Below are positions 1 through 64,000 of a stretch of DNA of 64,000 nt, one piece after another. The notes beneath the pieces were generated by a model that saw nothing but the letters and a program-made list of their open reading frames with translations, was not told the DNA's origin and searched no databases. The first letter of the stretch is position 1, and each line of letters begins with the position of its first letter. The translations under genes were made by a program, and so were the position numbers. The DNA is from Cryomorphaceae bacterium (lineage in GTDB: Bacteria > Bacteroidota > Bacteroidia > Flavobacteriales > Schleiferiaceae): positions 1 through 64,000 of the forward strand of contig WTIZ01000027.1 in assembly GCA_011525035.1 (NCBI GenBank). The letters run 5' to 3'.

Positions 1-2
1 AT

Positions 3-32
3 AAAAAACCCGCGCCAATGGCGCGGGTTTTT
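3..32. terminator. Bidirectional intrinsic terminator after tRNA-Arg
   Basis: A perfect 8-bp GC stem, CCCGCGCC (9-16) paired with GGCGCGGG (20-27), with a 3-nt loop. It is flanked by an A-run (3-8) and a T-run (28-32), so it can terminate on either strand. On the minus strand it closes the metG/tRNA-Arg unit. Confidence 0.9.
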
Positions 33-34
33 AG

Positions 35-106
35 AAGCCCCGAAGGGAATCAAACCCTTATCTCAGGTACCGGAAACCTGCATTCTATTCGTTGAACTAC
101 GGAGCC
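35..106 (-). tRNA. tRNA-Arg, anticodon CCG
   Basis: The minus strand folds into a full cloverleaf of 72 nt without CCA. The acceptor stem GGCTCCG pairs with CGGGGCT (two G-U wobbles), the D stem is GTTC/GAAT, the anticodon stem CAGGT/ACCTG holds the loop TTCCGGT, and the T stem AAGGG/CCCTT holds loop TTTGATT. The anticodon CCG reads the arginine codon CGG. The 5' end lies only 6 nt after the metG stop codon and a terminator follows, so it is probably processed from a metG read-through transcript unless it has a promoter inside metG. CCA is not encoded. Confidence 0.93.
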
Positions 107-112
107 GGAATA

Positions 113-2161
113 TTATCCAATTACTGAACCGCTCGCTGCACCGCCCTCTGGGCTCATCAGGCGCAATTTGCCGTCTGCGTCTTCAGCCATCAGCAGCATG
201 CCTTGGCTTTCTACCCCGCGGATCTTGCGTGGAGGAAGGTTCATGAGTACGGTCACTTGCTTGCCCACCATTTCCTCTGGTGAGAAGTGCTCAGCAATAC
301 CGCTTACGATGGTGCGCTGATCGAGACCTGTGTCTACCAAGAATTTGAGCAGTCGATCTGCCTTTGGTACGCGCTCTGCTTCAAGGATGGTTCCTACGCG
401 AAGGTCCATTCCCATAAATTGGTCAAAGCTGATATCTTCCTTCTGTGGTGCGTGTGTGCTCTCTTCCACTACTTCTTCTTTTTGAACTAAGGTTGCTTCA
501 AGTTTGGCGCGTTGCGCTTCTACTTGGCTGTCTTCAATTTTAGCAAATAACAATTCCGCTTTGCCAAGCTGCGTGCCAGCGGCAACGATGGTTTCGTTGT
601 TGGTCGATTCCCATTCTGGTAGGGTGTCCATTGCCAACATGCTGCGAAGCTTCGCCGCTGTTGTTGGAAGGAACGGTTCAAAAACGATGCTCAATACCGC
701 CGTGATTTGTGTAGCGACATACAGTACCGCACCAGCACGGGCTGGATCTTGCTTGTATACTTTCCAAGGCTCTTGCTCCTGGAGGTATTTATTTCCAAGG
801 CGGGCAACACTCATGGCCTCACCGATCGCCTCACGGAATTTAAAATCTTCCAAGTTTTTGGCAATGCGACGTCCGTATTGGGTCATCGTCGCTAAGGCCT
901 CGCGATCTGCGTCCGTTAGCGTACCTGGCTCTTGTACTACGCCGTCGTAATATTTGTGTGTAAGGACCATCACGCGGTTCACGAAGTTTCCAAAGCCTGC
1001 TACAAGCTCGCTGTTGTTGCGCTGCTGGAAGTCCGCCCAGGTGAAGTCGTTGTCTTTAGTCTCAGGCATCGTAGCAGTGAGCACGTAGCGAAGTACGTCC
1101 TGCTGACCTGGGAAATCTTGTAAGTATTCGTGCAACCAAACTGCCCAGTTTTTCGAGGTACTCAACTTGCGGCCCTCTAGGTTGAGGAATTCGTTCGCAG
1201 GAACCTGCTTTGGCAACGCATAGTCGCCGTGCTGCTGCAGCATGGCTGGGAAGATGATACAGTGGAATACGATGTTGTCTTTTCCGATAAAGTGTACGAT
1301 TTCCGCATCCTCGCCTTTCCAGTACTGCTCCCAATCGTTCGGTAGAAGTTCTTGAGTGGCACTGATGTATCCGATAGGTGCATCAAACCATACGTACATG
1401 ACCTTGCCCTCGGCGCCCTCAATAGGCACAGGGACTCCCCAATTTAAATCGCGGGTCATTGCGCGCGGTTGCAATCCATCGCCGGCATTCAACCAGCTCA
1501 TGCACTGGCCGATAACATTGGGTTTCCAATTTTCGCGGCTCTCCAAGAACGTACGCAGATCATCGCTGAGTTTGTCGAGCGGCAAGAACCAATTTGTCGT
1601 ATTGCGCAACTCCGGTTTAGCGCCGCTTAGGGCACTCTTAGGGTTGATCAGTTCGGTAGGCGACAACGACGTACCACATTTCTCACATTGATCGCCATAG
1701 GCTTCTTCATGGCCACATTTAGGACAAGTCCCAGTGATGTAGCGGTCGGCCAAGAATTGGCCCGCCTCAGGATCAAAATACTGCTGCGTTTCCTTCGCTT
1801 CAAGCGCACCTTTTTCATACAAGTTCATGAAGAACTCCTTGGCGTTCTTATGATGCTGCTCGCTAGAAGTGCGGCTGTAATGGTCAAAGCTAATCCCAAA
1901 CTCTTCGAAGGCACCGCCCATCATTGCGTGGTAACGATCCACCACCTCTTGCGGGGTGATGCCCTCGTTTTTCGCCTTGATAGTGATAGGCACTCCGTGC
2001 TCGTCAGAGCCACAAACGAACTTCACATCCCGACCCCGCATTCGCATGTAGCGCACGTAGATGTCCGACGGCAAATAGCAGCCGGCCAAGTGACCAATGT
2101 GGATGGGACCGTTGGCGTACGGCAAAGCTGCCGTGACCATGATTTTTTTGTTCGTACTCAT
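113..2161 (-). CDS. metG: Methionine--tRNA ligase
   Basis: Cytoplasmic class I aminoacyl-tRNA synthetase that charges tRNA-Met, 682 residues. The HIGH signature is at 21-24, a Cys4 zinc knuckle at C146, C149, C159 and C162, and the KMSKS-like loop reads KLSTS at 332-336. The C-terminal ~100 residues (from about 580) form a Trbp111-type OB-fold tRNA-binding domain, as in long dimeric MetG. The start ATG at 2161 lies ~30 nt downstream of a TATCTTCG box. A tRNA-Arg gene follows directly on the same strand. Confidence 0.98.
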
Positions 2162-2190
2162 GTGGACTAATGACCTAATTAATGGTATCG

Positions 2191-2198
2191 CGAAGATA
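2191..2198 (-). promoter_or_regulatory. Candidate -7 box for metG (TATCTTCG)
   Basis: Minus-strand TATCTTCG differs from the Bacteroidota -7 consensus TAnnTTTG at one position. It sits 30 nt before the metG ATG. No convincing -33 TTG at the usual spacing was seen. Confidence 0.4.
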
Positions 2199-2226
2199 GG
2201 AAGGTTTTATGTGCTATTTTTCCGCT

Positions 2227-3108
2227 ATGAAACAAAGAATTCCCGCTTTATTAAAGCCCGGTGATTTGATCGGATTGAGTGCTACCGCAAGGTTTGCCAC
2301 AAGGGAAATGATTTCAACGGCCAAGGCCTACATTGAAGCCGCGGGCTTCAACGTCTTTTATTCTGAAGACATTTTACTGCAGGACGGTCAGGTAGCTGGT
2401 ACGAAAGAGGCGCGTATTCGTACGACCAATGCGCTCATTCACAACGAAGAAGTCAAGGCTATTTGGAACATCCGAGGCGGATATGGGAGCGCCGAAATTG
2501 TAGACCATATTGATTGGGAAGCCTTGCAAGCACAGCCTAAGTGGCTCATTGGTTTCTCAGACTTTACCACCTTTTTGTCGCATGCTTACCAAAAAGGCAT
2601 ACCTAGTATTCATGGTGCTATGCCGGTAAGCTTCGAAAAAACGAATAAAGAAGACCTCCAGGCCACTTTTGAATTGCTTCAAAACGGACCAAAACCGCTT
2701 GCCCTTACCTCGGCAGCAGCCCCGTGTAGCGGTAAGGTTATTGGTGGGAATTTGAGCGTAATCTACTCCATCTATGGAACGCCTTCCCTACCCACATTAG
2801 AGGGTACAGTACTGCTGCTTGAGGATTTAGACGAATACCATTACCACCTCGACCGAATGCTTCTGGCTTTGGAGCGAAAAGGTGCTTTTAAGGGAGTAAG
2901 CGCTGTCCTCTTGGGCCAATTCTCTGATATCCATGACCACGATACACCTTGGGGAGACTCCGTAGAACAGACCTTGGTCAAGTACTTTGAAGCCGCAGGA
3001 ATTCCGGTACTTCAAAATATGCCTTTCGGACATACTTCAAAGCAGTTTCCGATTGTCATTGGCAGCCATGCTGAAATTTCTGAGCATGAAATCGCCTTCA
3101 CGCTCTAG
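2227..3108 (+). CDS. LD-carboxypeptidase (peptidase family S66)
   Basis: Cytoplasmic muramoyltetrapeptide carboxypeptidase family, which removes the terminal D-Ala from recycled murein tetrapeptides. 293 residues from this start. The nucleophile Ser is in IGFSDFT, the catalytic Glu in LLLEDLDEY and the His in FGHTSKQFP, in the order expected for S66. An in-frame ATG exists at 2209, but a TATTTTTC box (2215-2222), one mismatch from TAnnTTTG, lies between the two ATGs, and the conserved N-terminus (KPGDLIGLSA) begins just after 2227, so I chose the later start. The symbol ldcA would fit by function. Confidence 0.9.
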   Translation: MKQRIPALLKPGDLIGLSATARFATREMISTAKAYIEAAGFNVFYSEDILLQDGQVAGTKEARIRTTNALIHNEEVKAIWNIRGGYGSAEIVDHIDWEALQAQPKWLIGFSDFTTFLSHAYQKGIPSIHGAMPVSFEKTNKEDLQATFELLQNGPKPLALTSAAAPCSGKVIGGNLSVIYSIYGTPSLPTLEGTVLLLEDLDEYHYHLDRMLLALERKGAFKGVSAVLLGQFSDIHDHDTPWGDSVEQTLVKYFEAAGIPVLQNMPFGHTSKQFPIVIGSHAEISEHEIAFTL

Positions 3109-3163
3109 GCTGCTGATAACTTAGAGTTTTCCACCATTCTTGCTAGTAGGCACCTTGTACAGC

Positions 3164-3171
3164 AACCTTTG
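3164..3171 (+). promoter_or_regulatory. Weak candidate -7 box for the YraN-like gene
   Basis: AACCTTTG differs from TAnnTTTG only at the first base. It ends 3 nt before the ATG at 3175, which would make a leaderless transcript. It also argues against the upstream in-frame TTG at 3169, which lies inside the box. Confidence 0.3.
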
Positions 3172-3174
3172 TGC

Positions 3175-3495
3175 ATGGACTATAGATTGTATGAAAAGCA
3201 TGCAGCAGCCTACCTGAGAAATGACCATTGCGAGGTCCTGGTCGAAAACTACCGACGCTCGCGCACTCAGATTGATGTTGTTGCTCGAAAAAATGGCGTA
3301 TTGATTGTTGCTGAAGTGAAATACCGGAAGCACGGAGGGCTTCCTGAAGGGCTAATTTCCCATGGGCAAAAAGAGCGTATTCACCGAGAAATAGGTCCCT
3401 TAATGGTCAAGTACCACTGCAACGAATGGCAGCTACTGCTCTTCTTTTACCGAGCGAAAAGCTTCGTACCTGAAATAATTGCCTTAGAATGTTAG
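3175..3495 (+). CDS. YraN/UPF0102 family endonuclease-like protein
   Basis: Small protein (106 residues) of the UPF0102 family, which has a restriction-endonuclease-like fold. The family signature is seen as an Asn-rich N-terminal helix followed by TQIDVVARKNGVLIVAEVKYRK-type residues, that is the Asp of IDVVA and the Glu-X-Lys of AEVKYR, which form the putative metal site. The usual Gly-Glu before Ile-Asp is Thr-Gln here, a deviation at a conserved Glu. The biological role of the family is not firmly established. An alternative TTG start at 3169 was rejected. Confidence 0.8.
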   Translation: MDYRLYEKHAAAYLRNDHCEVLVENYRRSRTQIDVVARKNGVLIVAEVKYRKHGGLPEGLISHGQKERIHREIGPLMVKYHCNEWQLLLFFYRAKSFVPEIIALEC

Positions 3496-3537
3496 TCATT
3501 CGCTCGCTTTCGTAGTGCTAATGGCCTCGAACTAAGC

Positions 3538-3545
3538 TAACTTTG
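3538..3545 (+). promoter_or_regulatory. -7 box TAACTTTG for the RluB-like gene
   Basis: Exact match to TAnnTTTG, 18 nt before the ATG at 3563. The predicted transcript leader is only about 12 nt. Confidence 0.6.
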
Positions 3546-3562
3546 CAGAAAATATTCCTGCC

Positions 3563-4465
3563 ATGCGCAACAGTCGTTCTAATAGCAACGGACCTCGTCG
3601 AGGAAAGTCTCAAAACTCAAACAATCGCTTTGCGAGTGGCCCTAAGAAAACTTGGGACCGCGAGGAGAAAGGTGACCGTCCGCAGCGCGGTGCTCGCCCT
3701 GCGAAGAAATACAGAGGCGTTCGCAGCAAAACTGCAGAACAACTCAGTGGTGCCAGCGACGAAGTTCGTTTGAATAAGTATTTATCTAATGCAGGCATTT
3801 GTTCGCGTCGCGAAGCCGATGACCTCATTGGTGCTGGATTGGTGTCGGTCAATAATAAAGTCGTGACCTCCATGGGCTACAAAGTGAAGCCTACAGATGT
3901 CGTGAAATACAATGGCACCACGTTGAAGACAGATAAGTTGCGTTATGTACTTCTTAATAAGCCGAAGGGATTCCTTGCTTCGATGGACGATCCCAAAGCA
4001 CGCAAGACTGTTTTTGAACTTGTCGGGAATGCATGCAACGAAAGAATCTACCCTGTTGGGCAGATGGAACGCGGCAGCACTGGAGTTCTGTTGTTTACCA
4101 ACGATGCGGATACTGCAAAAAAATTGACCAAAGGAGTTAATGGTGCAGCGAACATCTATCATATAGTGCTTGATAAGCCGTTAAGTAAACAACAGCTCGA
4201 TACCATTGCCGCAGGCACTGTCTTAGAAGATGGACCGGTTCCGGTGGAGGAAATCAATTTTACCGACGAGAAGAACAAGCGCGAAATAGGCATGCGTATT
4301 CACGTAAACAAGCCTCGAATAGTGCGCCGTCTGTTTGCTCATTACGGTTTCGAGGTGGAGAAATTGGACCGCGTATCCTTCGCAGGTCTAACTAAAAAGA
4401 GATTAAATAGAGGCGATTACAGGCACCTCGATCCTAAAGAGGTGGGCTTCTTAAAAACGAGATAA
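3563..4465 (+). CDS. RluB/RsuA-type pseudouridine synthase, catalytic Asp substituted
   Basis: 300 residues. A basic, Ser/Arg/Asn-rich tail (1-60) precedes an S4 RNA-binding domain (about 68-115) and an RsuA-type pseudouridine synthase domain (about 126-290). In active family members the catalytic Asp lies in the motif GRLDxxTxG. Here the motif reads GQMERGSTG (166-174), so Arg, Leu and the catalytic Asp are Gln, Met and Glu (E169, codon 4067-4069). The fold is otherwise well kept, including RIVRR near the C-terminus. It could be inactive, an altered enzyme, or an RNA-binding ribosome assembly factor. It has its own -7 box and is followed 4 nt later by the AsmA-like gene. Confidence 0.85.
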   Translation: MRNSRSNSNGPRRGKSQNSNNRFASGPKKTWDREEKGDRPQRGARPAKKYRGVRSKTAEQLSGASDEVRLNKYLSNAGICSRREADDLIGAGLVSVNNKVVTSMGYKVKPTDVVKYNGTTLKTDKLRYVLLNKPKGFLASMDDPKARKTVFELVGNACNERIYPVGQMERGSTGVLLFTNDADTAKKLTKGVNGAANIYHIVLDKPLSKQQLDTIAAGTVLEDGPVPVEEINFTDEKNKREIGMRIHVNKPRIVRRLFAHYGFEVEKLDRVSFAGLTKKRLNRGDYRHLDPKEVGFLKTR

Positions 4466-4469
4466 GCGA

Positions 4470-6869
4470 ATGCGCAAGGCATTGAAGGTTCTTGGTATAC
4501 TGTTCGGGATAGTGGTGTTGCTGCTAGGTGGCGCCGCCGGGTACATTTATACGCAACAAGATGCCATCATCGCCGGCGGCGTAGCGAAGATTAACGAGCA
4601 GCTCAAGGCACCCGTTTCTGTGGGTAGTATAGAACTTGATTTGCTCGGTGGATTCCCTAGAGTACGAATCGCACTGAATGACGTGCGTATCGAAGACCCC
4701 CTCCGTAACAACGAATTTCTCCTAGAGGCCCAATATGTGGGTCTAGGCATGAACGTATTTTCCGTTATTCAAGGGGAATATGTGGTCGAAGAATTAAGTG
4801 TAAGCGAAGGCCGTTTGCATTTGTTCGACAATGGGAAAGAAGCGAATTGGGATTTGTTTAATTCCACAGAAGGTGATGCGTCCACGAGCGTCGGATTGGA
4901 CCGCGTTGAACTTCAGAATTTGGCCCTTACCTACCTTGCCCCTGCAGACGGCATCGACTATACGTGTTATGCAAATAGTGCTGTTCTTTCCGGGGTCATT
5001 GATGAAGCAATCACCTTGAGCGGACGCGCGGACCTCATAGAAAATGAGCTGCGTTTAGATCAAGAACTCTGGGTACGTGAGGCAGCACTTTCAGGAGCCT
5101 TCGAGTTTAATAGCGAAGCAAATAACTGGGAGATCTCCTCGTCAAAAATCAATGTGAATGGCGGCTCTTTGAGCGGCTCTTTGAATCAAGACGGTGGTGA
5201 ATTGGCACTAGAAACTGGCGATCTATTGCCCGTAATGGAAAGTTTACCGCTGCTCGAATTTGAAGATATTTCTATCGAGAAATTCAACAGCTCGCTGCGC
5301 TGGAAAGGTACCTACGATCAGTGGGCGCTATACCTTCAACCGGCGGGTAGCGCATTCTCTTACAAAGGGATTTCCATTTCAGACTGCAGTGCCAGCGTTG
5401 ATATTCTTTGGGACGATGTTCCTAGCATCAACATTGAAAACATCGCCCTGAAAACGACCACAGGAGAGTTGCGCGGTTCAGCTTCTTTGGACGGTAAAAA
5501 ACCATTATTGAGTGCCAATGTTGAGGGCGGCTCTAACCTGAGTGAACTCTTCGCTTTCGTCGATATCGAAACGCTCAATAATCCTATGGGATTCTGGAGC
5601 GGCTCTGAGCTTACCATTGCACAACGCTTCAACAATTGGGATGAGTTTGAGCCCATTGGAGAGACTGTGTTTGAAGGGAATTTACAGTTGAAAGAGGTGA
5701 GCTTTGGGATCAGCGAGAGTAACATCAACTTTGAAAATCTTGAGGCGGAATTAACCGTAAAAGGCGATGATATCAGAGTCGATCGCTGCTTCGTGCAGAG
5801 TGGACCGAACAACGCAGTGGCCACAGGAGCTGTCCTTGATGCATTGAACGGCCGACCACAAGTGGCGTTGCGACTAGAAAGCCCGACCATAGATGCAGAC
5901 CCCCTACTCTTTTGGGAGTTTGAAGACAGTGAAGACCAGGACGATGATTTCGGATTCGATTTTGAGGTGGACCTGTTCATCGACAACCTCAACCTAGGTA
6001 AGTTCGACGGTAAAGGATTGCGAGGAACCATATACAACCGAGGCACAAAGCTTCTAGGAAGAGAAATGCGCATTGACGGATGTGGCGGAACCTTTAGAGG
6101 GAATTGGGCCTTGGCAGAAGAATCTACGGGCAGCCGTTTCTGGAGTTCAGCATCTTGTACAACCATAGAAATGGACCAGCTTCTGAAGAGCTTCGACAGC
6201 TTTGATATTGAAGACTTGGATGAAAGTAATTTGAAAGGGACGGTGAACGCGACAGCGGAATTGACGTTCCACTTCGATAGAGAATGGGACGTTATCTCAA
6301 AGCGCACCAGTATTGACGCTGAGGCTGAGGTACGAAACGGAACCCTGCAGAACTACGCACCGCTCCAAGAGCTTAGTGCCTTTGTGGACCGCGACGAACT
6401 CTCCCGCATCGACTTTCCGTATTTAAAGGGGCCGTTCCAGATTCGCGGGGACACCTTGATTATACCAGAGACTCGCGTGGACAATAGTGCCATCAATCTA
6501 TGGGTGAACGGTTGGCAGAATCTAGAGACCGATGATATCGAATATAGCATCCGAATTGGGCTCAAGGATTTGGCCTTGCGCGGGAAGAATTCGAACCGCG
6601 ATTTGGGAACTTGGGTGGCAGAGGCTGAAACCGAAAATCAGCCCTACATGAGACTTCTAGTGGGCTGTAACCTCGACGACCCATGCATCAGCTTGGACCG
6701 ACAGCAGATTCGCACCTCCTTAAAGTCTACCATTAAGCAAGAGAAAGAAGACCTAAAGACGCTCTTCAAGCGCGACGAAGAACAGGAACGTCAAAACGAC
6801 AGGAATAAGGGCAGTTTTGAATTGCTCTGGCCAGAATCTGACAGCCTACAGGTTCACTTAGGCAGGTAA
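4470..6869 (+). CDS. AsmA-like outer-membrane biogenesis protein
   Basis: 799 residues. One N-terminal transmembrane helix (about 7-28) is followed by a long, mostly beta-strand periplasmic region, the layout of AsmA/TamB-type proteins that are thought to move phospholipids between membranes. The early segment with AGGVAKINEQL and the phrase GSIELDLLGGFPRVRI resemble the AsmA N-terminal domain, and the later DxLxIPETRVDNSAINLWVNG-like stretch resembles the AsmA C-terminal domain. The C-terminal ~60 residues are charged. It starts 4 nt after the RluB-like gene and is probably co-transcribed. It ends directly against the convergent AlkD-like gene. Confidence 0.82.
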   Translation: MRKALKVLGILFGIVVLLLGGAAGYIYTQQDAIIAGGVAKINEQLKAPVSVGSIELDLLGGFPRVRIALNDVRIEDPLRNNEFLLEAQYVGLGMNVFSVIQGEYVVEELSVSEGRLHLFDNGKEANWDLFNSTEGDASTSVGLDRVELQNLALTYLAPADGIDYTCYANSAVLSGVIDEAITLSGRADLIENELRLDQELWVREAALSGAFEFNSEANNWEISSSKINVNGGSLSGSLNQDGGELALETGDLLPVMESLPLLEFEDISIEKFNSSLRWKGTYDQWALYLQPAGSAFSYKGISISDCSASVDILWDDVPSINIENIALKTTTGELRGSASLDGKKPLLSANVEGGSNLSELFAFVDIETLNNPMGFWSGSELTIAQRFNNWDEFEPIGETVFEGNLQLKEVSFGISESNINFENLEAELTVKGDDIRVDRCFVQSGPNNAVATGAVLDALNGRPQVALRLESPTIDADPLLFWEFEDSEDQDDDFGFDFEVDLFIDNLNLGKFDGKGLRGTIYNRGTKLLGREMRIDGCGGTFRGNWALAEESTGSRFWSSASCTTIEMDQLLKSFDSFDIEDLDESNLKGTVNATAELTFHFDREWDVISKRTSIDAEAEVRNGTLQNYAPLQELSAFVDRDELSRIDFPYLKGPFQIRGDTLIIPETRVDNSAINLWVNGWQNLETDDIEYSIRIGLKDLALRGKNSNRDLGTWVAEAETENQPYMRLLVGCNLDDPCISLDRQQIRTSLKSTIKQEKEDLKTLFKRDEEQERQNDRNKGSFELLWPESDSLQVHLGR

Positions 6870-7589
6870 CTACTTTGGGGCGAACGTCGCCAAGAAATGA
6901 TTTCGGTGGTCCTTTCCTGCCTTTTCTAGTCCAATGCGTACAATCAAACGTGTGTACAATCCTTCCTGTAGATAAGCCGCCATATGATCTTCGGCCAATT
7001 CAGGTTGCTGCTGCCACAAACATTTCATCAACCAGCCAATGGCCTTTTGTAAAATCTCAGGGGCATCCTCTGCAGCTACCGGTGCGTAGGCTAGTAATTC
7101 ATCGTACCTGCCTTGTTTTAGCATCCAAAGCTGAGCAACAATAGCCGCACGCTTCTTCCACATATTTGGACTTTCAAGCAATTCCTCCAACGTGGAAAAA
7201 TCGCCTGTGTTAAAAGCGTGTTGCCCAAAAATCTTGTGTGCACATGTATCTACCAGATCCCAGTTATTGATGCCTTCGAAGCAGCTGTACAACACATCGT
7301 GCCAATGCTGCCTGCGTTTGCGCTCCTTCCCATAGTAACGCATTAACGTGAAAAGTGCCGTGTGACGCACCTCGTGAATAGGGTGTACAAGACCGCTACG
7401 TAAAATGCGCTCGTCCCACTGATCGAAATACGCTTTGGCAACCTTCTGACGGTCCGGAACCATCACGCCCATGAATGTATCGCCCTCGGCATAGCCACCT
7501 TCAAACGTTTGAAAGTAGCGCATGAAGTCGTTGATGCGGTCCGGCTGGGCGAAAGGTATTAGTGCCTCATGAATAGGATGCAGCTGCAT
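6870..7589 (-). CDS. AlkD-like DNA alkylation repair protein
   Basis: 239 residues made of HEAT-like helical repeats, matching the DNA alkylation repair (AlkD) family that excises bulky or positively charged alkylated bases. The family signature NNWDLVDTCA (108-117) carries the Trp (W110) and Asp (D114) needed for base excision. The ATG overlaps the stop codon of the upstream aminopeptidase gene by one base (TAATG), so the two are translationally coupled. Substrate is inferred from the family only. Confidence 0.88.
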   Translation of the reverse strand: MQLHPIHEALIPFAQPDRINDFMRYFQTFEGGYAEGDTFMGVMVPDRQKVAKAYFDQWDERILRSGLVHPIHEVRHTALFTLMRYYGKERKRRQHWHDVLYSCFEGINNWDLVDTCAHKIFGQHAFNTGDFSTLEELLESPNMWKKRAAIVAQLWMLKQGRYDELLAYAPVAAEDAPEILQKAIGWLMKCLWQQQPELAEDHMAAYLQEGLYTRLIVRIGLEKAGKDHRNHFLATFAPK

Positions 7590-9541
7590 TACATCTGCTC
7601 AGCAAACAGGGCGTCCAAAGTACCTTGCGCTAGCGGGTGGTACGACGCTCTTGAGTCCATGTAAATCTTCTTGGCCCAAGCTTGGCGTTTCTCATCGCCC
7701 TCCAACATGCTTTGGTACATCGGCACGATAAACTTGCGGCGTCCTACGCTGCCCAAGAAACTCTCGACTTTCTTCGTGTAGATGTCGTTGTCGTAGCCCT
7801 CGAAACCTGTTTTCAGAATAGCGGAATACCATGCTGCCACAATCTCTGGGTTTGGGCTGCCGCTGAAACCATAGTTCCCGTCGGCCAACGCATAATGTCC
7901 TTCCGAAGCACCTCCGGCCTCGAGACCTCTGATGTAGCGGAGCCATTCCTGGGTAGTCCAGCGGATGGTCGTTTCCTGCGGTAGATAGGCCATACTTCGT
8001 GCATCCGCTGCATCCGGATCCACGTTCAGCATCATTGCTACAGCATCATCTACTACAACAAAGCGGTTCGAAGCTGGGAATGGACAGTTCACAGGCAGAC
8101 CAGTGCCGTATACCCACTGTTCTACACCCACTTTATCCCATTGCTCCTGAGTCATCACCCCTGCCAATTCCTGCAGGAAGACTTCAGTAACCATGGTTTT
8201 GAATTTGTACTTGTCGAAGTAGTAAGTCAGGAATTCATCCCACTTTTCGCGGCCCACCGTATTCTCGCACAAGCGCAAGAAGTGGAACCCTTTATCATAG
8301 GCGATGGCATTGACACCATCGTCCGGATTCTTGCCCTTCAAATCTTGTTTCAAAGAGGTCGCCTCCACATTTTCTTCCAGCATAACGGCCAATTCTTTTT
8401 GCAAATCGTCGTAGCTCAATGCCTCGAGCATGTCCGCAAAATCGACCCCGTAGAGCTTTTCCATAATGCGCATCTCAAAGTAAACCGTGAAACCCTCGTT
8501 GATCCAGAAGTCGTTCCATGTAGCGTTGGTCACCAAATTTCCACTCCAACTATGGGCCAGCTCATGTGCAATCAAGCTCACTAGGCTCATATCGCCCACG
8601 ACAACCGTCGGCGTCAAGAAAGTCAGTCTTGGATTTTCCATCCCCCCAAACGGGAAAGACGGCGGGAGAACAAGCATGTCGTAACGTCCCCAATAATAGG
8701 GACCGTACATCTCCTCTGCATCGGCAATCATATCCTCCGTCTGTGCGAATTCGTAAGCTGCATTGCGTACCATTTCTGGTTCTGCATATACCCCCGAGCG
8801 CTCGCCCAAAGGAATGAACGCTAGATCACCTACGCCCAATGCGAGCAAGTAAGAAGGTATAGGCTGCGGCATGCTAAATTCATAGATGCCCTCGTCGTTT
8901 TTCTGTGTTGGGTTTGACGCACTCATTAGCGCCAACACCTCCTTCGGCACCTTCACGGTCGCCTCATAGGTAAACCTCACCCCTGGACGGTCTTGACAAG
9001 GCACCCAAGTCCTTGCAAGGATAGCTTGACTTTGTGTAAACAAGAACGGCTGACGCTTCCCTTGAGTCAATTCCGCCGGGTACCACTGCAATGCCTCAGC
9101 CTCTGGTGAGGTCTTGTACAATATGCTTATGGTCTGAGCGCCTGGTGCGGCAACTACCAATGCTGAACCCAACAAAGGGTCGTCGCCCTCGATGGTGAAC
9201 AATGCGCGGCTTCCATCGACCAATACCTCATTTACCTCTAAATCCTTGATATCAAAAATGACCGTATCGCCATGACCCTCCTCAAGGGTCCAAACTGCAT
9301 TTGCAGTGATGATTTCCTTTTCAAAATCTACCGCTGCTTCCCAGTTCAAATGCGTCACTTTGGATTCCTCACGCGAATAGCTGTGTGGATCCTCGAACAG
9401 CTCAGCACGTACAGAAGTATCTGCTTCCACCACTACTTTAGTGGGCTGTGGCGCAGCGGCAGGTGCTGTAGTTTCTTGATTACAAGCTGTGAAAACTAGG
9501 GCCGACACAGCGGCTATGCTCAGGGAAAAACGTATTTTCAT
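7589..9541 (-). CDS. M1 family metallopeptidase lipoprotein (LTA4 hydrolase-like)
   Basis: 650 residues. The N-terminus has a signal peptide with a lipobox ending at Cys20 (LVFTAC), so it is a lipoprotein. The substrate-binding GGMEN motif is at 299-303 and the zinc site is HELAH (326-330) plus Glu349 of NEGF, the arrangement of M1 aminopeptidases. The C-terminal helical domain fits the leukotriene A4 hydrolase C-terminal family. It probably trims peptides in the periplasm or at the outer membrane. It overlaps the AlkD-like gene by one base downstream. Confidence 0.94.
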   Translation of the reverse strand: MKIRFSLSIAAVSALVFTACNQETTAPAAAPQPTKVVVEADTSVRAELFEDPHSYSREESKVTHLNWEAAVDFEKEIITANAVWTLEEGHGDTVIFDIKDLEVNEVLVDGSRALFTIEGDDPLLGSALVVAAPGAQTISILYKTSPEAEALQWYPAELTQGKRQPFLFTQSQAILARTWVPCQDRPGVRFTYEATVKVPKEVLALMSASNPTQKNDEGIYEFSMPQPIPSYLLALGVGDLAFIPLGERSGVYAEPEMVRNAAYEFAQTEDMIADAEEMYGPYYWGRYDMLVLPPSFPFGGMENPRLTFLTPTVVVGDMSLVSLIAHELAHSWSGNLVTNATWNDFWINEGFTVYFEMRIMEKLYGVDFADMLEALSYDDLQKELAVMLEENVEATSLKQDLKGKNPDDGVNAIAYDKGFHFLRLCENTVGREKWDEFLTYYFDKYKFKTMVTEVFLQELAGVMTQEQWDKVGVEQWVYGTGLPVNCPFPASNRFVVVDDAVAMMLNVDPDAADARSMAYLPQETTIRWTTQEWLRYIRGLEAGGASEGHYALADGNYGFSGSPNPEIVAAWYSAILKTGFEGYDNDIYTKKVESFLGSVGRRKFIVPMYQSMLEGDEKRQAWAKKIYMDSRASYHPLAQGTLDALFAEQM

Positions 9542-9576
9542 GGGTGTATTTTCTAATGCAACCCAATTTACCGCAA

Positions 9577-9930
9577 ATGAAACAAAATAATAGCCTTCTT
9601 ACCCGTCTTATCGTTTCCTCCCTATCTGTTTTCGTCGCCGGTTGGCTCTTGCCTGGAGTTCAGATCGACAGCTTTACCACGGCGGTGGGAATCGCTATCG
9701 TTTTAGGCCTATTAAATGCCACCCTGAAACCGCTGCTCATTGTCATTACCATTCCTATTACCGTGATGAGCCTCGGTCTATTTCTACTCATCATCAACGC
9801 CATTATTATTGGCGTGGCGGACCAGTGGATCGATGGACTTTACGTGCGAAGCACATGGACGGCCATACTCTTCAGCTTCCTGATTTCTACAATTAGTTCG
9901 TGGATGTACCGCTGGGGAGAGAACAGGTAA
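9577..9930 (+). CDS. Small membrane protein of the PF04020 holin-like family
   Basis: 117 residues with about four transmembrane helices, GWLLPGVQIDSF and LGLLNATLKPLL near the first two helices and a short loop ADQWIDGLYV before the last. This is the chromosomal phage_holin_4_2 (PF04020) family, which is widespread in Bacteroidota and not evidence of a prophage. Earlier in-frame starts exist (GTG 9544, ATG 9556); I chose ATG 9577 because the family's membrane region begins within a few residues of it. Function unknown. It abuts the convergent murI gene with no spacer. Confidence 0.75.
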   Translation: MKQNNSLLTRLIVSSLSVFVAGWLLPGVQIDSFTTAVGIAIVLGLLNATLKPLLIVITIPITVMSLGLFLLIINAIIIGVADQWIDGLYVRSTWTAILFSFLISTISSWMYRWGENR

Positions 9931-10710
9931 TTAGTCCTCTAGACGTACGAGTTCCCATTGCGCATCAATGCCAAAGGTCTTTTCGGCAAGTCGCAGGAAA
10001 TTATCCGTGCGATCACTGAGGTAAAATGCATTGCCTTCGCTGTGCTCACCTGTCCAATGTTTGGCAACGGCCTCAGCAACTATAGAAGGGGCATCTACCC
10101 AATGCACTCCTGAAAGAATAGAAGCTGCAGCCTCCTCTAATAACGGGTAATGTGTACAGCCAGGAACAAGCGAAGTGATGCCGTTCATGGCCGGGTCTTT
10201 TAAGTAATGTGCTAGAACACTTGCATCTATACCTGTCCCTAGAAATCCGTCTTCGATTAAAGGAACAAGCAATGGTGTAGCCAATGCTTGAAGCTCCACC
10301 TCGCTGTTTTTGGCTGCAAGTTTCTCAGAGTAGGCACCGCTGCGAACCGTGGCGCGGGTGCCAAGCAAGCCCACCTTTTGTGGAGAAAGGGACGCTAGAT
10401 AATCGACCACCGGGTCAATCACATTAACAAATGTCAATTCAGGAAATCGCTCTTCCAAGGCTTTACCCGCAGCTGCACTAGCACTGTTACAAGCAATGAC
10501 GATAAGTCCGCAGCCTTGGTCTTTTAAGAACTGTACAATCTCCACACTGTAGCCAACGATGGCCTCGTCACTTTTATCTCCGTAAGGAAGGTGAAGCGTA
10601 TCGCCATAATAGACTTTGGCAGCATCGGGCAGCATCTTATTGAGCGCACGAAGCACCGTAAGACCTCCCAGTCCACTATCAAACAAGCCTATTTTTCCAA
10701 TGCTACTCAT
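9931..10710 (-). CDS. murI: Glutamate racemase
   Basis: Cofactor-independent racemase giving D-Glu for peptidoglycan, 259 residues. The two catalytic cysteines are in VIACNSASAAA and GCTHYPLL, and the N-terminal signature is GLFDSGLGGLTV. A longer frame begins at 10740, but that ATG directly follows the U-tract of the upstream terminator, and a TAAGTTTA box lies at 10717-10724, so the ATG at 10710 is preferred. It is the last gene of the envelope cluster but is separated from it by a terminator. Confidence 0.95.
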   Translation of the reverse strand: MSSIGKIGLFDSGLGGLTVLRALNKMLPDAAKVYYGDTLHLPYGDKSDEAIVGYSVEIVQFLKDQGCGLIVIACNSASAAAGKALEERFPELTFVNVIDPVVDYLASLSPQKVGLLGTRATVRSGAYSEKLAAKNSEVELQALATPLLVPLIEDGFLGTGIDASVLAHYLKDPAMNGITSLVPGCTHYPLLEEAAASILSGVHWVDAPSIVAEAVAKHWTGEHSEGNAFYLSDRTDNFLRLAEKTFGIDAQWELVRLED

Positions 10711-10716
10711 GCCGTG

Positions 10717-10724
10717 TAAACTTA
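10717..10724 (-). promoter_or_regulatory. Candidate -7 box for murI (TAAGTTTA)
   Basis: One mismatch (last base) from TAnnTTTG, ending 6 nt before the chosen murI ATG. It implies a leader of about 0-3 nt. Confidence 0.4.
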
Positions 10725-10740
10725 CCAATAATCTAGCCAT

Positions 10741-10774
10741 AAAAAACCCCTCGCCGGCTTAGCCAACAAGGGGT
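10741..10774 (-). terminator. Intrinsic terminator after the OmpH/Skp pair
   Basis: The stem ACCCCT (10746-10751) pairs with AGGGGT (10769-10774), enclosing a small GGC-TTA-GCC hairpin. On the minus strand it is followed by six Ts (10746-10741). It separates the BamA-OmpH operon from murI. Confidence 0.75.
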
Positions 10775-10796
10775 CTAAAAATCTATTTCTTTCGGC

Positions 10797-11306
10797 TTAT
10801 TGGATGCCCAACTCAGCCTTAACAAGCGGCATGATATCTTCACCACCGTCTAGATAAACAACTACTGCTTTTGAAGCTGAAGCGTCTAGAACGTAAGCGA
10901 AGCCATTATCAGCAGCTACTTTATTTACTGCTTCTTGTGCTTTCTCGATGATAGGCAACATAAGATCCATCTGCTTGCGCTGAAGTTCTTGCTGAGCACT
11001 CTGGTTGAACGCCATGATGCGCTGACCCATAGCTTCTAGCTCTTCTTGCTCCTTCTGAAGACGCAACTGAGTCCACGTGTCTACGTTTGCCTGTGCGTTC
11101 TGCATCTTGGTCATGTACTCTTCCTGCATCGCTTGAGCATCGCCCTCGAGTTGACTTTGGTACTTTTGAATTTCTGCTTGTGCTGCCTGAGTCTCTGGCA
11201 TAACTGCCAATAGCTCATCAACATTAATGTGACCTACTTTTTGCTGAGCAACTGAGGTTGTAGCAAAGCCCAATGTCAAGGCAAGTGCGAGTAATACTCT
11301 TTTCAT
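10797..11306 (-). CDS. OmpH/Skp family periplasmic chaperone (first of two)
   Basis: 169 residues with a cleavable signal peptide (MKRVLLALALTLGFATTSVAQ) and a long Gln/Glu-rich coiled coil from about 40 to 125, the Skp/OmpH jellyfish-tentacle pattern. It should hold unfolded outer-membrane proteins in the periplasm. It follows a second OmpH gene by 11 nt and lies downstream of bamA, which fits a role in barrel assembly. Confidence 0.9.
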   Translation of the reverse strand: MKRVLLALALTLGFATTSVAQQKVGHINVDELLAVMPETQAAQAEIQKYQSQLEGDAQAMQEEYMTKMQNAQANVDTWTQLRLQKEQEELEAMGQRIMAFNQSAQQELQRKQMDLMLPIIEKAQEAVNKVAADNGFAYVLDASASKAVVVYLDGGEDIMPLVKAELGIQ

Positions 11307-11317
11307 TTCTATTGTTT

Positions 11318-11827
11318 TTATCGCTTTAAACTATTTAATACTTCATCGCTGTAGTCCTTGTCCTTATCGACAAACAGAACACCGCTTTGGGCACTTTTGT
11401 CAAGGACCAATTCCAATTTACGCTTTCTAGCCACTGCCTGTACAGCACCAAAAACCTTGTCTTGGATGGGTTGAACCAACTGGTTACGCTTTTCAAATAG
11501 CTGCCCCTCAGGTCCGAAGTATTTTTGTTGAAGAGCTATGACCTCAGCTTGCTTAGCTTCGATACCCTCTTCTCTTTTTTCTAATTTCTCTGGCGAAAGT
11601 AAGATACGTTCTGCATCTAATGCGTCTTTCAAGCTCTCTAATTCACTTTGAAGTGCACTTACCTCTCCCGCCCACTGCTCACTCAGCTTGTCAATCTGAC
11701 TCTTTGCTTGTGCATATTCAGGTAGGCTCTTTAAAATGTAATCGGTATCAACCACACCGTAGCGCTGGCCGAACACTGCTGTGCTCAACACAAGGGCAAG
11801 GGTAAGAAAGAGACCTTTACATTTCAT
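11318..11827 (-). CDS. OmpH/Skp family periplasmic chaperone (second copy)
   Basis: 169 residues from ATG 11827. The signal peptide is followed by QRYGVVDTDYILKSLPEY, the typical start of Bacteroidota OmpH proteins, then a coiled coil (about 45-115). A longer frame begins at 11884 inside bamA, but the signal peptide only makes sense from 11827, leaving a 20-nt gap after the bamA stop. Tandem OmpH genes after bamA are common in Bacteroidota. Confidence 0.9.
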   Translation of the reverse strand: MKCKGLFLTLALVLSTAVFGQRYGVVDTDYILKSLPEYAQAKSQIDKLSEQWAGEVSALQSELESLKDALDAERILLSPEKLEKREEGIEAKQAEVIALQQKYFGPEGQLFEKRNQLVQPIQDKVFGAVQAVARKRKLELVLDKSAQSGVLFVDKDKDYSDEVLNSLKR

Positions 11828-11847
11828 TGCGGCGAAGGTAGCTAAAT

Positions 11848-14319
11848 TTAGAACTGTTGACCAATGATGAAGTGCGTCTGCCAACCACTCGCGGTCGCGC
11901 CGTTCGGCTCTGGATCAAATCCATACCCAACATCTACACCCATCAAACCAAACATCGGCATGAAGATACGGATACCGGCACCGGCACTTCTCTTGAGGTT
12001 AAACGCTCGGTAGTCCCAGAAATTATCATAGTTGTTACCCGCCTCCATAAACACCAATGGGAACACCTGTGCTGAAGGCGTATTGGCAATGATGTAACGC
12101 GCTTCGAAGATGTACTTGTTGTACAACGCTCCACCACCTGCCGGTGTAATAGAGTTGTTTTGATAACCGCGCAGACCGATGATTTCACGACCGTCAATTA
12201 CGAAGTTGGTCAAACCATCACCACCCACGTAGAAACGCTCAAACGGCGGAAGGCCTAAGTCTTTGTTGTAGCTTCCCAAGAAACCAAACTCACCGTGTGT
12301 ACGAATGACAAACTTAGAGGTGATCGGTGCGAACCAATCCGCGTTCAACTTCCACTTGTGGTATTCAACGAGGCGGAAGCGCTCCTCTGAGGTCAAGTTT
12401 TTATAGTCAATGTCGTCACGGAACATGCTAAACGGCGGAGTAAGTTCTGCCGCAAAGCTGATCTGTGAACCGCGCGTTGGGAAGATTGGTACATCCGTGT
12501 TGTTACGACCTAGCGTAAACTTGTAATTCACGTTGTTAGAAATCCCCTTTCTGTAGTTCAAGAATCCCGTTGGGAAGTTGTCGAGGTTAAATCGACGGAA
12601 CTCAATCCCTTGGTACAAGGTGAAGTAATCGTCCGGCCACTTCAAACGTTGACCCAACCCGAAGTTGATACCTGTGATGTACAGACTCTGACGGTTTGGA
12701 TTCGTACGCTCTACCCCGTTAGTTTGAACGTTGTGGTAAATCGTTCCGGTGAAACTGTTCGGCTTGCGACCGCCCAACCAAGGTTCCGTAAATGAGGCAT
12801 TGTAGCTCTGGAAATACAGACCGTTTGACTGTGCACGGATGTTGATTGTTTGTCCATCACCCGTTGGCAATGGTTGCCAAGCGCGTTTGTTGTTGATGTT
12901 ACGTGCCGAGAAGTTGTTGAAGTTTAGACCTAAGGTCCCAACCACACGTCCGGCACCCCAGCCCCCTTGCAATTCAAGCTGCGAGGTCGAGCGCTCTACC
13001 ACTGTGTACTCTAAATCCACCGTTCCGGTCTGTGGATCCGGCACAGGATTTACACCAATCTGCTGCTGGTCAAAATAGCCCAACTGCGAAAGCTCACGAA
13101 TGGTACGCTGAATCATCGCCTTTGAGAACAGATCTCCTGGCTTTGTGCGTACCTCACGGTAAATCACGTGGTCGTTGGTTCTTTCGTTACCGCTAATGCT
13201 CACCTTGCGAATAGTAGCTTGGCGGCCTTCTTGGATACGAATTTCAATATCAATGGTGTCGTTAGTTACATTCTTCTCCACTGGAATAACCTGTGAGAAC
13301 AAGTAGCCATTGTTCAAGTATATCGACGCAACGTCGTTGCCGTTCGGATCGAAGCTTACACGCTCGTTCAAGTGCTGTGAGTCGTAGATATCGCCGCGAT
13401 TAATTTTCAAGATGCCCGAAAGTAGTTCGGTTTCATATTTCGTATTCCCTATGAAAGTGATGTCTCCGAAATAGTACTTCTTACCTTCCTCAACAGCAAT
13501 GTCAATCTGCACAAGTTCGTCGCTAATGCTGTAAACCGTATCGCTCACCACACGAGCATCACGGTACCCTAGTGTGTTGTACTTCGCAACGATGGCGCGA
13601 AGGTCTTCACGGTACTCCTTCTTCTTGAGCTTGGACGATTTAAAGATGGCCTTACCCTTGATTTTGGTGTTTTTCATCGCCTTGCGGAGCACCTTTTCGC
13701 TTACGGCTTCGTTCCCTGTGAAAACGATGTCGCCAATTTTCACACGTGCACCTGGGTCAATTTTAAAACCAAGGATCACCGCGTTATTGTAGGTAGTATC
13801 GACCTTTTCAAGCACCTCTACTGCCGCATTCAAATAGCCCTTCTCGTAGAAGTACTTTTTGATCTTATTGCGGCTCATCACCTTGAGGTTTTCATTGACC
13901 ACCTTTCCAGCGCGTAGATCGAGCTCTTCTCGGATATCATCCTTCCAGGCCTTCTTCAGACCCGTCATGTAGTATTTACTGAGTTTTGGGAGCGCCACCA
14001 GCTGTATGTCTAGGTAAACCTTCTTACCTACCTTATTCACTACTTTGAATGTAATGTCCTCAAAGAGTTGTTGACGCCACAACGTCCGAATAGCGTCGGC
14101 GAGTTTAGGATCTGGAAACTGAATGTTGTCACCAACGCGCAAGTTGGTCAACATGATGACTACATTGGGATCTAAGGAACCTGCACCCGTTACAGTGATG
14201 CCAGCAATCTCGTAATTGATTCCTGGGATAAGGTTAAAGTCGCCACCAGTGGTGACTTGTGCTTTTGTCGTAAAAGAGGAAATGACCAAAAGTAAAATGG
14301 CCAAAAATCTATTCTTCAT
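11848..14319 (-). CDS. bamA: Outer-membrane protein assembly factor BamA
   Basis: 823 residues: signal peptide (1-20), about five POTRA repeats (about 30-420, e.g. the segments KVLRKAMKNTKIKG and FGDITFIGNTKY), then a 16-strand barrel. The barrel contains GLRGYQNNSI, a form of the VRGY/F motif of Omp85 loop 6, and the protein ends in an aromatic residue (GQQF). It folds and inserts outer-membrane proteins. It is 4 nt downstream of uppS and 20 nt upstream of the OmpH pair in one operon. Confidence 0.96.
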   Translation of the reverse strand: MKNRFLAILLLVISSFTTKAQVTTGGDFNLIPGINYEIAGITVTGAGSLDPNVVIMLTNLRVGDNIQFPDPKLADAIRTLWRQQLFEDITFKVVNKVGKKVYLDIQLVALPKLSKYYMTGLKKAWKDDIREELDLRAGKVVNENLKVMSRNKIKKYFYEKGYLNAAVEVLEKVDTTYNNAVILGFKIDPGARVKIGDIVFTGNEAVSEKVLRKAMKNTKIKGKAIFKSSKLKKKEYREDLRAIVAKYNTLGYRDARVVSDTVYSISDELVQIDIAVEEGKKYYFGDITFIGNTKYETELLSGILKINRGDIYDSQHLNERVSFDPNGNDVASIYLNNGYLFSQVIPVEKNVTNDTIDIEIRIQEGRQATIRKVSISGNERTNDHVIYREVRTKPGDLFSKAMIQRTIRELSQLGYFDQQQIGVNPVPDPQTGTVDLEYTVVERSTSQLELQGGWGAGRVVGTLGLNFNNFSARNINNKRAWQPLPTGDGQTINIRAQSNGLYFQSYNASFTEPWLGGRKPNSFTGTIYHNVQTNGVERTNPNRQSLYITGINFGLGQRLKWPDDYFTLYQGIEFRRFNLDNFPTGFLNYRKGISNNVNYKFTLGRNNTDVPIFPTRGSQISFAAELTPPFSMFRDDIDYKNLTSEERFRLVEYHKWKLNADWFAPITSKFVIRTHGEFGFLGSYNKDLGLPPFERFYVGGDGLTNFVIDGREIIGLRGYQNNSITPAGGGALYNKYIFEARYIIANTPSAQVFPLVFMEAGNNYDNFWDYRAFNLKRSAGAGIRIFMPMFGLMGVDVGYGFDPEPNGATASGWQTHFIIGQQF

Positions 14320-14323
14320 GTTC

Positions 14324-15112
14324 TTACTTCACAGTTAGCTGTTCTGAAGTCTGTCCAAAGCGACGCTCTCTCTTTTGGAAAGAAGCAATGGCTTCGTACA
14401 ACCCCTCAGCATCGAAGTCAGGCCACAAGACTGGAGTAAAGTAAAACTCCGCATAAGCAAGCTGCCACAGCAGGTAATTGCTTATCCGTTGCTCCCCCGA
14501 AGTGCGCACAAGAAGATCCGGGTGCGGCATCCCTGCCGTAAACAAGTGTTTCTCCACATGCTCTTCTGTTATGCTTTCTGGGTCCAATTTTCCTTCGGCC
14601 ACCTCTAGGGCTACCTTGCGGATGGCTTGGACCATTTCGTCCTGTGAGCCGTAGCTCAATGCAAGCGTCAAAGTTAACCCATCGTTGCCGGATGTGGCAT
14701 TAATTACAGAGATTAACTTTTTATTTGCTTTTTCAGGTAGCGAGCCAATATTTCCAATGGCTTTTAGACGCACATTATTCTTCTGAAGCACCGGTAATTC
14801 CTTCTCTAGCGCGGTCATTAGAATATTCATCAAAGCATCTACTTCGGCTTTTGGTCGGTTCCAATTTTCTGTTGAAAAGGCATAGACGGTCAAGAATCCA
14901 AGGCCAAGCTCTGCAGAAGCCGTCGTAATTCGGCGCAAAGCTTCTACACCAACCTCGTGTCCACGAACGCGCGTCATAAATCCCTGCTGCTTCGCCCAAC
15001 GTCCGTTGCCGTCCATAATCACAGCAATGTGCTTGGGCATGTTATCAGGATCTAGACCTGCTTTGAGTCTATTGTCTCGGTATGTCTTAGAATCCGCTAC
15101 AGCGTTCATCAC
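14324..15112 (-). CDS. uppS: Isoprenyl transferase (undecaprenyl diphosphate synthase)
   Basis: cis-Prenyltransferase that makes the lipid carrier for peptidoglycan and O-antigen, 262 residues. The signature IAVIMDGNGRWA holds the catalytic Asp34, and LVRTSGEQRISNYLLWQ is the C-terminal substrate motif. The start overlaps the end of the upstream DUF6089 gene by 26 nt; a later ATG at 15040 would still keep the core, so the exact start is uncertain. Confidence 0.95.
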   Translation of the reverse strand: MMNAVADSKTYRDNRLKAGLDPDNMPKHIAVIMDGNGRWAKQQGFMTRVRGHEVGVEALRRITTASAELGLGFLTVYAFSTENWNRPKAEVDALMNILMTALEKELPVLQKNNVRLKAIGNIGSLPEKANKKLISVINATSGNDGLTLTLALSYGSQDEMVQAIRKVALEVAEGKLDPESITEEHVEKHLFTAGMPHPDLLVRTSGEQRISNYLLWQLAYAEFYFTPVLWPDFDAEGLYEAIASFQKRERRFGQTSEQLTVK

Positions 15113-15911
15113 GAGGACTTAGGTTATAGAAAATGGTTACGCCAGCAAAAATAGCCCAATCCGTTGTATTGGCATTGCCTCTGGCCAATCCATTGCTATA
15201 GGGTACGTTTCCTGGGTTTGCAAAGTAGGCAGCCATTGCGTTGCGCTCCTCAGCAAGGTCTACAGCGTTCACATAATCGCCGGAGGTATCGTCCATGTAA
15301 TCAGACCCGTAACGGCGCCAACCAACCTCTGCAGTCATGCTCCAGTCACGGGCAAGTGACCTCCTGTAGCCCATACCCATAGGCACTGTAATAGTCGTGG
15401 TTCCGTAGAACAGCTGATCGCTTAGATCCGTTTGTTGGCCTTCCGTACCCAAAGGTCGCAAGTCGACCCACTCATTGTTGTATTCCCCTTGAGGGTTGTA
15501 CGCTGTTAAACCAAGACCGCTAAAAATGTAGAAGCTTTGGTTGTTCTTGGTTCCCGTTCCGTACGGCCAGAAATTAAATTCGGTGAGTAAGGCAAATTCA
15601 TCGACCGCTGTTCTGAAGTCAATATTGCGGACCGATTTAAAATCGTCCTTCGCCCAGCTGTCGCTGCTGCCAATAGTGCCTCGAGTGTAATTAAAGCGTG
15701 TGCTCCAATGCCAATTGAACTGGCGACGAAGCGTGACTGTGGTGAAGGATTGATTGGGTACAAAGCCCGAAGTACCCTCGGCGTTAAAGGCAACGGCACC
15801 CACGTCCCCGTGGAAGAGTGTACCGCCTGCACCAAGGCCTAGCTCGTAAAACTGCGCACTGGCAGTCCATGATACCACTAGAAGTAAAAGTGTAAAAACG
15901 CTTCTTTTCAT
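15087..15911 (-). CDS. DUF6089-type outer-membrane barrel protein
   Basis: 274 residues with a signal peptide (about 1-19, ending TASAQ) and the N-terminal pattern FYELGLGAGGTLFHGDVG typical of DUF6089, a Bacteroidota beta-barrel family nearly always placed between nadK and uppS/bamA. Alternating hydrophobic strands with many Tyr/Trp/Phe fit an 8-10-strand barrel. Function unknown; the operon context suggests a role in envelope assembly. Its stop overlaps uppS, and its ATG overlaps the nadK stop. Confidence 0.8.
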   Translation of the reverse strand: MKRSVFTLLLLVVSWTASAQFYELGLGAGGTLFHGDVGAVAFNAEGTSGFVPNQSFTTVTLRRQFNWHWSTRFNYTRGTIGSSDSWAKDDFKSVRNIDFRTAVDEFALLTEFNFWPYGTGTKNNQSFYIFSGLGLTAYNPQGEYNNEWVDLRPLGTEGQQTDLSDQLFYGTTTITVPMGMGYRRSLARDWSMTAEVGWRRYGSDYMDDTSGDYVNAVDLAEERNAMAAYFANPGNVPYSNGLARGNANTTDWAIFAGVTIFYNLSPRDERCSGF

Positions 15912-16801
15912 TAATTTCTATGGTCGCGTCCCCAGCTCAATTTATTGCGCATCGTGGACGGGAAATCTTGTAATTCTGTTTGTACCAAAGCGATGCGGAA
16001 ATCTGCTTTTTGAATCAATAATTCAGTCTCTGTGGTGAAGCTGTGAATACGGCTGTCCAAAGAGGCCAAAAACTCATTCTCGCGGCTTTCTACCTGCATC
16101 CGCAACGTGTTGCTGTCGTTGATAACGAAAGGACGCATCGTTAAATTGTGCGGCGCAATAGGCGTTAACACAAAATTATCACTGTTTGGCATAATGATAG
16201 GACCACCACAGCTCAGGCTGTAGCCCGTAGAACCCGTAGGCGTTGATACGATGAGACCATCGGCCCAGTAGCTGTTCAGATAGTTGCCGTTGAGGTAGGT
16301 ATGCACGGTAATCATACTCGTACTTTCCTTGCGGGCCAAGGTGATTTCATTCAGGGCAAAATTGGGCTTCATCAACTTTCCACAAGAAGTACGTACTTGG
16401 AGTAGGCTTCTGAAATCCAGCTGGAATCTCCCGGTGAATAAGGCATCCAGGGAACTCTCGATATTGCTTTTAGCGACGTTTGCCAAAAAGCCCAATCGGC
16501 CCATATTGATACCTAGAATAGGGATGTCCTTACTTTGGATTAAAACAGTGGCATCAAGGATGGTTCCGTCGCCGCCTAAGGAGATGAGGAAATCTGGATC
16601 AAAGTTGTCCAATTCTTCTTCATTGTCGTACACCACATATTCGAGCTCTGTGAAATCTTCTTCCTTCATTTGCTGAACAGCATCTCTCAAAGGTCGGTAT
16701 ACACCAATCTGCACACCTTCTTCGATGAGTTTCTCCAACACGACCTCTATGTACGGGAGGTTCTGAGTCTTGGGCGCTCGGCCAAATAATGCGATCCTCA
16801 T
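15911..16801 (-). CDS. nadK: NAD kinase
   Basis: ATP-NAD kinase, 296 residues, giving NADP in the cytoplasm. The GGDGT nucleotide motif is at 76-80, the NE motif in FALNEITLARK, and the Gly-rich GSTGYSLSCGG loop follows. It overlaps both neighbours by one base (CBS stop and DUF6089 start), so it is tightly coupled in the cluster. Confidence 0.95.
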   Translation of the reverse strand: MRIALFGRAPKTQNLPYIEVVLEKLIEEGVQIGVYRPLRDAVQQMKEEDFTELEYVVYDNEEELDNFDPDFLISLGGDGTILDATVLIQSKDIPILGINMGRLGFLANVAKSNIESSLDALFTGRFQLDFRSLLQVRTSCGKLMKPNFALNEITLARKESTSMITVHTYLNGNYLNSYWADGLIVSTPTGSTGYSLSCGGPIIMPNSDNFVLTPIAPHNLTMRPFVINDSNTLRMQVESRENEFLASLDSRIHSFTTETELLIQKADFRIALVQTELQDFPSTMRNKLSWGRDHRN

Positions 16802-17466
16802 TAGTACTTCAAATAATTCATTAGGTGATTGAAACGCTCCTTGTAATCGAGTTCAAAGTTAGCATCTCCTGAGATACCATCTAAACGATACTCATAGCGC
16901 TCCAGACTTTGAACGATGGGCGTACTGTGCTCAACATTCAACTTGAGGACCATTTTGACCTCCGACGGGAGGTCCGGAGCAATCAGCCATAGTCCGAGCA
17001 ACTTTGCGTCGTTTTGCTCCACTGCATTGGCGATGGTCAAGATGGAGTATTGGCTTTGGTCTACACTCAATGTAAGCAACGCGCCAGGTTGCATCAGTGT
17101 GGGCGTATTTCTAAAAAACTCCACAACATCACTCAATAAATAGGCACTTTGGTAGGTTCCGTCAGATGCCACAATAGGCAGTGACGTCAACCGGTATTGT
17201 ACCACCATGGCAAGCACGTCAAAGTAATGCGCGTCGGGCAGAACAAAGTGGGCATTGGCAGGGTTGATGACTTTGGTTACCGGCGCATTATCGTCGCCGT
17301 ATTCCAACAAAGCATCTTCACTCACCAAACCTAGGTAAATGCCCTCAGCGTTGACTACCGGAAAATCACTCACCTTCATCTCTTCCATTCGATCAATGGC
17401 TTCGATGACGGATGTTTCTGGGCCTAGCGCCGCAAAGGGTTCAAGATGTACGGATTGTTTCATCAT
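16801..17466 (-). CDS. CBS-domain protein
   Basis: 221 residues from ATG 17466: two CBS repeats (about 1-120) followed by an ACT-like region (about 130-215). There is no attached enzyme or channel, so it may be a nucleotide sensor. It is the first gene of the nadK-uppS-bamA operon, a conserved position in Bacteroidota. The start is decided by a TATGTTTG box (17481-17474) that lies inside the longer frame beginning at 17517. Confidence 0.85.
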
Positions 17467-17473
17467 TCTATAA

Positions 17474-17481
17474 CAAACATA
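17474..17481 (-). promoter_or_regulatory. -7 box TATGTTTG for the CBS-nadK-uppS-bamA operon
   Basis: Exact TAnnTTTG match on the minus strand ending 8 nt before the ATG at 17466, so the leader is about 2-4 nt. It is paired with an opposite box for pdxJ 11 nt away. Confidence 0.65.
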
Positions 17482-17492
17482 GGCCTTTTCTT

Positions 17493-17500
17493 TAGCTTTG
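17493..17500 (+). promoter_or_regulatory. -7 box TAGCTTTG for pdxJ
   Basis: Exact TAnnTTTG match ending 6 nt before the pdxJ ATG (17506). The expected transcription start is at or one base before the ATG, so pdxJ is likely leaderless. Confidence 0.65.
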
Positions 17501-17505
17501 TACCC

Positions 17506-18246
17506 ATGAACGAGCACACAAAACTCAGCGTAAACATCAACAAAATAGCCACGTTGCGAAATGCGCGCGGCGGAGATGTCCCGAACGTACTAAAAACAGC
17601 ACTGGATTGTGAACGATTTGGCGCTGAGGGAATTACAGTTCACCCAAGACCCGACCAAAGGCACATTCGCTACAGCGATGTGGCGGAATTGGCCCCGGCG
17701 GTAACTACTGAATTCAATATCGAAGGCTACCCCAATGAGGCGTTTATAGAACTCGTTTTGACCCATAAACCTGCGCAAGTAACCTTGGTCCCAGACCCTC
17801 CAGGGGTTCTGACTTCAAACGCGGGGTGGGACACCATTGCCCATGAAGCACTACTTACTGAGGTCATCGCCAAATTCAAAGCGGCAGGCATCCGTACGAG
17901 TGTGTTCATCGAAACCAACCTAGATCTCATTGATGGTGCGAAGAAGGTTGGTGCAGACCGCATTGAGCTCTACACGGAAGATTATGCCGTTGGGTACCCT
18001 AAGGATCCTGAGAATGCCGTTGCCCCTTATGTGGAGGCAGCAAAACATGCAAAGTCTATAGGTCTGGGAGTGAATGCGGGTCACGACCTCAGCCTAGAAA
18101 ATCTGGCGTATTTCGGTCAGCAATTGCACGGCTTGCTCGACGAAGTGAGCATAGGACATGCGCTTATCGCGGATGCCTTATACCTTGGCTTGCACAATAC
18201 CATCAGGCAATACCTCAACTGCCTCAACCCAACTTCATGGAAATAG
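17506..18246 (+). CDS. pdxJ: Pyridoxine 5'-phosphate synthase
   Basis: TIM-barrel enzyme of de novo vitamin B6 synthesis that condenses 1-deoxyxylulose 5-phosphate with 3-amino-2-oxopropyl phosphate, 246 residues. Diagnostic segments are [30 protein letters not shown] and [13 protein letters not shown]. The longer frame from 17446 would run through its own -7 box, so ATG 17506 is chosen. Its last 10 bases overlap the next gene. Confidence 0.96.
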
Positions 18247-19013
18247 TACAGCTCTTTTCAAAAGTCTACGGCGAAGGCCGCCCTTTAATCATCCTACACG
18301 GACTCTTCGGGATGGGTGATAATTGGACGACACACGCTAAATTCTTCGCAACTAAAGGCTGGCAGGTTCACGCTGTAGATGGCCGTAATCATGGACGTAG
18401 CCCACACCACAACGTGCACAACTACGACGCGATGGCAGCCGATTTGGAGGGGTATATCAGCGAGCACAATCTTGAAAATGTGGTACTTCTAGGACACAGC
18501 ATGGGTGGAAAGACCGTGATGAATTTTGCCGTGCGTAAACCACAACTGGTCGATGCAGTCATTGTCGTGGATATCGCCCCGAAGTTCTACCCCGTTCACC
18601 ACGAAGCATATATCTCAGCGATGAAGCGCGTAGATTTTACTGCAGCCAAGAGTCGCCGGGATATTGAAGCCGTCTTAAGTCAAACGTTGACGAGCCCTGG
18701 CATCATTCAGTTCTTTATGAAAAGCCTCCATTGGAAAACCAAGGAAGAATTGGCTTGGCGTTTCAATCTCGATGTACTCGAGCGTGAATTAAGTAATGTT
18801 GGTGAAGCACTTGAATACGGCTACTTCGATGGACCCACCTTATTTATTGCAGGGGGACAAAGCGGCTACATCACCGCCGATGATGAGGATAAAATTTACG
18901 AGCACTTCCCGAACGCAGAACTACAGACCATTGACGGCGCTGGGCATTGGGTGCACGCAGAGGCTCGCGAAGCATTCGCTGAATGTGTAGATGCCTTCTT
19001 GGGTCAACTCTAA
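18237..19013 (+). CDS. Alpha/beta-hydrolase (YbfF-type esterase)
   Basis: 258 residues. The nucleophile elbow GHSMGGK places Ser88, the oxyanion segment is [11 protein letters not shown], and the C-terminal His lies in [10 protein letters not shown]. Closest in pattern to YbfF/PldB-type acyl esterases; the physiological substrate is not visible. It overlaps pdxJ by 10 nt and its stop overlaps the convergent DUF2141 gene by 4 nt. Confidence 0.88.
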
Positions 19014-19429
19014 AAGTCTGTCACTGACTTAAAGGTCAGCACCATCTTAGTTTTAGTACCTGTTCTTGGCACGAGCATATCTGCAAGATCTGGCTTGGAA
19101 AGTGTGACCCAAGCATTATTGCTGAAGGCGTACTTTTCTAGGGGTTGGGTGAACCAACCGCGGTCCATTTGAGAATTCCTATTTGCGTCCTCATACACAA
19201 GAACAGCAAACTTCTTAGTCACATCAAGCGGCACTTGGTAAAACGTCGAAGCATTGGCTACCTCAATGAAGCCTTGCTGGAGGATAGTCCCTTTGTCGTT
19301 TTGAACCTCGTAAGCAACCCTTGTTGGATATTGCGACGCATCCGAAAAAGACATTTCAATAATGTGGGATTGACCTAGCATGAGAGGGCCAGTCAAAAAG
19401 AACAGTAGAGCGAATAGAGCGCGCATCAT
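19010..19429 (-). CDS. DUF2141-like secreted protein
   Basis: 139 residues with a signal peptide (about 1-19). The segment YEDANRNSQMDRGWFTQP followed by EKYAFSNNAW is the hallmark of DUF2141 (an Asp/Asn-rich turn and a YGFSNN-like motif). It is a beta-sandwich-type exported protein of unknown function. It overlaps the DUF4296 gene by 4 nt. Confidence 0.75.
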   Translation of the reverse strand: MMRALFALLFFLTGPLMLGQSHIIEMSFSDASQYPTRVAYEVQNDKGTILQQGFIEVANASTFYQVPLDVTKKFAVLVYEDANRNSQMDRGWFTQPLEKYAFSNNAWVTLSKPDLADMLVPRTGTKTKMVLTFKSVTDF

Positions 19430-19785
19430 TCTTCGTAGTCAGATTCTGTGCCTTTGCGGGCAAGAGCTGCTCCGCCTATCTTCAACGAATCCAATACCTT
19501 TTCATAAATAGGTATGAACAGCTCGGGTTCGCCGTTGTAAAATTTAAAGCTGCGCTTAAAAGAAGCCTCAGTGATTCCGTGCTTCTCGTACACCTTTGCG
19601 TAGTAGTCTTCTATACCGTTGGTATCTCCGAGAATTAAGGCGCCGTTTCTTGCACCCTCCACGATATGGACATCGACAAGGATGGGAACCATCTGCTTTG
19701 CCGGTATTACATCATCTGGAACAGATACCTCCTTACTGCCGCATGCGGCGAGTATAAAAAGCGGTATCAAAATCCAGTATTTCAT
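19426..19785 (-). CDS. DUF4296 lipoprotein
   Basis: 119 residues with a lipobox ending at Cys15 (LFILAAC). The rest is helical with MVPILVDVHIVEGARNG, which matches DUF4296, a Bacteroidota-only lipoprotein family. Function unknown. The start overlaps the dihydroorotase stop by one base, and it is conserved next to pyrC and the GT2 gene in this phylum. Confidence 0.8.
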   Translation of the reverse strand: MKYWILIPLFILAACGSKEVSVPDDVIPAKQMVPILVDVHIVEGARNGALILGDTNGIEDYYAKVYEKHGITEASFKRSFKFYNGEPELFIPIYEKVLDSLKIGGAALARKGTESDYEE

Positions 19786-21128
19786 TAGTCTCTGTTAAAT
19801 AGCAAACGTTCGCCCAGTTGGCTGTCGTCAAATTTTCCTTCTTTGAAAGCCAAATGGCCATTGACAAAGGTATGGGTTACTTTACTCTTGAATACAGTGC
19901 CCTCAAACGGTGACCATTGACATTTGTACAAAATGTTGTCTTTGCTCACTTTCCAAGGTCTGTTTGGCTCAAGCAGTACAAGGTCTGCATGGTAACCTTC
20001 ACGGATATAACCACGGTCCTCCATTCTGAACAAAATGGCCGGGTTGTGACACATCTTCTCAACCATCGTTTGAATGTCCCACACACCGTCGTGTACGCGT
20101 TCCATCATCGCCGGCAAAGCGTGTTGCACCAACGGTCCTCCCGAAGGAGCGTTGAGGTATTTATTGCTTTTTTCTTCAAGGGTGTGTGGGGCGTGGTCGG
20201 TTGCCACTACATCTAAACGTCCGTCTAAAAGGGCTTTCCAAAGACCTTCTCTATCGCTCGCTTGTTTTACTGCCGGGTTCCATTTGATGTGGGAACCCTT
20301 GCTTTCGTATTGGCTGTCGTCAAACCAAAGGTGATGCACACAAACCTCAGCAGTAATACGCTTTTCTGCCAATGGAATTTTATTGGTGAACAGCTCGGTT
20401 TCTTTGGCCGTGGAAATATGGAATACGTGCAAGCGCGAGTTGTATTTCTTTGCCAATTCTACCGCGGTGCTCGAGCTCAAGTAGCATGCCTCTTCACTAC
20501 GAATCACTGGGTGCATCGACATAGGGATATCTTCACCGTACTGCTGCTTGGCCTTCTCCAAGTTCGTTCTGATGGTTTGCTCGTCCTCACAATGGGTGAT
20601 CAGCTGGTGGTCCAATTGGAAAATCCCTTCTAGGGTTTTTTGCTGGTCAACGAGCATATTTCCAGTGGACGATCCCATGAAGATTTTTATCGCTGCGACA
20701 TCGCGCTTACTCACCTTCTTCAGCTCCTCTAGATTGTCATTCGAAGCGCCCATGTTAAAGCTGTAGTTCGCCAAACTTACCTGTGCGGCGCGCTGGTATT
20801 TCTTCTCAAGCTCTTCAACAGTGGTTGCTGCAGGCTTGGTGTTCGGCTGCTCCATAAAGCTCGTTATACCCCCTGCGACTGCCGCTCGACTTTCCGAATG
20901 CAGATCCCCTTTGTGGGTAAGCCCTGGCTCGCGGAAGTGTACCTGGTCGTCGATGATACCTGGTATAAGGTACTTTCCTTCAGCATCGATGACATTGACA
21001 TTCGCAGATTTCGGGCCGATGCTTGAATCTATCTTGGCAATACGCCCAGCTTCGATCAGTACATCACCTTCTACTACGCTACCCTCATTAACGATGCGGG
21101 CATTTTTAATCAAATAAGACTTACTCAT
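19785..21128 (-). CDS. pyrC: Dihydroorotase (class I)
   Basis: Amidohydrolase of pyrimidine synthesis that cyclises carbamoyl aspartate, 447 residues. Motifs seen are VHFREPGL (63-70), the carboxylated Lys in AIKIFMGSS, THCEDE, HVFHIST and the catalytic Asp in VATDHAPH. The first His of the usual HxH metal pair is Gln62 (DDQVHF); I recall this form from other Bacteroidota dihydroorotases, but could not verify it. It follows the GT2 gene by 18 nt. Confidence 0.94.
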   Translation of the reverse strand: MSKSYLIKNARIVNEGSVVEGDVLIEAGRIAKIDSSIGPKSANVNVIDAEGKYLIPGIIDDQVHFREPGLTHKGDLHSESRAAVAGGITSFMEQPNTKPAATTVEELEKKYQRAAQVSLANYSFNMGASNDNLEELKKVSKRDVAAIKIFMGSSTGNMLVDQQKTLEGIFQLDHQLITHCEDEQTIRTNLEKAKQQYGEDIPMSMHPVIRSEEACYLSSSTAVELAKKYNSRLHVFHISTAKETELFTNKIPLAEKRITAEVCVHHLWFDDSQYESKGSHIKWNPAVKQASDREGLWKALLDGRLDVVATDHAPHTLEEKSNKYLNAPSGGPLVQHALPAMMERVHDGVWDIQTMVEKMCHNPAILFRMEDRGYIREGYHADLVLLEPNRPWKVSKDNILYKCQWSPFEGTVFKSKVTHTFVNGHLAFKEGKFDDSQLGERLLFNRD

Positions 21129-21146
21129 ATTTGTTTATTGGAGTGG

Positions 21147-21869
21147 TTAAGCCTTGGTGAAAAGACTTCTAAGTTTCAATTTAATAACGCCAAAAATGGC
21201 CTCTTTAATGATGCCGCTTGACATCTTGCTCTCACCTTCCGTACGGTCGGTGAAGATGACAGGCACTTCTACAACTTCTATGCCTTTGCGCCATGCCGTA
21301 AACTTCATTTCAATTTGAAAGGCATATCCAACGAATTGGATTTTACTAAAGTCGATAGCTTCAAGCGTAGAGCGGCGGTAGCATTTAAAACCCGCTGTAG
21401 CATCTTGGATAGGCATTCCAGTAATAAATCGCACATATACGCTCGCGAAATAACTCAACAACACACGACTCATTGGCCAATTGACCACGTTCACACCCGT
21501 TACGTATCGCGACCCGACCGCTACTCCAGCACCTTCAATACATGCCGCCTCTAGGCGCGGGAGGTCTTCAGGGTTGTGGGAGAAATCGCAGTCCATCTCA
21601 AAAACATACTCGTAATCGCGAGCGAGTGCCCATTTGAATCCGTGGATATATGCTGTACCTAGACCTAATTTACCTGTGCGCTCTTCAAGGTGAATGCGCC
21701 CATCGTATTTGTCCATCAGCTTGCGTACACAATCCGCGGTACCGTCCGGAGAACCGTCGTCAACAATAAGAACGTCAAAGGTGCGTTCCAGATTCATGAC
21801 GGTTTCCAACATCTTTTCGATGTTTTCAATCTCGTTGTATGTTGGAATTATAACAAGGCTTCTCGGCAT
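21147..21869 (-). CDS. Polyprenol monophosphomannose synthase-like glycosyltransferase (GT2)
   Basis: 240 residues, a soluble GT-A fold. It begins with VIIPTYNEIENI and VDDGSPDGT, has the DXD-type metal site in FEMDCDFSHNP, and ends with a segment typical of DPM1/Ppm1 (TEGESKMSSGIIKEA). It should transfer mannose (or another hexose) from a nucleotide sugar to a polyprenyl phosphate on the inner membrane, feeding glycan or lipoprotein glycosylation. A TACATTTG box ends 5 nt before the ATG. Confidence 0.9.
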   Translation of the reverse strand: MPRSLVIIPTYNEIENIEKMLETVMNLERTFDVLIVDDGSPDGTADCVRKLMDKYDGRIHLEERTGKLGLGTAYIHGFKWALARDYEYVFEMDCDFSHNPEDLPRLEAACIEGAGVAVGSRYVTGVNVVNWPMSRVLLSYFASVYVRFITGMPIQDATAGFKCYRRSTLEAIDFSKIQFVGYAFQIEMKFTAWRKGIEVVEVPVIFTDRTEGESKMSSGIIKEAIFGVIKLKLRSLFTKA

Positions 21870-21873
21870 GAGA

Positions 21874-21881
21874 CAAATGTA
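21874..21881 (-). promoter_or_regulatory. -7 box TACATTTG for the GT2-pyrC operon
   Basis: Exact TAnnTTTG match on the minus strand, with its last base 5 nt before the A of the ATG at 21869. The expected start of transcription coincides with the start codon. Confidence 0.6.
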
Positions 21882-21906
21882 GCAAAGAAACCACTAGATT
21901 AGAGGC

Positions 21907-23061
21907 ATGAAATGGGACGTATATACAGGTAAACAATGGTGGAAAGCAGCCCTAATCGCTTTCGGTGTCGTCATTGGTATTGTATCGCTATTCTACACAG
22001 AGACTTTCCTCAAGGAACTTCGCGCTGAGGAAGAGCGTAAGATTGTACTGTGGGCCAAAGCCGTTGAAGCGGTTTTCCTTTCGGAAGACGACAGTAACTT
22101 GGCCTTCTATTCCCAGATTATCCAAGACAACAAGACCATTCCCGTTATTCTTGTAAACGATGCGGACGAAATTATTGCCCACCGCAATTTAGATGTGCCG
22201 GAGTCCAATCCAGAGCGTTACCTGAACCGCAAACTGGAAGAATTCAAAGAAAGCGGCCAAGTACTCGAGAATCCCTACCTCGACGGCAAGACCAACTACC
22301 TTTACTACAAGGGTTCTTCCCTACTCACCAAGCTTCGCCTCTATCCACTGTTGCTACTTGGGGTGATTTCCATTTACATGCTCATCAGCTACATGGCCTT
22401 CTCAAATGCCCGCAGGAGCGAGCAAAACAAGGTATGGACAGGTATGGCAAAAGAGACGGCCCACCAGATTGGAACTCCGTTGAGTGCTATGCTCGGTTGG
22501 GTGGCTTACCTCAAAGACAAATATCCTCAGGAAGAAGCCTTTGGGGAAATGGAGCGCGATGTCAACCGATTAACGGCAATCACGGAACGATTTAGTAAAA
22601 TTGGCTCTCAACCCGAACTGACCCATACGGCCCTGACCGATACCATCGAAAATAGCCTTGATTACCTGGTCAACCGCCTCGGGAAAAATGTGACCTTCAC
22701 CTCGAACATCGCCAGTGATCTTCAGGCGCAGCATAATCCGCAGCTCATCTCGTGGGTACTAGAAAACCTCATTACCAATGCCACCGATGCCCTCGAAGGC
22801 AAGGGAGAAATAGAAGTCGAAGCCCGATTGAACGGTACGGATATCTTCATTTTTGTCAAGGACTCAGGCAAGGGCATACCGTCAAATATTCAACGGTCCA
22901 TCTTTAAACCGGGATACAGTACCAAGAGCAGGGGCTGGGGGCTAGGACTCAGCTTGGCCAAGCGCATTGTTGACGAATACCACAAAGGGAGCATTTCTTT
23001 GGTCGATAGCCAATTGAACCAAGGCTCCACATTTAAAATAACGCTACCCTCTATCCTCTGA
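21907..23061 (+). CDS. Orphan sensor histidine kinase
   Basis: 384 residues. TM1 (about 12-31) and TM2 (about 145-166) enclose a ~110-residue periplasmic sensor with no recognisable domain. The dimerisation domain has the H-box AKETAHQIGTPLSAMLGW with phospho-acceptor His186, the HQIGTPL subtype frequent in Bacteroidota. The ATPase domain shows N box LENLITNATDAL, G1 DSGKGIP and G2 GWGLGLSLAKRI. No response regulator is nearby. Its stop overlaps the hemW start (TGATG). Confidence 0.93.
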   Translation: MKWDVYTGKQWWKAALIAFGVVIGIVSLFYTETFLKELRAEEERKIVLWAKAVEAVFLSEDDSNLAFYSQIIQDNKTIPVILVNDADEIIAHRNLDVPESNPERYLNRKLEEFKESGQVLENPYLDGKTNYLYYKGSSLLTKLRLYPLLLLGVISIYMLISYMAFSNARRSEQNKVWTGMAKETAHQIGTPLSAMLGWVAYLKDKYPQEEAFGEMERDVNRLTAITERFSKIGSQPELTHTALTDTIENSLDYLVNRLGKNVTFTSNIASDLQAQHNPQLISWVLENLITNATDALEGKGEIEVEARLNGTDIFIFVKDSGKGIPSNIQRSIFKPGYSTKSRGWGLGLSLAKRIVDEYHKGSISLVDSQLNQGSTFKITLPSIL

Positions 23062-24206
23062 TGAAGAGTAGCATCTACCTTCATATCCCCTACTGCAAAC
23101 AAGCCTGCAGCTATTGTGATTTTCACTTCTCCACGAACCTAAAAACGCGAGAAGAGGTCCTAGGTCGTATGCTCCAAGAAATAAACACAAGAAGTATTGT
23201 TGCGCCCTGGAACAACACACAAATAGGCAGTATTTACTTTGGGGGAGGTACTCCGAGCTTGCTGGAAAGCGAAGAGATTGAACGATTATTACAGCACATA
23301 CGTCACACATTCAAAGACATTTCGCCTGACGTGGAGATTACCTTGGAGGCGAATCCTGACGACATCACCCCGGAGCGGCTAGAAAACTGGTATACTGCGG
23401 GTATTAATAGGCTGAGTGTAGGGGTTCAAAGCTTTGAAGCTGCTGAACTCAGTGCGAGCAATAGAGCACATACCGCTGAAGAGTCGCACCAAGTACTGCA
23501 ATGGATCACTGAGAGTGCTTTTGAAAACTACTCTGTTGATCTTATTTATGGGATGCCCGGCTCAACCACAGAAAGCTGGCAAAACAATCTCCAACAACTC
23601 GAGAAATATGCACCGCCACACATCAGCTGTTATGCGCTGACCGTGGAAGAGAATACCGCACTTGCACACCAAGTGAAAAAAGGTACGACCCTGCTGCCTG
23701 ATGAAGAAGCAGTGCTTGCACAATACGAGCAGCTGCGCACGTGGGCCCGCACCCAAGGCTACGAGCATTACGAGTTGTCTAATTATTCCAAAGCGGGTAA
23801 ACGAAGCCTACACAACCAACACTATTGGTCGTATGAGCCCTATCTAGGTATTGGTCCAGGGGCACACTCTTTCGATGGAACGCTCAGGTTTTGGAATGTC
23901 AGCAACAACAACCTCTATGCCCAAGGTGCTGCGATTACTCAGGAAGCCCTCTCTGTGAGCGAGCAATTGAACGAACGATTGATGGTGCGCCTGCGGACCG
24001 CCGATGGCTTCAGGTACAGCAAGGACCTGCCGCAGCGCGGGCTAAGTACTGCTGTTGAAGAAGCGTTCAGAAAAAATATTGCCGAAGGTCTCCGCAGCGG
24101 CGTTATAGCGCCGATTAACGACGGGTTCCGTATTTTACCAGAGAATTGGATGACCAGCGATGCCATTATTGCCGGTCTCATGATAGATCACAACGATGAA
24201 GATTAA
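23061..24206 (+). CDS. hemW: HemW-type radical SAM protein
   Basis: 381 residues. The radical SAM cluster motif CxxxCxxC is at C12, C16 and C19, followed by the aromatic residue of CDF. The family motifs YFGGGTPSLL and the GIGPGAHSF segment mark the HemN/HemW branch. HemW inserts heme into target proteins; it was long mis-named coproporphyrinogen III oxidase, and the N-terminal extension typical of true HemN is absent. It overlaps the next gene by 11 nt. Confidence 0.92.
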   Translation: MKSSIYLHIPYCKQACSYCDFHFSTNLKTREEVLGRMLQEINTRSIVAPWNNTQIGSIYFGGGTPSLLESEEIERLLQHIRHTFKDISPDVEITLEANPDDITPERLENWYTAGINRLSVGVQSFEAAELSASNRAHTAEESHQVLQWITESAFENYSVDLIYGMPGSTTESWQNNLQQLEKYAPPHISCYALTVEENTALAHQVKKGTTLLPDEEAVLAQYEQLRTWARTQGYEHYELSNYSKAGKRSLHNQHYWSYEPYLGIGPGAHSFDGTLRFWNVSNNNLYAQGAAITQEALSVSEQLNERLMVRLRTADGFRYSKDLPQRGLSTAVEEAFRKNIAEGLRSGVIAPINDGFRILPENWMTSDAIIAGLMIDHNDED

Positions 24207-24948
24207 CCTACACATTGGCGGCGCAAACTACGCAGTAGATTTAAGTACGCCTTTTGCAGATCTGAGTATGCCGGTGAGCGATGTGGCGCGTGCTTGGTAC
24301 ATTGATGCCCCTGCATTCAATCCAGTCGTTTTAGGCGATTGGAAGGGATCGGTAGCTATGGGTGGCGGTGTGAATTTCTTCTCTATTGATTTCAATCCAC
24401 ATGCCCACGGAACTCATACAGAAACTGCCGGTCATATCACTGAGGAACGCCATTCCATACACCAGCATTTTAAGAGCCCCTTCACCATTGCTCTTGTATT
24501 GTACCCGCTTGTTGAAAACGGAAAGGTAAGCATGGCCAATTTTGAAAAGGCGTGGCAAGAAGCCGAAGCTGAAGGTGGAACCACAGACGTAACTACCGTC
24601 ATTCTCAAAACCGACTGCGGAGACGCCAACCGAAGTAGAAACTACAGCAATAGTGATTGGCCGTATTTAGATGCTGAAATAGGTGCCTTCTTACGCAGTG
24701 CAGGTATCGATCATTTAATCATTGATCAACCCAGTGTGGACCAAGAAGAAGACGGTGGCGCACTTGCTTGCCACAGAAGTTTTTGGGGAGAACAGCCAGA
24801 GAACAGCCTGCACAGGACCATCACAGAGTTGGCCCATATCCCGGATCACGTTGTGCCTGGAAATTACCTGCTGAATCTGCAGGTTGCTCCTATAGACAAT
24901 GACGCTGCGCCGTCAAGACCGCTGCTGTATTCGCTTGAGCAGCTCTAG
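24196..24948 (+). CDS. Cyclase-family metal-dependent hydrolase (kynurenine formamidase-like)
   Basis: 250 residues of the PF04199 cyclase family. The metal motif reads HAHGTHTETAGH, the HxGTHxD..xH pattern with Glu in place of Asp. The family includes arylformamidases and isatin hydrolases; no other kynurenine pathway gene is nearby, so the substrate is open. It ends flush against the convergent malic enzyme. Confidence 0.8.
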   Translation: MKINLHIGGANYAVDLSTPFADLSMPVSDVARAWYIDAPAFNPVVLGDWKGSVAMGGGVNFFSIDFNPHAHGTHTETAGHITEERHSIHQHFKSPFTIALVLYPLVENGKVSMANFEKAWQEAEAEGGTTDVTTVILKTDCGDANRSRNYSNSDWPYLDAEIGAFLRSAGIDHLIIDQPSVDQEEDGGALACHRSFWGEQPENSLHRTITELAHIPDHVVPGNYLLNLQVAPIDNDAAPSRPLLYSLEQL

Positions 24949-27219
24949 TTAACCTTTACGCGTGCGCGCATCCACTGCCGCCAACGTAGCCATATTCACA
25001 ATTTCACGAACCGAAGCTCCGAGTTGCAATACGTGTGCACTTTTCTGCGTTCCAATAAGCATTGGACCAATGGCCTCGGCAGCTCCAAAACTTTGCAGCA
25101 TCTTGTAGGTAATGTTACCTGCAGCAAGGTTCGGGAAGATGAATACATTCGCGCGGTGACCGACCAAATCTGAGAACGGGAAACTTTCTTCTAGGAGATC
25201 CGGATTCAGAGCGAAGTTGGCCTGTATCTCACCGTCAACGATAAGCTCAGGGTGCTCCTTTCTAAGAATCTTACTGGCCTGCGCCATTTTACGTGCATCT
25301 GGCCCGTTGCTCGAACCAAAGTTTGAATAGCTCAATAGGGCCACCTTAGGTTCGATATTGGTGCGACGTACCGTATCTGCCACGTTCAATACCATCTGAA
25401 TAATTTCTTCTACGGTAGGGTCTAAATTGATGGTTGTATCTGCGAAGAACATTGGACCTCGTTTGGTCAACAACGTGTACATACCTGCGGCTTTACGAAG
25501 TCCAGGCTCGGTGCCGATAATTCGTAGAATAGGACGCAATGCCGTTGGGTATTTTACCGTCAGCCCGCTAATCAAGGCATCCGCATCACCTTCGCGCAAC
25601 ATCATGTTTCCATAATAGTCGCGTTGCTTGATCTTGCTTCGACATTCCGCCAAAGTCCAACCGCGGCGCTTACGGACACTGTAAAGCTTTTGTGCATATT
25701 CTTCACGTCCTTCTGCGTCGGCCATTACATCAACAATCTCTGCGCTGCTCAATTCCAACTGGTATTCCTCGATGATCCTCTCAATCTTGGCTTTAGGCCC
25801 AAGCAATACGGGCTTTGCAGTTCCGCCATTGATCAAAATTTCAGCGGCTTTCAAGATGCGGTATTGATCGCCTTCGGTAAAGACGATGCGTTGTGGCTTC
25901 TGAGAAGCGTTTTCATTCAGCAAACGAATGAACTTGTCATCACGTCCCAATCGGTCACTAAGTACTCGATTGTATGCTTCCCAATCCGAAATAGGCGCCT
26001 TCGCCACACCGCTGTCCATAGCAGCCTTGGCAACCGCAGGGGCCACCGTAGTGATCAATCTTGGATCGAAAGGCTTAGGGATGATGTAGGTTGGACCAAA
26101 GGTGAGGTTGCTCTCGCCGTAGGCAAGGTTCACCAACTCTGGAACCGGCTCCTTCGTGAGTTCCGCAATGGCTCTTACAGCAGCCAATTTCATTTCTTCA
26201 TTGATGGTCGTAGCACGCACATCTAGCGCTCCTCGGAAAATGAATGGGAAGCCCAATACATTGTTCACCTGGTTCGGATTATCACTGCGGCCCGTGGCCA
26301 TAATGATGTCTTCACGAGCAGCCATGGCATCTTTATAGCTGATCTCTGGATCAGGATTCGCTAAGGCAAAAACAATAGGATTGGCTGCCATGGTCTTCAC
26401 CATGTCTTTGCTCACAATACCACCCTTAGAAAGGCCGACAAATACATCCGCATCAGCAATCACTGTTGCTAAATCTGCAGGGTCATGGTCCTTTGCGAAA
26501 ATTTCCTTCTCAGGAGTCAAGCTGTCTCTCGAAGAAGTAATCAATCCTTTAGAATCACACATGAACAAGTTCTCTGGCTGTACACCTAGACTCAAGTATA
26601 ATTTCGCACACGAAATGGCCGATGCACCTGCACCATTAAAGACCACTTTGATGGTTGCAATGTCTTTTCCTGAAATCTCTAACGCGTTCAATAAAGCAGC
26701 CGCCGTGATGATGGCAGTACCGTGCTGATCGTCGTGCATGATTGGAATATTCAGCTCTTCCTTCAAGCGCTTTTCGATGTAAAAACAATCGGGCGCCTTG
26801 ATGTCCTCAAGGTTGATGCCCCCAAAAGTTGGAGCAACTGCTTTTACAGTATCAATGAATTTATCAGGATCTGCCGCGTCCAATTCAAGATCAAACACAT
26901 CAATATCCGCGAAGATTTTGAACAATACGCCCTTTCCTTCCATCACTGGCTTAGACGCCTCAGGGCCGATATCTCCAAGACCCAAGACCGCTGTACCGTT
27001 TGAAATTACCGCTACCAAGTTTCCTTTTGCCGTGTACTTATATACGTCCTCCGGATTAGCTGCAATCTCCTTACATGGCTCTGCCACACCTGGAGAATAG
27101 GCAATGCTCAAGTCGCGCTGAGAGTTTGAGGGCTTCGTAGGAATGACCTCAATCTTACCCGGCTTGGGCTGCTGGTGGTACTTCAATGTATCCGCTTTGC
27201 GTATGGGTCTTTGACTCAT
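24949..27219 (-). CDS. maeB: NADP-dependent malic enzyme with phosphotransacetylase domain
   Basis: 756 residues. The malic enzyme half (about 1-425) contains the catalytic region [14 protein letters not shown], the metal/NAD segments [10 protein letters not shown] and [11 protein letters not shown], and it oxidatively decarboxylates malate to pyruvate with NADPH formation. The C-terminal half (about 430-756) is a phosphotransacetylase-like domain, usually regulatory (acetyl-CoA sensing) rather than catalytic in MaeB. The gene is 12 nt downstream of hflX, so co-transcription is plausible. Confidence 0.95.
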
Positions 27220-27231
27220 GTCGTTGTAGGT

Positions 27232-28425
27232 TTAGTACAAAAAGGTATTAAATGGGAACCTTGATGCGTGTATTTCTGATGCCACACGGTAGACCGTGCG
27301 TCTTAGTTCGTCAATATTATTTCTGTCTTGAGCCGAGATGAACACTGCGCGCTCGCCAATCTTGTTCATCCAGCTTCTTTTCCAATGGTCAAGATCGTAA
27401 TTTCTTGGCGTCAATTCTAAATCAAACTCATCGGCCTCCTCGTAAGTGAAGGCATCGATCTTATTAAAGACCATAATGGTCGGCTTATCTAAACTCTCAA
27501 TCTCCTGTAAAATTCCATTCACACTATCGATGTGTTCCATGAAATTTGGATGGGAAATATCTACCACATGCATCAGCACATCTGCCTCCCTTACCTCGTC
27601 CAAGGTACTCTTAAAACTCTCGACCAGCTGTGTAGGCAACTTGCGGATAAACCCAACGGTATCTGTCAATAGCAATGGTAGGTTGTCAATATTGATCTTT
27701 CGCACCGTCGTATCCAAAGTCGCGAACAGCTTGTTTTCCGCCAGCACATCCGTTTTACAAAGCAAATTCAACAATGTGCTCTTACCCACATTCGTATACC
27801 CAACAAGCGCTACACGAGTGAGCTTACCACGGTTGCTGCGCTGTGTACTCATCTGCACATCAATCTTCTGCAACTTCTTTTTAAGCTGAGAGATTTTCTG
27901 CTGAATAATTCGCCTATCCGTTTCAATCTGCGTCTCCCCAGGCCCGCGCATACCGATCCCCCCTTTCTGTCTTTCCAGGTGGGTCCACATTCGTGTCAAT
28001 CGTGGAAGTAGGTATTGATATTGGGCCAATTCTACTTGCGTACGCGCATAGCTCGTCTGTGCCCTAGCAGCAAAGATGTCAAGAATGAGATTGGTTCGGT
28101 CCATGACTTTTACCTCCATCATCGCCTCAATGTTCTTGAGCTGCGACGGGGTCAATTCATCATCAAAAACCACCATATCAATATCCTCGGCTTTGACATA
28201 ACCCAGGATCTCTTCCATCTTTCCTGTACCCAAGAAGGTCTTAGAATTTGGCTGCGACAATTTCTGGGTGAACATATGCACCGTATCTGCCCCTGCCGTA
28301 TCTGCGAGAAAGCGCAACTCTTCCAAATATTCGAGTGCCTTCTCCTCATCCTGCTGCTTATTGACAATAGCAACAAGAACGCAGCGCTCCCTTTCGGAAG
28401 ATCGTTTCTTCTTGAGTTCTATCAT
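27232..28425 (-). CDS. hflX: Ribosome-splitting GTPase HflX
   Basis: 397 residues: an N-terminal HflX domain ending in the MRGPGETQIETDRR glycine-rich linker, then a TRAFAC GTPase domain with G1 GYTNVGKST, G3 DTVGF and G4 FNKID. HflX dissociates stalled or stressed 70S ribosomes. It lies 13 nt after a small membrane protein gene. Confidence 0.95.
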   Translation of the reverse strand: MIELKKKRSSERERCVLVAIVNKQQDEEKALEYLEELRFLADTAGADTVHMFTQKLSQPNSKTFLGTGKMEEILGYVKAEDIDMVVFDDELTPSQLKNIEAMMEVKVMDRTNLILDIFAARAQTSYARTQVELAQYQYLLPRLTRMWTHLERQKGGIGMRGPGETQIETDRRIIQQKISQLKKKLQKIDVQMSTQRSNRGKLTRVALVGYTNVGKSTLLNLLCKTDVLAENKLFATLDTTVRKINIDNLPLLLTDTVGFIRKLPTQLVESFKSTLDEVREADVLMHVVDISHPNFMEHIDSVNGILQEIESLDKPTIMVFNKIDAFTYEEADEFDLELTPRNYDLDHWKRSWMNKIGERAVFISAQDRNNIDELRRTVYRVASEIHASRFPFNTFLY

Positions 28426-28438
28426 TTAGTCGAAGTAG

Positions 28439-28876
28439 TTATGCGCCTTGCAAGAAGGCCTCCCATGGAAATCTCAATGCGATTAAGGCCAGCCCTATTC
28501 CGAACCAAACCACAACCGCTTTTGCCTTCTCTTGACCAGATTCGGCGCGCTTGCTTTTCGCATTGCCCACGGTAATCAAAACCGCTCCAAGCAACATCGT
28601 TGTTGGGTGCTCGACGTATTTAAAACGCAGTGCAGCATCTCCCATCAAAGTTCCCATGTCTGAAAACATATCCATGTTGAAACCAAAGAGCATGATCAAA
28701 CCGACCGTCACTTGAATGTGGGTTAAGATCAATGTGATTTTATTCTGACGTTGAAGGCTCGCATTGAATTCACGGTCCGATTTCCAGACTAAAAAATTCT
28801 GAACCAAAACCACTAGAATAAGTAGTAGCCATAAAAACGGCATCCAGTGGTGCAAGTGTAGTAATCCTGTGTACAT
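28439..28876 (-). CDS. Four-helix membrane protein of unknown function
   Basis: 145 residues with four hydrophobic segments (about 10-30, 48-68, 92-108 and 122-138) and conserved-looking histidines (HLHHW, THIQ, VEHP). Bacteroidota homologues are often labelled cytochrome B, but no proven heme site can be read. It starts with ATG 28876, 17 nt after a TAACTTTG box, and is the first gene of the hflX-maeB unit. Confidence 0.72.
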   Translation of the reverse strand: MYTGLLHLHHWMPFLWLLLILVVLVQNFLVWKSDREFNASLQRQNKITLILTHIQVTVGLIMLFGFNMDMFSDMGTLMGDAALRFKYVEHPTTMLLGAVLITVGNAKSKRAESGQEKAKAVVVWFGIGLALIALRFPWEAFLQGA

Positions 28877-28892
28877 CTATTCGTATTTTGAG

Positions 28893-28900
28893 CAAAGTTA
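28893..28900 (-). promoter_or_regulatory. -7 box TAACTTTG for the membrane protein-hflX-maeB unit
   Basis: Exact TAnnTTTG match on the minus strand, 17 nt before ATG 28876. Expected leader about 11-12 nt. Confidence 0.6.
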
Positions 28901-28925
28901 CAAACGCTACATCAAGTATACGTAT

Positions 28926-30380
28926 ATGAAGAAGATCATCCTTGCCTTAATCGCAATTGTTTTAATCGCCGTCCTTCCAGTTTTTAAACTCGAAAGCATA
29001 CAGGATAAGTACCTCCCTACTGAGGATACTGAACGTTTTGAACTCCGTGCGGAGGCTACTGAGATCTTTGCCAAAGGCCTTAGCTACAAAACCATCAGCC
29101 AAGTACCCATAATGATCGACAGTGCGGCTTTTGAAGGCTTATTTGAACATTTACAAGCTTCTTACCCTACCGTGTATGAAAAGCTTCAAATAGATACGGT
29201 AAGTACCCATACTCTTTGGATGAAGCTCGACGGCACTTCAGTCAACGCAGAGAACATCCTGTTTATCTCCCACCTAGACGTAGTCCCGGTAGACCTTAAA
29301 ACTATCAAAGACTGGGAAGCCGAACCGTTCGCAGGGGAAATCGTTGACGACTACGTATACGGACGAGGTGCCTTAGACGATAAGGCTTCCGCCTTTGGAA
29401 TCCTCGAAGCGCTCGAAACTTTGCTTTCTAATGACTGGAACCCTTCGTATAACTTCTATTTCTGCTTTGGTCAGGACGAAGAAATAGGTGGTCGTAATGG
29501 CGCCGGTGTGGCGGCAGCAATGTGCCGTGAAAAAGGCATCACCTTCCGTACCATTTTTGATGAAGCTGGAACTATTTCTGTGGGCTCTGTGCCAGGACTT
29601 GAAAACACCCCTGTAGCGCTTATTGGTGTCGCAGAAAAAGGGTACATCAGTGTTGAAGTAAACTTCGAGCAACCTGGTGGTCACAGCAGTATGCCGGATA
29701 CGGAGAATGCTATATTGAGTGCCTCAGCATTCATCACCTCGCTCAATGAGGACCCCATCTTCAAACCTGAATTCACTGAACCGCTGCAAGGGTTTATGAC
29801 CCACCTTGCCCCTGAGATGTCTTTTGGGTTAAAGTGGGCCTTCGGCTTACGTCCGTTAACCAACTCTCTAATCTTGAGTAATTACCAAGGTTCCTCAACG
29901 GGCCGCGCACTTACTACCAATACCGCCGTGGCAACCATGGTAGGTGCTGGTATTAAGGACAATGTGGTTCCGTCATCTTCGCGGGTAGTGTGCAATACAC
30001 GTATTCTACCGGGATACTCCGTTGATGATATTGTCAATGCTTACAGCCAGCGTGCTGCTGAATATGGAGGCACTGTGAAATGGTACAACGACTACGGCGC
30101 AGGCCCTACTGCTACATCATCTTTCGAAGGCGAAGATTTCCTAACTCTAGGACAGAGCATTAGAGCAACGTTCCCAGAAGCACTCGTGAGCCCTTACCTC
30201 ACGTTAGGAGGAACAGATTCGAAGAACTTTGATGGGCTCGCTAAACAGACATACCGCTTCCTCCCTATCGCATTAACTCCGGAAGATTTACCTCGAATTC
30301 ACGGAATCAATGAGCGCCTGCATGTAGATGCGTACCGCGACCTTTGCCGCTTCTATCTGGACTTGTTTCAGCGCATTTAG
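28926..30380 (+). CDS. M20 family zinc peptidase (PM20D1/CPS1-like)
   Basis: 484 residues from ATG 28926. The N-terminus has a single hydrophobic segment (signal anchor or uncleaved signal). Metal-binding motifs are ISHLDVVPV, YGRGALDDK and the catalytic Glu pair in GQDEEIGG; a dimerisation domain is inserted in the middle. The pattern is closest to the carboxypeptidase S/PM20D1 branch. An upstream ATG at 28869 would add 19 residues before the hydrophobic segment and overlaps the divergent promoter, so it was rejected. Confidence 0.9.
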   Translation: MKKIILALIAIVLIAVLPVFKLESIQDKYLPTEDTERFELRAEATEIFAKGLSYKTISQVPIMIDSAAFEGLFEHLQASYPTVYEKLQIDTVSTHTLWMKLDGTSVNAENILFISHLDVVPVDLKTIKDWEAEPFAGEIVDDYVYGRGALDDKASAFGILEALETLLSNDWNPSYNFYFCFGQDEEIGGRNGAGVAAAMCREKGITFRTIFDEAGTISVGSVPGLENTPVALIGVAEKGYISVEVNFEQPGGHSSMPDTENAILSASAFITSLNEDPIFKPEFTEPLQGFMTHLAPEMSFGLKWAFGLRPLTNSLILSNYQGSSTGRALTTNTAVATMVGAGIKDNVVPSSSRVVCNTRILPGYSVDDIVNAYSQRAAEYGGTVKWYNDYGAGPTATSSFEGEDFLTLGQSIRATFPEALVSPYLTLGGTDSKNFDGLAKQTYRFLPIALTPEDLPRIHGINERLHVDAYRDLCRFYLDLFQRI

Positions 30381-30406
30381 AAGCCGCGCAAAATTTGGTG
30401 GAAAAC

Positions 30407-30436
30407 AAAAAGCCCCGGCCAACGGCCGGGGCTTTT
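30407..30436. terminator. Bidirectional terminator between the M20 peptidase and hppA
   Basis: A perfect 10-bp stem, AGCCCCGGCC (30411-30420) with GGCCGGGGCT (30424-30433), has a 3-nt loop and A/T runs on both sides. It serves two convergent genes. Confidence 0.92.
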
Positions 30437-30456
30437 CTATTCGGGGAACCCTATTC

Positions 30457-32967
30457 TTATTCGAACAAGATTACAAATTCACTAATTGAACCTTCTTTGT
30501 CAAGGTGGAAGTGGGTAGAAGCACCAAGCTCCTCACCGTTCATACTTACCATACCGTGCGCATCGAAGTTCATACCGTCGGTATCTGCTTCTAAAGAAGA
30601 GAAAGTACCGTTGAACTCCTCTGAAGCGAATGAGATGCTGATAGTTGCAGCCATATCTTCTACGGTTACATCCATTGAAGCGGTAGCTTCACCTGTAATG
30701 GCTCCGTCCAAACGAACTGCAACGTCTTTCAACTTCATCTTCATTACTTCTTGACGAACCTCAACTACTTCTTCAGTAGCTGTAGGAGCAGCGTGGCTCT
30801 CGTGACCGCCACCAAGAATTGGTGCAATAACAAGACCTACCAAACAAGTAAGTTTGATCAAGATGTTCATCGATGGACCTGAAGTATCCTTGAATGGATC
30901 ACCTACAGTATCACCAGTAACAGATGCTTTGTGCGCTTCTGAACCTTTGAAGGTCATTTCACCGTCGATCATAACACCAGCCTCAAAAGACTTCTTAGCG
31001 TTGTCCCAAGCACCACCAGCGTTGTTCTGGAAGATGGCCCAAAGAACACCTGATACAGCAACACCTGCCATGTATCCACCTAGCATTTCAGCTGCCTCTT
31101 GACCCGAGTAACCGAATAGCATCGGCAAGAAACCAATCACTAGTGGGAAGATGATGGTCATTGCACCAGGCAACATCATTTCTTTCAAAGATGCTTGTGT
31201 AGAGATCTCAACACACTTGTCGTACTCAGGCTCTGCTTTGTACTCCATGATACCTGGAATCTCAGCGAACTGACGACGTACTTCTTTTACCATCTCCATC
31301 GCAGCTTTACCTACAGAGTTCATTGCCAATGCAGAGAACACTACAGGAACCATACCCCCTACGAATAGCATCGCAAGAACTGGCGCTTTAAAGATGTTGA
31401 TACCGTCAATACCTGTGAAGGTTACGAAGGCAGCGAACAATGCCAATGCAGTAAGTGCTGCAGAAGCAATAGCGAAACCTTTACCGATCGCCGCAGTAGT
31501 ATTACCTACTGAATCTAGAATATCTGTACGCTCACGTACTTCGTCTGGAAGTTCGCTCATCTCAGCGATACCACCCGCGTTATCCGCGATAGGACCGAAG
31601 GCATCGATTGCCAACTGCATGGCAGTAGTAGCCATCATCGCAGAAGCTGCGATCGCCACACCATAGAATCCTGCGAATGCATAAGCAGCCCAAATAGCGC
31701 CAGCGAACAAAAGGATTGGAGCGAAAGTCGAAATCATACCTGTACCCAAACCAGCAATAATGTTGGTTGCAGCACCTGTAGATGATTTTTGTACGATATC
31801 AAGTACTGGCTTTTTACCCAAACCAGTGTAGTATTCTGTGAAGTAAGAGATCAATGCACCTACTACCAAACCAACAACTACAGCGCCGAATACATCACCG
31901 CTAGTAACTGTCTTCACTCCTTCACCGAAGAAGTTCATGTCCATGGCTGCAGGAAGCATCATGTTGATCAATACATATGAACCGATCGCAGTCAATACGA
32001 TAGACGTCCAGTTACCCATGTTCAATGCACGCTGAACCTCTGGCTCTTTCGCATCATTGCTGTTCACACGGATAAGGAAAGTACCGATGATTGAGAATAG
32101 GATACCTACACCTGCAATCATGAGTGGAAGAAGAATTGGACCCATACCCAACGCTTCACCTGTAGATTGAAGGTGCTCGTTGATGACGTAGTTACCCAAT
32201 ACCATAGAAGCCAATACTGTGGCTACGTACGAACCGAACAAATCGGCACCCATACCCGCAACATCACCTACGTTATCACCTACGTTATCTGCAATAGTTG
32301 CAGGGTTACGTGGATCATCTTCAGGAATACCTGCTTCAACCTTACCTACAAGGTCAGCACCTACGTCGGCAGCTTTTGTGTAGATACCACCACCTACACG
32401 CGCAAACAACGCGATAGATTCAGCACCTAGAGAGAAACCGGCTAGGGCTTCCAAAACAACAGTCATGTCGTTGTAGAAGTTACCGCCTTCAGTCATGAAC
32501 CAGCCTACGAGCAAAGCGAACAATGCACTAAGACCAAATACAGCAAGACCGGCAACACCTAGTCCCATAACTGTACCTCCACGGAACGAAACCTTCAACG
32601 CCTCTGGCAAAGAAGTACGGGCCGCTTGCGTAGTACGAACGTTCGCATCAGTAGCGATACGCATACCAATATTACCAGCAACTGCAGAGAATACTGCACC
32701 TATAACGAAGGCTACTACGATGAACCAGTGTGTGGTTTCAACAACAGAAGAAATAATTCCTAAAAGAATGCCAGCAATAACTACGAATACGGCAAGGATG
32801 CGGTACTCAGCATTCAAGAATGCCATTGCTCCTTCTTTAACGTAAGAAGCCAATTTTGACATTTTTTCAGTTCCAGTGTCCTGTTTAACTACCCATGAAC
32901 GTAGAACGAACATGTAAACAAGACCAACAATTCCCAAAAGCGGGACTACATAAAGCAAGTTTTCCAT
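30457..32967 (-). CDS. hppA: Membrane-bound pyrophosphatase with an extra C-terminal domain
   Basis: 836 residues from ATG 32967. The 16-helix core couples pyrophosphate hydrolysis to H+ and/or Na+ transport. Core motifs: [11 protein letters not shown] and [11 protein letters not shown] (pyrophosphate binding). [10 protein letters not shown] has Ala where K+-independent enzymes have Lys, so it is a K+-dependent type, a group that includes the Na+ pumps. After the last helix ([10 protein letters not shown]) there are 115 more residues (722-836): an acidic linker then a soluble beta-rich segment. Both termini of this family face away from the cytoplasm, so the extension should be periplasmic. 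The longer frame from 33006 runs through a terminator and was rejected. Confidence 0.95.
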
Positions 32968-32984
32968 TATAACGATGGTTTGAT

Positions 32985-33021
32985 AAAAAATCAGCCCTCC
33001 ATGCATTTACAAAGAGGGCTG
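32985..33021 (-). terminator. Intrinsic terminator after pdhB
   Basis: The stem CAGCCCTC (32992-32999) pairs with GAGGGCTG (33014-33021) across a 14-nt loop, followed on the minus strand by six Ts (32990-32985). It ends only 17 nt before the hppA start. Confidence 0.8.
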
Positions 33022-33073
33022 CAAATATAAGTAGAAGAGTCTTTACCTCGACTTCGAGTGTAAATCCTCTAGG

Positions 33074-34054
33074 TTATTTAACATACATCACTGATTTCAC
33101 TGCATCAATCACCTGTCCAACCTGCGGTAAGAACTCTGCAAGAAGTGTTGGTGAATACGGTGCTGGCGTATCAGTAGTCGTTATTCTCTTCACTGGTGCA
33201 TCCAAGTAATCGAAAGCATCTTGTTGAACCTTGTAAGTGATCTCAGTTGAGATAGATCCCAACGGCCAAGCTTCTTCCAAACAAACCAAACGGTTGGTCT
33301 TCTTTACACTTTCAATAACGGTTGCATAGTCGATTGGACGAACCGTACGCAAATCGATGATTTCACAAGAAATGCCTTCTTCGGCCAATTTATCAGCAGC
33401 TTCGTAAGCAACCTTGATGATCTTACCGAAAGACACGATAGTCACATCAGTTCCTTTACGCTTGATATCAGCAACACCAATAGGCAATGTGTACTCGCCT
33501 TCTGGCACCTCACCTTTATCGCCGTACATCTGCTCACTTTCCATGAAAATTACAGGATCGTTGTCGCGGATAGCGCTCTTCAACAAACCTTTACAATCGT
33601 AAGGATTTGAAGGAACAACCACTTTCAGACCTGGACAGTTTGCGTACCAGCTCTCGAATGCTTGCGAGTGTGTTGCCGCCAACTGACCTGCAGATGCAGT
33701 AGGTCCGCGGAATACGATAGGCACATTAATCTGACCACCAGACATCTGCTTCATTTTTGCAGCGTTGTTGATGATCTGGTCAATAGCGACCATAGAGAAG
33801 TTGAACGTCATGAATTCCACGATAGGACGCAAACCGTTCATAGCAGCACCGGTTGAGATTCCAGCGAATCCAAGCTCTGCAATAGGCGTATCGATAACAC
33901 GCTTTGGACCGAATTCATCTAGCATCCCTTTTGATGCTTTGTATGCACCATTGTACTCTGCAACCTCTTCACCCATCAAGTAGATGTTTTCGTCGCGGCG
34001 CATTTCCTCGCTCATGGCCTCACAAACGGCCTCTCTAAACTGAATCGTTTTCAT
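33074..34054 (-). CDS. pdhB: Pyruvate dehydrogenase E1 component, beta subunit
   Basis: 326 residues. The beta subunit of the heterotetrameric E1, which decarboxylates pyruvate with thiamine diphosphate. The thiamine-contacting Glu is in TPIAELGFAGISTGAAMNG, and RGPTASAGQLAATHSQ and the C-terminal transketolase domain (about 200-320) are clear. The alpha subunit is not adjacent here. Other branched-chain 2-oxo acid E1 beta subunits look similar, but the sequence pattern is that of pyruvate dehydrogenase. Confidence 0.93.
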   Translation of the reverse strand: MKTIQFREAVCEAMSEEMRRDENIYLMGEEVAEYNGAYKASKGMLDEFGPKRVIDTPIAELGFAGISTGAAMNGLRPIVEFMTFNFSMVAIDQIINNAAKMKQMSGGQINVPIVFRGPTASAGQLAATHSQAFESWYANCPGLKVVVPSNPYDCKGLLKSAIRDNDPVIFMESEQMYGDKGEVPEGEYTLPIGVADIKRKGTDVTIVSFGKIIKVAYEAADKLAEEGISCEIIDLRTVRPIDYATVIESVKKTNRLVCLEEAWPLGSISTEITYKVQQDAFDYLDAPVKRITTTDTPAPYSPTLLAEFLPQVGQVIDAVKSVMYVK

Positions 34055-34079
34055 AGTTTCAATTGATGTGTCAGGACGG

Positions 34080-34087
34080 CAAATATA
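34080..34087 (-). promoter_or_regulatory. -7 box TATATTTG for pdhB
   Basis: Exact TAnnTTTG match on the minus strand, 26 nt before the pdhB ATG. It lies in the 234-base divergent region 34055-34288, the longest gene-free stretch in the window. I found no perfect box for etfB there; TTTCTTTG at 34229-34240 is the nearest pattern. Confidence 0.55.
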
Positions 34088-34288
34088 AGATGCAATGTCA
34101 ACATTAGCAGATTTTTCTCCTTCCCTATTAGCAGTTCAATGAGTTCACAAAAAGTGGGGCCAATTTTTGACGCCAAACAAGCACTTTCCTTCGATATTTG
34201 AACGAATGATAAAAATGCGTCTTTGCATCAAATTTCTTTGGATTTATTATGCATGCATAGTAATTTAGAGGCAAATCATAACCCAACT

Positions 34289-35035
34289 ATGAACATACTA
34301 GTCTGTATTAGTCACGTGCCAGACACTACTGCGAAGATCAACTTCACAGCCGACGGTACGTCACTTGATCCTGCGGGGGTTCAGTTCGTTATCAATCCAT
34401 ACGACGAGTTTGGATTGACCAAAGCGCTTCACTTAAAAGAAGCACAAGGCGGATCAATCACCGTAATCAATGTCGGCCCGGCCACCACCGAGCCAACGCT
34501 TAGAAAAGCGCTCGCCATTGGTGCAGATAAAGCGGTAAGAATAGATGCCACCCCTATGGACGCTATCACAGTAGCCAAAGAACTCAAGAACCACATCGAG
34601 GCAAATTCTTACGACGTTATCATTTGCGGTCAAGAAAGTATAGACTACAACGGTCAACAAGTACCTGCAATGCTTGCAGCAATGCTTCGCCTTCCCTTCG
34701 CCAATGCATGTGTTGGACTTTCCATTCAAAACAGCACTGCAACGGCAACCTCTGAAATAGACGGGGGACACGCAACTTATGAAGCCACATTACCAATGGT
34801 TATTGGTGGCAAAAAAGGTTTAGTTGAAGAGAAGGACCTCCGTATTCCTAACATGCGTGGCATTATGTCCGCGAGAACCAAACCGCTTGAAGTAGTAGCC
34901 TCCAGTGAAACCGGAGGACTTACTTCTGCTGTGGCCTTTGAAAAACCAGCAGGTAAAGCCGAAGTAAAAATGGTGGATGCTGATAATGTAGATGAACTTG
35001 TGCGCCTGCTTCATGAAGAAGCAAAAGCCATTTAA
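34289..35035 (+). CDS. etfB: Electron transfer flavoprotein, beta subunit
   Basis: 248 residues. The ETF beta chain carries electrons from acyl-CoA dehydrogenases to the ETF-quinone oxidoreductase. N-terminal MNILVCISHVPDTTAKI, GADKAVRI and CGQESIDYNGQQVPAMLA are the family hallmarks. The start was set at 34289 because homologues begin with this segment; the frame opens at 34223. It pairs with etfA 11 nt downstream. A glutaryl-CoA dehydrogenase-like gene (48700-49875) in this window could be one electron donor. Confidence 0.94.
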   Translation: MNILVCISHVPDTTAKINFTADGTSLDPAGVQFVINPYDEFGLTKALHLKEAQGGSITVINVGPATTEPTLRKALAIGADKAVRIDATPMDAITVAKELKNHIEANSYDVIICGQESIDYNGQQVPAMLAAMLRLPFANACVGLSIQNSTATATSEIDGGHATYEATLPMVIGGKKGLVEEKDLRIPNMRGIMSARTKPLEVVASSETGGLTSAVAFEKPAGKAEVKMVDADNVDELVRLLHEEAKAI

Positions 35036-35046
35036 AATTTGAAACG

Positions 35047-35985
35047 ATGTCGATTGTAGTATTTGTTGAAGATTGGAATGGGGCGTATAAGAAAGCCTCT
35101 TACGAAGCCGTAGGTTACGCTAAAAACTGGGCGTCCATGATAGGCGCTAAGGTCATTGCAGTAACCAGCTCAGAAGCACCAGCTGCCGAACTCGCCGATT
35201 ACGGCGCAGACCACTGTATTCAAATTAGTCTTGGCAAAACCGCCATGGGAATCGCTGGACAGCTTGAAGCCCTAAGCGCGGATGCTTCAGGTGTAGTCAT
35301 TGCCGGTACATCACTCGGAAGGAGTGTTGCTCCGGCCCTTGCAGCCATCAAAGAGTCCGCATTGAGTACCAATACCATTAGCCTTCCTTTGGGAACTTCG
35401 CCACTGCAAGTAAAGCGCGGCGCATTTTCATCCAAAGGCATTGAAACCATTGAACTCAGCGGAGCTTCTCCAATCATTTCATTCGTACCCAACAGCATAG
35501 GTATTGAAAATGTAAGCGGTGAAGGCGTTACAGAGTCGCAAGAGGTCGCCTCTACTGATCTACTCCAAGTCGTAGGTACAGAAGTTGCCAGTGGTAAGGT
35601 AGCATTGCCAGAAGCAGAAGCTGTGGTTAGTGCTGGCCGCGGGCTAAAAGGCCCAGAAAACTGGGGCATGATTGAGGAGCTTGCAGAGGTGCTAGGTGCA
35701 GCAACAGCTTGTTCTAAACCAGTGAGTGATATTGGATGGCGTCCACACAGCGAACACGTTGGACAAACAGGTATTCAAGTCAACCCTAATCTGTATATTG
35801 CAATCGGAATTTCTGGCGCGATTCAACACCTAGCGGGTGTGAGTGCATCAAAGACCATTGTAGTAGTAAATACAGACCCTGAAGCTCCATTCTTCAAAGC
35901 TGCAGACTACGGTATTGTCGGTGATGCATTCGAAGTAGTTCCCAAATTGGTGAATGCTTTGCGCGCCTTCAAGGCCGCTAGCTAA
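35047..35985 (+). CDS. etfA: Electron transfer flavoprotein, alpha subunit
   Basis: 312 residues. The C-terminal FAD-binding domain (about 190-312) shows GRGLKGPENW, GWRPHSEHVGQTG, NPNLYIAIGISGAIQHLAG and VVVNTDPEAPFF. It forms the FAD-containing heterodimer with EtfB. The stop overlaps the next start by one base (TAATG). Confidence 0.95.
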   Translation: MSIVVFVEDWNGAYKKASYEAVGYAKNWASMIGAKVIAVTSSEAPAAELADYGADHCIQISLGKTAMGIAGQLEALSADASGVVIAGTSLGRSVAPALAAIKESALSTNTISLPLGTSPLQVKRGAFSSKGIETIELSGASPIISFVPNSIGIENVSGEGVTESQEVASTDLLQVVGTEVASGKVALPEAEAVVSAGRGLKGPENWGMIEELAEVLGAATACSKPVSDIGWRPHSEHVGQTGIQVNPNLYIAIGISGAIQHLAGVSASKTIVVVNTDPEAPFFKAADYGIVGDAFEVVPKLVNALRAFKAAS

Positions 35986-36575
35986 TGCAGGAAATCGAAA
36001 TTACGGTTAAAGGACTCTCCTACAGTCAAGGGAAATCGGGTGCGTATGCGCTCATCCTTGCGGAAAAAGGACCCGATGCGCGAAAACTTCCGGTAGTAAT
36101 TGGAGGTGCCGAAGCGCAAAGTATTGCCGTAGCCTTGGAAAAGAGCATTGCACCGCCGCGCCCCATGACACACGACACCTGGCAAAACATGCTAGATGAG
36201 TTGGGCACACAGATTGAGAAAGTATTGATTCATCGTCTGGTTAATGGTGTGTTCTATGCCTCTATTTATGCTAGAAATGAGCACGGCGCTCAGCTGATTT
36301 TTGATTCGAGACCCTCTGATGCAGTAGCACTAGCAGTCCGTGTCGATTGTCCCATTTACGTTTTGGCCTCCATCCTAGAACAAGCCGGTATTACCGAGAA
36401 AGAGGAGCGTGTTGCCGACGGCGTTGAAGAAGATGTCGCGGAAGAAGGCACCCCGTCAGAAACGCAAGCAGATAGTATTACATTACTAGAAAAACAGCTC
36501 GAGGAAGCTGTTGAAAATGAAGATTACGAGTTGGCCGCACGACTCAGAGACCGCATCGATAAATTAAAACCATGA
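35985..36575 (+). CDS. Bifunctional nuclease (DUF151) fused to a UVR motif
   Basis: 196 residues. Residues 1-135 form the BFN (DUF151) domain with GGAEAQSIAVALEK and RPSDAVALAVRVDCPIYV; residues 155-196 form a UvrB/UvrC (UVR) coiled-coil motif (LEKQLEEAVENEDYELAARLRDRI-type). The family is described as a bifunctional DNase/RNase in plants. A UVR motif suggests contact with a partner protein. It overlaps etfA by one base and nupC by four. Confidence 0.87.
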   Translation: MQEIEITVKGLSYSQGKSGAYALILAEKGPDARKLPVVIGGAEAQSIAVALEKSIAPPRPMTHDTWQNMLDELGTQIEKVLIHRLVNGVFYASIYARNEHGAQLIFDSRPSDAVALAVRVDCPIYVLASILEQAGITEKEERVADGVEEDVAEEGTPSETQADSITLLEKQLEEAVENEDYELAARLRDRIDKLKP

Positions 36576-37864
36576 TCGAATTTATTTTAAGAGGGATTGC
36601 AGGTATTGCAGTTCTTATTGGCATACTTTGGCTGTTGAGCAGCAACCGCAAAGCCATTAAGTGGAAGACCGTTCTAAACGCGAGTCTCTTGCAGTTGACA
36701 CTTGCCATCCTAGTACTGAAAGTTCCCGGGTTTTCATGGGCCTTCGATAAGTTTTCTTTGGGTGCAGTAACTGTGCTAGATTTCACCAAGGAGGGCTCAG
36801 AATTCCTATTCGGCGGGCTAATTACTGATACAGACAGCTTTGGATACCTGTTCGCCTTCCAAGTACTTCCTACGGTAATTTTCTTCTCAGCACTCACCTC
36901 CCTCTTGTACTACTATGGGATCTTACAACGCGTCGTGAAAGCTATGGCATGGGTCATGCAAAAAACGCTCAAGCTTAGTGGTGCTGAATCTTTAGCAGCC
37001 GCGGGGAACATTTTCATTGGGCAGACGGAAGCTCCATTGTTGGTTAAACCCTACATCTCTAAAATGACAAAAAGCGAATTGCTCTGTTTGATGAGTGGTG
37101 GGATGGCAACGATCGCTGGCGGCGTTTTGGCGGCATACATTGGGTACCTCGGTGGTGCCGATGCGGCAGGCAAGTTGTTTTTCGCAAAGCACCTCATTAC
37201 TGCCTCAGTGCTCAGTGCACCAGCTGCAATTATGAGTGCGAAAATTCTTATTCCGGAGACGGAGAAATTCAATGAAGTCGCAGAGATTTCAAAGCAGAGT
37301 ATGGGTTCTAATGCCTTGGATGCCATTTCAAACGGTACCACACAAGGTGTGAAACTTGCGGTGAACGTAGGTGCGATGCTTTTGGTCTTTGTGGCCCTCG
37401 TTTATGGGGTGAACTACATCATTATTCATACCGTAGGAGATTGGACCGGATTGAACACCTGGACTACTAACATCACCAACGGCCAATTTGAAGCATTTTC
37501 GCTAGAATTCATTTTAGGGGCCATCTTTAGTCCTTTGGCTTGGATCCTTGGAGTACCTGCAAGCGATATCATGCTTGTTGGCCAATTGCTCGGTGAGAAA
37601 ACTGTACTGAATGAATTCTATTCTTACGTAAGCCTTACGGAAATGAAGGAAGGTGGACTTTTCAGCAGCGAAAGATCCATTGTACTCGCCACATATATGC
37701 TTTGTGGATTTGCAAATATTTCAAGTATCGGTATCCAAATAGGTGGGATCGGTGTTCTTGCACCTGATCGCAGGAAAGAATTGAGTGAATTAGGCGTAAA
37801 GGCACTAATTGCTGGTACAGCAGCATCCCTCTTCACAGCTGCTTACGTCGGAATGGTCATTTAA
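36572..37864 (+). CDS. nupC: NupC family concentrative nucleoside transporter
   Basis: 430 residues, polytopic inner-membrane protein of the CNT family. N-terminal helices, the gate-like domain GAESLAAAGNIFIGQTEAPLL, GGMATIAGGVLAAYI, and the C-terminal LCGFANISSIGIQIGGIG core mark nucleoside/H+ or Na+ symporters. The ion cannot be told by eye. It overlaps the nuclease gene by 4 nt and precedes ruvC by 2 nt. Confidence 0.92.
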   Translation: MIEFILRGIAGIAVLIGILWLLSSNRKAIKWKTVLNASLLQLTLAILVLKVPGFSWAFDKFSLGAVTVLDFTKEGSEFLFGGLITDTDSFGYLFAFQVLPTVIFFSALTSLLYYYGILQRVVKAMAWVMQKTLKLSGAESLAAAGNIFIGQTEAPLLVKPYISKMTKSELLCLMSGGMATIAGGVLAAYIGYLGGADAAGKLFFAKHLITASVLSAPAAIMSAKILIPETEKFNEVAEISKQSMGSNALDAISNGTTQGVKLAVNVGAMLLVFVALVYGVNYIIIHTVGDWTGLNTWTTNITNGQFEAFSLEFILGAIFSPLAWILGVPASDIMLVGQLLGEKTVLNEFYSYVSLTEMKEGGLFSSERSIVLATYMLCGFANISSIGIQIGGIGVLAPDRRKELSELGVKALIAGTAASLFTAAYVGMVI

Positions 37865-37866
37865 CG

Positions 37867-38457
37867 ATGGAACAGGAGATTGACAAAGTAATCATCGGAG
37901 TCGATCCCGGAACTGTAGTTATGGGCTACAGCATTGTTCATATTGTAAAAGGTAAAGTTCAGCCCGTAGTACTTGACGTATTGAAGTTCAATGCCAAGCT
38001 CGATCACTACACAAGATTGTCTCATATTTTTGAAGAGCTGAGCAAGGTCGTTGAACTCTACAAGCCTGATGAAATGGCATTAGAGGCTCCCTTCTTTGGC
38101 AAGAACGTACAATCGATGTTAAAGCTTGGCCGCGCTCAAGGCGTATGTATGGCCACAGCACTTTCAAAGAAAATTCCGGTTTTTGAATACAGTCCCCGCT
38201 TAATCAAGCAAAGTATTGTAGGAAACGGAAACGCCAGTAAAGAACAAGTAAGCGGAATGCTCCAGAGTATGTATCCTGGTGTGAGCCACAAATACTTAGA
38301 TGCTTCGGATGCACTCGCAGCAGCAGTGTGTCATCATGCACAGACTAGCGGCATACCAGCTCCTAAACACGGTTCAGGCGGAAAGCGACCAAAAGCAAAA
38401 GGGAAAGGCGGCAGCTGGGAGGCCTTTATTCAACAGAATCCAGATCGTCTGAAATAG
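37867..38457 (+). CDS. ruvC: Crossover junction endodeoxyribonuclease RuvC
   Basis: 196 residues. Holliday junction resolvase with the acidic residues of the RNase H-like site: Asp of IIGVDPGT, Glu of MALEAPFFGKN, and the pair in LDASDALAAAVCHH. The last ~35 residues are a Lys/Gly-rich tail. Its last 32 bases overlap the 3' end of the convergent HIT gene. Confidence 0.95.
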   Translation: MEQEIDKVIIGVDPGTVVMGYSIVHIVKGKVQPVVLDVLKFNAKLDHYTRLSHIFEELSKVVELYKPDEMALEAPFFGKNVQSMLKLGRAQGVCMATALSKKIPVFEYSPRLIKQSIVGNGNASKEQVSGMLQSMYPGVSHKYLDASDALAAAVCHHAQTSGIPAPKHGSGGKRPKAKGKGGSWEAFIQQNPDRLK

Positions 38458-38830
38458 CACGAGCAAGTGCAATCATCTCCTCTTGAGGGACTCCGGATTG
38501 CGCATTAGCAAAGCTTAATTCATGTTCAGCATTTATTGGTACCAAATGCAAATGTGCGTGCGGCACTTCCATACCCAAGACTAAGGAGCCTATTCTTTTA
38601 CAAGGCACCACGCGCTTCAAGCTCTGAGCAACACGCTGCGAAAACGCCATGAGGCTTTGGTAATCATCCGCTGGCAACTCATAGAGCTCATCGACCTCGA
38701 GCTTTGGCACACACAATGTGTGTCCCTTTTTTATAGGACGTATATCGAGGAAGGCGATGTTCTTATCGTCTTCCGCCACCTTATAACATGGGATTTCCCC
38801 ATTGATGATTTTCGTGAAGATGCTGGCCAT
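38426..38830 (-). CDS. HIT family hydrolase
   Basis: 134 residues from ATG 38830. The histidine triad is H91, H93 and H95 in VPHAHLHLVPI. HIT proteins of this HinT-like branch cleave nucleoside phosphoramidates or related dinucleotides. The gene starts 4 nt after greA ends, and its 3' end overlaps ruvC by 32 bp on the opposite strand. The frame opens earlier at 38863 inside greA, but the family begins at MASIFTKIINGEIP. Confidence 0.93.
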   Translation of the reverse strand: MASIFTKIINGEIPCYKVAEDDKNIAFLDIRPIKKGHTLCVPKLEVDELYELPADDYQSLMAFSQRVAQSLKRVVPCKRIGSLVLGMEVPHAHLHLVPINAEHELSFANAQSGVPQEEMIALARAISDDLDSVE

Positions 38831-38834
38831 GGTT

Positions 38835-39311
38835 CTAGGCCATAGAGATTTCAAGGATTTCAAAACTCATTACCCCACGAGGCACTTGAATTTCGGCGGT
38901 CTCCCCTACTTTTTTACCCAATAAACCTTTTCCGATAGGACTGCTTACAGAGATCTTGTTCTTGCGAATGTCCGCTTCTTTTTCGGCGACAAGCGAGTAC
39001 TCCATGGTTGCGCTGTTCGCAAGGTTCTTGATCTTCACCTTCGTCAAGACTCCAACCTTGCTTAGATCGATATTCTCTTCACTTAAGATGCGTGCATTTG
39101 CCAGCACATCCTCGAGCTTACTAATCTTCATCTCGAGTAGACCTTGAGCCTCTTTCGCAGCGTCGTACTCTGCGTTCTCACTCAAATCTCCTTTATCACG
39201 GGCCTCTGCAATCTGCTGAGAGATTTTAGGACGCTCAATAGTCTTCATCTGCTCAAGTTCCTCCTTGAGCTTTTTAAGTCCTTCTGCGGTATAATAACTT
39301 ACTGCTGACAT
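38835..39311 (-). CDS. greA: Transcription elongation factor GreA
   Basis: 158 residues: N-terminal coiled coil (about 1-77) with the GDLSENAEYDAAKE tip motif, whose acidic residues reach into the RNA polymerase channel to trigger cleavage of backtracked RNA, then the FKBP-like C-terminal domain. Read with the HIT gene downstream. A terminator lies just upstream, so it has its own promoter. Confidence 0.97.
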   Translation of the reverse strand: MSAVSYYTAEGLKKLKEELEQMKTIERPKISQQIAEARDKGDLSENAEYDAAKEAQGLLEMKISKLEDVLANARILSEENIDLSKVGVLTKVKIKNLANSATMEYSLVAEKEADIRKNKISVSSPIGKGLLGKKVGETAEIQVPRGVMSFEILEISMA

Positions 39312-39329
39312 AACGAATAGGTTTTGACT

Positions 39330-39354
39330 AAAAAAGAGGCCACAGAAGGCCTCT
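39330..39354 (-). terminator. Intrinsic terminator after the PorV-like gene
   Basis: The 7-bp stem AGAGGCC (39335-39341) pairs with GGCCTCT (39348-39354), loop of 6 nt, followed on the minus strand by a T-run (39335-39330). It closes the TonB receptor-1342 aa protein-PorV operon. Confidence 0.85.
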
Positions 39355-39385
39355 CTCTTAATTCAAAGGTATAAAATCTTTCTTA

Positions 39386-40429
39386 TTACAAGTTGATTCG
39401 TGTTCCGATAGTGTGGATACCATTAAACGCCGAAGTAGTACCACGGTAGGCATAATCAATAGCGAAAGAACCGTCGTCACTTGTTGGTACGTTAAAGCTG
39501 AATCCACCACAGATTCCTGAGATAGCAGAAGTACCGATACCGTCAGCACGGTTGTCTCTTGCAACGTAACCTACGCGAACTTGGAATAAATCTTTCAGGC
39601 TGTATTGCACACCTGCATGGTAGGTATCCTTTTCAAATGCATTTGATGTAAAGTTCAAAGCACCCGTTACCTTTCCATTCTCAAGCAACCAGTCGTATGA
39701 ACCACCAATGCTCAATGCTGTTGGTAGCTCGAAAATCGCAGAGCGGCTTTCAAATGTTTGTGTGTAAGCAACACCGTACGTAGGAACTGGAAGAGTTACC
39801 CCTAAACCGTCACCTTCGTAGGTAATACCTGGACCTACGTTACGCAAGGTGATTCCAAATTTGAATCGGTCGTCAATACCTGTGCGGTACTGAACACCCG
39901 CGTCGAAACATACACCACTCGTATTCAAGTTAGAAATCGAGCTGCTGTAGATTTTCACGTTAGCACCACCGTAGATGTTTTCTGTAAACTTCTGTGCGTA
40001 GCCTAGGTTGATCACGATACTCTGTGGAGAGATTGTCGCGCCAGTACCTTCCGGCTGGTCCGTTGTAGTCACTTCCCATTCGCCATAATCAAATGCGCTA
40101 ATTCCCATATTTAGGACACCCACATCGCTGACGCGCTGCACGAGTGTTGCACCGTTCATTTGGATCCCAGCACCAACCAACCACTGTGTGTTGTTAAAGG
40201 TAACTTGAGTATTGCCCTCCATTGCCGCAATACCTGCGATGTTTACGAATGAGGCATCCATACCGCTTGCTCCAGCAACATTTACAGAGCCCCAACCCGA
40301 TGAACGAGCAAATGGGTTGATCAATAATTCTGAAGCACCTGCTGAACCTGCACGCTGCGGGTTACCCGCCTGCACAGTCCCTACTAGAGCCAGTGCGCAA
40401 AATGCAATGATGTATTTCTTCATATTCAT
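39386..40429 (-). CDS. PorV/PorQ family outer-membrane barrel
   Basis: 347 residues with a signal peptide (about 3-22). The early segment RAGSAGASELLINPFARSSG and the regular 14-strand-like pattern ending in GTRINL are those of the PorV/PorQ (FadL-like, DUF3308) family. PorV itself shuttles T9SS cargo to the attachment complex; this gene is a paralogue, not necessarily PorV. It follows the 1342-residue protein by 12 nt and is the last gene of a three-gene operon. Confidence 0.85.
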   Translation of the reverse strand: MNMKKYIIAFCALALVGTVQAGNPQRAGSAGASELLINPFARSSGWGSVNVAGASGMDASFVNIAGIAAMEGNTQVTFNNTQWLVGAGIQMNGATLVQRVSDVGVLNMGISAFDYGEWEVTTTDQPEGTGATISPQSIVINLGYAQKFTENIYGGANVKIYSSSISNLNTSGVCFDAGVQYRTGIDDRFKFGITLRNVGPGITYEGDGLGVTLPVPTYGVAYTQTFESRSAIFELPTALSIGGSYDWLLENGKVTGALNFTSNAFEKDTYHAGVQYSLKDLFQVRVGYVARDNRADGIGTSAISGICGGFSFNVPTSDDGSFAIDYAYRGTTSAFNGIHTIGTRINL

Positions 40430-40441
40430 TTTTATTCTCTC

Positions 40442-43400
40442 TTAGAATGAGTTCAAATCTACTGGACGGAGTGCACCGAACCACTTCACAACCTTCTCGC
40501 CCAAATCACCTGCATCAACATGTATGATGTACACACCCGATGCGATAGGAACGTTATATGTATTCTTCAGATCCCACTCAATGAACGTGAGTGAGTTGTC
40601 CTTTCTCAACTGACGTACCAGTGTACCAGAAGTCGAGAAGATGCTGATCGTACATGTTTCAGGAAGGTTGGTAATCTTCACAATGTTGTCCAACTGTGAA
40701 CCTTCGTACGCACTAAATCCGTAGTATGGATTCGGCACCACACGAATGGTTTCTAGAGCACTCGAACCTACTGAGTCAATAAAGGTCTTGGTTGCGATGT
40801 TTGACGTGTTGAACTGGAACTGAGGTAAACCACCGTTCGGTGCATCAGCCAACTGACTGTTCTGATATGCAGCGTTCATACGAATACGTATACGTGTTTC
40901 TGTAGGAAGCTCTGTGTAAGGATCAAAATCCAATCCTTGACGTAGGGTTGGCATACCAATCCAACGACATGCTCTCCAGAAATTAGCCTTGGCAATGTTA
41001 CCTAAACCACCAGTCTTCACTAGATCTTCCATCAAATCCTTCAATGGCCAGTTGTTGATGTTTGGACCAGAGTAAGAAAGGTCTACGTTGCTTCCAGAGA
41101 TTTTATCTTCATCCGCGAACACGTAGATGTAGTGCTGACCACCAAATACGTAACCACCATTTACAGTGTTACCTGGCGGCAAGAACTCGCGATCCGTTGG
41201 GTTCCAAAGCATGTCATTACCGTTTTCGCCCGGCAACCATGAGTTTTCACCAAAGGCCATTGATAGGCGCTTACCAGATTCTACGTCGATAGCATAACCT
41301 GGGAAGTACGACCAACCCGGTGCCATGTTTGGATCTTGTACAAGGTTTCCATTGTTCAACGTCCAAGAAGTATCCTGACGCTGTGTCAATTTCTTATCAC
41401 CATGCTCACTCAAACCTACTTCTTCAGCAAGCTCGAATACTGGTACACGAGTCCATTTACTTCTGTCTTGCGTAAAGACAATATCAACAGAATGAAGATT
41501 TGCAGCATCGTTCAAGTTACGTCCGATAGTCACCGCTGGACCCATACCGTAGTTTGGATAGCCGTTTACATTCACACGGTTATTTCCTGAGGCATACATG
41601 TAAGGTCCCCAAGTACCATCTACGATGTTTTCAAAGTATCCTTTAGCATCACCATTTTGATCTGGGTACAATGTTGCAGGCTCCTCTGTCGGGAAGCTGT
41701 TCGTACCTGCTAGAATCCAGTTGTACGGTGTGTACGATTTATCATCCTTGATACCCGACCACCACTCTTTCGAAGGATCGTCGTAAATAATCTCAGAGAA
41801 AATCACACCATTGTCGTACGAACCTTCATCATCACCACCAGGTGATGGCGCTTGCTGAACAGCTACAGACAATCCGAGATCTGGAATAATTTGCTCGTTG
41901 TAGAACGAGATGGTTGTATCAGATTCTGCAATTACAGCGCCTGTTCCATCTGTGATTTCCCAGTTAGCCGTTGCATTAGCAGCATCAAAAGTCAAGGTGT
42001 ATTCACCGTCTTTTACCTCAAGTGGATCGACCACCTTGATAGCAACAGGTCCCATACCGCCCATGTACGACGGTTGACCATCTGAGTTGCCACTCATGAT
42101 TGCATCTACCTCTTCAGGAAGCAGTTCAAGTTCAGTACCACCATTACCTACACCATCAAGGCGTTTGATGATAGGACCGTCTCCGTACTGAGCCACCTGT
42201 ACCGTACCGCCTTTCTCAGAATCAATCTGATGAGGAATTACAGTATACGTTTTAATGTTACGACGACCTGCAAGGAATGGAATCTTCTGTCCTCCCGGAG
42301 CAGTAGTCGGATTAAACTCTAGGTATTGGTTTTGACCGTAAGCAATCACAGTGAAGTAGTATTCTTTGTGGTTGATTAGCGTACGATCACCAGTAGCAAA
42401 TTGGTCTTCAGTAATCTGGAACGAAGTGAAGATACCTTCATTGTTAGATTGTAAAGTCATGTCTTGCGGTACCAATGCATTTAAGTCTGGATCTACCTCC
42501 CAGTTGATGAGCTGTGTAAGACCATTCTTGATATCACATTGAGCAACCATACGGCTTTGTGTAGGATCGTAAATGTCAGAGATACTTACGTCTGAGTTTG
42601 CCAATTGGAAAATCTGGAAACCTTCGAACTTGTAATCGAAGTAATCTGGATTTGCATTCAAGATTGAATCACGATCGTCAGGGCTAACTGTGATTAGCGG
42701 ATCGCGCTCGCGGTAGCTAAAGCCTACGTTATTAGAACCTGGGCCGTACGTCAATTTCAAGATCACCTCACGATCAAGCTCTTGAGCCGTTACGTCCGGT
42801 GCGTCTGGACCGTTCAATACTTGGAAACAGTTATCGAACAGTTTCTGCGCTTTATCGTCAGCAATGATCACCTTCTCTACAGAAGCAAATAGATCGTTAT
42901 TGATAAGATCACGCTCCCAAACTACCCCTGTAGTTACAAAGTTCAAAGCACCCGGTGCCAAAGAGAACGGACCTGCACTGTGGAGACCACGCTTATCTTC
43001 TTTGTTCGCTGGGCTCTCCCACCAATCTACTGGCGAATATGGAGGGTACGCTCCCGTAGTATCGTAAGACATACCTGGGTAAGCGAAACGTGTTGAAGTA
43101 CCGTTACCTGAAGCAACAAAACCATCACCGTTACCAAGATCACCTGCACCTGAAGGCGTTTCAATAATCAACTCTGAACCGTTCTTCCAAAGTGCACGCA
43201 TGTAGTTGTAGAAGTGCGTTGCATTATCCGGGTTACCAGAGATGTTTGATGCCGTGTTGTTGTAGTACATGAACTGGCTCATAATGATACGCTCGTTCAC
43301 ACCCGTTGCTGGATCTTCAGCAACACAAACACCTGTTTCAGGATCTTTCACACCGTCCACACAACCGTCACGGTCATTATCCAATCCGTCGTAGTAATCT

Positions 43401-44470
43401 GCGAAAGGACCTTGGAAGAAGTCGAAACCTACAGCAGGTGGATTCAATCCGTAACCCAATGCACCTTCATCTTCAGTATCTGAGTTGTAACAGTATCCAA
43501 GACCACGAGCAATATCACAACCAATAATATCATCCGTGTAGTTCCCTAAATCTGGATCAAACCACGTTGAGAAGTACGTATTAGTAAGACGGAACGTAGA
43601 ACGGTTAATAATACGATAGTTGTTGAACGTCATGTTGTTCACTTCATCGTTGGTTGAGAAAGCAAACGCTTGCGCACGGATTTCGAAACCTAGGGCACCT
43701 GCCTGTGATTCCGTGTGAACGTTACCACGGTCATTGTATACCCACCAGATGGTTTGGTCACCGTAAAGAACGTCAGTTTCCTTGTCGCGACAGTCGTACT
43801 CTTTATCGATATCGTATGCAGGGTAGTCTACCAAGTAATCGTAAACACCGTCACCATCACGGTCAATGAAAGGAGCCAATTGGTACGGCAACTCGCCGTC
43901 TACACCATTACCTGGCCAATCCTTAATGCTTTGCGGAATCTGGCTTTCGTACCCTGGGAAGAGCTCTGCATCGTTACAGTTTGGATCGTCCAAACATTCC
44001 AACCATGCCTTGTGCACATCTACCTCTTCACGGTAAATGATCCAATGGCGGTCGTACTTATCACAGATTTCTTTGTTTGTCGAAGCTGTACCATCAGTAG
44101 TTAGCGGACCTGGCCAGTAGTCGTTACCCGACTGACGGTAGGTCATTGCTGCCAATTTCAACTGGTTACCTTCATCTACACCACCAAGCCACAATGAACC
44201 GGCAAACATAGAGTGCTTGTTCGATCCCTTTGGCACCTCGTAGCGTGCGGTGTTCAAATCCCACCACATATCACCACCACCTAGGATGGTCGCACGAACG
44301 TTGTTGATGCTCAAATCACTCTGTGCCTTTGAAGGCTGACAAAGTTCTTCGACTGTTTTCATAGAACCGGTATTGGCACTACCTGAGTTCTCGCTGGCAC
44401 CTTGAACCTCACGGGCTGAAAGTGGCAGTGTAAAAGCGGCTGAAAGTAAAAGGAGATATACTCTTTTCAT
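40442..44470 (-). CDS. Large secreted protein with T9SS/FlgD-like C-terminal domain
   Basis: 1342 residues. Signal peptide (1-20). Calcium-loop-like motifs DRDGDGVYD (203-211) and DGLDNDRDGCVDG (361-373) lie in the first third. The C-terminal ~100 residues (from about 1240: VVPNPYYGFSAYEG ... WDLKN ... VPIASGVYIIHV) have the fold pattern of FlgD-Ig/T9SS type A sorting domains, though the tail KWFGALRPVDLNSF is atypical. Probably a cell-surface protein exported with help of the neighbouring PorV-like barrel. No enzymatic motif is visible. Confidence 0.85.
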   Translation of the reverse strand: MKRVYLLLLSAAFTLPLSAREVQGASENSGSANTGSMKTVEELCQPSKAQSDLSINNVRATILGGGDMWWDLNTARYEVPKGSNKHSMFAGSLWLGGVDEGNQLKLAAMTYRQSGNDYWPGPLTTDGTASTNKEICDKYDRHWIIYREEVDVHKAWLECLDDPNCNDAELFPGYESQIPQSIKDWPGNGVDGELPYQLAPFIDRDGDGVYDYLVDYPAYDIDKEYDCRDKETDVLYGDQTIWWVYNDRGNVHTESQAGALGFEIRAQAFAFSTNDEVNNMTFNNYRIINRSTFRLTNTYFSTWFDPDLGNYTDDIIGCDIARGLGYCYNSDTEDEGALGYGLNPPAVGFDFFQGPFADYYDGLDNDRDGCVDGVKDPETGVCVAEDPATGVNERIIMSQFMYYNNTASNISGNPDNATHFYNYMRALWKNGSELIIETPSGAGDLGNGDGFVASGNGTSTRFAYPGMSYDTTGAYPPYSPVDWWESPANKEDKRGLHSAGPFSLAPGALNFVTTGVVWERDLINNDLFASVEKVIIADDKAQKLFDNCFQVLNGPDAPDVTAQELDREVILKLTYGPGSNNVGFSYRERDPLITVSPDDRDSILNANPDYFDYKFEGFQIFQLANSDVSISDIYDPTQSRMVAQCDIKNGLTQLINWEVDPDLNALVPQDMTLQSNNEGIFTSFQITEDQFATGDRTLINHKEYYFTVIAYGQNQYLEFNPTTAPGGQKIPFLAGRRNIKTYTVIPHQIDSEKGGTVQVAQYGDGPIIKRLDGVGNGGTELELLPEEVDAIMSGNSDGQPSYMGGMGPVAIKVVDPLEVKDGEYTLTFDAANATANWEITDGTGAVIAESDTTISFYNEQIIPDLGLSVAVQQAPSPGGDDEGSYDNGVIFSEIIYDDPSKEWWSGIKDDKSYTPYNWILAGTNSFPTEEPATLYPDQNGDAKGYFENIVDGTWGPYMYASGNNRVNVNGYPNYGMGPAVTIGRNLNDAANLHSVDIVFTQDRSKWTRVPVFELAEEVGLSEHGDKKLTQRQDTSWTLNNGNLVQDPNMAPGWSYFPGYAIDVESGKRLSMAFGENSWLPGENGNDMLWNPTDREFLPPGNTVNGGYVFGGQHYIYVFADEDKISGSNVDLSYSGPNINNWPLKDLMEDLVKTGGLGNIAKANFWRACRWIGMPTLRQGLDFDPYTELPTETRIRIRMNAAYQNSQLADAPNGGLPQFQFNTSNIATKTFIDSVGSSALETIRVVPNPYYGFSAYEGSQLDNIVKITNLPETCTISIFSTSGTLVRQLRKDNSLTFIEWDLKNTYNVPIASGVYIIHVDAGDLGEKVVKWFGALRPVDLNSF

Positions 44471-44495
44471 ATGCTGTTTTTCGAATGCTTTTTAA

Positions 44496-47400
44496 TTATA
44501 GTCCAATGCGTAAACCTAGACGGATACGACGTGGCAAGCTGAACAAACCAGGGTTTGCCAAGCTGATGTTGTACAAATCTGCGAACGATTGTGCGCTCGC
44601 TTGGAATTGAATAGCGTTTTGACCTTGAGGCGAGCTCAAGTAACCGTCATCACTAGGTGATCCCGTGTAAGGATATACACCTAATACATTTTGCGTATTC
44701 AGAACGTTCAGCATTTGAACGTAGATCTCAAAGTTGCTTAATGGACCTTCATTGAAGTTCCAAACCTTGTTGGCCGTTGCATCTACACGGAAGCTCCATG
44801 GTAAACGAGAACCGTTGATGTTACCGGTCATCGGCGTTTGTGCATCTGTCAAACCGTAGGCAAGAACACGACGCGTATATGGAGTACCCGAGTTAGCATT
44901 CACTACCAAATTCAGACCGGCGTTTTCAAGCACGCGCTTTCCGAACCATACAGGGCCGTTGTATGCTGGACCTCCACCGTAGCGGTAGTCCATATTCATT
45001 ACTACCTGGTGGCGTGAATCGTACGACAACGGTAGGATGTAACGCAAGTTTGGCTGTCCTGAACGGGCGATGTTTGCACCCGAAGTAGAGCTTGAACCAG
45101 TACCGTCAGCGAACTGCAAAGTGTAGTTTGCATTCAATCGAACATTACCTGTACGACGTAAATCGTACTGTACGGTATATCCTTTTACTGTACCGAAATC
45201 CAAGTTTCCAAATGCGATGTAGGTTACTGGATAAGCCTCAGTGAAACTAAACGACTGCATCATATCGCGCATCTCGCGGTAGAAGGCACTTAATTTAAGT
45301 GCACTGTTGTCGTTCAATTTCTGACGGAAACCAATCTCGTAATCCGTAGTACGCTGTGGTTTCAAATCTGGGTTAGACAATAGGCCACCGTTATTACCGT
45401 TCTCCAACTGTAAGAAGGTGATTGGGTTCATTCTGTTTACCCCTGGATCCGGACGCTGCACCATGATATCGTAGTGTGCGAAGAATTCCGCCTCATCCGA
45501 AATAGGGAACTGGAACGAAATACGTGGACTCACTGTAACCTGTGGCGTGTAGTCTTTGAAACTTTCATTGGCAGTAACTGCTAATTTCTGGTCTTCAATA
45601 CCCGGGTTTTTCAAGAATGGCTTAATACCACCACTTAAATCCGCAATGTTCTTAGGATTTGCTTCAACCTCACCGTTTGCAGTGTACCAAGTAGTTCCTT
45701 CACGGTACCCTACAATGGCTGATGGGTTTTCTTGGTCGTCAACATATACTACTGCGTCGTCACTAATACCTTCCGGTACGTCATAACCTGCTAGGGTAGT
45801 TGCACCTAGATCTCCAACAGAATATGCTGGGTACAATACATAAGGATCTGCAAGGACTGGCTGGTTCGCATCAAAGCGGTCAACACGAACACCTATATTA
45901 AAGAAGAGGTCTTCGTAAGTAAACTGGTCTTGGATATAACCTGCCATGTAAATTGGTTCAAAAGCGCCAATCAAACGTGGTGAGTTGCCCTGAGCGTCTG
46001 TAGCAAAGAAGTCTGTCAACGATGGACGCGTTGTCAATCTGTTTCCTAGATAATCGAAACCGTAATAACCAATGTATTGGCTCGAACCAATGTTTAATAA
46101 TTCATTCGCAGAGAACATATCCAACGAGAACGTTGATGGATCGTACGAATCGATATCCAACCAATCTGTGCCGTTAGGATCTAATCCTAAAGTTTCACGC
46201 AAGTTGCGATCGAATGTTCTTGGCTTATCCGCATCAAACAAACGCGGGTAGTTCAAAGTATCCTGGAATACACCATTGTTGTCGTAAGAAGCTATTGGAT
46301 TGTTTAGGTCCAATTCGCGGATGGCATCATTTTGCAATAGACGCATCAATGTCCACAATCCAGTTGCTCCTACGCTGTAAGAACGGTCGAAGCGTTGTTC
46401 GTACTCCACACCCACAATAAGCGAGTGGTCCTTGATATCAAATGTTGAAGAGGCTGTAATACGGAACTGGTCGTTTAACGTCTTTCCGTAAGAAGCTTGG
46501 TTTGCACCGACATTCCCCCATAAACCGTACACAGACGATGGCTGGTCACCGTTTAGAAGACCACCACCTGCACGAATATCCTCTAGCGAGCGAGCTCTGT
46601 TGAAGATCAAGTTTTGATCCACAAAGTCGTAGAAGTTTGAGGTGTAGTTTGCAAGGATTGGATTGTTTTCACCTGGCGTGTAATCCACATTGGCACTCTG
46701 GAATACAGCAAGGGTATAGGCATCCATTACCTTTCCATAGTTAGGATCGTTTGGATCTGTAATGGTATCTGAGCCTAGCGTATACAATGGACGGTACTGT
46801 GTTTTGAACGTACCGATGTGACCGTAGGCAAAAAGATTGTCTTTGTGACGTGCATCTTGCGTCAAACGCTCGTTACGCGTGAAGTCCATTTGGATGGTGT
46901 AGAACGCATTACGAATAAGAGAGTTCGAAGAATCTGATGGATTCCCGAAACGTTGCTGGAAGCGCACGTAGGTCGACCAGTCTTGTGCAAACGACTCTGA
47001 GTTGTTTGCATAATTCATCAACTCATTAAATCTGCTACCGTTACGACCTTGATTCATGTTGTAACGACCACCTATAGTCAAGGTCGTCTTCTCTGAGGTC
47101 ACAAACTTCAAGTTACCTGATACACGAACGGCTGTACGCGCTACATTCTCGCGGTAGTTTTGAGGCGACAAGTCTTCTTGTCTTAAGAAATCTGCTGCAT
47201 TGAGCACACCAAAACCTGAAGAAGCTGGTACCAATGGATTGGCTTGTAACTCTGCGAGCTTATCATCGTTCACTTTCCAAGTAGTCAACGAACGAGGAGA
47301 TCCGTCACGGTTGTATTGGAATTCTGAAGCGAGGAGGAAACCAACAATAGGCTGTCCTGTTTTCTTATTTCTGATAATCGGTCCACCCAGGGTTAGGGCA

Positions 47401-48143
47401 CCCAAGTTGTAGTGGTATGGGTCGAAAACTGAGCTGGTCAAAATCTCAGAAGAACCAAAGTAATACGGTGCTGGACCTTTGGTAGTCGTAGAAATTACAC
47501 CACCGGTAACGTCACCGTACTGTGCGGGAACACCACCCGTAATAACCTCCGTCTGCAAGATCGCATCACGCGGCAGGTTGACATCACCACGAACCTTTAC
47601 CCCATCGATAAAGATGACGTTGGTAGACGAACGTGAACCACGAACGTTGAACGAACCGCTACCGTCTTGTTGGAATACACCTGCTGTGGTACCAACAATC
47701 TGACTAAGGTTACGATACGGCAGGTTTTTGATTTCCTCCGAGCTTACAATTTCCGAAGTCTTCCCCGTTTCGATGAGTTCTTCTTGGGCGGTAACCGTGA
47801 CCTCCTGAATCATCGTACTTTCGACAGTCATGTTGAAATTGACCACCTTGGGCTTTCCGGAATAAACCGTTACACCGTTAAGGTTGAAATCTGCGTAACC
47901 GATGAAATTACAAGTAAGGTTGTACACCCCCGCATTAACTGGGTTGATGTTATACTTTCCATCGAAATCTGTCGTTCCTGTTGCAATGACAACATCCTTG
48001 TCTTTTACGATTACCGTAGCAAATGGAATGACTTCGCCGGTGCGCTTATCCTTGACCGTTCCCTTGATAGAACCGGGACGTGTTTGACCGTAGCTGAACG
48101 CTACAGCAAAGACCATAATAAGCGTGAGTATTCTTTTGACCAT
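44496..48143 (-). CDS. TonB-dependent receptor with CarboxypepD_reg-like domain
   Basis: 1215 residues. Signal peptide (1-20), a carboxypeptidase regulatory-like Ig domain (about 25-105), a plug domain (about 120-230, FNVRGSRSSTNVIFIDGVKV) and a 22-strand barrel. It imports or interacts with a substrate using TonB energy; the ligand is unknown. Unlike SusC it is not followed by a SusD gene but by a large secreted protein and a PorV-like barrel. Candidate -7 box TATATTTA at 48184-48177, with a TTG 22 nt further upstream. Confidence 0.92.
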   Translation of the reverse strand: MVKRILTLIMVFAVAFSYGQTRPGSIKGTVKDKRTGEVIPFATVIVKDKDVVIATGTTDFDGKYNINPVNAGVYNLTCNFIGYADFNLNGVTVYSGKPKVVNFNMTVESTMIQEVTVTAQEELIETGKTSEIVSSEEIKNLPYRNLSQIVGTTAGVFQQDGSGSFNVRGSRSSTNVIFIDGVKVRGDVNLPRDAILQTEVITGGVPAQYGDVTGGVISTTTKGPAPYYFGSSEILTSSVFDPYHYNLGALTLGGPIIRNKKTGQPIVGFLLASEFQYNRDGSPRSLTTWKVNDDKLAELQANPLVPASSGFGVLNAADFLRQEDLSPQNYRENVARTAVRVSGNLKFVTSEKTTLTIGGRYNMNQGRNGSRFNELMNYANNSESFAQDWSTYVRFQQRFGNPSDSSNSLIRNAFYTIQMDFTRNERLTQDARHKDNLFAYGHIGTFKTQYRPLYTLGSDTITDPNDPNYGKVMDAYTLAVFQSANVDYTPGENNPILANYTSNFYDFVDQNLIFNRARSLEDIRAGGGLLNGDQPSSVYGLWGNVGANQASYGKTLNDQFRITASSTFDIKDHSLIVGVEYEQRFDRSYSVGATGLWTLMRLLQNDAIRELDLNNPIASYDNNGVFQDTLNYPRLFDADKPRTFDRNLRETLGLDPNGTDWLDIDSYDPSTFSLDMFSANELLNIGSSQYIGYYGFDYLGNRLTTRPSLTDFFATDAQGNSPRLIGAFEPIYMAGYIQDQFTYEDLFFNIGVRVDRFDANQPVLADPYVLYPAYSVGDLGATTLAGYDVPEGISDDAVVYVDDQENPSAIVGYREGTTWYTANGEVEANPKNIADLSGGIKPFLKNPGIEDQKLAVTANESFKDYTPQVTVSPRISFQFPISDEAEFFAHYDIMVQRPDPGVNRMNPITFLQLENGNNGGLLSNPDLKPQRTTDYEIGFRQKLNDNSALKLSAFYREMRDMMQSFSFTEAYPVTYIAFGNLDFGTVKGYTVQYDLRRTGNVRLNANYTLQFADGTGSSSTSGANIARSGQPNLRYILPLSYDSRHQVVMNMDYRYGGGPAYNGPVWFGKRVLENAGLNLVVNANSGTPYTRRVLAYGLTDAQTPMTGNINGSRLPWSFRVDATANKVWNFNEGPLSNFEIYVQMLNVLNTQNVLGVYPYTGSPSDDGYLSSPQGQNAIQFQASAQSFADLYNISLANPGLFSLPRRIRLGLRIGL

Positions 48144-48176
48144 AAATACTGGCTTTACTTTTGGGTTATAAGTCCG

Positions 48177-48184
48177 TAAATATA
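48177..48184 (-). promoter_or_regulatory. Candidate -7 box for the TonB receptor operon (TATATTTA)
   Basis: One mismatch from TAnnTTTG, about 34 nt before the ATG at 48143. A TTG at 48209-48207 lies 22 nt upstream, within the range reported for the Bacteroidota -33 element. Confidence 0.45.
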
Positions 48185-48233
48185 AGCATCAGAACCGGAG
48201 AATTGACAAGGAAATCGAGCTATCTTGCAGCCA

Positions 48234-48698
48234 ATGAGTAAACGACTTTACAGACTGATAAACAATCCCTTACAGGCCCTGCTATTGCTGGCGTTGGGAT
48301 TAAGTGCATGCAACAACACCAATGTTGTCTACGATATTCCGGAACCTTTGGTCGATGAAACAGTCTACGTGAGCGACCCTTCGAGCTTCAATCTGACGGT
48401 CGTTGGAGGCCAATTATTACTGCCAAATGCAGGCCATGCTGGGGTTTTAGTTTACCGCCGGTATTTCGACGGTCAATTCTACGATTTCGCCGCTTACGAA
48501 GCCGCCTGTCCAGAGCACTGGGCCGACGGTTGTGGCGTGCTAGAAAGTACCAATGGGGATTTCTATTTTACCTGTGGGTGCGACGCACACCAATACCAAC
48601 TTCTGGATGGCCAAAGCGTAGATACCAGCTATACGCTACCGATCAAAGAATACAGCTGTTCCTTTGACGGGGTAAATGTGATTCGAATTACGAATTAA
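48234..48698 (+). CDS. Rieske-like lipoprotein with non-canonical ligands
   Basis: 154 residues from ATG 48234, lipobox ending at Cys26. The fold pattern (short beta strands, cofactor loops, LLDG end) resembles the small Rieske [2Fe-2S] lipoproteins of Bacteroidota. Box 1 reads CPEH (92-95), C-x2-H rather than C-x-H, and box 2 reads CGCDAH (114-119). Cluster binding is therefore uncertain. A TATCTTG element lies 7 nt upstream. An in-frame TTG at 48225 was rejected. Confidence 0.7.
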   Translation: MSKRLYRLINNPLQALLLLALGLSACNNTNVVYDIPEPLVDETVYVSDPSSFNLTVVGGQLLLPNAGHAGVLVYRRYFDGQFYDFAAYEAACPEHWADGCGVLESTNGDFYFTCGCDAHQYQLLDGQSVDTSYTLPIKEYSCSFDGVNVIRITN

Positions 48699-48699
48699 T

Positions 48700-49875
48700 C
48701 TACACGAAGGCGTTTTCTCCGGTGATGTCTAAACCGGTGATTAACAGATGAATATCGTGCGTACCCTCGTAGGTCACCACACTCTCCAAATTCATCATGT
48801 GTCGCATGATTGAGAAGTCTCCAGTAATACCCATTCCACCCAACATTTGACGCGCCTCGCGAGCAATTTTCAATGCGATTTCCACATTGTTTCGCTTCGC
48901 CATTGAGATTTGTGCAGAAGTAGCACGACCCTCATTTTTAAGGTGACCTAAACGCCATGTCAGCAACTGTGCCTTGGTGATTTCGGTAATCATCTCTGCC
49001 AATTTTTTCTGCTGCAACTGGAAAGCAGCAATAGGCTTACCGAACTGAATGCGTTCTTTCGAATACCTCAATGCTGTATCGTAACAATCCATAGCAGCAC
49101 CTAAAGCGCCCCATGCAATACCGAAGCGCGCACTATCCAAACAGGATAGCGGTGCACCGAGGCCATCACGACCCGGTAAAATATTTGACTTAGGAACGCG
49201 TACGTTGTCGAACACAAGCTCGCCCGTAGCCGAAGCACGAAGCGACCATTTGTTGTGTGTTTCCGGTGTGGTAAATCCTTCCATACCACGTTCAACAATG
49301 ACACCTTTGATACGTCCGGCTTCATTTTTCGCCCAAACAACAGCGATATCACAAAACGGCGAATTTGAGATCCACATCTTCGCACCATTTAGAATGATAT
49401 CATCGCCGTCTTCAACAAAGTTGGTGGTCATTCCGCCTGGGTTAGACCCGAAGTTTGGCTCCGTGAGTCCAAATGAACCGAGGTATTCACCCGTGGCCAA
49501 TTTTGGGAGGAATTTTTGCTTTTGCTCCTCGCTACCGTAAGCGTAAATGGGGAACATCACTAAAGAGCTTTGTACAGAACAAGTAGATCGAATGCCTGAA
49601 TCTCCGCGTTCTACTTCCTGCATCATTAGTCCATAGCTGATGTGGTCTAGACCGGCACCTCCATACTCTTCAGGTACATAAGGCCCAAAAAGCCCTACCT
49701 CGCCCATTTCTTTTACTAAGTGTTGCGGAAAGGCGGCACGCTGAGCGAAATCTTCAATGATTGGACTTACGCTACGCTTGACCCATTCACGGGTAGCGTC
49801 ACGAATCATTTTGTGTTCCTCGCTGAGCAGTTCGTCTAGTAGGTAGTAATCTGGATGTTGAAATTGATCCACCAT
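48700..49875 (-). CDS. Acyl-CoA dehydrogenase, glutaryl-CoA dehydrogenase-like
   Basis: 391 residues from ATG 49875. Flavoprotein that oxidises and decarboxylates glutaryl-CoA in lysine/tryptophan degradation. Family hallmarks: RSTCSVQSSLVMFPIYAYGS, GSFGLTEPNFGSNPGG, MLGGMGITGDFSIMRHMMNLE and the catalytic Glu370 in VTYEGTHDIH. It would pass electrons to the ETF encoded at 34289-35985. The frame extends to 49914, but the family begins at the later ATG. It convergently abuts the Rieske-like gene with one base between stops. Confidence 0.9.
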   Translation of the reverse strand: MVDQFQHPDYYLLDELLSEEHKMIRDATREWVKRSVSPIIEDFAQRAAFPQHLVKEMGEVGLFGPYVPEEYGGAGLDHISYGLMMQEVERGDSGIRSTCSVQSSLVMFPIYAYGSEEQKQKFLPKLATGEYLGSFGLTEPNFGSNPGGMTTNFVEDGDDIILNGAKMWISNSPFCDIAVVWAKNEAGRIKGVIVERGMEGFTTPETHNKWSLRASATGELVFDNVRVPKSNILPGRDGLGAPLSCLDSARFGIAWGALGAAMDCYDTALRYSKERIQFGKPIAAFQLQQKKLAEMITEITKAQLLTWRLGHLKNEGRATSAQISMAKRNNVEIALKIAREARQMLGGMGITGDFSIMRHMMNLESVVTYEGTHDIHLLITGLDITGENAFV

Positions 49876-49980
49876 GCTTGTGTAGTTTTCTTGAGTGGTT
49901 GTGAAATTAAACACAAAAGGTGAAAAATTGTTATAAATTCAACTCAGAGTTTCACCATTCACTTAATAATAAGAAGCCCC

Positions 49981-50775
49981 ATGAAGAAAACGTTACTCAT
50001 TATCGCCCTTATGGGCATCTCAACATATTCGTACACCAACAGCGGGGGGTCACCTGCTGGAAAAAGCGGTTCACCCGGAGATAACGGACAAACTTGTGCC
50101 AGCGGCTATTGCCACAGCTCGGGCAGTCCTATGGGCGGTGAAGTCATCGGCATTATGTCCTCAGTAGATAGCATTTCTGACGGCAATACAATTGGAATCA
50201 CCCTCGGCGTAAAACCAAACGGTACATCTTCGAAGGTCGGTTTCATGGCAAGAGTCGAAGATGCTAATGGGAACCAATTGGCCACCTCAAATCCAGGTAC
50301 TGGCGCGAAGCGTGTTAGCGATTACATCACACACACCAGTGGAGGAACTGCGGTTTCTAATGATAGTATTCATTGGACTTTTGATATTGACGGGACAACT
50401 TTCCCAGACAGTATTACGGTATATGCCGCTATTAATTTCACCAACAGCAACGGTCAGACTTCTGGCGACTACGTGATGACCGCTTCAAAAACACTCTACA
50501 AGAGTACAGGAAGCAGTATTGGTTTTGAAGAGTCTGAAGGCATGCCTTTGATGGTATACCCTAACCCGGCTTCGTCAACCTTGAAGGTCAAAGCAGAGGG
50601 ACTAGTGGCCATTCGTTTGTACAATACACTGGGCCGATTCATACAGCTCGACTATTCAGCCTCTTTGGAAGATCAAGCCATTTTAGACGTAAGCGCCCTT
50701 GCTCGAGGCAACTACATCTTGCACGCAGAATATTCGGACGGTAGCATTCAATACAAGCACGTCGTTTTACAGTAA
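49981..50775 (+). CDS. Secreted choice-of-anchor V type protein with T9SS sorting domain
   Basis: 264 residues. Signal peptide (about 1-19), then GSPGDNGQTCASGYCHSS with C39 and C44-H45, the Cx4CH motif typical of Bacteroidota choice-of-anchor V proteins, a beta-sandwich core (about 50-180), and a T9SS type A C-terminal domain (about 190-264, VYPNPAS ... LYNTLGR ... VSALARGNYILHA). It should be exported through T9SS and attached at the surface. Function unknown. Confidence 0.85.
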   Translation: MKKTLLIIALMGISTYSYTNSGGSPAGKSGSPGDNGQTCASGYCHSSGSPMGGEVIGIMSSVDSISDGNTIGITLGVKPNGTSSKVGFMARVEDANGNQLATSNPGTGAKRVSDYITHTSGGTAVSNDSIHWTFDIDGTTFPDSITVYAAINFTNSNGQTSGDYVMTASKTLYKSTGSSIGFEESEGMPLMVYPNPASSTLKVKAEGLVAIRLYNTLGRFIQLDYSASLEDQAILDVSALARGNYILHAEYSDGSIQYKHVVLQ

Positions 50776-50780
50776 CTTTG
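50773..50780 (+). promoter_or_regulatory. -7 box TAACTTTG for DUF4271, overlapping an upstream stop codon
   Basis: Exact TAnnTTTG match whose first three bases are the stop codon of the preceding gene. Its last base is 9 nt before the A of the DUF4271 ATG, so the expected leader is about 3-5 nt. Confidence 0.55.
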
Positions 50781-50788
50781 CGTCCTAG

Positions 50789-51358
50789 ATGGACGTAAAA
50801 TGGTTGTTTATTGGATTCTTCGCAGTTCTTGGGGTATTCCGAGCTCTGAAGCCAGAGGTATTCGCCAAATGGATCCGTCTTCAATGGGAAGACCTCAGTG
50901 ATTCTCGCGGCCGCTTAGGCGCCGCTGTGGTTAGTCTATTGCTCCCGGCAGCCTTGTTTTATGTGCTTGGAGAAGCTTTGGAATTAAAATTATTGTGGTG
51001 GGAAGCGCCCCTTGCTATAACCATCATCCTGTTGGCCCGTCTAGTATTTTCCATTTTGTTGAGCCTGTTGTTTTCCTCAAATAATGCGCTTCAAAATGGG
51101 ACAGATCTCTTTGGAGGTATTCAGTTGAGCTACGTGTACAGCCTGGTATGTCTCATCGTACTATGCAGCTTGCTTATTAATGACGCCTGGTTGCATGCTG
51201 GCATTTATCTGCTTGGTATAGGCCACTTTATCGGATTGCTTTGGTTTGCTCTAAAGAATCCAGTGCTTCGAAATATCCGGAGCGGTGGGGCTCGTTTTTA
51301 TGCAATGTCTTACCTTTGCACGCTCGAACTAGTATTAATTTTTTCGTTCGTCAACTAA
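50789..51358 (+). CDS. DUF4271 membrane protein
   Basis: 189 residues with five or six hydrophobic helices. The gene is placed directly before a hemD-type gene as in many Bacteroidota, which fits DUF4271. Function unknown; a link to heme synthesis is only suggested by conserved order. Confidence 0.8.
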   Translation: MDVKWLFIGFFAVLGVFRALKPEVFAKWIRLQWEDLSDSRGRLGAAVVSLLLPAALFYVLGEALELKLLWWEAPLAITIILLARLVFSILLSLLFSSNNALQNGTDLFGGIQLSYVYSLVCLIVLCSLLINDAWLHAGIYLLGIGHFIGLLWFALKNPVLRNIRSGGARFYAMSYLCTLELVLIFSFVN

Positions 51359-51363
51359 CACTC

Positions 51364-52125
51364 ATGGCAGATAGACAAACAAAAGTGAAGTCGATTTTGG
51401 TGTCACAACCAGAGCCAACCACCGAATCTCACCCTTTTTTCACACTTGCCGATAAGCACAAGGTAGATGTGGATTTCCGCTCATTCATTCACGTGGAAGG
51501 GGTAACCGCCTCCAACTTTAGAAAGGATAAAATCCAGATTAGAGATTACCGCAACGTTATCTTGACTTCTAAGAATGCTGTTGATCACTACTTCCGTATG
51601 TGTGAAGACATGCGTGTTCAGATCAGTCCAGATACACGTTACTTCTGTATTTCAGAAGCCATTGCATATTACCTGCAGAAATATGTGGTTTACCGCAAGC
51701 GTAAGATTTACCACGGCAATCTGAAGATTGAAGAGTTGATCCCAACGTTGAAGAAATTCAAAAACGAAAAATTCTTAATGCCTTCTTCAAACAGCTTGAA
51801 GCCTTCTATCCCAGAAGCATTGGCGGATGCAGGCATTGACTACACACGTGCGATTCTATTCAATACGGTAGTGAGTGATTTGAGCGATCTAGAAAATGTA
51901 TTCTACGACATTTTGGTGTTCTTCTCTCCTTCTGGGATTAAGAGTTTGTACGAGAACTTCCCGGAGTTCAAACAAAATAAAACGCGCTTGGCTTGTTTTG
52001 GACCAACGACGCAAAAAGAGGCAGAAAGTCACGGATTGATTGTTGATATCCCTGCACCAACGCCGGACGCCCCATCAATGACAAAGGCCATCAGCGATTA
52101 CATCAAAGTGGCAAACAAGAAGTAA
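51364..52125 (+). CDS. hemD: Uroporphyrinogen-III synthase family protein
   Basis: 253 residues from ATG 51364. The protein follows the HemD two-domain pattern with VKSILVSQPEP at the start, ILTSKNAVDHYF in domain 1 and FFSPSGIKSL and ACFGPTTQKEAESHGL in domain 2. It cyclises hydroxymethylbilane to uroporphyrinogen III; HemD sequences are weakly conserved, so the call rests partly on position. The frame opens at 51241 inside DUF4271, but the 5-nt spacing to the DUF4271 stop favours 51364. Confidence 0.88.
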   Translation: MADRQTKVKSILVSQPEPTTESHPFFTLADKHKVDVDFRSFIHVEGVTASNFRKDKIQIRDYRNVILTSKNAVDHYFRMCEDMRVQISPDTRYFCISEAIAYYLQKYVVYRKRKIYHGNLKIEELIPTLKKFKNEKFLMPSSNSLKPSIPEALADAGIDYTRAILFNTVVSDLSDLENVFYDILVFFSPSGIKSLYENFPEFKQNKTRLACFGPTTQKEAESHGLIVDIPAPTPDAPSMTKAISDYIKVANKK

Positions 52126-52144
52126 GATATATTGTAAATTGAGG

Positions 52145-52171
52145 GCCCGGCGCATGCGCCGGGCTTTTTTT
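52145..52171 (+). terminator. Terminator-like hairpin touching the rnpA start codon
   Basis: The palindrome from 52145 to 52164 gives an 8-bp stem GCCCGGCG/CGCCGGGC with a CATG loop, followed by seven Ts (52165-52171). The rnpA ATG begins at 52172, with no base between. The stem is strong enough to stop transcription, so rnpA needs a promoter overlapping the hairpin, read-through, or regulation. Confidence 0.85.
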
Positions 52172-52561
52172 ATGCGCTACAGTTTTCCCAAAAAAGAACA
52201 CCTCACTAAAAAGGAACATTTCGACGGCCTCCATACGGAAGGTCGTGGGGTGAAAGCCTTTCCATTTAGCCTACGTTACTTGGAAGCCGAGCTCGAGGAT
52301 GGCCTGCAGAGAAAGGTGGCGATTGTGGCGCCGAAGCGCGGGCTGAAGAAAGCTGTGGAGCGCAACAAGATGAAGAGACAAATGCGGGAATTGTACCGCT
52401 TGAATAAAGACAAAGTTTTCGATAGTGGCGTGGCTGAGATCTGGTCCATCCGCTATTTAGGAAACCGACCGAACGATTACGCCTTTCTTGAGGCAGGATA
52501 TTTGAAGTTGCTTGAGGCCTATGAAGAGCAGCGAAAAAAAGAATTGGCAGATGAAAAATAA
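52172..52561 (+). CDS. rnpA: Ribonuclease P protein component
   Basis: 129 residues. Small basic protein that assists the RNA subunit in cutting tRNA 5' leaders. Conserved features: N-terminal FPKKEHLTKKEHF, the central basic helix RNKMKRQMRELYR (the RNR motif), and VAIVAPKRGLKKA. The N-terminus aligns with the family from the ATG at 52172, so the start is secure even though it abuts a terminator hairpin. The last 11 bases overlap the S41 protease start. Confidence 0.95.
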   Translation: MRYSFPKKEHLTKKEHFDGLHTEGRGVKAFPFSLRYLEAELEDGLQRKVAIVAPKRGLKKAVERNKMKRQMRELYRLNKDKVFDSGVAEIWSIRYLGNRPNDYAFLEAGYLKLLEAYEEQRKKELADEK

Positions 52562-54167
52562 GATGAGCCTTTGGGCGGTGATTGTAAGTGCAGGCGTACT
52601 AATGAGTGCGGCAGCTGGAGATCCGTTTGAAACGAGCAAGCAATTAGAAGTGTTTACCGCCGTGCTGCAACAGGTGCAGGTGAATTATGTCGATGAGATC
52701 GGCGCAGAGCAGGCTGTCGGGAGTGCGATTAAGGGGATGCTGAAAGAATTGGACCCGTATACCGTGTATTATCCTGAAGATAAGATTGAGGATGTTCGAT
52801 TGCTTCAAACCGGCGAGTATGGCGGCGTTGGATGTGTTATTCAGAAAATTGAAAAGGACATTTACATCTCTGATTTAAACAACAGCGGGCCTGCGAAAGC
52901 TGCCGGAATTCAGGTCGGAGATATTATCAAAAAGGTAGACGACACGTCTATTGATGATTTTTCCATTTCGGATGTGAGCTCCCTACTGAAAGGAACACCG
53001 GATAGCGAAGTAAAGGTGGTGGTCGAGCGCAGTGGCAAGGAGGAGGTCTTTACCTTCAACCGTCAAAACATTACTTCTAAGGCGGTGCCGTTTTATGGTA
53101 TGCGCGAGGACGGAATCGGCTATGTATACCTCGATGGATTCACAGCAAAAGCTTCTTCTGAGGTGAGAAATGCTTTGGTGAATCTCAAAAAACAAGATCC
53201 AAAAGGCATCATATTAGACCTGCGCGGCAATGGTGGTGGATTGCTCATGGAAGCCGTGAAGATTGTTAGTTATTTCAGCGACACCAAGGATACTATCGTG
53301 AGCACACGTGGTCGCGGTGGAGAGATTCAGGACGTGTACCGCAAGGCGGCTAAAACCCTGTTCCCGGATCTGCCGTTGGCGGTGCTGGTGGACGACCGCA
53401 GTGCATCGGCCTCGGAGATTGTCGCCGGCGCTATTCAAGATTTAGACCGAGGGGTCATCCTAGGTGAGAAGAGCTTTGGGAAAGGCTTGGTGCAACAGAT
53501 TAAACCGCTTCCCTTCGGCGCTCAAATGAAGGTCACTGTCGCCAAATATTATACGCCTTCTGGACGCTGTATTCAAAAGGTCAATTACGATCGTGACGAG
53601 AATGGAAAGCGTACCAAGAAAGCAGCACAGAAGGAGTTTGCTACGGCCAGTGGTAGACCTGTGGTGGATGGCGACGGCATACATCCAGATTCGACGTTGG
53701 CTGATGCCTACTATCCAGAATTTGTCAGCGCGATGAGCTCGAAGGGTCTGGATTTACGCTACGCAGCAAGCGTGATGGGCTCGATGGAAGGTGCTGTTCC
53801 AGATGCTTTTGCCCTAAGCGAAGTACAATGGACGGCTTTCAAAGAGTTTTTGGCCGGCGAAGCGTTCACCTTTGAAAGTTTGGGCGAGCGAAAATTAAAG
53901 CAGTTGGAAAAGGCGGCATCAGAATTGGACTACCTGAGTGAAGAAGATATTCAAGACCTTCTTGCCAATGTTGAGCAGCGAAAAGGAAAAGTGCTCGAAA
54001 GCCAGCGTGCTGAGATTACCGAGTATCTAGAAGATTACCTCGTTCAGAAGCACTTCGGTTTGGAAGGTACTTTAGAGCGTGGTTTAACGCGGGATGCACA
54101 AATCAACGCTGCAGCAAGTATTTTGCTCGATCAAGGTACGATGGACGCCCTTCTAGGCGTTAAATAA
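52551..54167 (+). CDS. S41 family carboxy-terminal processing protease
   Basis: 538 residues from ATG 52551. Short signal segment (about 5-22), a PDZ domain (about 75-165, GEYGGVGCVIQK, GDIIKKVDD) and the S41 protease domain with the Ser nucleophile in RSASASE (about 285) and the Lys base in GEKSFGKG (about 309), the Ser-Lys dyad of CtpA/Tsp. A helical C-terminal region follows. It should process periplasmic proteins. It overlaps rnpA by 11 nt; an internal ATG at 52563 is an alternative start. Confidence 0.93.
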   Translation: MKNKMSLWAVIVSAGVLMSAAAGDPFETSKQLEVFTAVLQQVQVNYVDEIGAEQAVGSAIKGMLKELDPYTVYYPEDKIEDVRLLQTGEYGGVGCVIQKIEKDIYISDLNNSGPAKAAGIQVGDIIKKVDDTSIDDFSISDVSSLLKGTPDSEVKVVVERSGKEEVFTFNRQNITSKAVPFYGMREDGIGYVYLDGFTAKASSEVRNALVNLKKQDPKGIILDLRGNGGGLLMEAVKIVSYFSDTKDTIVSTRGRGGEIQDVYRKAAKTLFPDLPLAVLVDDRSASASEIVAGAIQDLDRGVILGEKSFGKGLVQQIKPLPFGAQMKVTVAKYYTPSGRCIQKVNYDRDENGKRTKKAAQKEFATASGRPVVDGDGIHPDSTLADAYYPEFVSAMSSKGLDLRYAASVMGSMEGAVPDAFALSEVQWTAFKEFLAGEAFTFESLGERKLKQLEKAASELDYLSEEDIQDLLANVEQRKGKVLESQRAEITEYLEDYLVQKHFGLEGTLERGLTRDAQINAAASILLDQGTMDALLGVK

Positions 54168-54170
54168 CCA

Positions 54171-55379
54171 ATGACAAAACCACATACTTACTTGCACATC
54201 ACCGGCGGTATTGGCGCAGCCTTGCTCCCGTTCGCCTTTCCTTGGCTTAGTCCTGTGTATGGACTGATCATCATGGCCTTGGGGGTGCTGGCTGCTGGTA
54301 AGAAGTATTTCCGATTTGCCCCTTTACTCTTGTTTGCTGTGTTTACGGATTGGCAATGGCTCAGTACTACTTGGAGCGAACACAGCAGCGAAGGCTGGGG
54401 CGATGTCATCATGGTTTTGCCCATCACCGTGATGGGTGTTTTGATGCATGCCGTGCGACTCAATGACCACCAAAGCTGGGTGAAAAGATGGATGGAAACT
54501 TTCGCTTGGGCGACGCTCGTAAGCTGGACCATCATCTTCTGTAAAAGTCTATACCTCAACGGTTGGGTCAACTATAAAGAATTTGAATTGGGGGGCCGAT
54601 TGGGTGTTCATTTCCAAAGCCTTTACCTCATCGTGGCCGCACTCATTTTGGAGCGTAAAGTCTGGCGTAAGACCTATGGATTAAGTGCGCTTCGAGGGGC
54701 CGCTGTGTTGTGGTTATTGTTTGGGGTCATCGTATTAAGTGTACGCATTCACCTATTACTCGTACCTGTGATTGTTTTGGGGAGGTTTGTGGAATTGGCG
54801 CTGAAAAACAGGGAGCAACGAGGAAAGATTGTCGGTTTAGCAGTGGCCACGTTGGCTGTAGGAGCCGTACTTATTACTGCCCTGCCAGGACCTCGGGGGC
54901 GCTTGGTAGATCTGCGCAACGAGATTCGAAGTATTGACGGTAAAGTGGATGGAAAACAGACCAACCACCGCATTTTTATTTGGCGTGAAGGCCTAAATAT
55001 CATTGCCGAGCACCCCGTAGTTGGTGTGGGTAATGGCGCCGGCGAATTTGAACTGAACGAACGCCTGAGCGAGGTAGATGCTAAATTTTACCGAGGCAAA
55101 CAAGCCTATACTCTTGACGAATTCATGTACGATTTCCACAGCATCTGGATTCAAAGCTGGGCAGAAGGCGGCATTGTTGCAGTCCTTTTATTGGCAGCCA
55201 TCTTTTTGTGGGGGCTGTTCAAAAGTGCAGGCGTACTGCGTTACATCTGGCTATTGGTGATGTTGAGTGGTACCACTGAGAGTTTGCTCGACAAGCAGGC
55301 AGGTGCGCTGCTCATTACCTTCATGGTCGGTTTAACTGCGCTACAGAGCCTGAAAGAAAAAAGGGAACCACAGTCGTAG
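54171..55379 (+). CDS. O-antigen ligase/polymerase-like membrane protein
   Basis: 402 residues with about 11 transmembrane helices. The long periplasmic loop between about 250 and 325 holds NHRIFIWREGLNII and the histidine of HSIWIQSW, the features of the Wzy_C/O-antigen ligase family. It could join O-antigen or another glycan to a lipid or protein. No LPS biosynthesis cluster surrounds it. It starts 3 nt after the protease gene. Confidence 0.8.
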   Translation: MTKPHTYLHITGGIGAALLPFAFPWLSPVYGLIIMALGVLAAGKKYFRFAPLLLFAVFTDWQWLSTTWSEHSSEGWGDVIMVLPITVMGVLMHAVRLNDHQSWVKRWMETFAWATLVSWTIIFCKSLYLNGWVNYKEFELGGRLGVHFQSLYLIVAALILERKVWRKTYGLSALRGAAVLWLLFGVIVLSVRIHLLLVPVIVLGRFVELALKNREQRGKIVGLAVATLAVGAVLITALPGPRGRLVDLRNEIRSIDGKVDGKQTNHRIFIWREGLNIIAEHPVVGVGNGAGEFELNERLSEVDAKFYRGKQAYTLDEFMYDFHSIWIQSWAEGGIVAVLLLAAIFLWGLFKSAGVLRYIWLLVMLSGTTESLLDKQAGALLITFMVGLTALQSLKEKREPQS

Positions 55380-55387
55380 CTCCCTTT
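55357..55387 (-). terminator. Terminator between the ligase and SPFH genes
   Basis: The stem AAAGGGA (55360-55366) pairs with TCCCTTT (55381-55387), followed by six Ts on the minus strand. It includes the ligase stop codon. On the plus strand the T-run is only three bases, so it should work mainly for the minus-strand SPFH gene. Confidence 0.55.
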
Positions 55388-55410
55388 GTAGTTCACCTTT
55401 GAAAAGACGG

Positions 55411-56358
55411 TTACTTCGTAGCGTCCTTCACGTCTTTCGCAGCTTTTTCCTTGGCTTCCTTGAGCATCTCTACACCCAACAATCCCGACTGAATTTCCGT
55501 CTGTAGATCGCCAACCGTACCCGGAGAGTATGGCATAAAGATGGTGCTGACGTTGTTATCTGCCAGACGGCTGATGGTATCGTAATGCTGGGTCATAAAG
55601 AGCATGTTCATCACGTGCTGACCGGTAGTGCCTTCTTCCATGGCACCGCGTACTTCCTCCACACTTTGCTTGAGACCGTTGGCGATGGCGATGCGCTGAT
55701 TCGCAATCCCCTCCCCTTGTAGCTTCTTACTTTCGGCTTCCGCTTCGGCGGCCGCAACGACCTTGATCTTTTCGGCCTCAGCATATTCTTTTGCCGCCTC
55801 TTTCAAACGCTTGGCAGCATTGATTTCATTCATCGAGTTCTTCACTTTGGCATCTGGATCGATATCCGTTACAAGCGCCTTCACGATCTCGTAGCCGAAG
55901 CCTGAAATGGTCTCTGCCAATTCATTTTGCACCGCAACAGCAATCTTGTCTTTCTCGCTAAATACGTCATCAAGAATGAGTTTGGGAACTTCGGAACGGA
56001 TAGAATCGAACACGTACGATTGAATCTGTGCCTCTGGATTATCAAACTGGTAGAACGCTTTGCGAATGCCTTCAGCGTTGCCGGTAACGTAATACTGAAC
56101 AGATACAATGAGGTTGACAAATACGTCGTCCTTCGTCTTGGTCTCGATGTTCACCGGCAATTCACGAACACGAAGGTTTACCGTACCCGATTTTTGGTCG
56201 ATAAATGGAATTTTGAACTGAAGACCGCTTTGGGCGATGCGCTGGAATTTCCCCAATCGCTCGATAACTACGGCGGTTTTTTGCTTGACGGTAAATACTG
56301 CTCGTGTGGCCAATAGTACGAGCAATCCGATGATTAATGGTGTGGTAATTAAGTCCAT
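55411..56358 (-). CDS. SPFH/band 7 membrane protein (paraslipin-like)
   Basis: 315 residues. An N-terminal membrane segment (about 5-22), an SPFH domain (about 25-190, with VVIERLGKFQRI and PFIDQK) and a coiled-coil tail rich in Ala/Glu (about 180-230). Pattern of the stomatin-like protein 2 (paraslipin) group, which forms membrane rings and scaffolds proteases. No NfeD partner lies beside it. Confidence 0.92.
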   Translation of the reverse strand: MDLITTPLIIGLLVLLATRAVFTVKQKTAVVIERLGKFQRIAQSGLQFKIPFIDQKSGTVNLRVRELPVNIETKTKDDVFVNLIVSVQYYVTGNAEGIRKAFYQFDNPEAQIQSYVFDSIRSEVPKLILDDVFSEKDKIAVAVQNELAETISGFGYEIVKALVTDIDPDAKVKNSMNEINAAKRLKEAAKEYAEAEKIKVVAAAEAEAESKKLQGEGIANQRIAIANGLKQSVEEVRGAMEEGTTGQHVMNMLFMTQHYDTISRLADNNVSTIFMPYSPGTVGDLQTEIQSGLLGVEMLKEAKEKAAKDVKDATK

Positions 56359-56448
56359 AAGGATGCGTTACGTTTAAGAGTTGATTGAACTTATAAAGTA
56401 CAACAAAAACTCCGTAATGCAGGGAGCCACAGCGAATAAGTCTTCTCC

Positions 56449-58767
56449 CTAATCCTTGATGTACAATCTTGGTACTCTGGGGCCAATTCCGGTAAGGACC
56501 TCATAGGAAATCGTTCCTGCCGCCTTTGCCAGATCTGAGGCGCTTTGATGGGGGCCTAAAATTTCCACCTCATCGCCAGGGTTCACCTCCAAGCCACTTA
56601 CATCCACCATACACATGTCCATGCACACCCTTCCCAGGATGGCACAACGGTGACCGGCGATATATACTGCACCTTTTCCACCAGATAACGCGCGAGACAG
56701 ACCGTCGGCATACCCCACAGGCAAGGTGGCGTATTTCATTGGCCTTTCGGCAGTGAAGGTAATCCCATAGCCTAGGGAATCACCCGGCTTCAGGTCGCTG
56801 ACCTGACTCACGGTACACTTCCAAGAAATGACTTCTTCCAATGGGGCAATGCCCTCATAACTTCCTGCACCGTACAACCCAATGCCCAAGCGCACCATCT
56901 CGTGGGCGTCCTTAGAAAATCTATGGATGCCGTGGGTGTTCAATACGTGCGCCACAGCCCCTGGATATTGCGCCTTCACAGCCTTCGCTACCGCTTCAAA
57001 AGTACTTAGCTGTTTGCGTGTAAATTCATCTTTATCCGGGTCGTCGGCCGCAGCGAGGTGCGAGAATACGCCTACCACTTCCACTCGAGGTTCTGTGGCC
57101 AATTCTTTCAATAATTCCTCCACCTTCTCGGGCGCAAAACCCAATCGGTTCATCCCTGTATTGATCTTGAGATGCACCTTCAGCACCTCCGTTCTCTTTG
57201 CACTGAGCCAAGTATCGAGCTGATGAGAAGCAAACAACTCCACCTCTGTACCCGCCGCAGCAAGCAGCGGCATCTGTTGTGGGTCTACATTAAGCACCAG
57301 TATAGGCATGGTAATTCCCCTAGCCCTTAAGCTCAATGCTTCCTGCGCAAAAGCAACGCCGAGGTAATCGACATGCAGGTTTTGCAACCAACGAGCCACC
57401 TCTAAAGTGCCAGACCCATAGCTGGCCGCCTTGACCATGGCCATGACCTTCGTCTCCGGGGCCAAATGCGCTTTGAACTTCTGCAAGTTGCGACGCATGG
57501 CGCTCAGGTTCACCTCTGCCCACGTACTGTGGTATTGGTCTTGCAGGGTTGCGGCGAATTGTTCCAATTTATAGGCGCGTCGGCCCTTCACCAATACGGT
57601 GGTTTTATTCAAATCCAATCCAGCGAAACTCGCGGTCAACTCACCCACATCCTCTGGCTTTTCTACCCACCAAATGCGGTCCAATCCGTATGTAGCTGCA
57701 AGCGCTTTGGCCTCTGCTGTTTTTTCCTCGCTGCCTAGATGGCTGAGCACCGCCCATTTTCTTGAAGTGGGTGCGCTGCTTGCGAGCTCTTCCAAGGCCC
57801 AGCGGAGGCTGCTTAAATCTGAACTGTAGGTATCCTCAAGCAAATAGCCGCCGTCCTTCGCACCACGCAATTGCATGCGCATCTCGAGCGGTTGTAAAAG
57901 CGAAAGTCTACGCTGCAGATCTTCCATAGAAGCGCCTAGCAGCAATGCGCCGCCCAAGGCACTCAAGGCATTTTCTTTTTGGTAATCGCCGCTAAACGGC
58001 CAGTCTTTAATGGCATCTGGGTCCAATTCCTCCCCTTGCCCCCACACAAGTGTGCGCTCGGGGATTTTTAGTCCCAATTCTTGTGCCCACCTCAGCCATT
58101 TACGGCCAATGACCAAGCTGTGGCAATGCTGAAACAGCTTGAATTTCTCCTTGAATTTCTGCTCGTCGCTTTCAAAATTCTCCCCGTGGGCATCGCCCAA
58201 GGTGGTAAAGATGCCAATGGTAGGCCGTACCAATTGCTCATGGCGCTGCATGGCACCCACCTCATCTATACCCACCTCTACAAGGGCACTTTGGTGCTGA
58301 TCCGTTAGAGCGCTCAATGTTAATGGAACCCCTAGCTCACTGTTAAAGCTGGCGTGTGTGCGGTGAATGTGCTCCGGTGCACCCAACAGCTCGTACAACC
58401 ATTCCTTGACTACGGTTTTTCCGTTGCTGCCCGTAATGGCCACAACTTCGCCCGAGAGGGCCTCCCGCTGCTGCGCAGCCCAAGCCCTGAGCACCTCCAA
58501 CGGCGCAGGGTGCACGATAAAGCTGGTGGACGGGTGGTTTGCGGCATGAGAGGCGTCGCTACAAATGACGGTGGTAGCGCCGCGCGCGATGGCGCTGTCA
58601 ATGTAGTGGTGGCCGTCCGCGTGCGGTGTGGCGAGTGCTATAAAACAGGTAGGTTGGGCACTGTGGATACGTCGGGAGTCGAAGGCGAATTGGGTGAATG
58701 ATGCCTCCGAGGGGCCGTGCAAAGTTGCGCCGGCAAGTGTTGCAATATGTGCGGCTTTAATGGCCAC
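56449..58767 (-). CDS. Bifunctional MurF ligase / alanine racemase
   Basis: 772 residues, a fusion known from Bacteroidota. Residues 1-405 are the MurF half (adds D-Ala-D-Ala to UDP-MurNAc-tripeptide) with the ATP motif GSNGKT at 113-118. Residues 415-772 are the alanine racemase half with PLP-Lys446 in AMVKAASYG and the active-site Tyr in LGYGITF. The fusion lets one protein make D-Ala and use the dipeptide product. Its start overlaps the tdk end by 11 nt. The MurF segment [12 protein letters not shown] differs from the usual DxYNAxP form. Confidence 0.94.
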
Positions 58768-59347
58768 TCTTTTGTGCGTTCAATTCGTTGTAGACCGAGC
58801 GGCTCACCGGTTCGTATTCACCGTGTTCGCCCAGCATAAAGGTTTGGTCTCCTTCCACGATGCGGTAGGAGAAGTGTGCAGGACCGCCCGTGCGGCGGCA
58901 AATGGCGTGAAGCTTGGTCACATATTCTGCGGTGGCCAGTAGGTTGGGCATGGGTCCAAACGGGCGGCCCTTGAAATCTTTATCGAGACCTGCGATCACG
59001 ACGCGCTTTCCTTGGTTTGCGAGGGCATTAGCAACCTCAACGATGCCTTCATCGAAGAATTGGGCCTCGTCGATACCTACGACCTGAACGTCGTCTGCAA
59101 GCAGGAGCATGTTCGAGCTATTGTCGATGGGTGTCGAAGGAATGGAGTTTTTGTCGTGGCTCACCACCTCCTGCTCGTCGTAGCGGATGTCCGAGGCGGG
59201 CTTGAAAATTTCGACTTTCTGTCCCGCAATTTGGGCACGGCGCATGCGGCGGATTAACTCCTCCGTCTTTCCACTAAACATAGGACCACATACTACCTCG
59301 ATCCAACCGCCTTTTTGTTGGTTAAATTCTATACCGCTTTGAAACAT
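58757..59347 (-). CDS. tdk: Thymidine kinase (type II)
   Basis: 196 residues. P-loop GPMFSGKT (21-28) and catalytic Glu94 in [10 protein letters not shown]; lasso region around 145-186. Salvages thymidine to dTMP. The zinc lasso normally has four Cys (CxxC and CxxC); here only C150 is present, the others being Thr153, Ser182 and Val185. A TACCTTTA box lies about 28 nt upstream. Confidence 0.95.
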
Positions 59348-59374
59348 GAGAACAGATTAATGCTACTTTGGCGT

Positions 59375-59382
59375 TAAAGGTA
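59375..59382 (-). promoter_or_regulatory. Candidate -7 box for tdk (TACCTTTA)
   Basis: One mismatch (last base) from TAnnTTTG, 28 nt before the tdk ATG on the minus strand. Confidence 0.35.
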
Positions 59383-59410
59383 GATAATATCACAGCTAGA
59401 GGAAAGGTTT

Positions 59411-60229
59411 ATGAAGAAGAGAACGCAGATTGAAGCAGAATTGGCCCAATTGGCCCTAGAAATAGGAGGTAAGAGTCATTCAGAGGCGGCAAAAGCCGTA
59501 CTCGATCTGTATAAAGGTTTGGCTTTGCTCGAAGCCGAAGAAACCATTGAACAACAACTTGCCGCTGCGCAGCAGGATATGCAGTCTCAACTTCGTGCGA
59601 AGATTGCAGAACTTCAATCTGAAGTCAGTGTTCCTGAAATCGATGTACCTGCACCTGCCCCTGAGGCGCCTGCAGCAGCTGCTCCTGCGACGACTTCCGC
59701 TTCTGAGGAAGAGGACAACCAACTTTCGCTGGTAGATGTCGCTGAAGAGATCGAAAAAGAAGAAGCTGCAAAAGCTGCTCAAATTCTACCTGAAGAAGTA
59801 GAAGAAATAGAAGCAGAAGAACCTGTTCTAAAATCACGCGAAGACCGCACCGTATTTCAATTGGACGAAGCCGTTGAACCAGCACCAGCGGCACCTGAGC
59901 CTCCAGTGGAGGACATTGCTGAGCCAGTAATGGTGAAGAGTGAAAGTGTCGCTGAAAAGGCGCAAAGCACTGAAAAGAAAAGTTTGAATGACCGATTGGC
60001 AGGCGGCGCACTAAAGTTTGGGCTGAACGATAGAATTGGCTTTGTAAAAGATTTATTTGACGGATCGGCTGAAGATTTCAACCGCGTTGTGAGCCAACTC
60101 AACACCCTAGGCAGCCTAGGAGAAGCGCAAGATTTCTTAAACACACATATTGCACCGGAATACGGCTGGGCAGATAACGAGGAAACCGCAGAGCGCTTTA
60201 TGGCGGCGGTAGAACAACGCTTCGGGTAA
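59411..60229 (+). CDS. Unknown Ala/Glu-rich protein
   Basis: 272 residues, not recognised as a named family. Residues 1-75 form a predicted coiled coil (KKRTQIEAELAQ ... EETIEQQLAAA). Residues 75-195 are a low-complexity acidic, Ala/Pro/Glu-rich linker. Residues 200-272 form a compact folded C-terminal domain (GLNDRIGFVKDLFDG, GWADNEETAERFMAAV) that looks conserved in Bacteroidota homologues I recall. No signal peptide. It precedes rsmI by 2 nt. Function unknown. Confidence 0.75.
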   Translation: MKKRTQIEAELAQLALEIGGKSHSEAAKAVLDLYKGLALLEAEETIEQQLAAAQQDMQSQLRAKIAELQSEVSVPEIDVPAPAPEAPAAAAPATTSASEEEDNQLSLVDVAEEIEKEEAAKAAQILPEEVEEIEAEEPVLKSREDRTVFQLDEAVEPAPAAPEPPVEDIAEPVMVKSESVAEKAQSTEKKSLNDRLAGGALKFGLNDRIGFVKDLFDGSAEDFNRVVSQLNTLGSLGEAQDFLNTHIAPEYGWADNEETAERFMAAVEQRFG

Positions 60230-60231
60230 TT

Positions 60232-60933
60232 ATGTCTGCAACGCTGTACGTCGTACCCACCCCTGTGGGCAATTTGGAGGACATGACCTTTCGCGCCATT
60301 AATGTGTTGAAAGAGGCGGACCTCATCTTGGCCGAAGATACCCGCACCACGGGAAAATTGACGTCGCACTTTGGGATTGAAACGCCCAAACAGAGCTTTC
60401 ACATGCACAACGAACACAAGGTCGTGGAGCGCTACATCAGCCAGATTCTGGCGGGCACCACCATTGCCTTGGTGAGTGATGCAGGCACCCCGGGGATCAG
60501 CGATCCTGGGTTTCTGCTCATACGCGCAGCCGCAGAGGCAGGTATTGAAATCATTACACTGCCGGGCGCCACAGCTTTTGTTCCGGCGCTCGTAAGTAGC
60601 GGCTTGCCGTGCGATACCTTTTATTTTGAAGGGTTCCTACCGCCAAAAAAAGGCCGGCAAACCAAGCTTCAAAACATTGCAGCGGCCACCTCAACGGTGG
60701 TGCTCTATGAAAGTCCACATAAAATCATCAAAACCCTCGGGCAAATTGTCGAATTTTGTGGAAGCGACCGCCCAGTAGCCCTGTGCCGTGAAATCTCAAA
60801 GAAGTTTGAGGAGTGTATTCGCGGAAGTGCCAGTGAGGTACTTGCTCAGGTAGAAGAGCGTGGTGGTGTGAAAGGAGAATTGGTCCTTATCATAGGAGGA
60901 CTGACCAAACAACAAGCAAAGGAAAAGGGTTAA
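60232..60933 (+). CDS. rsmI: 16S rRNA (cytidine1402-2'-O)-methyltransferase
   Basis: 233 residues of the tetrapyrrole-methylase-like fold. LYVVPTPVGNLEDMT at the start, VSDAGTPGISDPG for SAM binding and YESPHKI are all typical of RsmI. It methylates C1402 of 16S rRNA in the decoding centre. It follows the unknown gene by 2 nt. Confidence 0.95.
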   Translation: MSATLYVVPTPVGNLEDMTFRAINVLKEADLILAEDTRTTGKLTSHFGIETPKQSFHMHNEHKVVERYISQILAGTTIALVSDAGTPGISDPGFLLIRAAAEAGIEIITLPGATAFVPALVSSGLPCDTFYFEGFLPPKKGRQTKLQNIAAATSTVVLYESPHKIIKTLGQIVEFCGSDRPVALCREISKKFEECIRGSASEVLAQVEERGGVKGELVLIIGGLTKQQAKEKG

Positions 60934-60939
60934 TTCAGT

Positions 60940-62028
60940 ATGACTTCCATCAAAGCACAATCTATCGAGCAATGGTTCGATACTAATGACAGCGGACCCC
61001 TATTGATCGCCGGTCCCTGCAGTGTGGAAAGTCCCGAGCAGGTGCTTGAAACTGCCCAACAGATTCGTGCGAATGCACCCATCTCTTTGCTGCGAGGCGG
61101 CGTATGGAAGCCGCGCACAAAACCCGGTTCGTTCGAAGGTGTGGGCGCCGAAGCCATGCGCTGGCTCATTGATGCTGGTAAAGCCATTAACACCCCAACC
61201 ACTGTTGAAGTGGCCAACGCCGAACATGTGGAACTTGCCCTTAAAGAGGGAGCCGATGTACTCTGGATTGGGGCACGTACGACCGTGAATCCATTTTACG
61301 TCCAGGAGATTGCAGAAGCACTGAAGGGCGTGAATATCCCCGTGCTGGTTAAGAACCCTATTCATGCTGAGATTGGCCTATGGGCGGGTGCTATTGAGCG
61401 CTTTCAAAAGGCGGGTACCAAGCGCATTGCAGCCGTACACCGTGGATTCTTCTCTACGGCCAAGAGCATCTACCGCAATGAACCAGAATGGCAGCACAGC
61501 TTTGATTTGCGTGCCTTGATGCCTGAGATAAAAATCATCTGTGACCCGAGTCATATTGCGGGAGACCGCAGCCTAATTAAAGAAGTGAGTCAAGTGGCCA
61601 TGGACCTGGGAATGGAAGGTCTGATGATTGAGACACACCGCGACCCAGATTGCGCCTTGAGCGATGCCAAGCAACAAATCACCCCGGCCAAGCTGGGCGA
61701 GATTATACGCGAGCTGAAAATTCACACTGAGGTACCGCTTCAGCCCAATGCAGAGCTCGCCTCCCTGCGCGAGGCACTCGATGTCTTGGACGATGCCATT
61801 GTGGATGTGCTCCAAAAGAGGTTTGCCAAGGTCAAGGACATCGCTGCCATCAAAGAGCGCGAGGGACTGAGCATCTTCCACATGGAACGGTGGTTAAAAT
61901 TGGTCCAAGAGCAAACTTCTAAGGCGGAAGGCAAAGACATGTCGCCGGCATTCATTCATGAGCTCTTCGCACTCATCCACAAATACAGTGTGGATTATCA
62001 AACTGAACTGATTAAAAAAGATTCCTAA
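60940..62028 (+). CDS. Bifunctional DAHP synthase / chorismate mutase
   Basis: 362 residues. Residues 1-265 are a KDO8P-synthase-like (type I beta) DAHP synthase with AGPCSVESPEQ, RGGVWKPRTKPGSFEG and DPSHIAGDR; residues 270-362 are an AroQ-type all-helical chorismate mutase. It couples the first shikimate step with the first branch of Phe/Tyr synthesis, and the mutase part can also act as a feedback sensor in homologues. Common in Bacteroidota. Its stop overlaps the recJ start by one base. Confidence 0.94.
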   Translation: MTSIKAQSIEQWFDTNDSGPLLIAGPCSVESPEQVLETAQQIRANAPISLLRGGVWKPRTKPGSFEGVGAEAMRWLIDAGKAINTPTTVEVANAEHVELALKEGADVLWIGARTTVNPFYVQEIAEALKGVNIPVLVKNPIHAEIGLWAGAIERFQKAGTKRIAAVHRGFFSTAKSIYRNEPEWQHSFDLRALMPEIKIICDPSHIAGDRSLIKEVSQVAMDLGMEGLMIETHRDPDCALSDAKQQITPAKLGEIIRELKIHTEVPLQPNAELASLREALDVLDDAIVDVLQKRFAKVKDIAAIKEREGLSIFHMERWLKLVQEQTSKAEGKDMSPAFIHELFALIHKYSVDYQTELIKKDS

Positions 62029-63731
62029 TGCGTTGGAGCCCAAAGCCGGCTCCCGAAGCAGGCATTACATCCATCTTAACCGCGGAGGTCACCAAAGACC
62101 CACTGCTCTCCCACCTGCTGGCCGTTCGTGGCATCGAAGATTTCAGTTCCGCTAAGGCGTTTTTCAGACCGGATTTAAAGCACCTGCACGACCCGTATCG
62201 CATGAAGGATATGGAGGCCGCTGTAGAACGTATTGAGCAAGCGAGGATCAAGCAGGAACACGTGATGATCTACGGCGATTACGACGTGGACGGCACCACT
62301 TCTGTCGCTTTAATGTCCGATTTTCTCGACGGTAAATTTCCCATCGAAGCCTACATTCCCGACCGCTACAAAGAAGGCTATGGATTGTCCTTTGACGGCA
62401 TTAATCTTGCCGCGGAGCTGGGCATCACACTGATCATTGCGCTGGACTGTGGCATCAAGGCCTTCGACCAGATTGCACATGCCCGACAGCTGGGCATAGA
62501 CATCATTGTCTGTGACCACCACCGCCCTGAACAAGAACTACCGCTGGCCAAGGCCATCCTCAATCCCAAGCGCCCCGATTGCCTGTATCCTTACAAAGAA
62601 CTCTCCGGGTGTGGCGTAGGATTTAAACTTTGTCAAGCGCTCTGCGAGCGCTGGGGACTGCCCCACGAGCACTACCTCTACCCGCTGCTCGATTTGTGCG
62701 CCATCTCCATTGCCGCTGATATCGTACACGTGACTGGAGAGAATAGAATATTGGCCCATTTCGGTATGGAGCGCCTGAGAAATGGTGAAAGCCGACCGGG
62801 TATTGCTGCGCTACTCCAAGTGGCCGCAAAAAATCCCCACGAACTGAATTTCCGGGACCTCGGATTTACCATTGGCCCGCGAATCAATGCCGCCGGGAGA
62901 ATGGAAAGTGGTCTTCGCGCCGTAGAGCTGCTGCGCTCAAAGGAAGGTGAGGCGCAACAAGACCTCGCCCACCGCATCCAGCAATTCAACACGGAACGTC
63001 GCGAAGTGCAAGAAGTGATTTTCAAGGAGGCCAAAGACCAATTGGACCCCGACAACTACCCATTTTCCAACGTTCTATACAGTCCCGAGTGGCACAAGGG
63101 CGTAGTAGGTATTGTGGCTAGCAAGATTGTGGAAACGCGCTACAGACCTACCATCGTACTCACCAAGAGTGGCGATAAACTGGCCGGCAGCGCGCGTTCA
63201 GTAACGGATTTCGACCTCTATGAGGCCCTTTCTGCCTGTGAGGAGCATTTGATCCAATTCGGCGGGCACAAATATGCCGCCGGAATGACCCTGCACGAGA
63301 GCCAACTCCCCCATTTCAAGGCAGCCTTCGAAGCCTATTGCCAAAAGAACCTCAGCACCGACCAGCTCGAGCAGAACTACTTCTATGACGCACAGGCCCA
63401 CTTGAGCCAATTCACCGATCGCTTTCACAAAATCCTGAAGCAATTGGACCCGCACGGACCCGAAAATCCGGCACCTATATTCCTGCTCAAAAATCTCGTG
63501 GATGCGGGGCAAACCCGCGCGGTAGGTGGCGACAAAACCCACCTCAAGCTCAACGTCAAGCACCAGGAAGGTGGACCGGCCATTTCCGGCATCGCCTTTG
63601 GGTACGGTCACCTAGAAAAAGCGTTCAAAGAAGGCCAACCCTTCGACGCCCTCATCACCCTGACAGAAAACCACTTCCGCGGTCAGATGAGCATCGAAAT
63701 CATGGTCGAAAGTCTGCGCCCCGCAGAATAA
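62028..63731 (+). CDS. recJ: Single-stranded-DNA-specific exonuclease RecJ
   Basis: 567 residues. DHH motif DHHRPEQ, Mn-binding YGDYDVDG and LDCGIKAFD, and the later DHHA1 segment GGHKYAAGMTL. It digests ssDNA 5' to 3' in recombination and mismatch repair. The TAATG junction with the mutase gene indicates coupling. Confidence 0.96.
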   Translation: MRWSPKPAPEAGITSILTAEVTKDPLLSHLLAVRGIEDFSSAKAFFRPDLKHLHDPYRMKDMEAAVERIEQARIKQEHVMIYGDYDVDGTTSVALMSDFLDGKFPIEAYIPDRYKEGYGLSFDGINLAAELGITLIIALDCGIKAFDQIAHARQLGIDIIVCDHHRPEQELPLAKAILNPKRPDCLYPYKELSGCGVGFKLCQALCERWGLPHEHYLYPLLDLCAISIAADIVHVTGENRILAHFGMERLRNGESRPGIAALLQVAAKNPHELNFRDLGFTIGPRINAAGRMESGLRAVELLRSKEGEAQQDLAHRIQQFNTERREVQEVIFKEAKDQLDPDNYPFSNVLYSPEWHKGVVGIVASKIVETRYRPTIVLTKSGDKLAGSARSVTDFDLYEALSACEEHLIQFGGHKYAAGMTLHESQLPHFKAAFEAYCQKNLSTDQLEQNYFYDAQAHLSQFTDRFHKILKQLDPHGPENPAPIFLLKNLVDAGQTRAVGGDKTHLKLNVKHQEGGPAISGIAFGYGHLEKAFKEGQPFDALITLTENHFRGQMSIEIMVESLRPAE

Positions 63732-63737
63732 CCAGGG

Positions 63738-64000
63738 CTATTTATCCCAAAAAATTCTATACTCCCCAGATATGCCATAGCGCTCGTCAAACGTGGCGTC
63801 CTCCGGCATAGGAACCTGCTGATTGTTGTACAAATATTCGCTTTCTGGATACGGCATTCTCCTTGGAATCTCAGTAAGGTACCACAGCGGGTCCGCACTC
63901 AATGTCGGATAGCCCGTTCGGCGCCAATCCGTCCAAGATTCCCCTTGGGTAAACATGGAAATGTATTTTTCCTCCATGATCAATTCAAGGGTGGTTGCCC
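63738..64000 (-). CDS. SusD/RagB family protein, C-terminal part (runs off the window)
   Basis: Only the last 87 residues are present; the gene continues beyond position 64000. The segment GESWTDWRRTGYPTL and the ending RRMPYPESEY are typical of the C-terminal part of SusD-like glycan-binding lipoproteins. A SusC-type receptor gene is expected just outside the window. It ends 6 bases from the convergent recJ stop. Confidence 0.88.
   Translation of the reverse strand, partial: ATTLELIMEEKYISMFTQGESWTDWRRTGYPTLSADPLWYLTEIPRRMPYPESEYLYNNQQVPMPEDATFDERYGISGEYRIFWDK

Follow-up and report, generated by a model that had tools for sequence, protein, structure and literature searches.

What an rRNA pseudouridine synthase does for its host once residues needed for catalysis have been replaced is the question raised by a gene in a Cryomorphaceae bacterium. 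We analysed 64,000 nt of contig WTIZ01000027.1 (positions 1–64,000; the window, to whose forward strand all coordinates below refer), in which an ORF at 3563–4465 encodes a 300 aa RsuA-family protein of the RluB type, predicted from the ORF, Pfam matches and AlphaFold model to be non-catalytic. A basic, low-complexity N-terminal tail (residues 1–64, 3563–3754), predicted to be disordered (pLDDT <50), is followed by an S4 RNA-binding domain (residues 68–114, 3764–3904; Pfam 51.3 bits, E 9.2e-14, cut-off 22.8) with an SRRE anchor, in which Arg82 corresponds to Arg17 of Escherichia coli RluB. The PseudoU_synth_2 domain, which has the catalytic fold, follows (residues 128–259, 3944–4339; 47.4 bits, E 3.2e-12, cut-off 26.8), and this order of domains is the one expected by descent of the RsuA family. 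From residue 71 onward the pLDDT of the AlphaFold model is mostly above 78. The model matched RluB with RNA (PDB 4lgt) at Z 23.4 (rmsd 3.8, 232 aligned residues, 30 % identity) and RluF (PDB 3dh3) at Z 23.3, indicating that the pseudouridine-synthase fold has been kept. In both subclades of the genus, most members have a conserved start of the tail (3563–3640, MRNSRS...GP...NRF), though it is predicted to be disordered, and the N-terminal tails of canonical relatives are unlike it.

E. coli RluB, the 23S Ψ2605 synthase (PDB 4lgt and 9cl9), has the same domain order and fold as the window protein, as well as the S4 Arg17, Tyr140 and Arg194. However, Arg108, Leu109, Asp110, the HPS loop, Arg138 and two positions of motif III are replaced in the window protein, which has a long basic N-terminal tail whereas RluB has a C-terminal extension. 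By sequence, the best PDB match was E. coli RluF, the 23S Ψ2604 synthase (3dh3, 112.8 bits), which is equal to RluB by fold; unlike RluF-like paralogues, the window protein lacks the NHEKEY and GLNRQIRRM signatures. The canonical RluB-type protein of the family, represented by Phaeocystidibacter luteus (L066), is 52 % identical to it with the same order of domains, but canonical family orthologues keep GRLDRATTG, KIYxV and SGKNRIVRR. The label 'RluB-type', given in the initial annotation, is reasonable yet unproven, as all NCBIfam equivalog scores of the window protein were far under the cut-offs (RluF 126, cut-off 318; RsuA 92.5; RluB 86, cut-off 290). Canonical relatives also scored below the RluB cut-off (130.9 and 130.0), and the RluB model thus does not reach into Bacteroidota. 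With the general model TIGR00093 the window protein scored 102.6, below the cut-off of 109.3, and its canonical relative L066 scored 150.6.

The gene is preceded by a syntenic UPF0102 (YraN) gene (3169–3495, Pfam) and followed after 4 bp by an AsmA/YhdP-like gene (4470–6869; Pfam AsmA and YhdP both below cut-off), its syntenic partner throughout the genus. Wherever the locus was covered and a match was found, the order metG, LD-carboxypeptidase, YraN, RluB-type gene, AsmA was seen in both subclades of the genus, and the neighbourhood was partly the same (metG, LD-carboxypeptidase, AsmA) in canonical relatives such as L066. This conservation indicates that the RluB-type gene is ancestral and was changed in place. 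Horizontal replacement was rejected on the basis of orthologue comparison, codon analysis and synteny. The ORF had also been credited with a good promoter box, TAACTTTG at 3538–3545, which we take to match the Bacteroidetes -7 motif. Given that the window contains 31 copies of this pattern, compared with a chance expectation of 41, and that a sigma-70 scan found no promoter, the box carries no evidential weight.

Among the 25 genomes of the genus that were searched, 22 yielded a complete orthologue. G083 contained the orthologue as two fragments, the first reading SQMER, and only an RluF-like gene was obtained from G076 and G080 (~74 % complete genomes). None of the 22 complete orthologues has the canonical site: nine carry QME (GQME in eight, SQME in L010) and 13 carry SMD or TMD. 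The eight QME genes from other genus genomes are 70–99 % identical overall to the window gene, and the nine differ in synonymous codons (Glu GAA/GAG, Gln CAG/CAA). The QME proteins form a conserved clade, the motif being found in 9/9 complete subclade orthologues, which settles a check proposed in the initial annotation. In the rest of the family (f1), the site is canonical in 57 of the 58 genomes with a complete gene; the sole exception, L027 (G013), reads GPLDR for GRLDR and is otherwise canonical, and as a single sequence it could contain an error. One genome of this family, G033, has two RluB-like genes (L123 and L163), the second 39 % identical and clustering on the tree with sequences from other families; it is probably foreign, or may be contamination.

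Motif II of the window protein (residues 166–174, 4058–4084) reads GQMERGSTG, where the canonical form is GRLDRxTTG. A phmmer alignment to E. coli RluB pairs Arg108 with Gln167, Leu109 with Met168 and Asp110 with Glu169 (codon GAA, 4067–4069). The ORF, this alignment and the nine orthologues bear out the initial observation that Glu stands for the catalytic Asp and that the neighbouring Arg and Leu have changed. Two residues expected of an active synthase, the catalytic Asp of GRLD and the base-flipping Arg, are therefore replaced; two others, the Tyr and the Arg of motif III, are present as Tyr199 (4157–4159, RluB Tyr140) and Arg252 (RluB Arg194, equated by counting along the phmmer alignment). 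Motif III (4307–4330) reads NKPRIVRR for canonical G(R/K)NRxVRR, with Arg252, Arg255 and Arg256 kept. The loop corresponding to RluB residues 131–138 (HPS..E..R in RluB, canonically HPSxGxxK) has become KGVNGAAN (4130–4153). The QME subclade as a whole keeps Tyr140, Arg194 and Arg197 (RluB numbering), but is without the His-Pro of this A2602-bulge loop and without Lys at position 138: in 9/9 members the His is Lys or Thr, the Pro is Gly or Asn and position 138 is Asn, compared with His and Pro in 115/115 canonical orthologues and Lys in 114/115. The equivalents of Gly191 and Asn193 are gone in most members of the clade.

In RluB, Arg108 fills the position vacated when the uridine is flipped out, and the available text of PMC3919597 gives an activity of 0.6 % for R108A and of ~3 % for Y140F, describes the RluA Arg-to-Met and Arg-to-Lys variants and the Asp mutants of TruA, TruB, RluA and RsuA as inactive, and has loop 131–138 binding the A2602 bulge. 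The sister subclade presents a different combination of changes. Asp110 is kept in 13/13 members, with Arg108 replaced by Ser or Thr, Tyr140 by Leu, Ile or Val, Lys at 138 by Gln and Arg197 by His, Asn or Gln. Both subclades have lost Arg108, Leu109, Lys at 138 and Gly182 of TNDG, and these common losses suggest that the ancestor of the genus had probably abandoned catalysis, with Asp-to-Glu following later in one subclade. The Glu is one sign of a broader loss of the active site, not the key lesion. A fold that selection preserves although catalytic residues are absent is the pattern of a pseudoenzyme, and catalysis in the QME-clade protein is very probably gone. We infer this strongly from the missing residues, which, like the orthology, the purifying selection and the recurrence described below, are read from sequences.

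We asked how widely the Asp has been lost. An order-wide search gave a match at E<=1e-40 in 284/296 genomes, and across 251 distinct sequences the position was occupied by D in 212, G in 20, E in 12, N in three and Q, L, A and S in one each. Family counts, which leave out fragments L104, L160, L161, L162 and L164 (and, in another count, L257) and in which G088–G097 carry no group label and partly duplicate f1 and f3 genomes, showed loss in 17/34 sampled genomes of f3 (17 genera), presumably the Flavobacteriaceae as one f3 match coincides in coordinates with that of the named Croceitalea genome, in 5/9 of f10, 2/28 of f19 and 9/22 of the window's genus, and in 0/58 of the rest of f1, 0/9 of f5 and 0/8 of f15. 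We regard Asp as the ancestral state, since every sampled family outside f3, f10, f19 and the window's genus has it. On a tree of 94 representatives, built after removal of the motif columns, the Asp changed nine times (bootstrap range 8–10), at least seven of these changes being forced by well-supported branches; Glu arose four times and Arg108 changed eight times. An earlier 80-row tree gave five Asp changes, at least four of them forced, and the bootstraps of neither tree are fully settled.

The forms from Flavobacteriaceae (GRLG in Mangrovimonas, Tamlana and Yeosuana) and Kordia (GRLER) resemble the window protein in having lost the Asp while keeping S4 and a separate canonical RluF. They differ in that the loss is independent, Arg108 is kept, the Asp has become Gly or Glu, the Tyr is mostly Phe, and motif III is different. 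Some proteins keep the Asp and have an eroded motif III, with GRLD changed to GKLD, GKMD, GQLD or DPID (L222, L224 and L237 of f3, L244 of f10, L345–L348 of f19). These are likely to be inactive too, in which case the counts of Asp loss underestimate the loss of catalysis. A class of 21 genomes that keep Asp and Arg but have lost another residue takes in natural variants from other orders, and was not counted as loss. The main thrust of the initial interpretation stands; its emphasis on Asp-to-Glu as the key change does not, since the sister subclade has the Asp without the base-flipping Arg and the Tyr, and since the Asp is lost independently across Bacteroidia to Gly, Asn, Ser, Ala, Gln or Leu as well as Glu.

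The RluF-like paralogues served as a control. In the window genome (92.8 % complete), protein and PF00849 searches found two RsuA-type matches, the window gene and a canonical RluF, the latter passing the NCBIfam RluF cut-off (331.9 against 318). No second canonical RluB-type copy, a possibility that the initial annotation had raised, was found in this genome among six PF00849 matches; of the other four, three have an intact HRLD, and L035 is readable only short of the motif. RluF-like paralogues keep the Asp in 24/24 readable cases and the Arg and Tyr in 25/25. Two RsuA-type matches per genome, an altered RluB-type and a canonical RluF-like protein, were likewise found in Mangrovimonas, two Tamlana, Kordia, Yeosuana, Myroides and one further member of the Flavobacteriaceae. 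With RluF-like paralogues intact in genomes that carry the altered gene, the loss is specific to the RluB-type orthologue group. Among nine f15 genomes of 300–600 kb, an endosymbiont-like size, seven contain an RluB-type gene (L248–L254), and no RluF-type match was found in the nine at E<=1e-15. This retention suggests that the RluB-type protein is hard to lose and hints at near-essentiality. However, the complete f15 genes keep Asp and Arg108 in 8/8 cases, so their retention cannot separate a role of the protein from catalysis.

Several other explanations of the window gene were considered. An assembly or sequencing artefact at 4067–4069 is vanishingly improbable, as nine of nine genomes encode the same residues with different codons and nothing was found in its favour. 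Decay under relaxed selection might be suspected from the many changed catalytic positions, but is very unlikely: frames are intact throughout the subclade, synteny is kept, and dN/dS is about 0.05, like that of canonical orthologues. Median values were 0.047 for the QME clade (8/36 pairs with 0<dS<1.2), 0.032 for the sister clade (20 pairs) and 0.061 for canonical relatives (40 close pairs), calculated by the Nei-Gojobori method in an experimental Biopython module with saturated-dS pairs omitted. These ratios indicate that the gene is under purifying selection in the QME clade, in agreement with the earlier view of an intact, non-decayed gene. Of the 59 positions that are >=95 % invariant among 119 canonical orthologues, 11 have changed in the QME clade; all 11 lie among the 45 positions outside the S4 region, and none among the 14 within it (hypergeometric P 0.036). 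It is also quite improbable that the protein is still an active synthase, with Glu169 as the nucleophile and another residue in the place of Arg108. Glu retains a carboxylate, the protein still has Tyr199, Arg252, Arg255 and the greater part of the fold, QME is invariant despite synonymous codon turnover, and the repeated origin of Glu on the 94-row tree could be read in the same way, particularly as L274 and L341 of f19 keep Arg and Tyr. In these two proteins, GRMER and GRMEK, Glu stands beside a retained Arg108 and Tyr140 and a largely intact motif III, making them the strongest candidates for a working Glu, should one exist. Against an active window protein, Arg108 is gone as well, and R108A alone costs >99 % of activity according to the available text of PMC3919597. 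Asp-to-Glu takes one base change, making its recurrence mutationally cheap. In the sister subclade the same Arg loss is accompanied by loss of Tyr140 and Arg197. The earlier suggestion that Glu is used in an altered way is disfavoured. We found no stand-in acidic residue confined to the QME clade; the three positions that gained an acid are all acidic in the sister clade too. TruA D60E is reportedly inactive, which we could not confirm, and we found no Asp-to-Glu mutants of pseudouridine synthases in the open-access literature.

A non-catalytic protein could instead have taken up a function away from the ribosome, in which it might, for example, use S4 to bind a different RNA, or bind a protein partner. 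S4 domains as a class recognize many kinds of RNA, the HPS loop of the substrate groove is lost and the genus-specific N-terminal tail is kept, all of which would fit such a role. Nevertheless, we consider it unlikely. The S4 Arg by which RluB anchors the H93 stem-loop (Arg17, window Arg82) is kept in 293/293 complete RluB-like loci. The presumed target is also unaltered: genus members from which 23S rRNA was recovered have an unchanged H93 stem-loop with both target uridines. In G082 (QME clade, L039) and in G078 (sister clade, L042) the 23S rRNA includes GAGACAGUUCGG with these two uridines, which we take to be U2604 and U2605. Several differing 23S sequences in one bin, G069 (L038, L043, L047, L050 and L053), suggest mixed rRNA contigs, and data from this possibly mixed bin were used with caution. 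One common non-catalytic role would, moreover, be a simpler account of recurrent loss in many lineages.

We therefore favour, with a probability of roughly 0.6, the explanation that the RluB-type protein is a recurrent pseudoenzyme, acting as an rRNA-binding ribosome-assembly factor in which catalysis is dispensable. Loss of base flipping and of the nucleophile, with the S4 anchor and fold kept, points to an rRNA-binding protein without chemistry. The window protein, the only RluB-type protein found in the genus, would retain the S4 grip on rRNA and the synthase fold, and the target uridine would be neither flipped out (no Arg108) nor attacked (no Asp110). The rRNA would still be bound during large-subunit assembly, the protein most likely serving as a chaperone or placeholder, either on the stem-loop of the peptidyl-transferase centre or close to it. 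Given the partly changed RNA-contacting surface (the equivalents of loop 131–138, Gly191 and Asn193), the stem-loop that is bound may not be the same one. The gene would be kept by selection on the function of the protein rather than on pseudouridine, and the same release from catalysis would have occurred several independent times in Bacteroidia. The initial suggestion of a non-catalytic RNA-binding factor is supported by the intact ORF, low dN/dS, S4 anchor and the replacement of two residues needed for activity. More tentatively, the RluB-type protein may be selected across Bacteroidia mainly as a non-catalytic assembly factor, its activity having been abandoned at least seven times independently with RluF intact.

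There are precedents for roles of this kind. According to the available text of PMC11194073, RlmB and RlmL variants devoid of catalytic activity continue to promote 50S assembly in E. coli, RlmB and RlmKL have assembly roles independent of catalysis, and the growth and assembly of a strain without 10 modification enzymes were not rescued by expression of RluB. The dead RsuA variant D102N eases some growth defects (PMC10525438, available text), and a survey of biogenesis factors, in the part available, ascribes to RluD a role in biogenesis beyond catalysis (PMC12641178). The title of PDB entry 9cl9, 'WT 12C IM fraction, B-b3 with RluB bound', reads as that of a cold E. coli large-subunit assembly intermediate. 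E. coli RlmB, RlmKL, KsgA and RsuA resemble our proposal in having a role of the protein in assembly or stress apart from modification (PMC11194073, PMC10525438); however, these are active enzymes with a second role, whereas in the window protein the active site itself appears to have been lost in nature. Our searches of the open-access literature found no relevant described pseudoenzyme of the RsuA family, no Flavobacterium ribosome structure paper with pseudouridine, and nothing usable on Blattabacterium rluB, Bacteroidetes 23S pseudouridine or Flavobacteriaceae synthases; no kinetoplastid precedent for a non-catalytic synthase was found there or in the available text of PMC8316566. As far as the open-access literature goes, a recurrent RluB-type pseudoenzyme has not been described before.

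It has long been asked whether rRNA-modifying enzymes persist because of the mark they leave or because of the protein itself, as single deletions in E. coli have almost no effect. In the present case the chemistry appears to have been lost repeatedly in nature while the protein stayed, both in the uncultured genus of the window and in cultured genera such as Mangrovimonas, Tamlana, Yeosuana and Kordia. The automatic annotation of the RluB-type gene in Flavobacteriaceae as a pseudouridine synthase may often be wrong. The wider finding appears to be that an orthologous rRNA pseudouridine synthase has turned pseudoenzyme repeatedly in Bacteroidia. If this is true, large parts of the Flavobacteriaceae and some neighbouring families would be without the pseudouridine yet retain the protein, and would represent a natural set of separation-of-function mutants.

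Follow-up and report, generated by a model that had tools for sequence, protein, structure and literature searches.

A Bacteroidota operon linking a TonB-dependent receptor, a surface protein with a T9SS type-A-like C-terminal domain, and a PorV-family barrel

Within the window (the whole stretch of 64,000 nucleotides that was analysed), three closely spaced genes code for a TonB-dependent receptor (TBDT), a 1342-residue exported protein (hereafter BIG), and an outer-membrane barrel of the PorV/PorQ family. This operon is probably (at about 0.6) a SusCD-like importer module delivered by the type IX secretion system (T9SS), in which BIG would be held by its own PorV-like barrel beside the TBDT. 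It belongs to a multi-copy class of triads and is not a one-off. SusCD is the textbook system for the import of large nutrients in Bacteroidota, and the T9SS is the textbook route for the secretion of enzymes and adhesins. The triads would join SusCD-style uptake and the T9SS, with a secretion shuttle recruited as a lasting component of the uptake machinery.

The three genes and their products

The source assembly (2.0 Mb, 66 contigs) belongs to the order Flavobacteriales, and its close relatives carry the label Schleiferiaceae or Cryomorphaceae. The ORF list of the window gives gaps of 25 nt between the TBDT and BIG and of 12 nt between BIG and the PorV-like gene, and the terminator lies just past the last stop (Table 1), in agreement with the original prediction of a compact three-gene operon.

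Table 1. Features of the operon and of its products
Feature	Position	Strand	Basis
TBDT, 1215 aa, first gene of the operon	44496..48143	-	ORF; Pfam CarboxypepD_reg and Plug
CarboxypepD_reg domain, TBDT residues 25-106	47826..48071	-	Pfam PF13620, 5.1e-17
TonB-box-like QEVTVTA, TBDT residues 113-119	47787..47807	-	Alignment of 27 homologs; putative assignment
TBDT plug domain, residues 124-216	47496..47774	-	Pfam PF07715, 3.4e-10
BIG, 1342 aa, exported surface protein	40442..44470	-	ORF; signal peptide; C-terminal domain matches
BIG T9SS type-A-like C-terminal domain, residues about 1237-1342	40445..40762	-	TIGR04183; PorZ C-terminus; predicted beta-sandwich
Conserved 10-residue tail ALRPVDLNSF after the last strand of the BIG C-terminal domain	40445..40474	-	Core-type family comparison, 124 proteins
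PorV/PorQ-family outer-membrane barrel, 347 aa	39386..40429	-	NF033709; PDB PorV 6h3i; tree
Intrinsic terminator AGAGGCC TTCTGT GGCCTCT TTTTTT, 3' of the last gene	39329..39354	-	GC stem, then six T's

The first gene had been taken for a TonB receptor with a CarboxypepD_reg domain, which the Pfam matches confirm; the plug, with 40.8 bits for PF07715 against a gathering score of 23.9, identifies a TonB-dependent receptor. The architecture, CarboxypepD_reg followed by Plug and barrel, is Oar-like, and a homolog (in L142) matches the barrel model PF25183. In the alignment of 27 homologs, the candidate TonB box is a degenerate EVxV-like stretch ahead of the plug, and it is followed by a conserved (P)LID/E. 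A single-sequence search of the PDB with the TBDT gave no match at E 0.01. An S-layer reading suggested by a match to NF052345 was rejected, as the match is far under the cut-off and is confined to residues 23-156, the N-terminal carboxypeptidase-regulatory-like region.

BIG starts with a signal peptide that, judged by eye, has no lipobox. Its body is unannotated, no Pfam domain reaching the gathering score, and is modelled with a mean pLDDT of 86 (89 for residues 700-1342). Foldseek searches with the body gave no confident function: the resemblance to parts of glycoside hydrolases and phosphorylases is weak and was left unused, and a GH116/GH94-type enzyme was rejected because hits with E of about 1e-4 to 1e-3 had a TM of only about 0.1-0.22 and an rmsd of 9-13 Å. 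The calcium-loop-like motifs reported earlier are found again as Asp-rich stretches (DRDGDGVYD; DGLDNDRDGCVDG) that are conserved in the family consensus. Across 30 divergent core members, more than 100 columns are invariant. The N-terminal domain (about residues 50-530), which is without a Pfam model, occurs also in shorter proteins of ~550-840 aa that have no triad partners (L177-L182 and similar ones in relatives).

The C-terminal domain (CTD) of BIG had been described as T9SS-like, and profile and fold comparisons point the same way. TIGR04183, the model of T9SS type-A CTDs, gives 24.3 bits, just above its cut-off of 23, and falls under the cut-off in some distant members; a profile search finds the PorZ C-terminus at 1.7e-8. 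Among 30 diverse BIG homologs searched at E 0.01, TIGR04183 is matched by 28, PorZ by 23, and PorU by seven. A PDB profile search with BIG returned the PorZ C-terminus alone, at E 0.13. The predicted fold of the domain is that of the CTD of NucA, a T9SS substrate, as bound in the translocon (8glk_D, probability 1.00, TM 0.69 on target), and it also matches PorU (6za2, probability 1.00) and PorZ (5m11). A search of BIG with TIGR04131, the type-B model, gave no match, which sets the operon apart from a type-B pair of the PorP/SprF kind. Judged by sequence and predicted fold, the CTD of BIG is a T9SS type-A domain closest to those of PorZ and PorU.

BIG does not end at the last strand of this domain, as it carries a conserved tail of 9-10 residues ending in F or Y. 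From the G-x-Y motif to the C-terminus, 114 of 124 core-type proteins have 30-32 residues (overall median 31), against 21-22 residues in 14 of 18 cargo proteins of the same genome, and the sequence ends in F or Y in 109/124 and 0/18, respectively. Since the CTD proteins of noncore triads lack the tail (they have mostly 22-23 residues from G-x-Y), it marks the core copy and not the whole triad class. In L049 (Phaeocystidibacter luteus LMG 25704), one in-frame stop breaks the BIG frame near its 3' end in the assembly, both partners being otherwise intact.

The third gene was assigned correctly to the PorV/PorQ family: it scores 143.8 bits with NF033709 (cut-off 90), which all 26 of its 26 homologs also match, and it matches the PDB structure of PorV (6h3i) at 1.5e-17. 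It reaches only 66 bits for PorV (NF033710, cut-off 250), outside whose clade it lies, and 78.3 bits for PorQ (NF033711, cut-off 220). By these scores it is a family member that is neither PorV nor PorQ. In a FastTree phylogeny of 89 family proteins (~330 trimmed columns; supports are indicative, not final), every PorV-like protein linked to a TBDT falls into a single clade (local support 0.92), distinct from PorV and PorQ. Within this tree, the core barrels, including one extra copy of core type in genome G390, form a clade with support 1.0, and PorV proper forms a separate one, also with 1.0.

A sister module, in which a TBDT is followed directly by a PorV-like barrel with no T9SS CTD protein between them, is found in L161, L252, L278, L284, L288, L292, and L306. 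L161 lies in the genome under study (G000:C52, around 3064-3855). In L161 and L252, the next gene codes for a probable beta-propeller protein, with an NHL repeat in L252 and a lipoprotein-like signal in L161. The barrels of these modules form a clade (support 0.97) nested in the TBDT-linked one.

The genome has the T9SS translocon and sortase: SprA is above the cut-off, and PorU (916 bits) lies directly upstream of PorV (435 bits). Type-A CTDs are found at 48 places, 46 of them above the cut-off. Four PorV-family genes are present, namely, PorV, a PorQ-like gene (217.6 bits, just below the PorQ cut-off of 220), the triad barrel, and the barrel of the sister module in L161.

Distribution and joint divergence of the triads

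The original prediction mentioned similar triads in other Bacteroidota, and these exist in number. In a scan of 77 related contig loci, the order TBDT-BIG-PorV-like is kept wherever there is enough flank, and all incomplete cases are explained by the end of a contig or by a second copy of BIG (L095). At the level of the phylum, the three families are adjacent as a complete triad in 35 of the 40 stretches around BIG matches (L139-L158 and L183-L202), representing 22 families. Altogether, 106 complete BIG loci have both partners, with median gaps of 23 and 13.5 nt, and because of this recurrence the arrangement is not due to chance. Passive synteny is a plausible account within the order, where about 60 loci have greA and HIT neighbors in common, and was rejected for the phylum, where flanking genes vary and greA adjoins only four of the loci.

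Of 393 genomes, 220 match the BIG profile (about 195 with an E-value no higher than 1e-9) and 321 match SprA. None of the BIG-positive genomes lacks SprA (G361 is weak for both), a co-occurrence that is phylogenetically lumpy, as the SprA-negative genomes shown are mostly of one family. The triad was also considered as a part of the T9SS machinery, and this was rejected in view of the many SprA-positive genomes without it. In several SprA-positive families the core unit is absent or weakly matched, and so it does not belong to the T9SS proper. The core copy is retained in genomes of 1.6-2 Mb, and because it is kept even in small marine genomes, whatever the core unit handles is probably important.

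BIG-family proteins without partners fall into two groups. Some have an ordinary cargo CTD (e.g., in L158, L172, L177, L180, L196, and three of the four in L190). Others are second copies with the core CTD type and no barrel of their own (e.g., in L163, L169, L170, L174, and L175), and these may share the barrel of the triad. Because of such extra paralogs, the pairing of BIG and barrel is not strictly one to one. The earlier proposal of a dedicated cargo-shuttle-receptor unit is supported by the conserved linkage and the T9SS CTD, the two points on which it could have been refuted, whereas its restriction to one specific cargo may be too strict.

In a Bacteroidales MAG, a second, diverged BIG with a shortened C-terminal tail lies downstream of a complete triad (L095:13503-17615). 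In L190 (G316:C16), four BIG-family genes stand in tandem with neither a TBDT nor a barrel; the CTDs of three are ordinary, and the gene at 7390-9990 has a core-type CTD with the tail.

Some genomes are rich in PorV-family genes (31 in G336, 18 in G125, and 15 in G281), and lineages with 8-31 such genes hold many of them in triads of a TBDT, a CTD protein, and a PorV-like barrel. Among 63 sampled PorV-family genes other than those of core triads, 29 sit in triads of other subfamilies, a lower bound given ORF masking in high-GC genomes and possibly missed neighbors, notably in G125 (high GC) and L256. Six of the others directly follow a TBDT, four follow a CTD protein (one of these, judging from its position, being PorU-PorV), and the remaining 24 lack such a neighbor, at least three of them passing the PorQ cut-off. 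The bodies of the CTD proteins of noncore triads are largely without annotation.

The three partners diverge in step. Over 43 triads in 14 genomes, pairwise distances correlate at 0.69 between CTD and barrel, 0.82 between CTD and TBDT, and 0.84 between barrel and TBDT. When partners are shuffled within genomes, the mean correlations drop to 0.06-0.09, and in 2000 shuffles the observed values are never attained. The in-step divergence holds also without the core copies. Hence, triads duplicate and diverge as units.

Proposed mechanism and alternatives

The module would be assembled by two pathways. The TBDT would be inserted as an ordinary outer-membrane barrel, and BIG would be exported by the T9SS through SprA. 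PorV receives type-A CTDs at the SprA gate, and certain CTDs stay on their barrel, that of PorU on PorV and that of PorZ on PorQ (PMC10202324). By analogy, the PorV-like barrel, a putative specialised PorV paralog, would take the CTD of BIG at the lateral gate of SprA, carry the protein, and keep its CTD bound and uncleaved, as PorQ does for PorZ, so that BIG would be anchored at the surface via the barrel. A review proposes that cognate PorV-like barrels shield CTDs from cleavage (PMC10202324). BIG would then cap or dock on the TBDT, in a role comparable to that of SusD, and capture a substrate, which the TBDT would import. The T9SS export class of BIG and the co-inheritance of the triad are computational observations, the latter showing joint transmission and divergence of the genes, not contact between the proteins. 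We infer from them the hand-over and retention of the CTD, the contact between BIG and the TBDT, and the import function, the last two being the least supported steps.

BIG could instead be an ordinary T9SS cargo, carried by the general PorV and cleaved by PorU, next to a barrel and a TBDT that are unrelated transporters. Its CTD is of type A, a class said to be recognised throughout by PorV (PMC12618676), and PorV and PorU both occur in the genome. Within the order, synteny extends over the whole greA-HIT-ruvC block, so that linkage there proves little by itself. The linkage persists, however, across the phylum while the neighbors change, paralogous triads diverge as units with barrels that form their own clade, and the BIG-family proteins with ordinary CTDs lie outside triads, which makes this reading distinctly unlikely. 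A role in surface assembly or maintenance, with BIG as a structural or glycan-handling component (like PorZ for A-LPS or the extracellular BAM canopy) and the TBDT as a scaffold or signal, would account for the invariant columns among core members and for their retention in small genomes, which suggest housekeeping, as well as for the resemblance of the CTD to PorZ and PorU. We consider it unlikely, since varied substrates are a better match for the diversification of multiple triad copies in some lineages, and the TBDT has a TonB-box-like stretch.

It is also conceivable that the unit works in export, an Oar-like TBDT helping BIG, or cargo bound to BIG, across the outer membrane. Oar is required for PopC secretion in Myxococcus, and the TBDT has the CarboxypepD_reg and Plug architecture of Oar (PMC6434023). 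Yet this architecture is dominant in Bacteroidetes and thus unspecific (PMC6434023), and BIG bears a T9SS CTD in a genome that has SprA, so this possibility seems very unlikely. The importer module remains the preferred reading.

Relation to known systems

All components of the triad come from known families, and we class it as a T9SS pair of cargo and dedicated shuttle to which a TBDT has been joined. PorQ-PorZ also combines a PorV-family barrel with a protein whose type-A CTD is retained, and the PorZ CTD is the nearest to that of BIG among named families, but no TBDT partner has been described for it, the body of BIG is unrelated to that of PorZ, and the triad barrel belongs to another clade than PorQ. 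In PorV-PorU, too, a PorV-family barrel stands beside a CTD protein that stays bound; PorV, however, is the general type-A shuttle, has no TBDT, and forms its own fully supported clade. The PorP/SprF systems of type-B substrates (SprB, Fjoh_3952, and others) resemble the triad in that the shuttle gene directly follows that of its substrate, and their cognate specificity has been demonstrated at the bench; in F. johnsoniae these dedicated shuttles decide the destination of the cargo (PMC12618676). They differ in joining a type-B CTD to a PorP/SprF barrel, whereas the triad has a type-A-like CTD, a PorV-family barrel, and a leading TBDT gene.

SusC-SusD shares with the triad a TBDT gene followed by that of a surface partner, the multiplicity of copies, and diversification as units. 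SusD, however, is a lipoprotein with a TPR fold, while BIG has no lipobox and has a T9SS CTD and a dedicated barrel; a search of BIG and the adjacent genes with SusD-family Pfam models gave no match. Oar-type TBDTs (PopC, Myxococcus) have the same CarboxypepD_reg and Plug architecture, without a CTD protein or PorV-like partner being found in PMC6434023. A search of open-licence papers yielded no description of the triad, an absence that is not proof.

There is a fair chance that the triads are a distinct importer class. Going further, we suggest tentatively, at a little short of even odds, that a third clade of the PorV family serves solely to deliver and hold T9SS-exported proteins beside TBDTs, making up a second two-part importer class next to SusCD that comprises an ancient, near-core copy along with several diversified ones, and that the sister variant (TBDT, PorV-like barrel, and NHL-repeat protein) has lost its T9SS cargo. 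The triads offer a comparative test of whether dedicated PorV-like barrels protect the CTD from cleavage and set the destination of the protein (PMC10202324, PMC12618676), and they supply dozens of natural CTD/barrel pairs in which residues of specificity could be located.

Two genes close to the triad may be mentioned. A divergently transcribed gene (window 48225-48698, plus strand) codes for a small lipoprotein whose sequence shows a Rieske-like pattern (CPEHW ... CGCDAHQYQ), for which a Pfam search gave no match above the cut-off and which adjoins the triad in about 51 related loci. At 49981-50775 (plus strand) lies the gene of a protein that combines a Choice-of-anchor V domain and an ordinary type-A CTD, i.e., an ordinary T9SS cargo.
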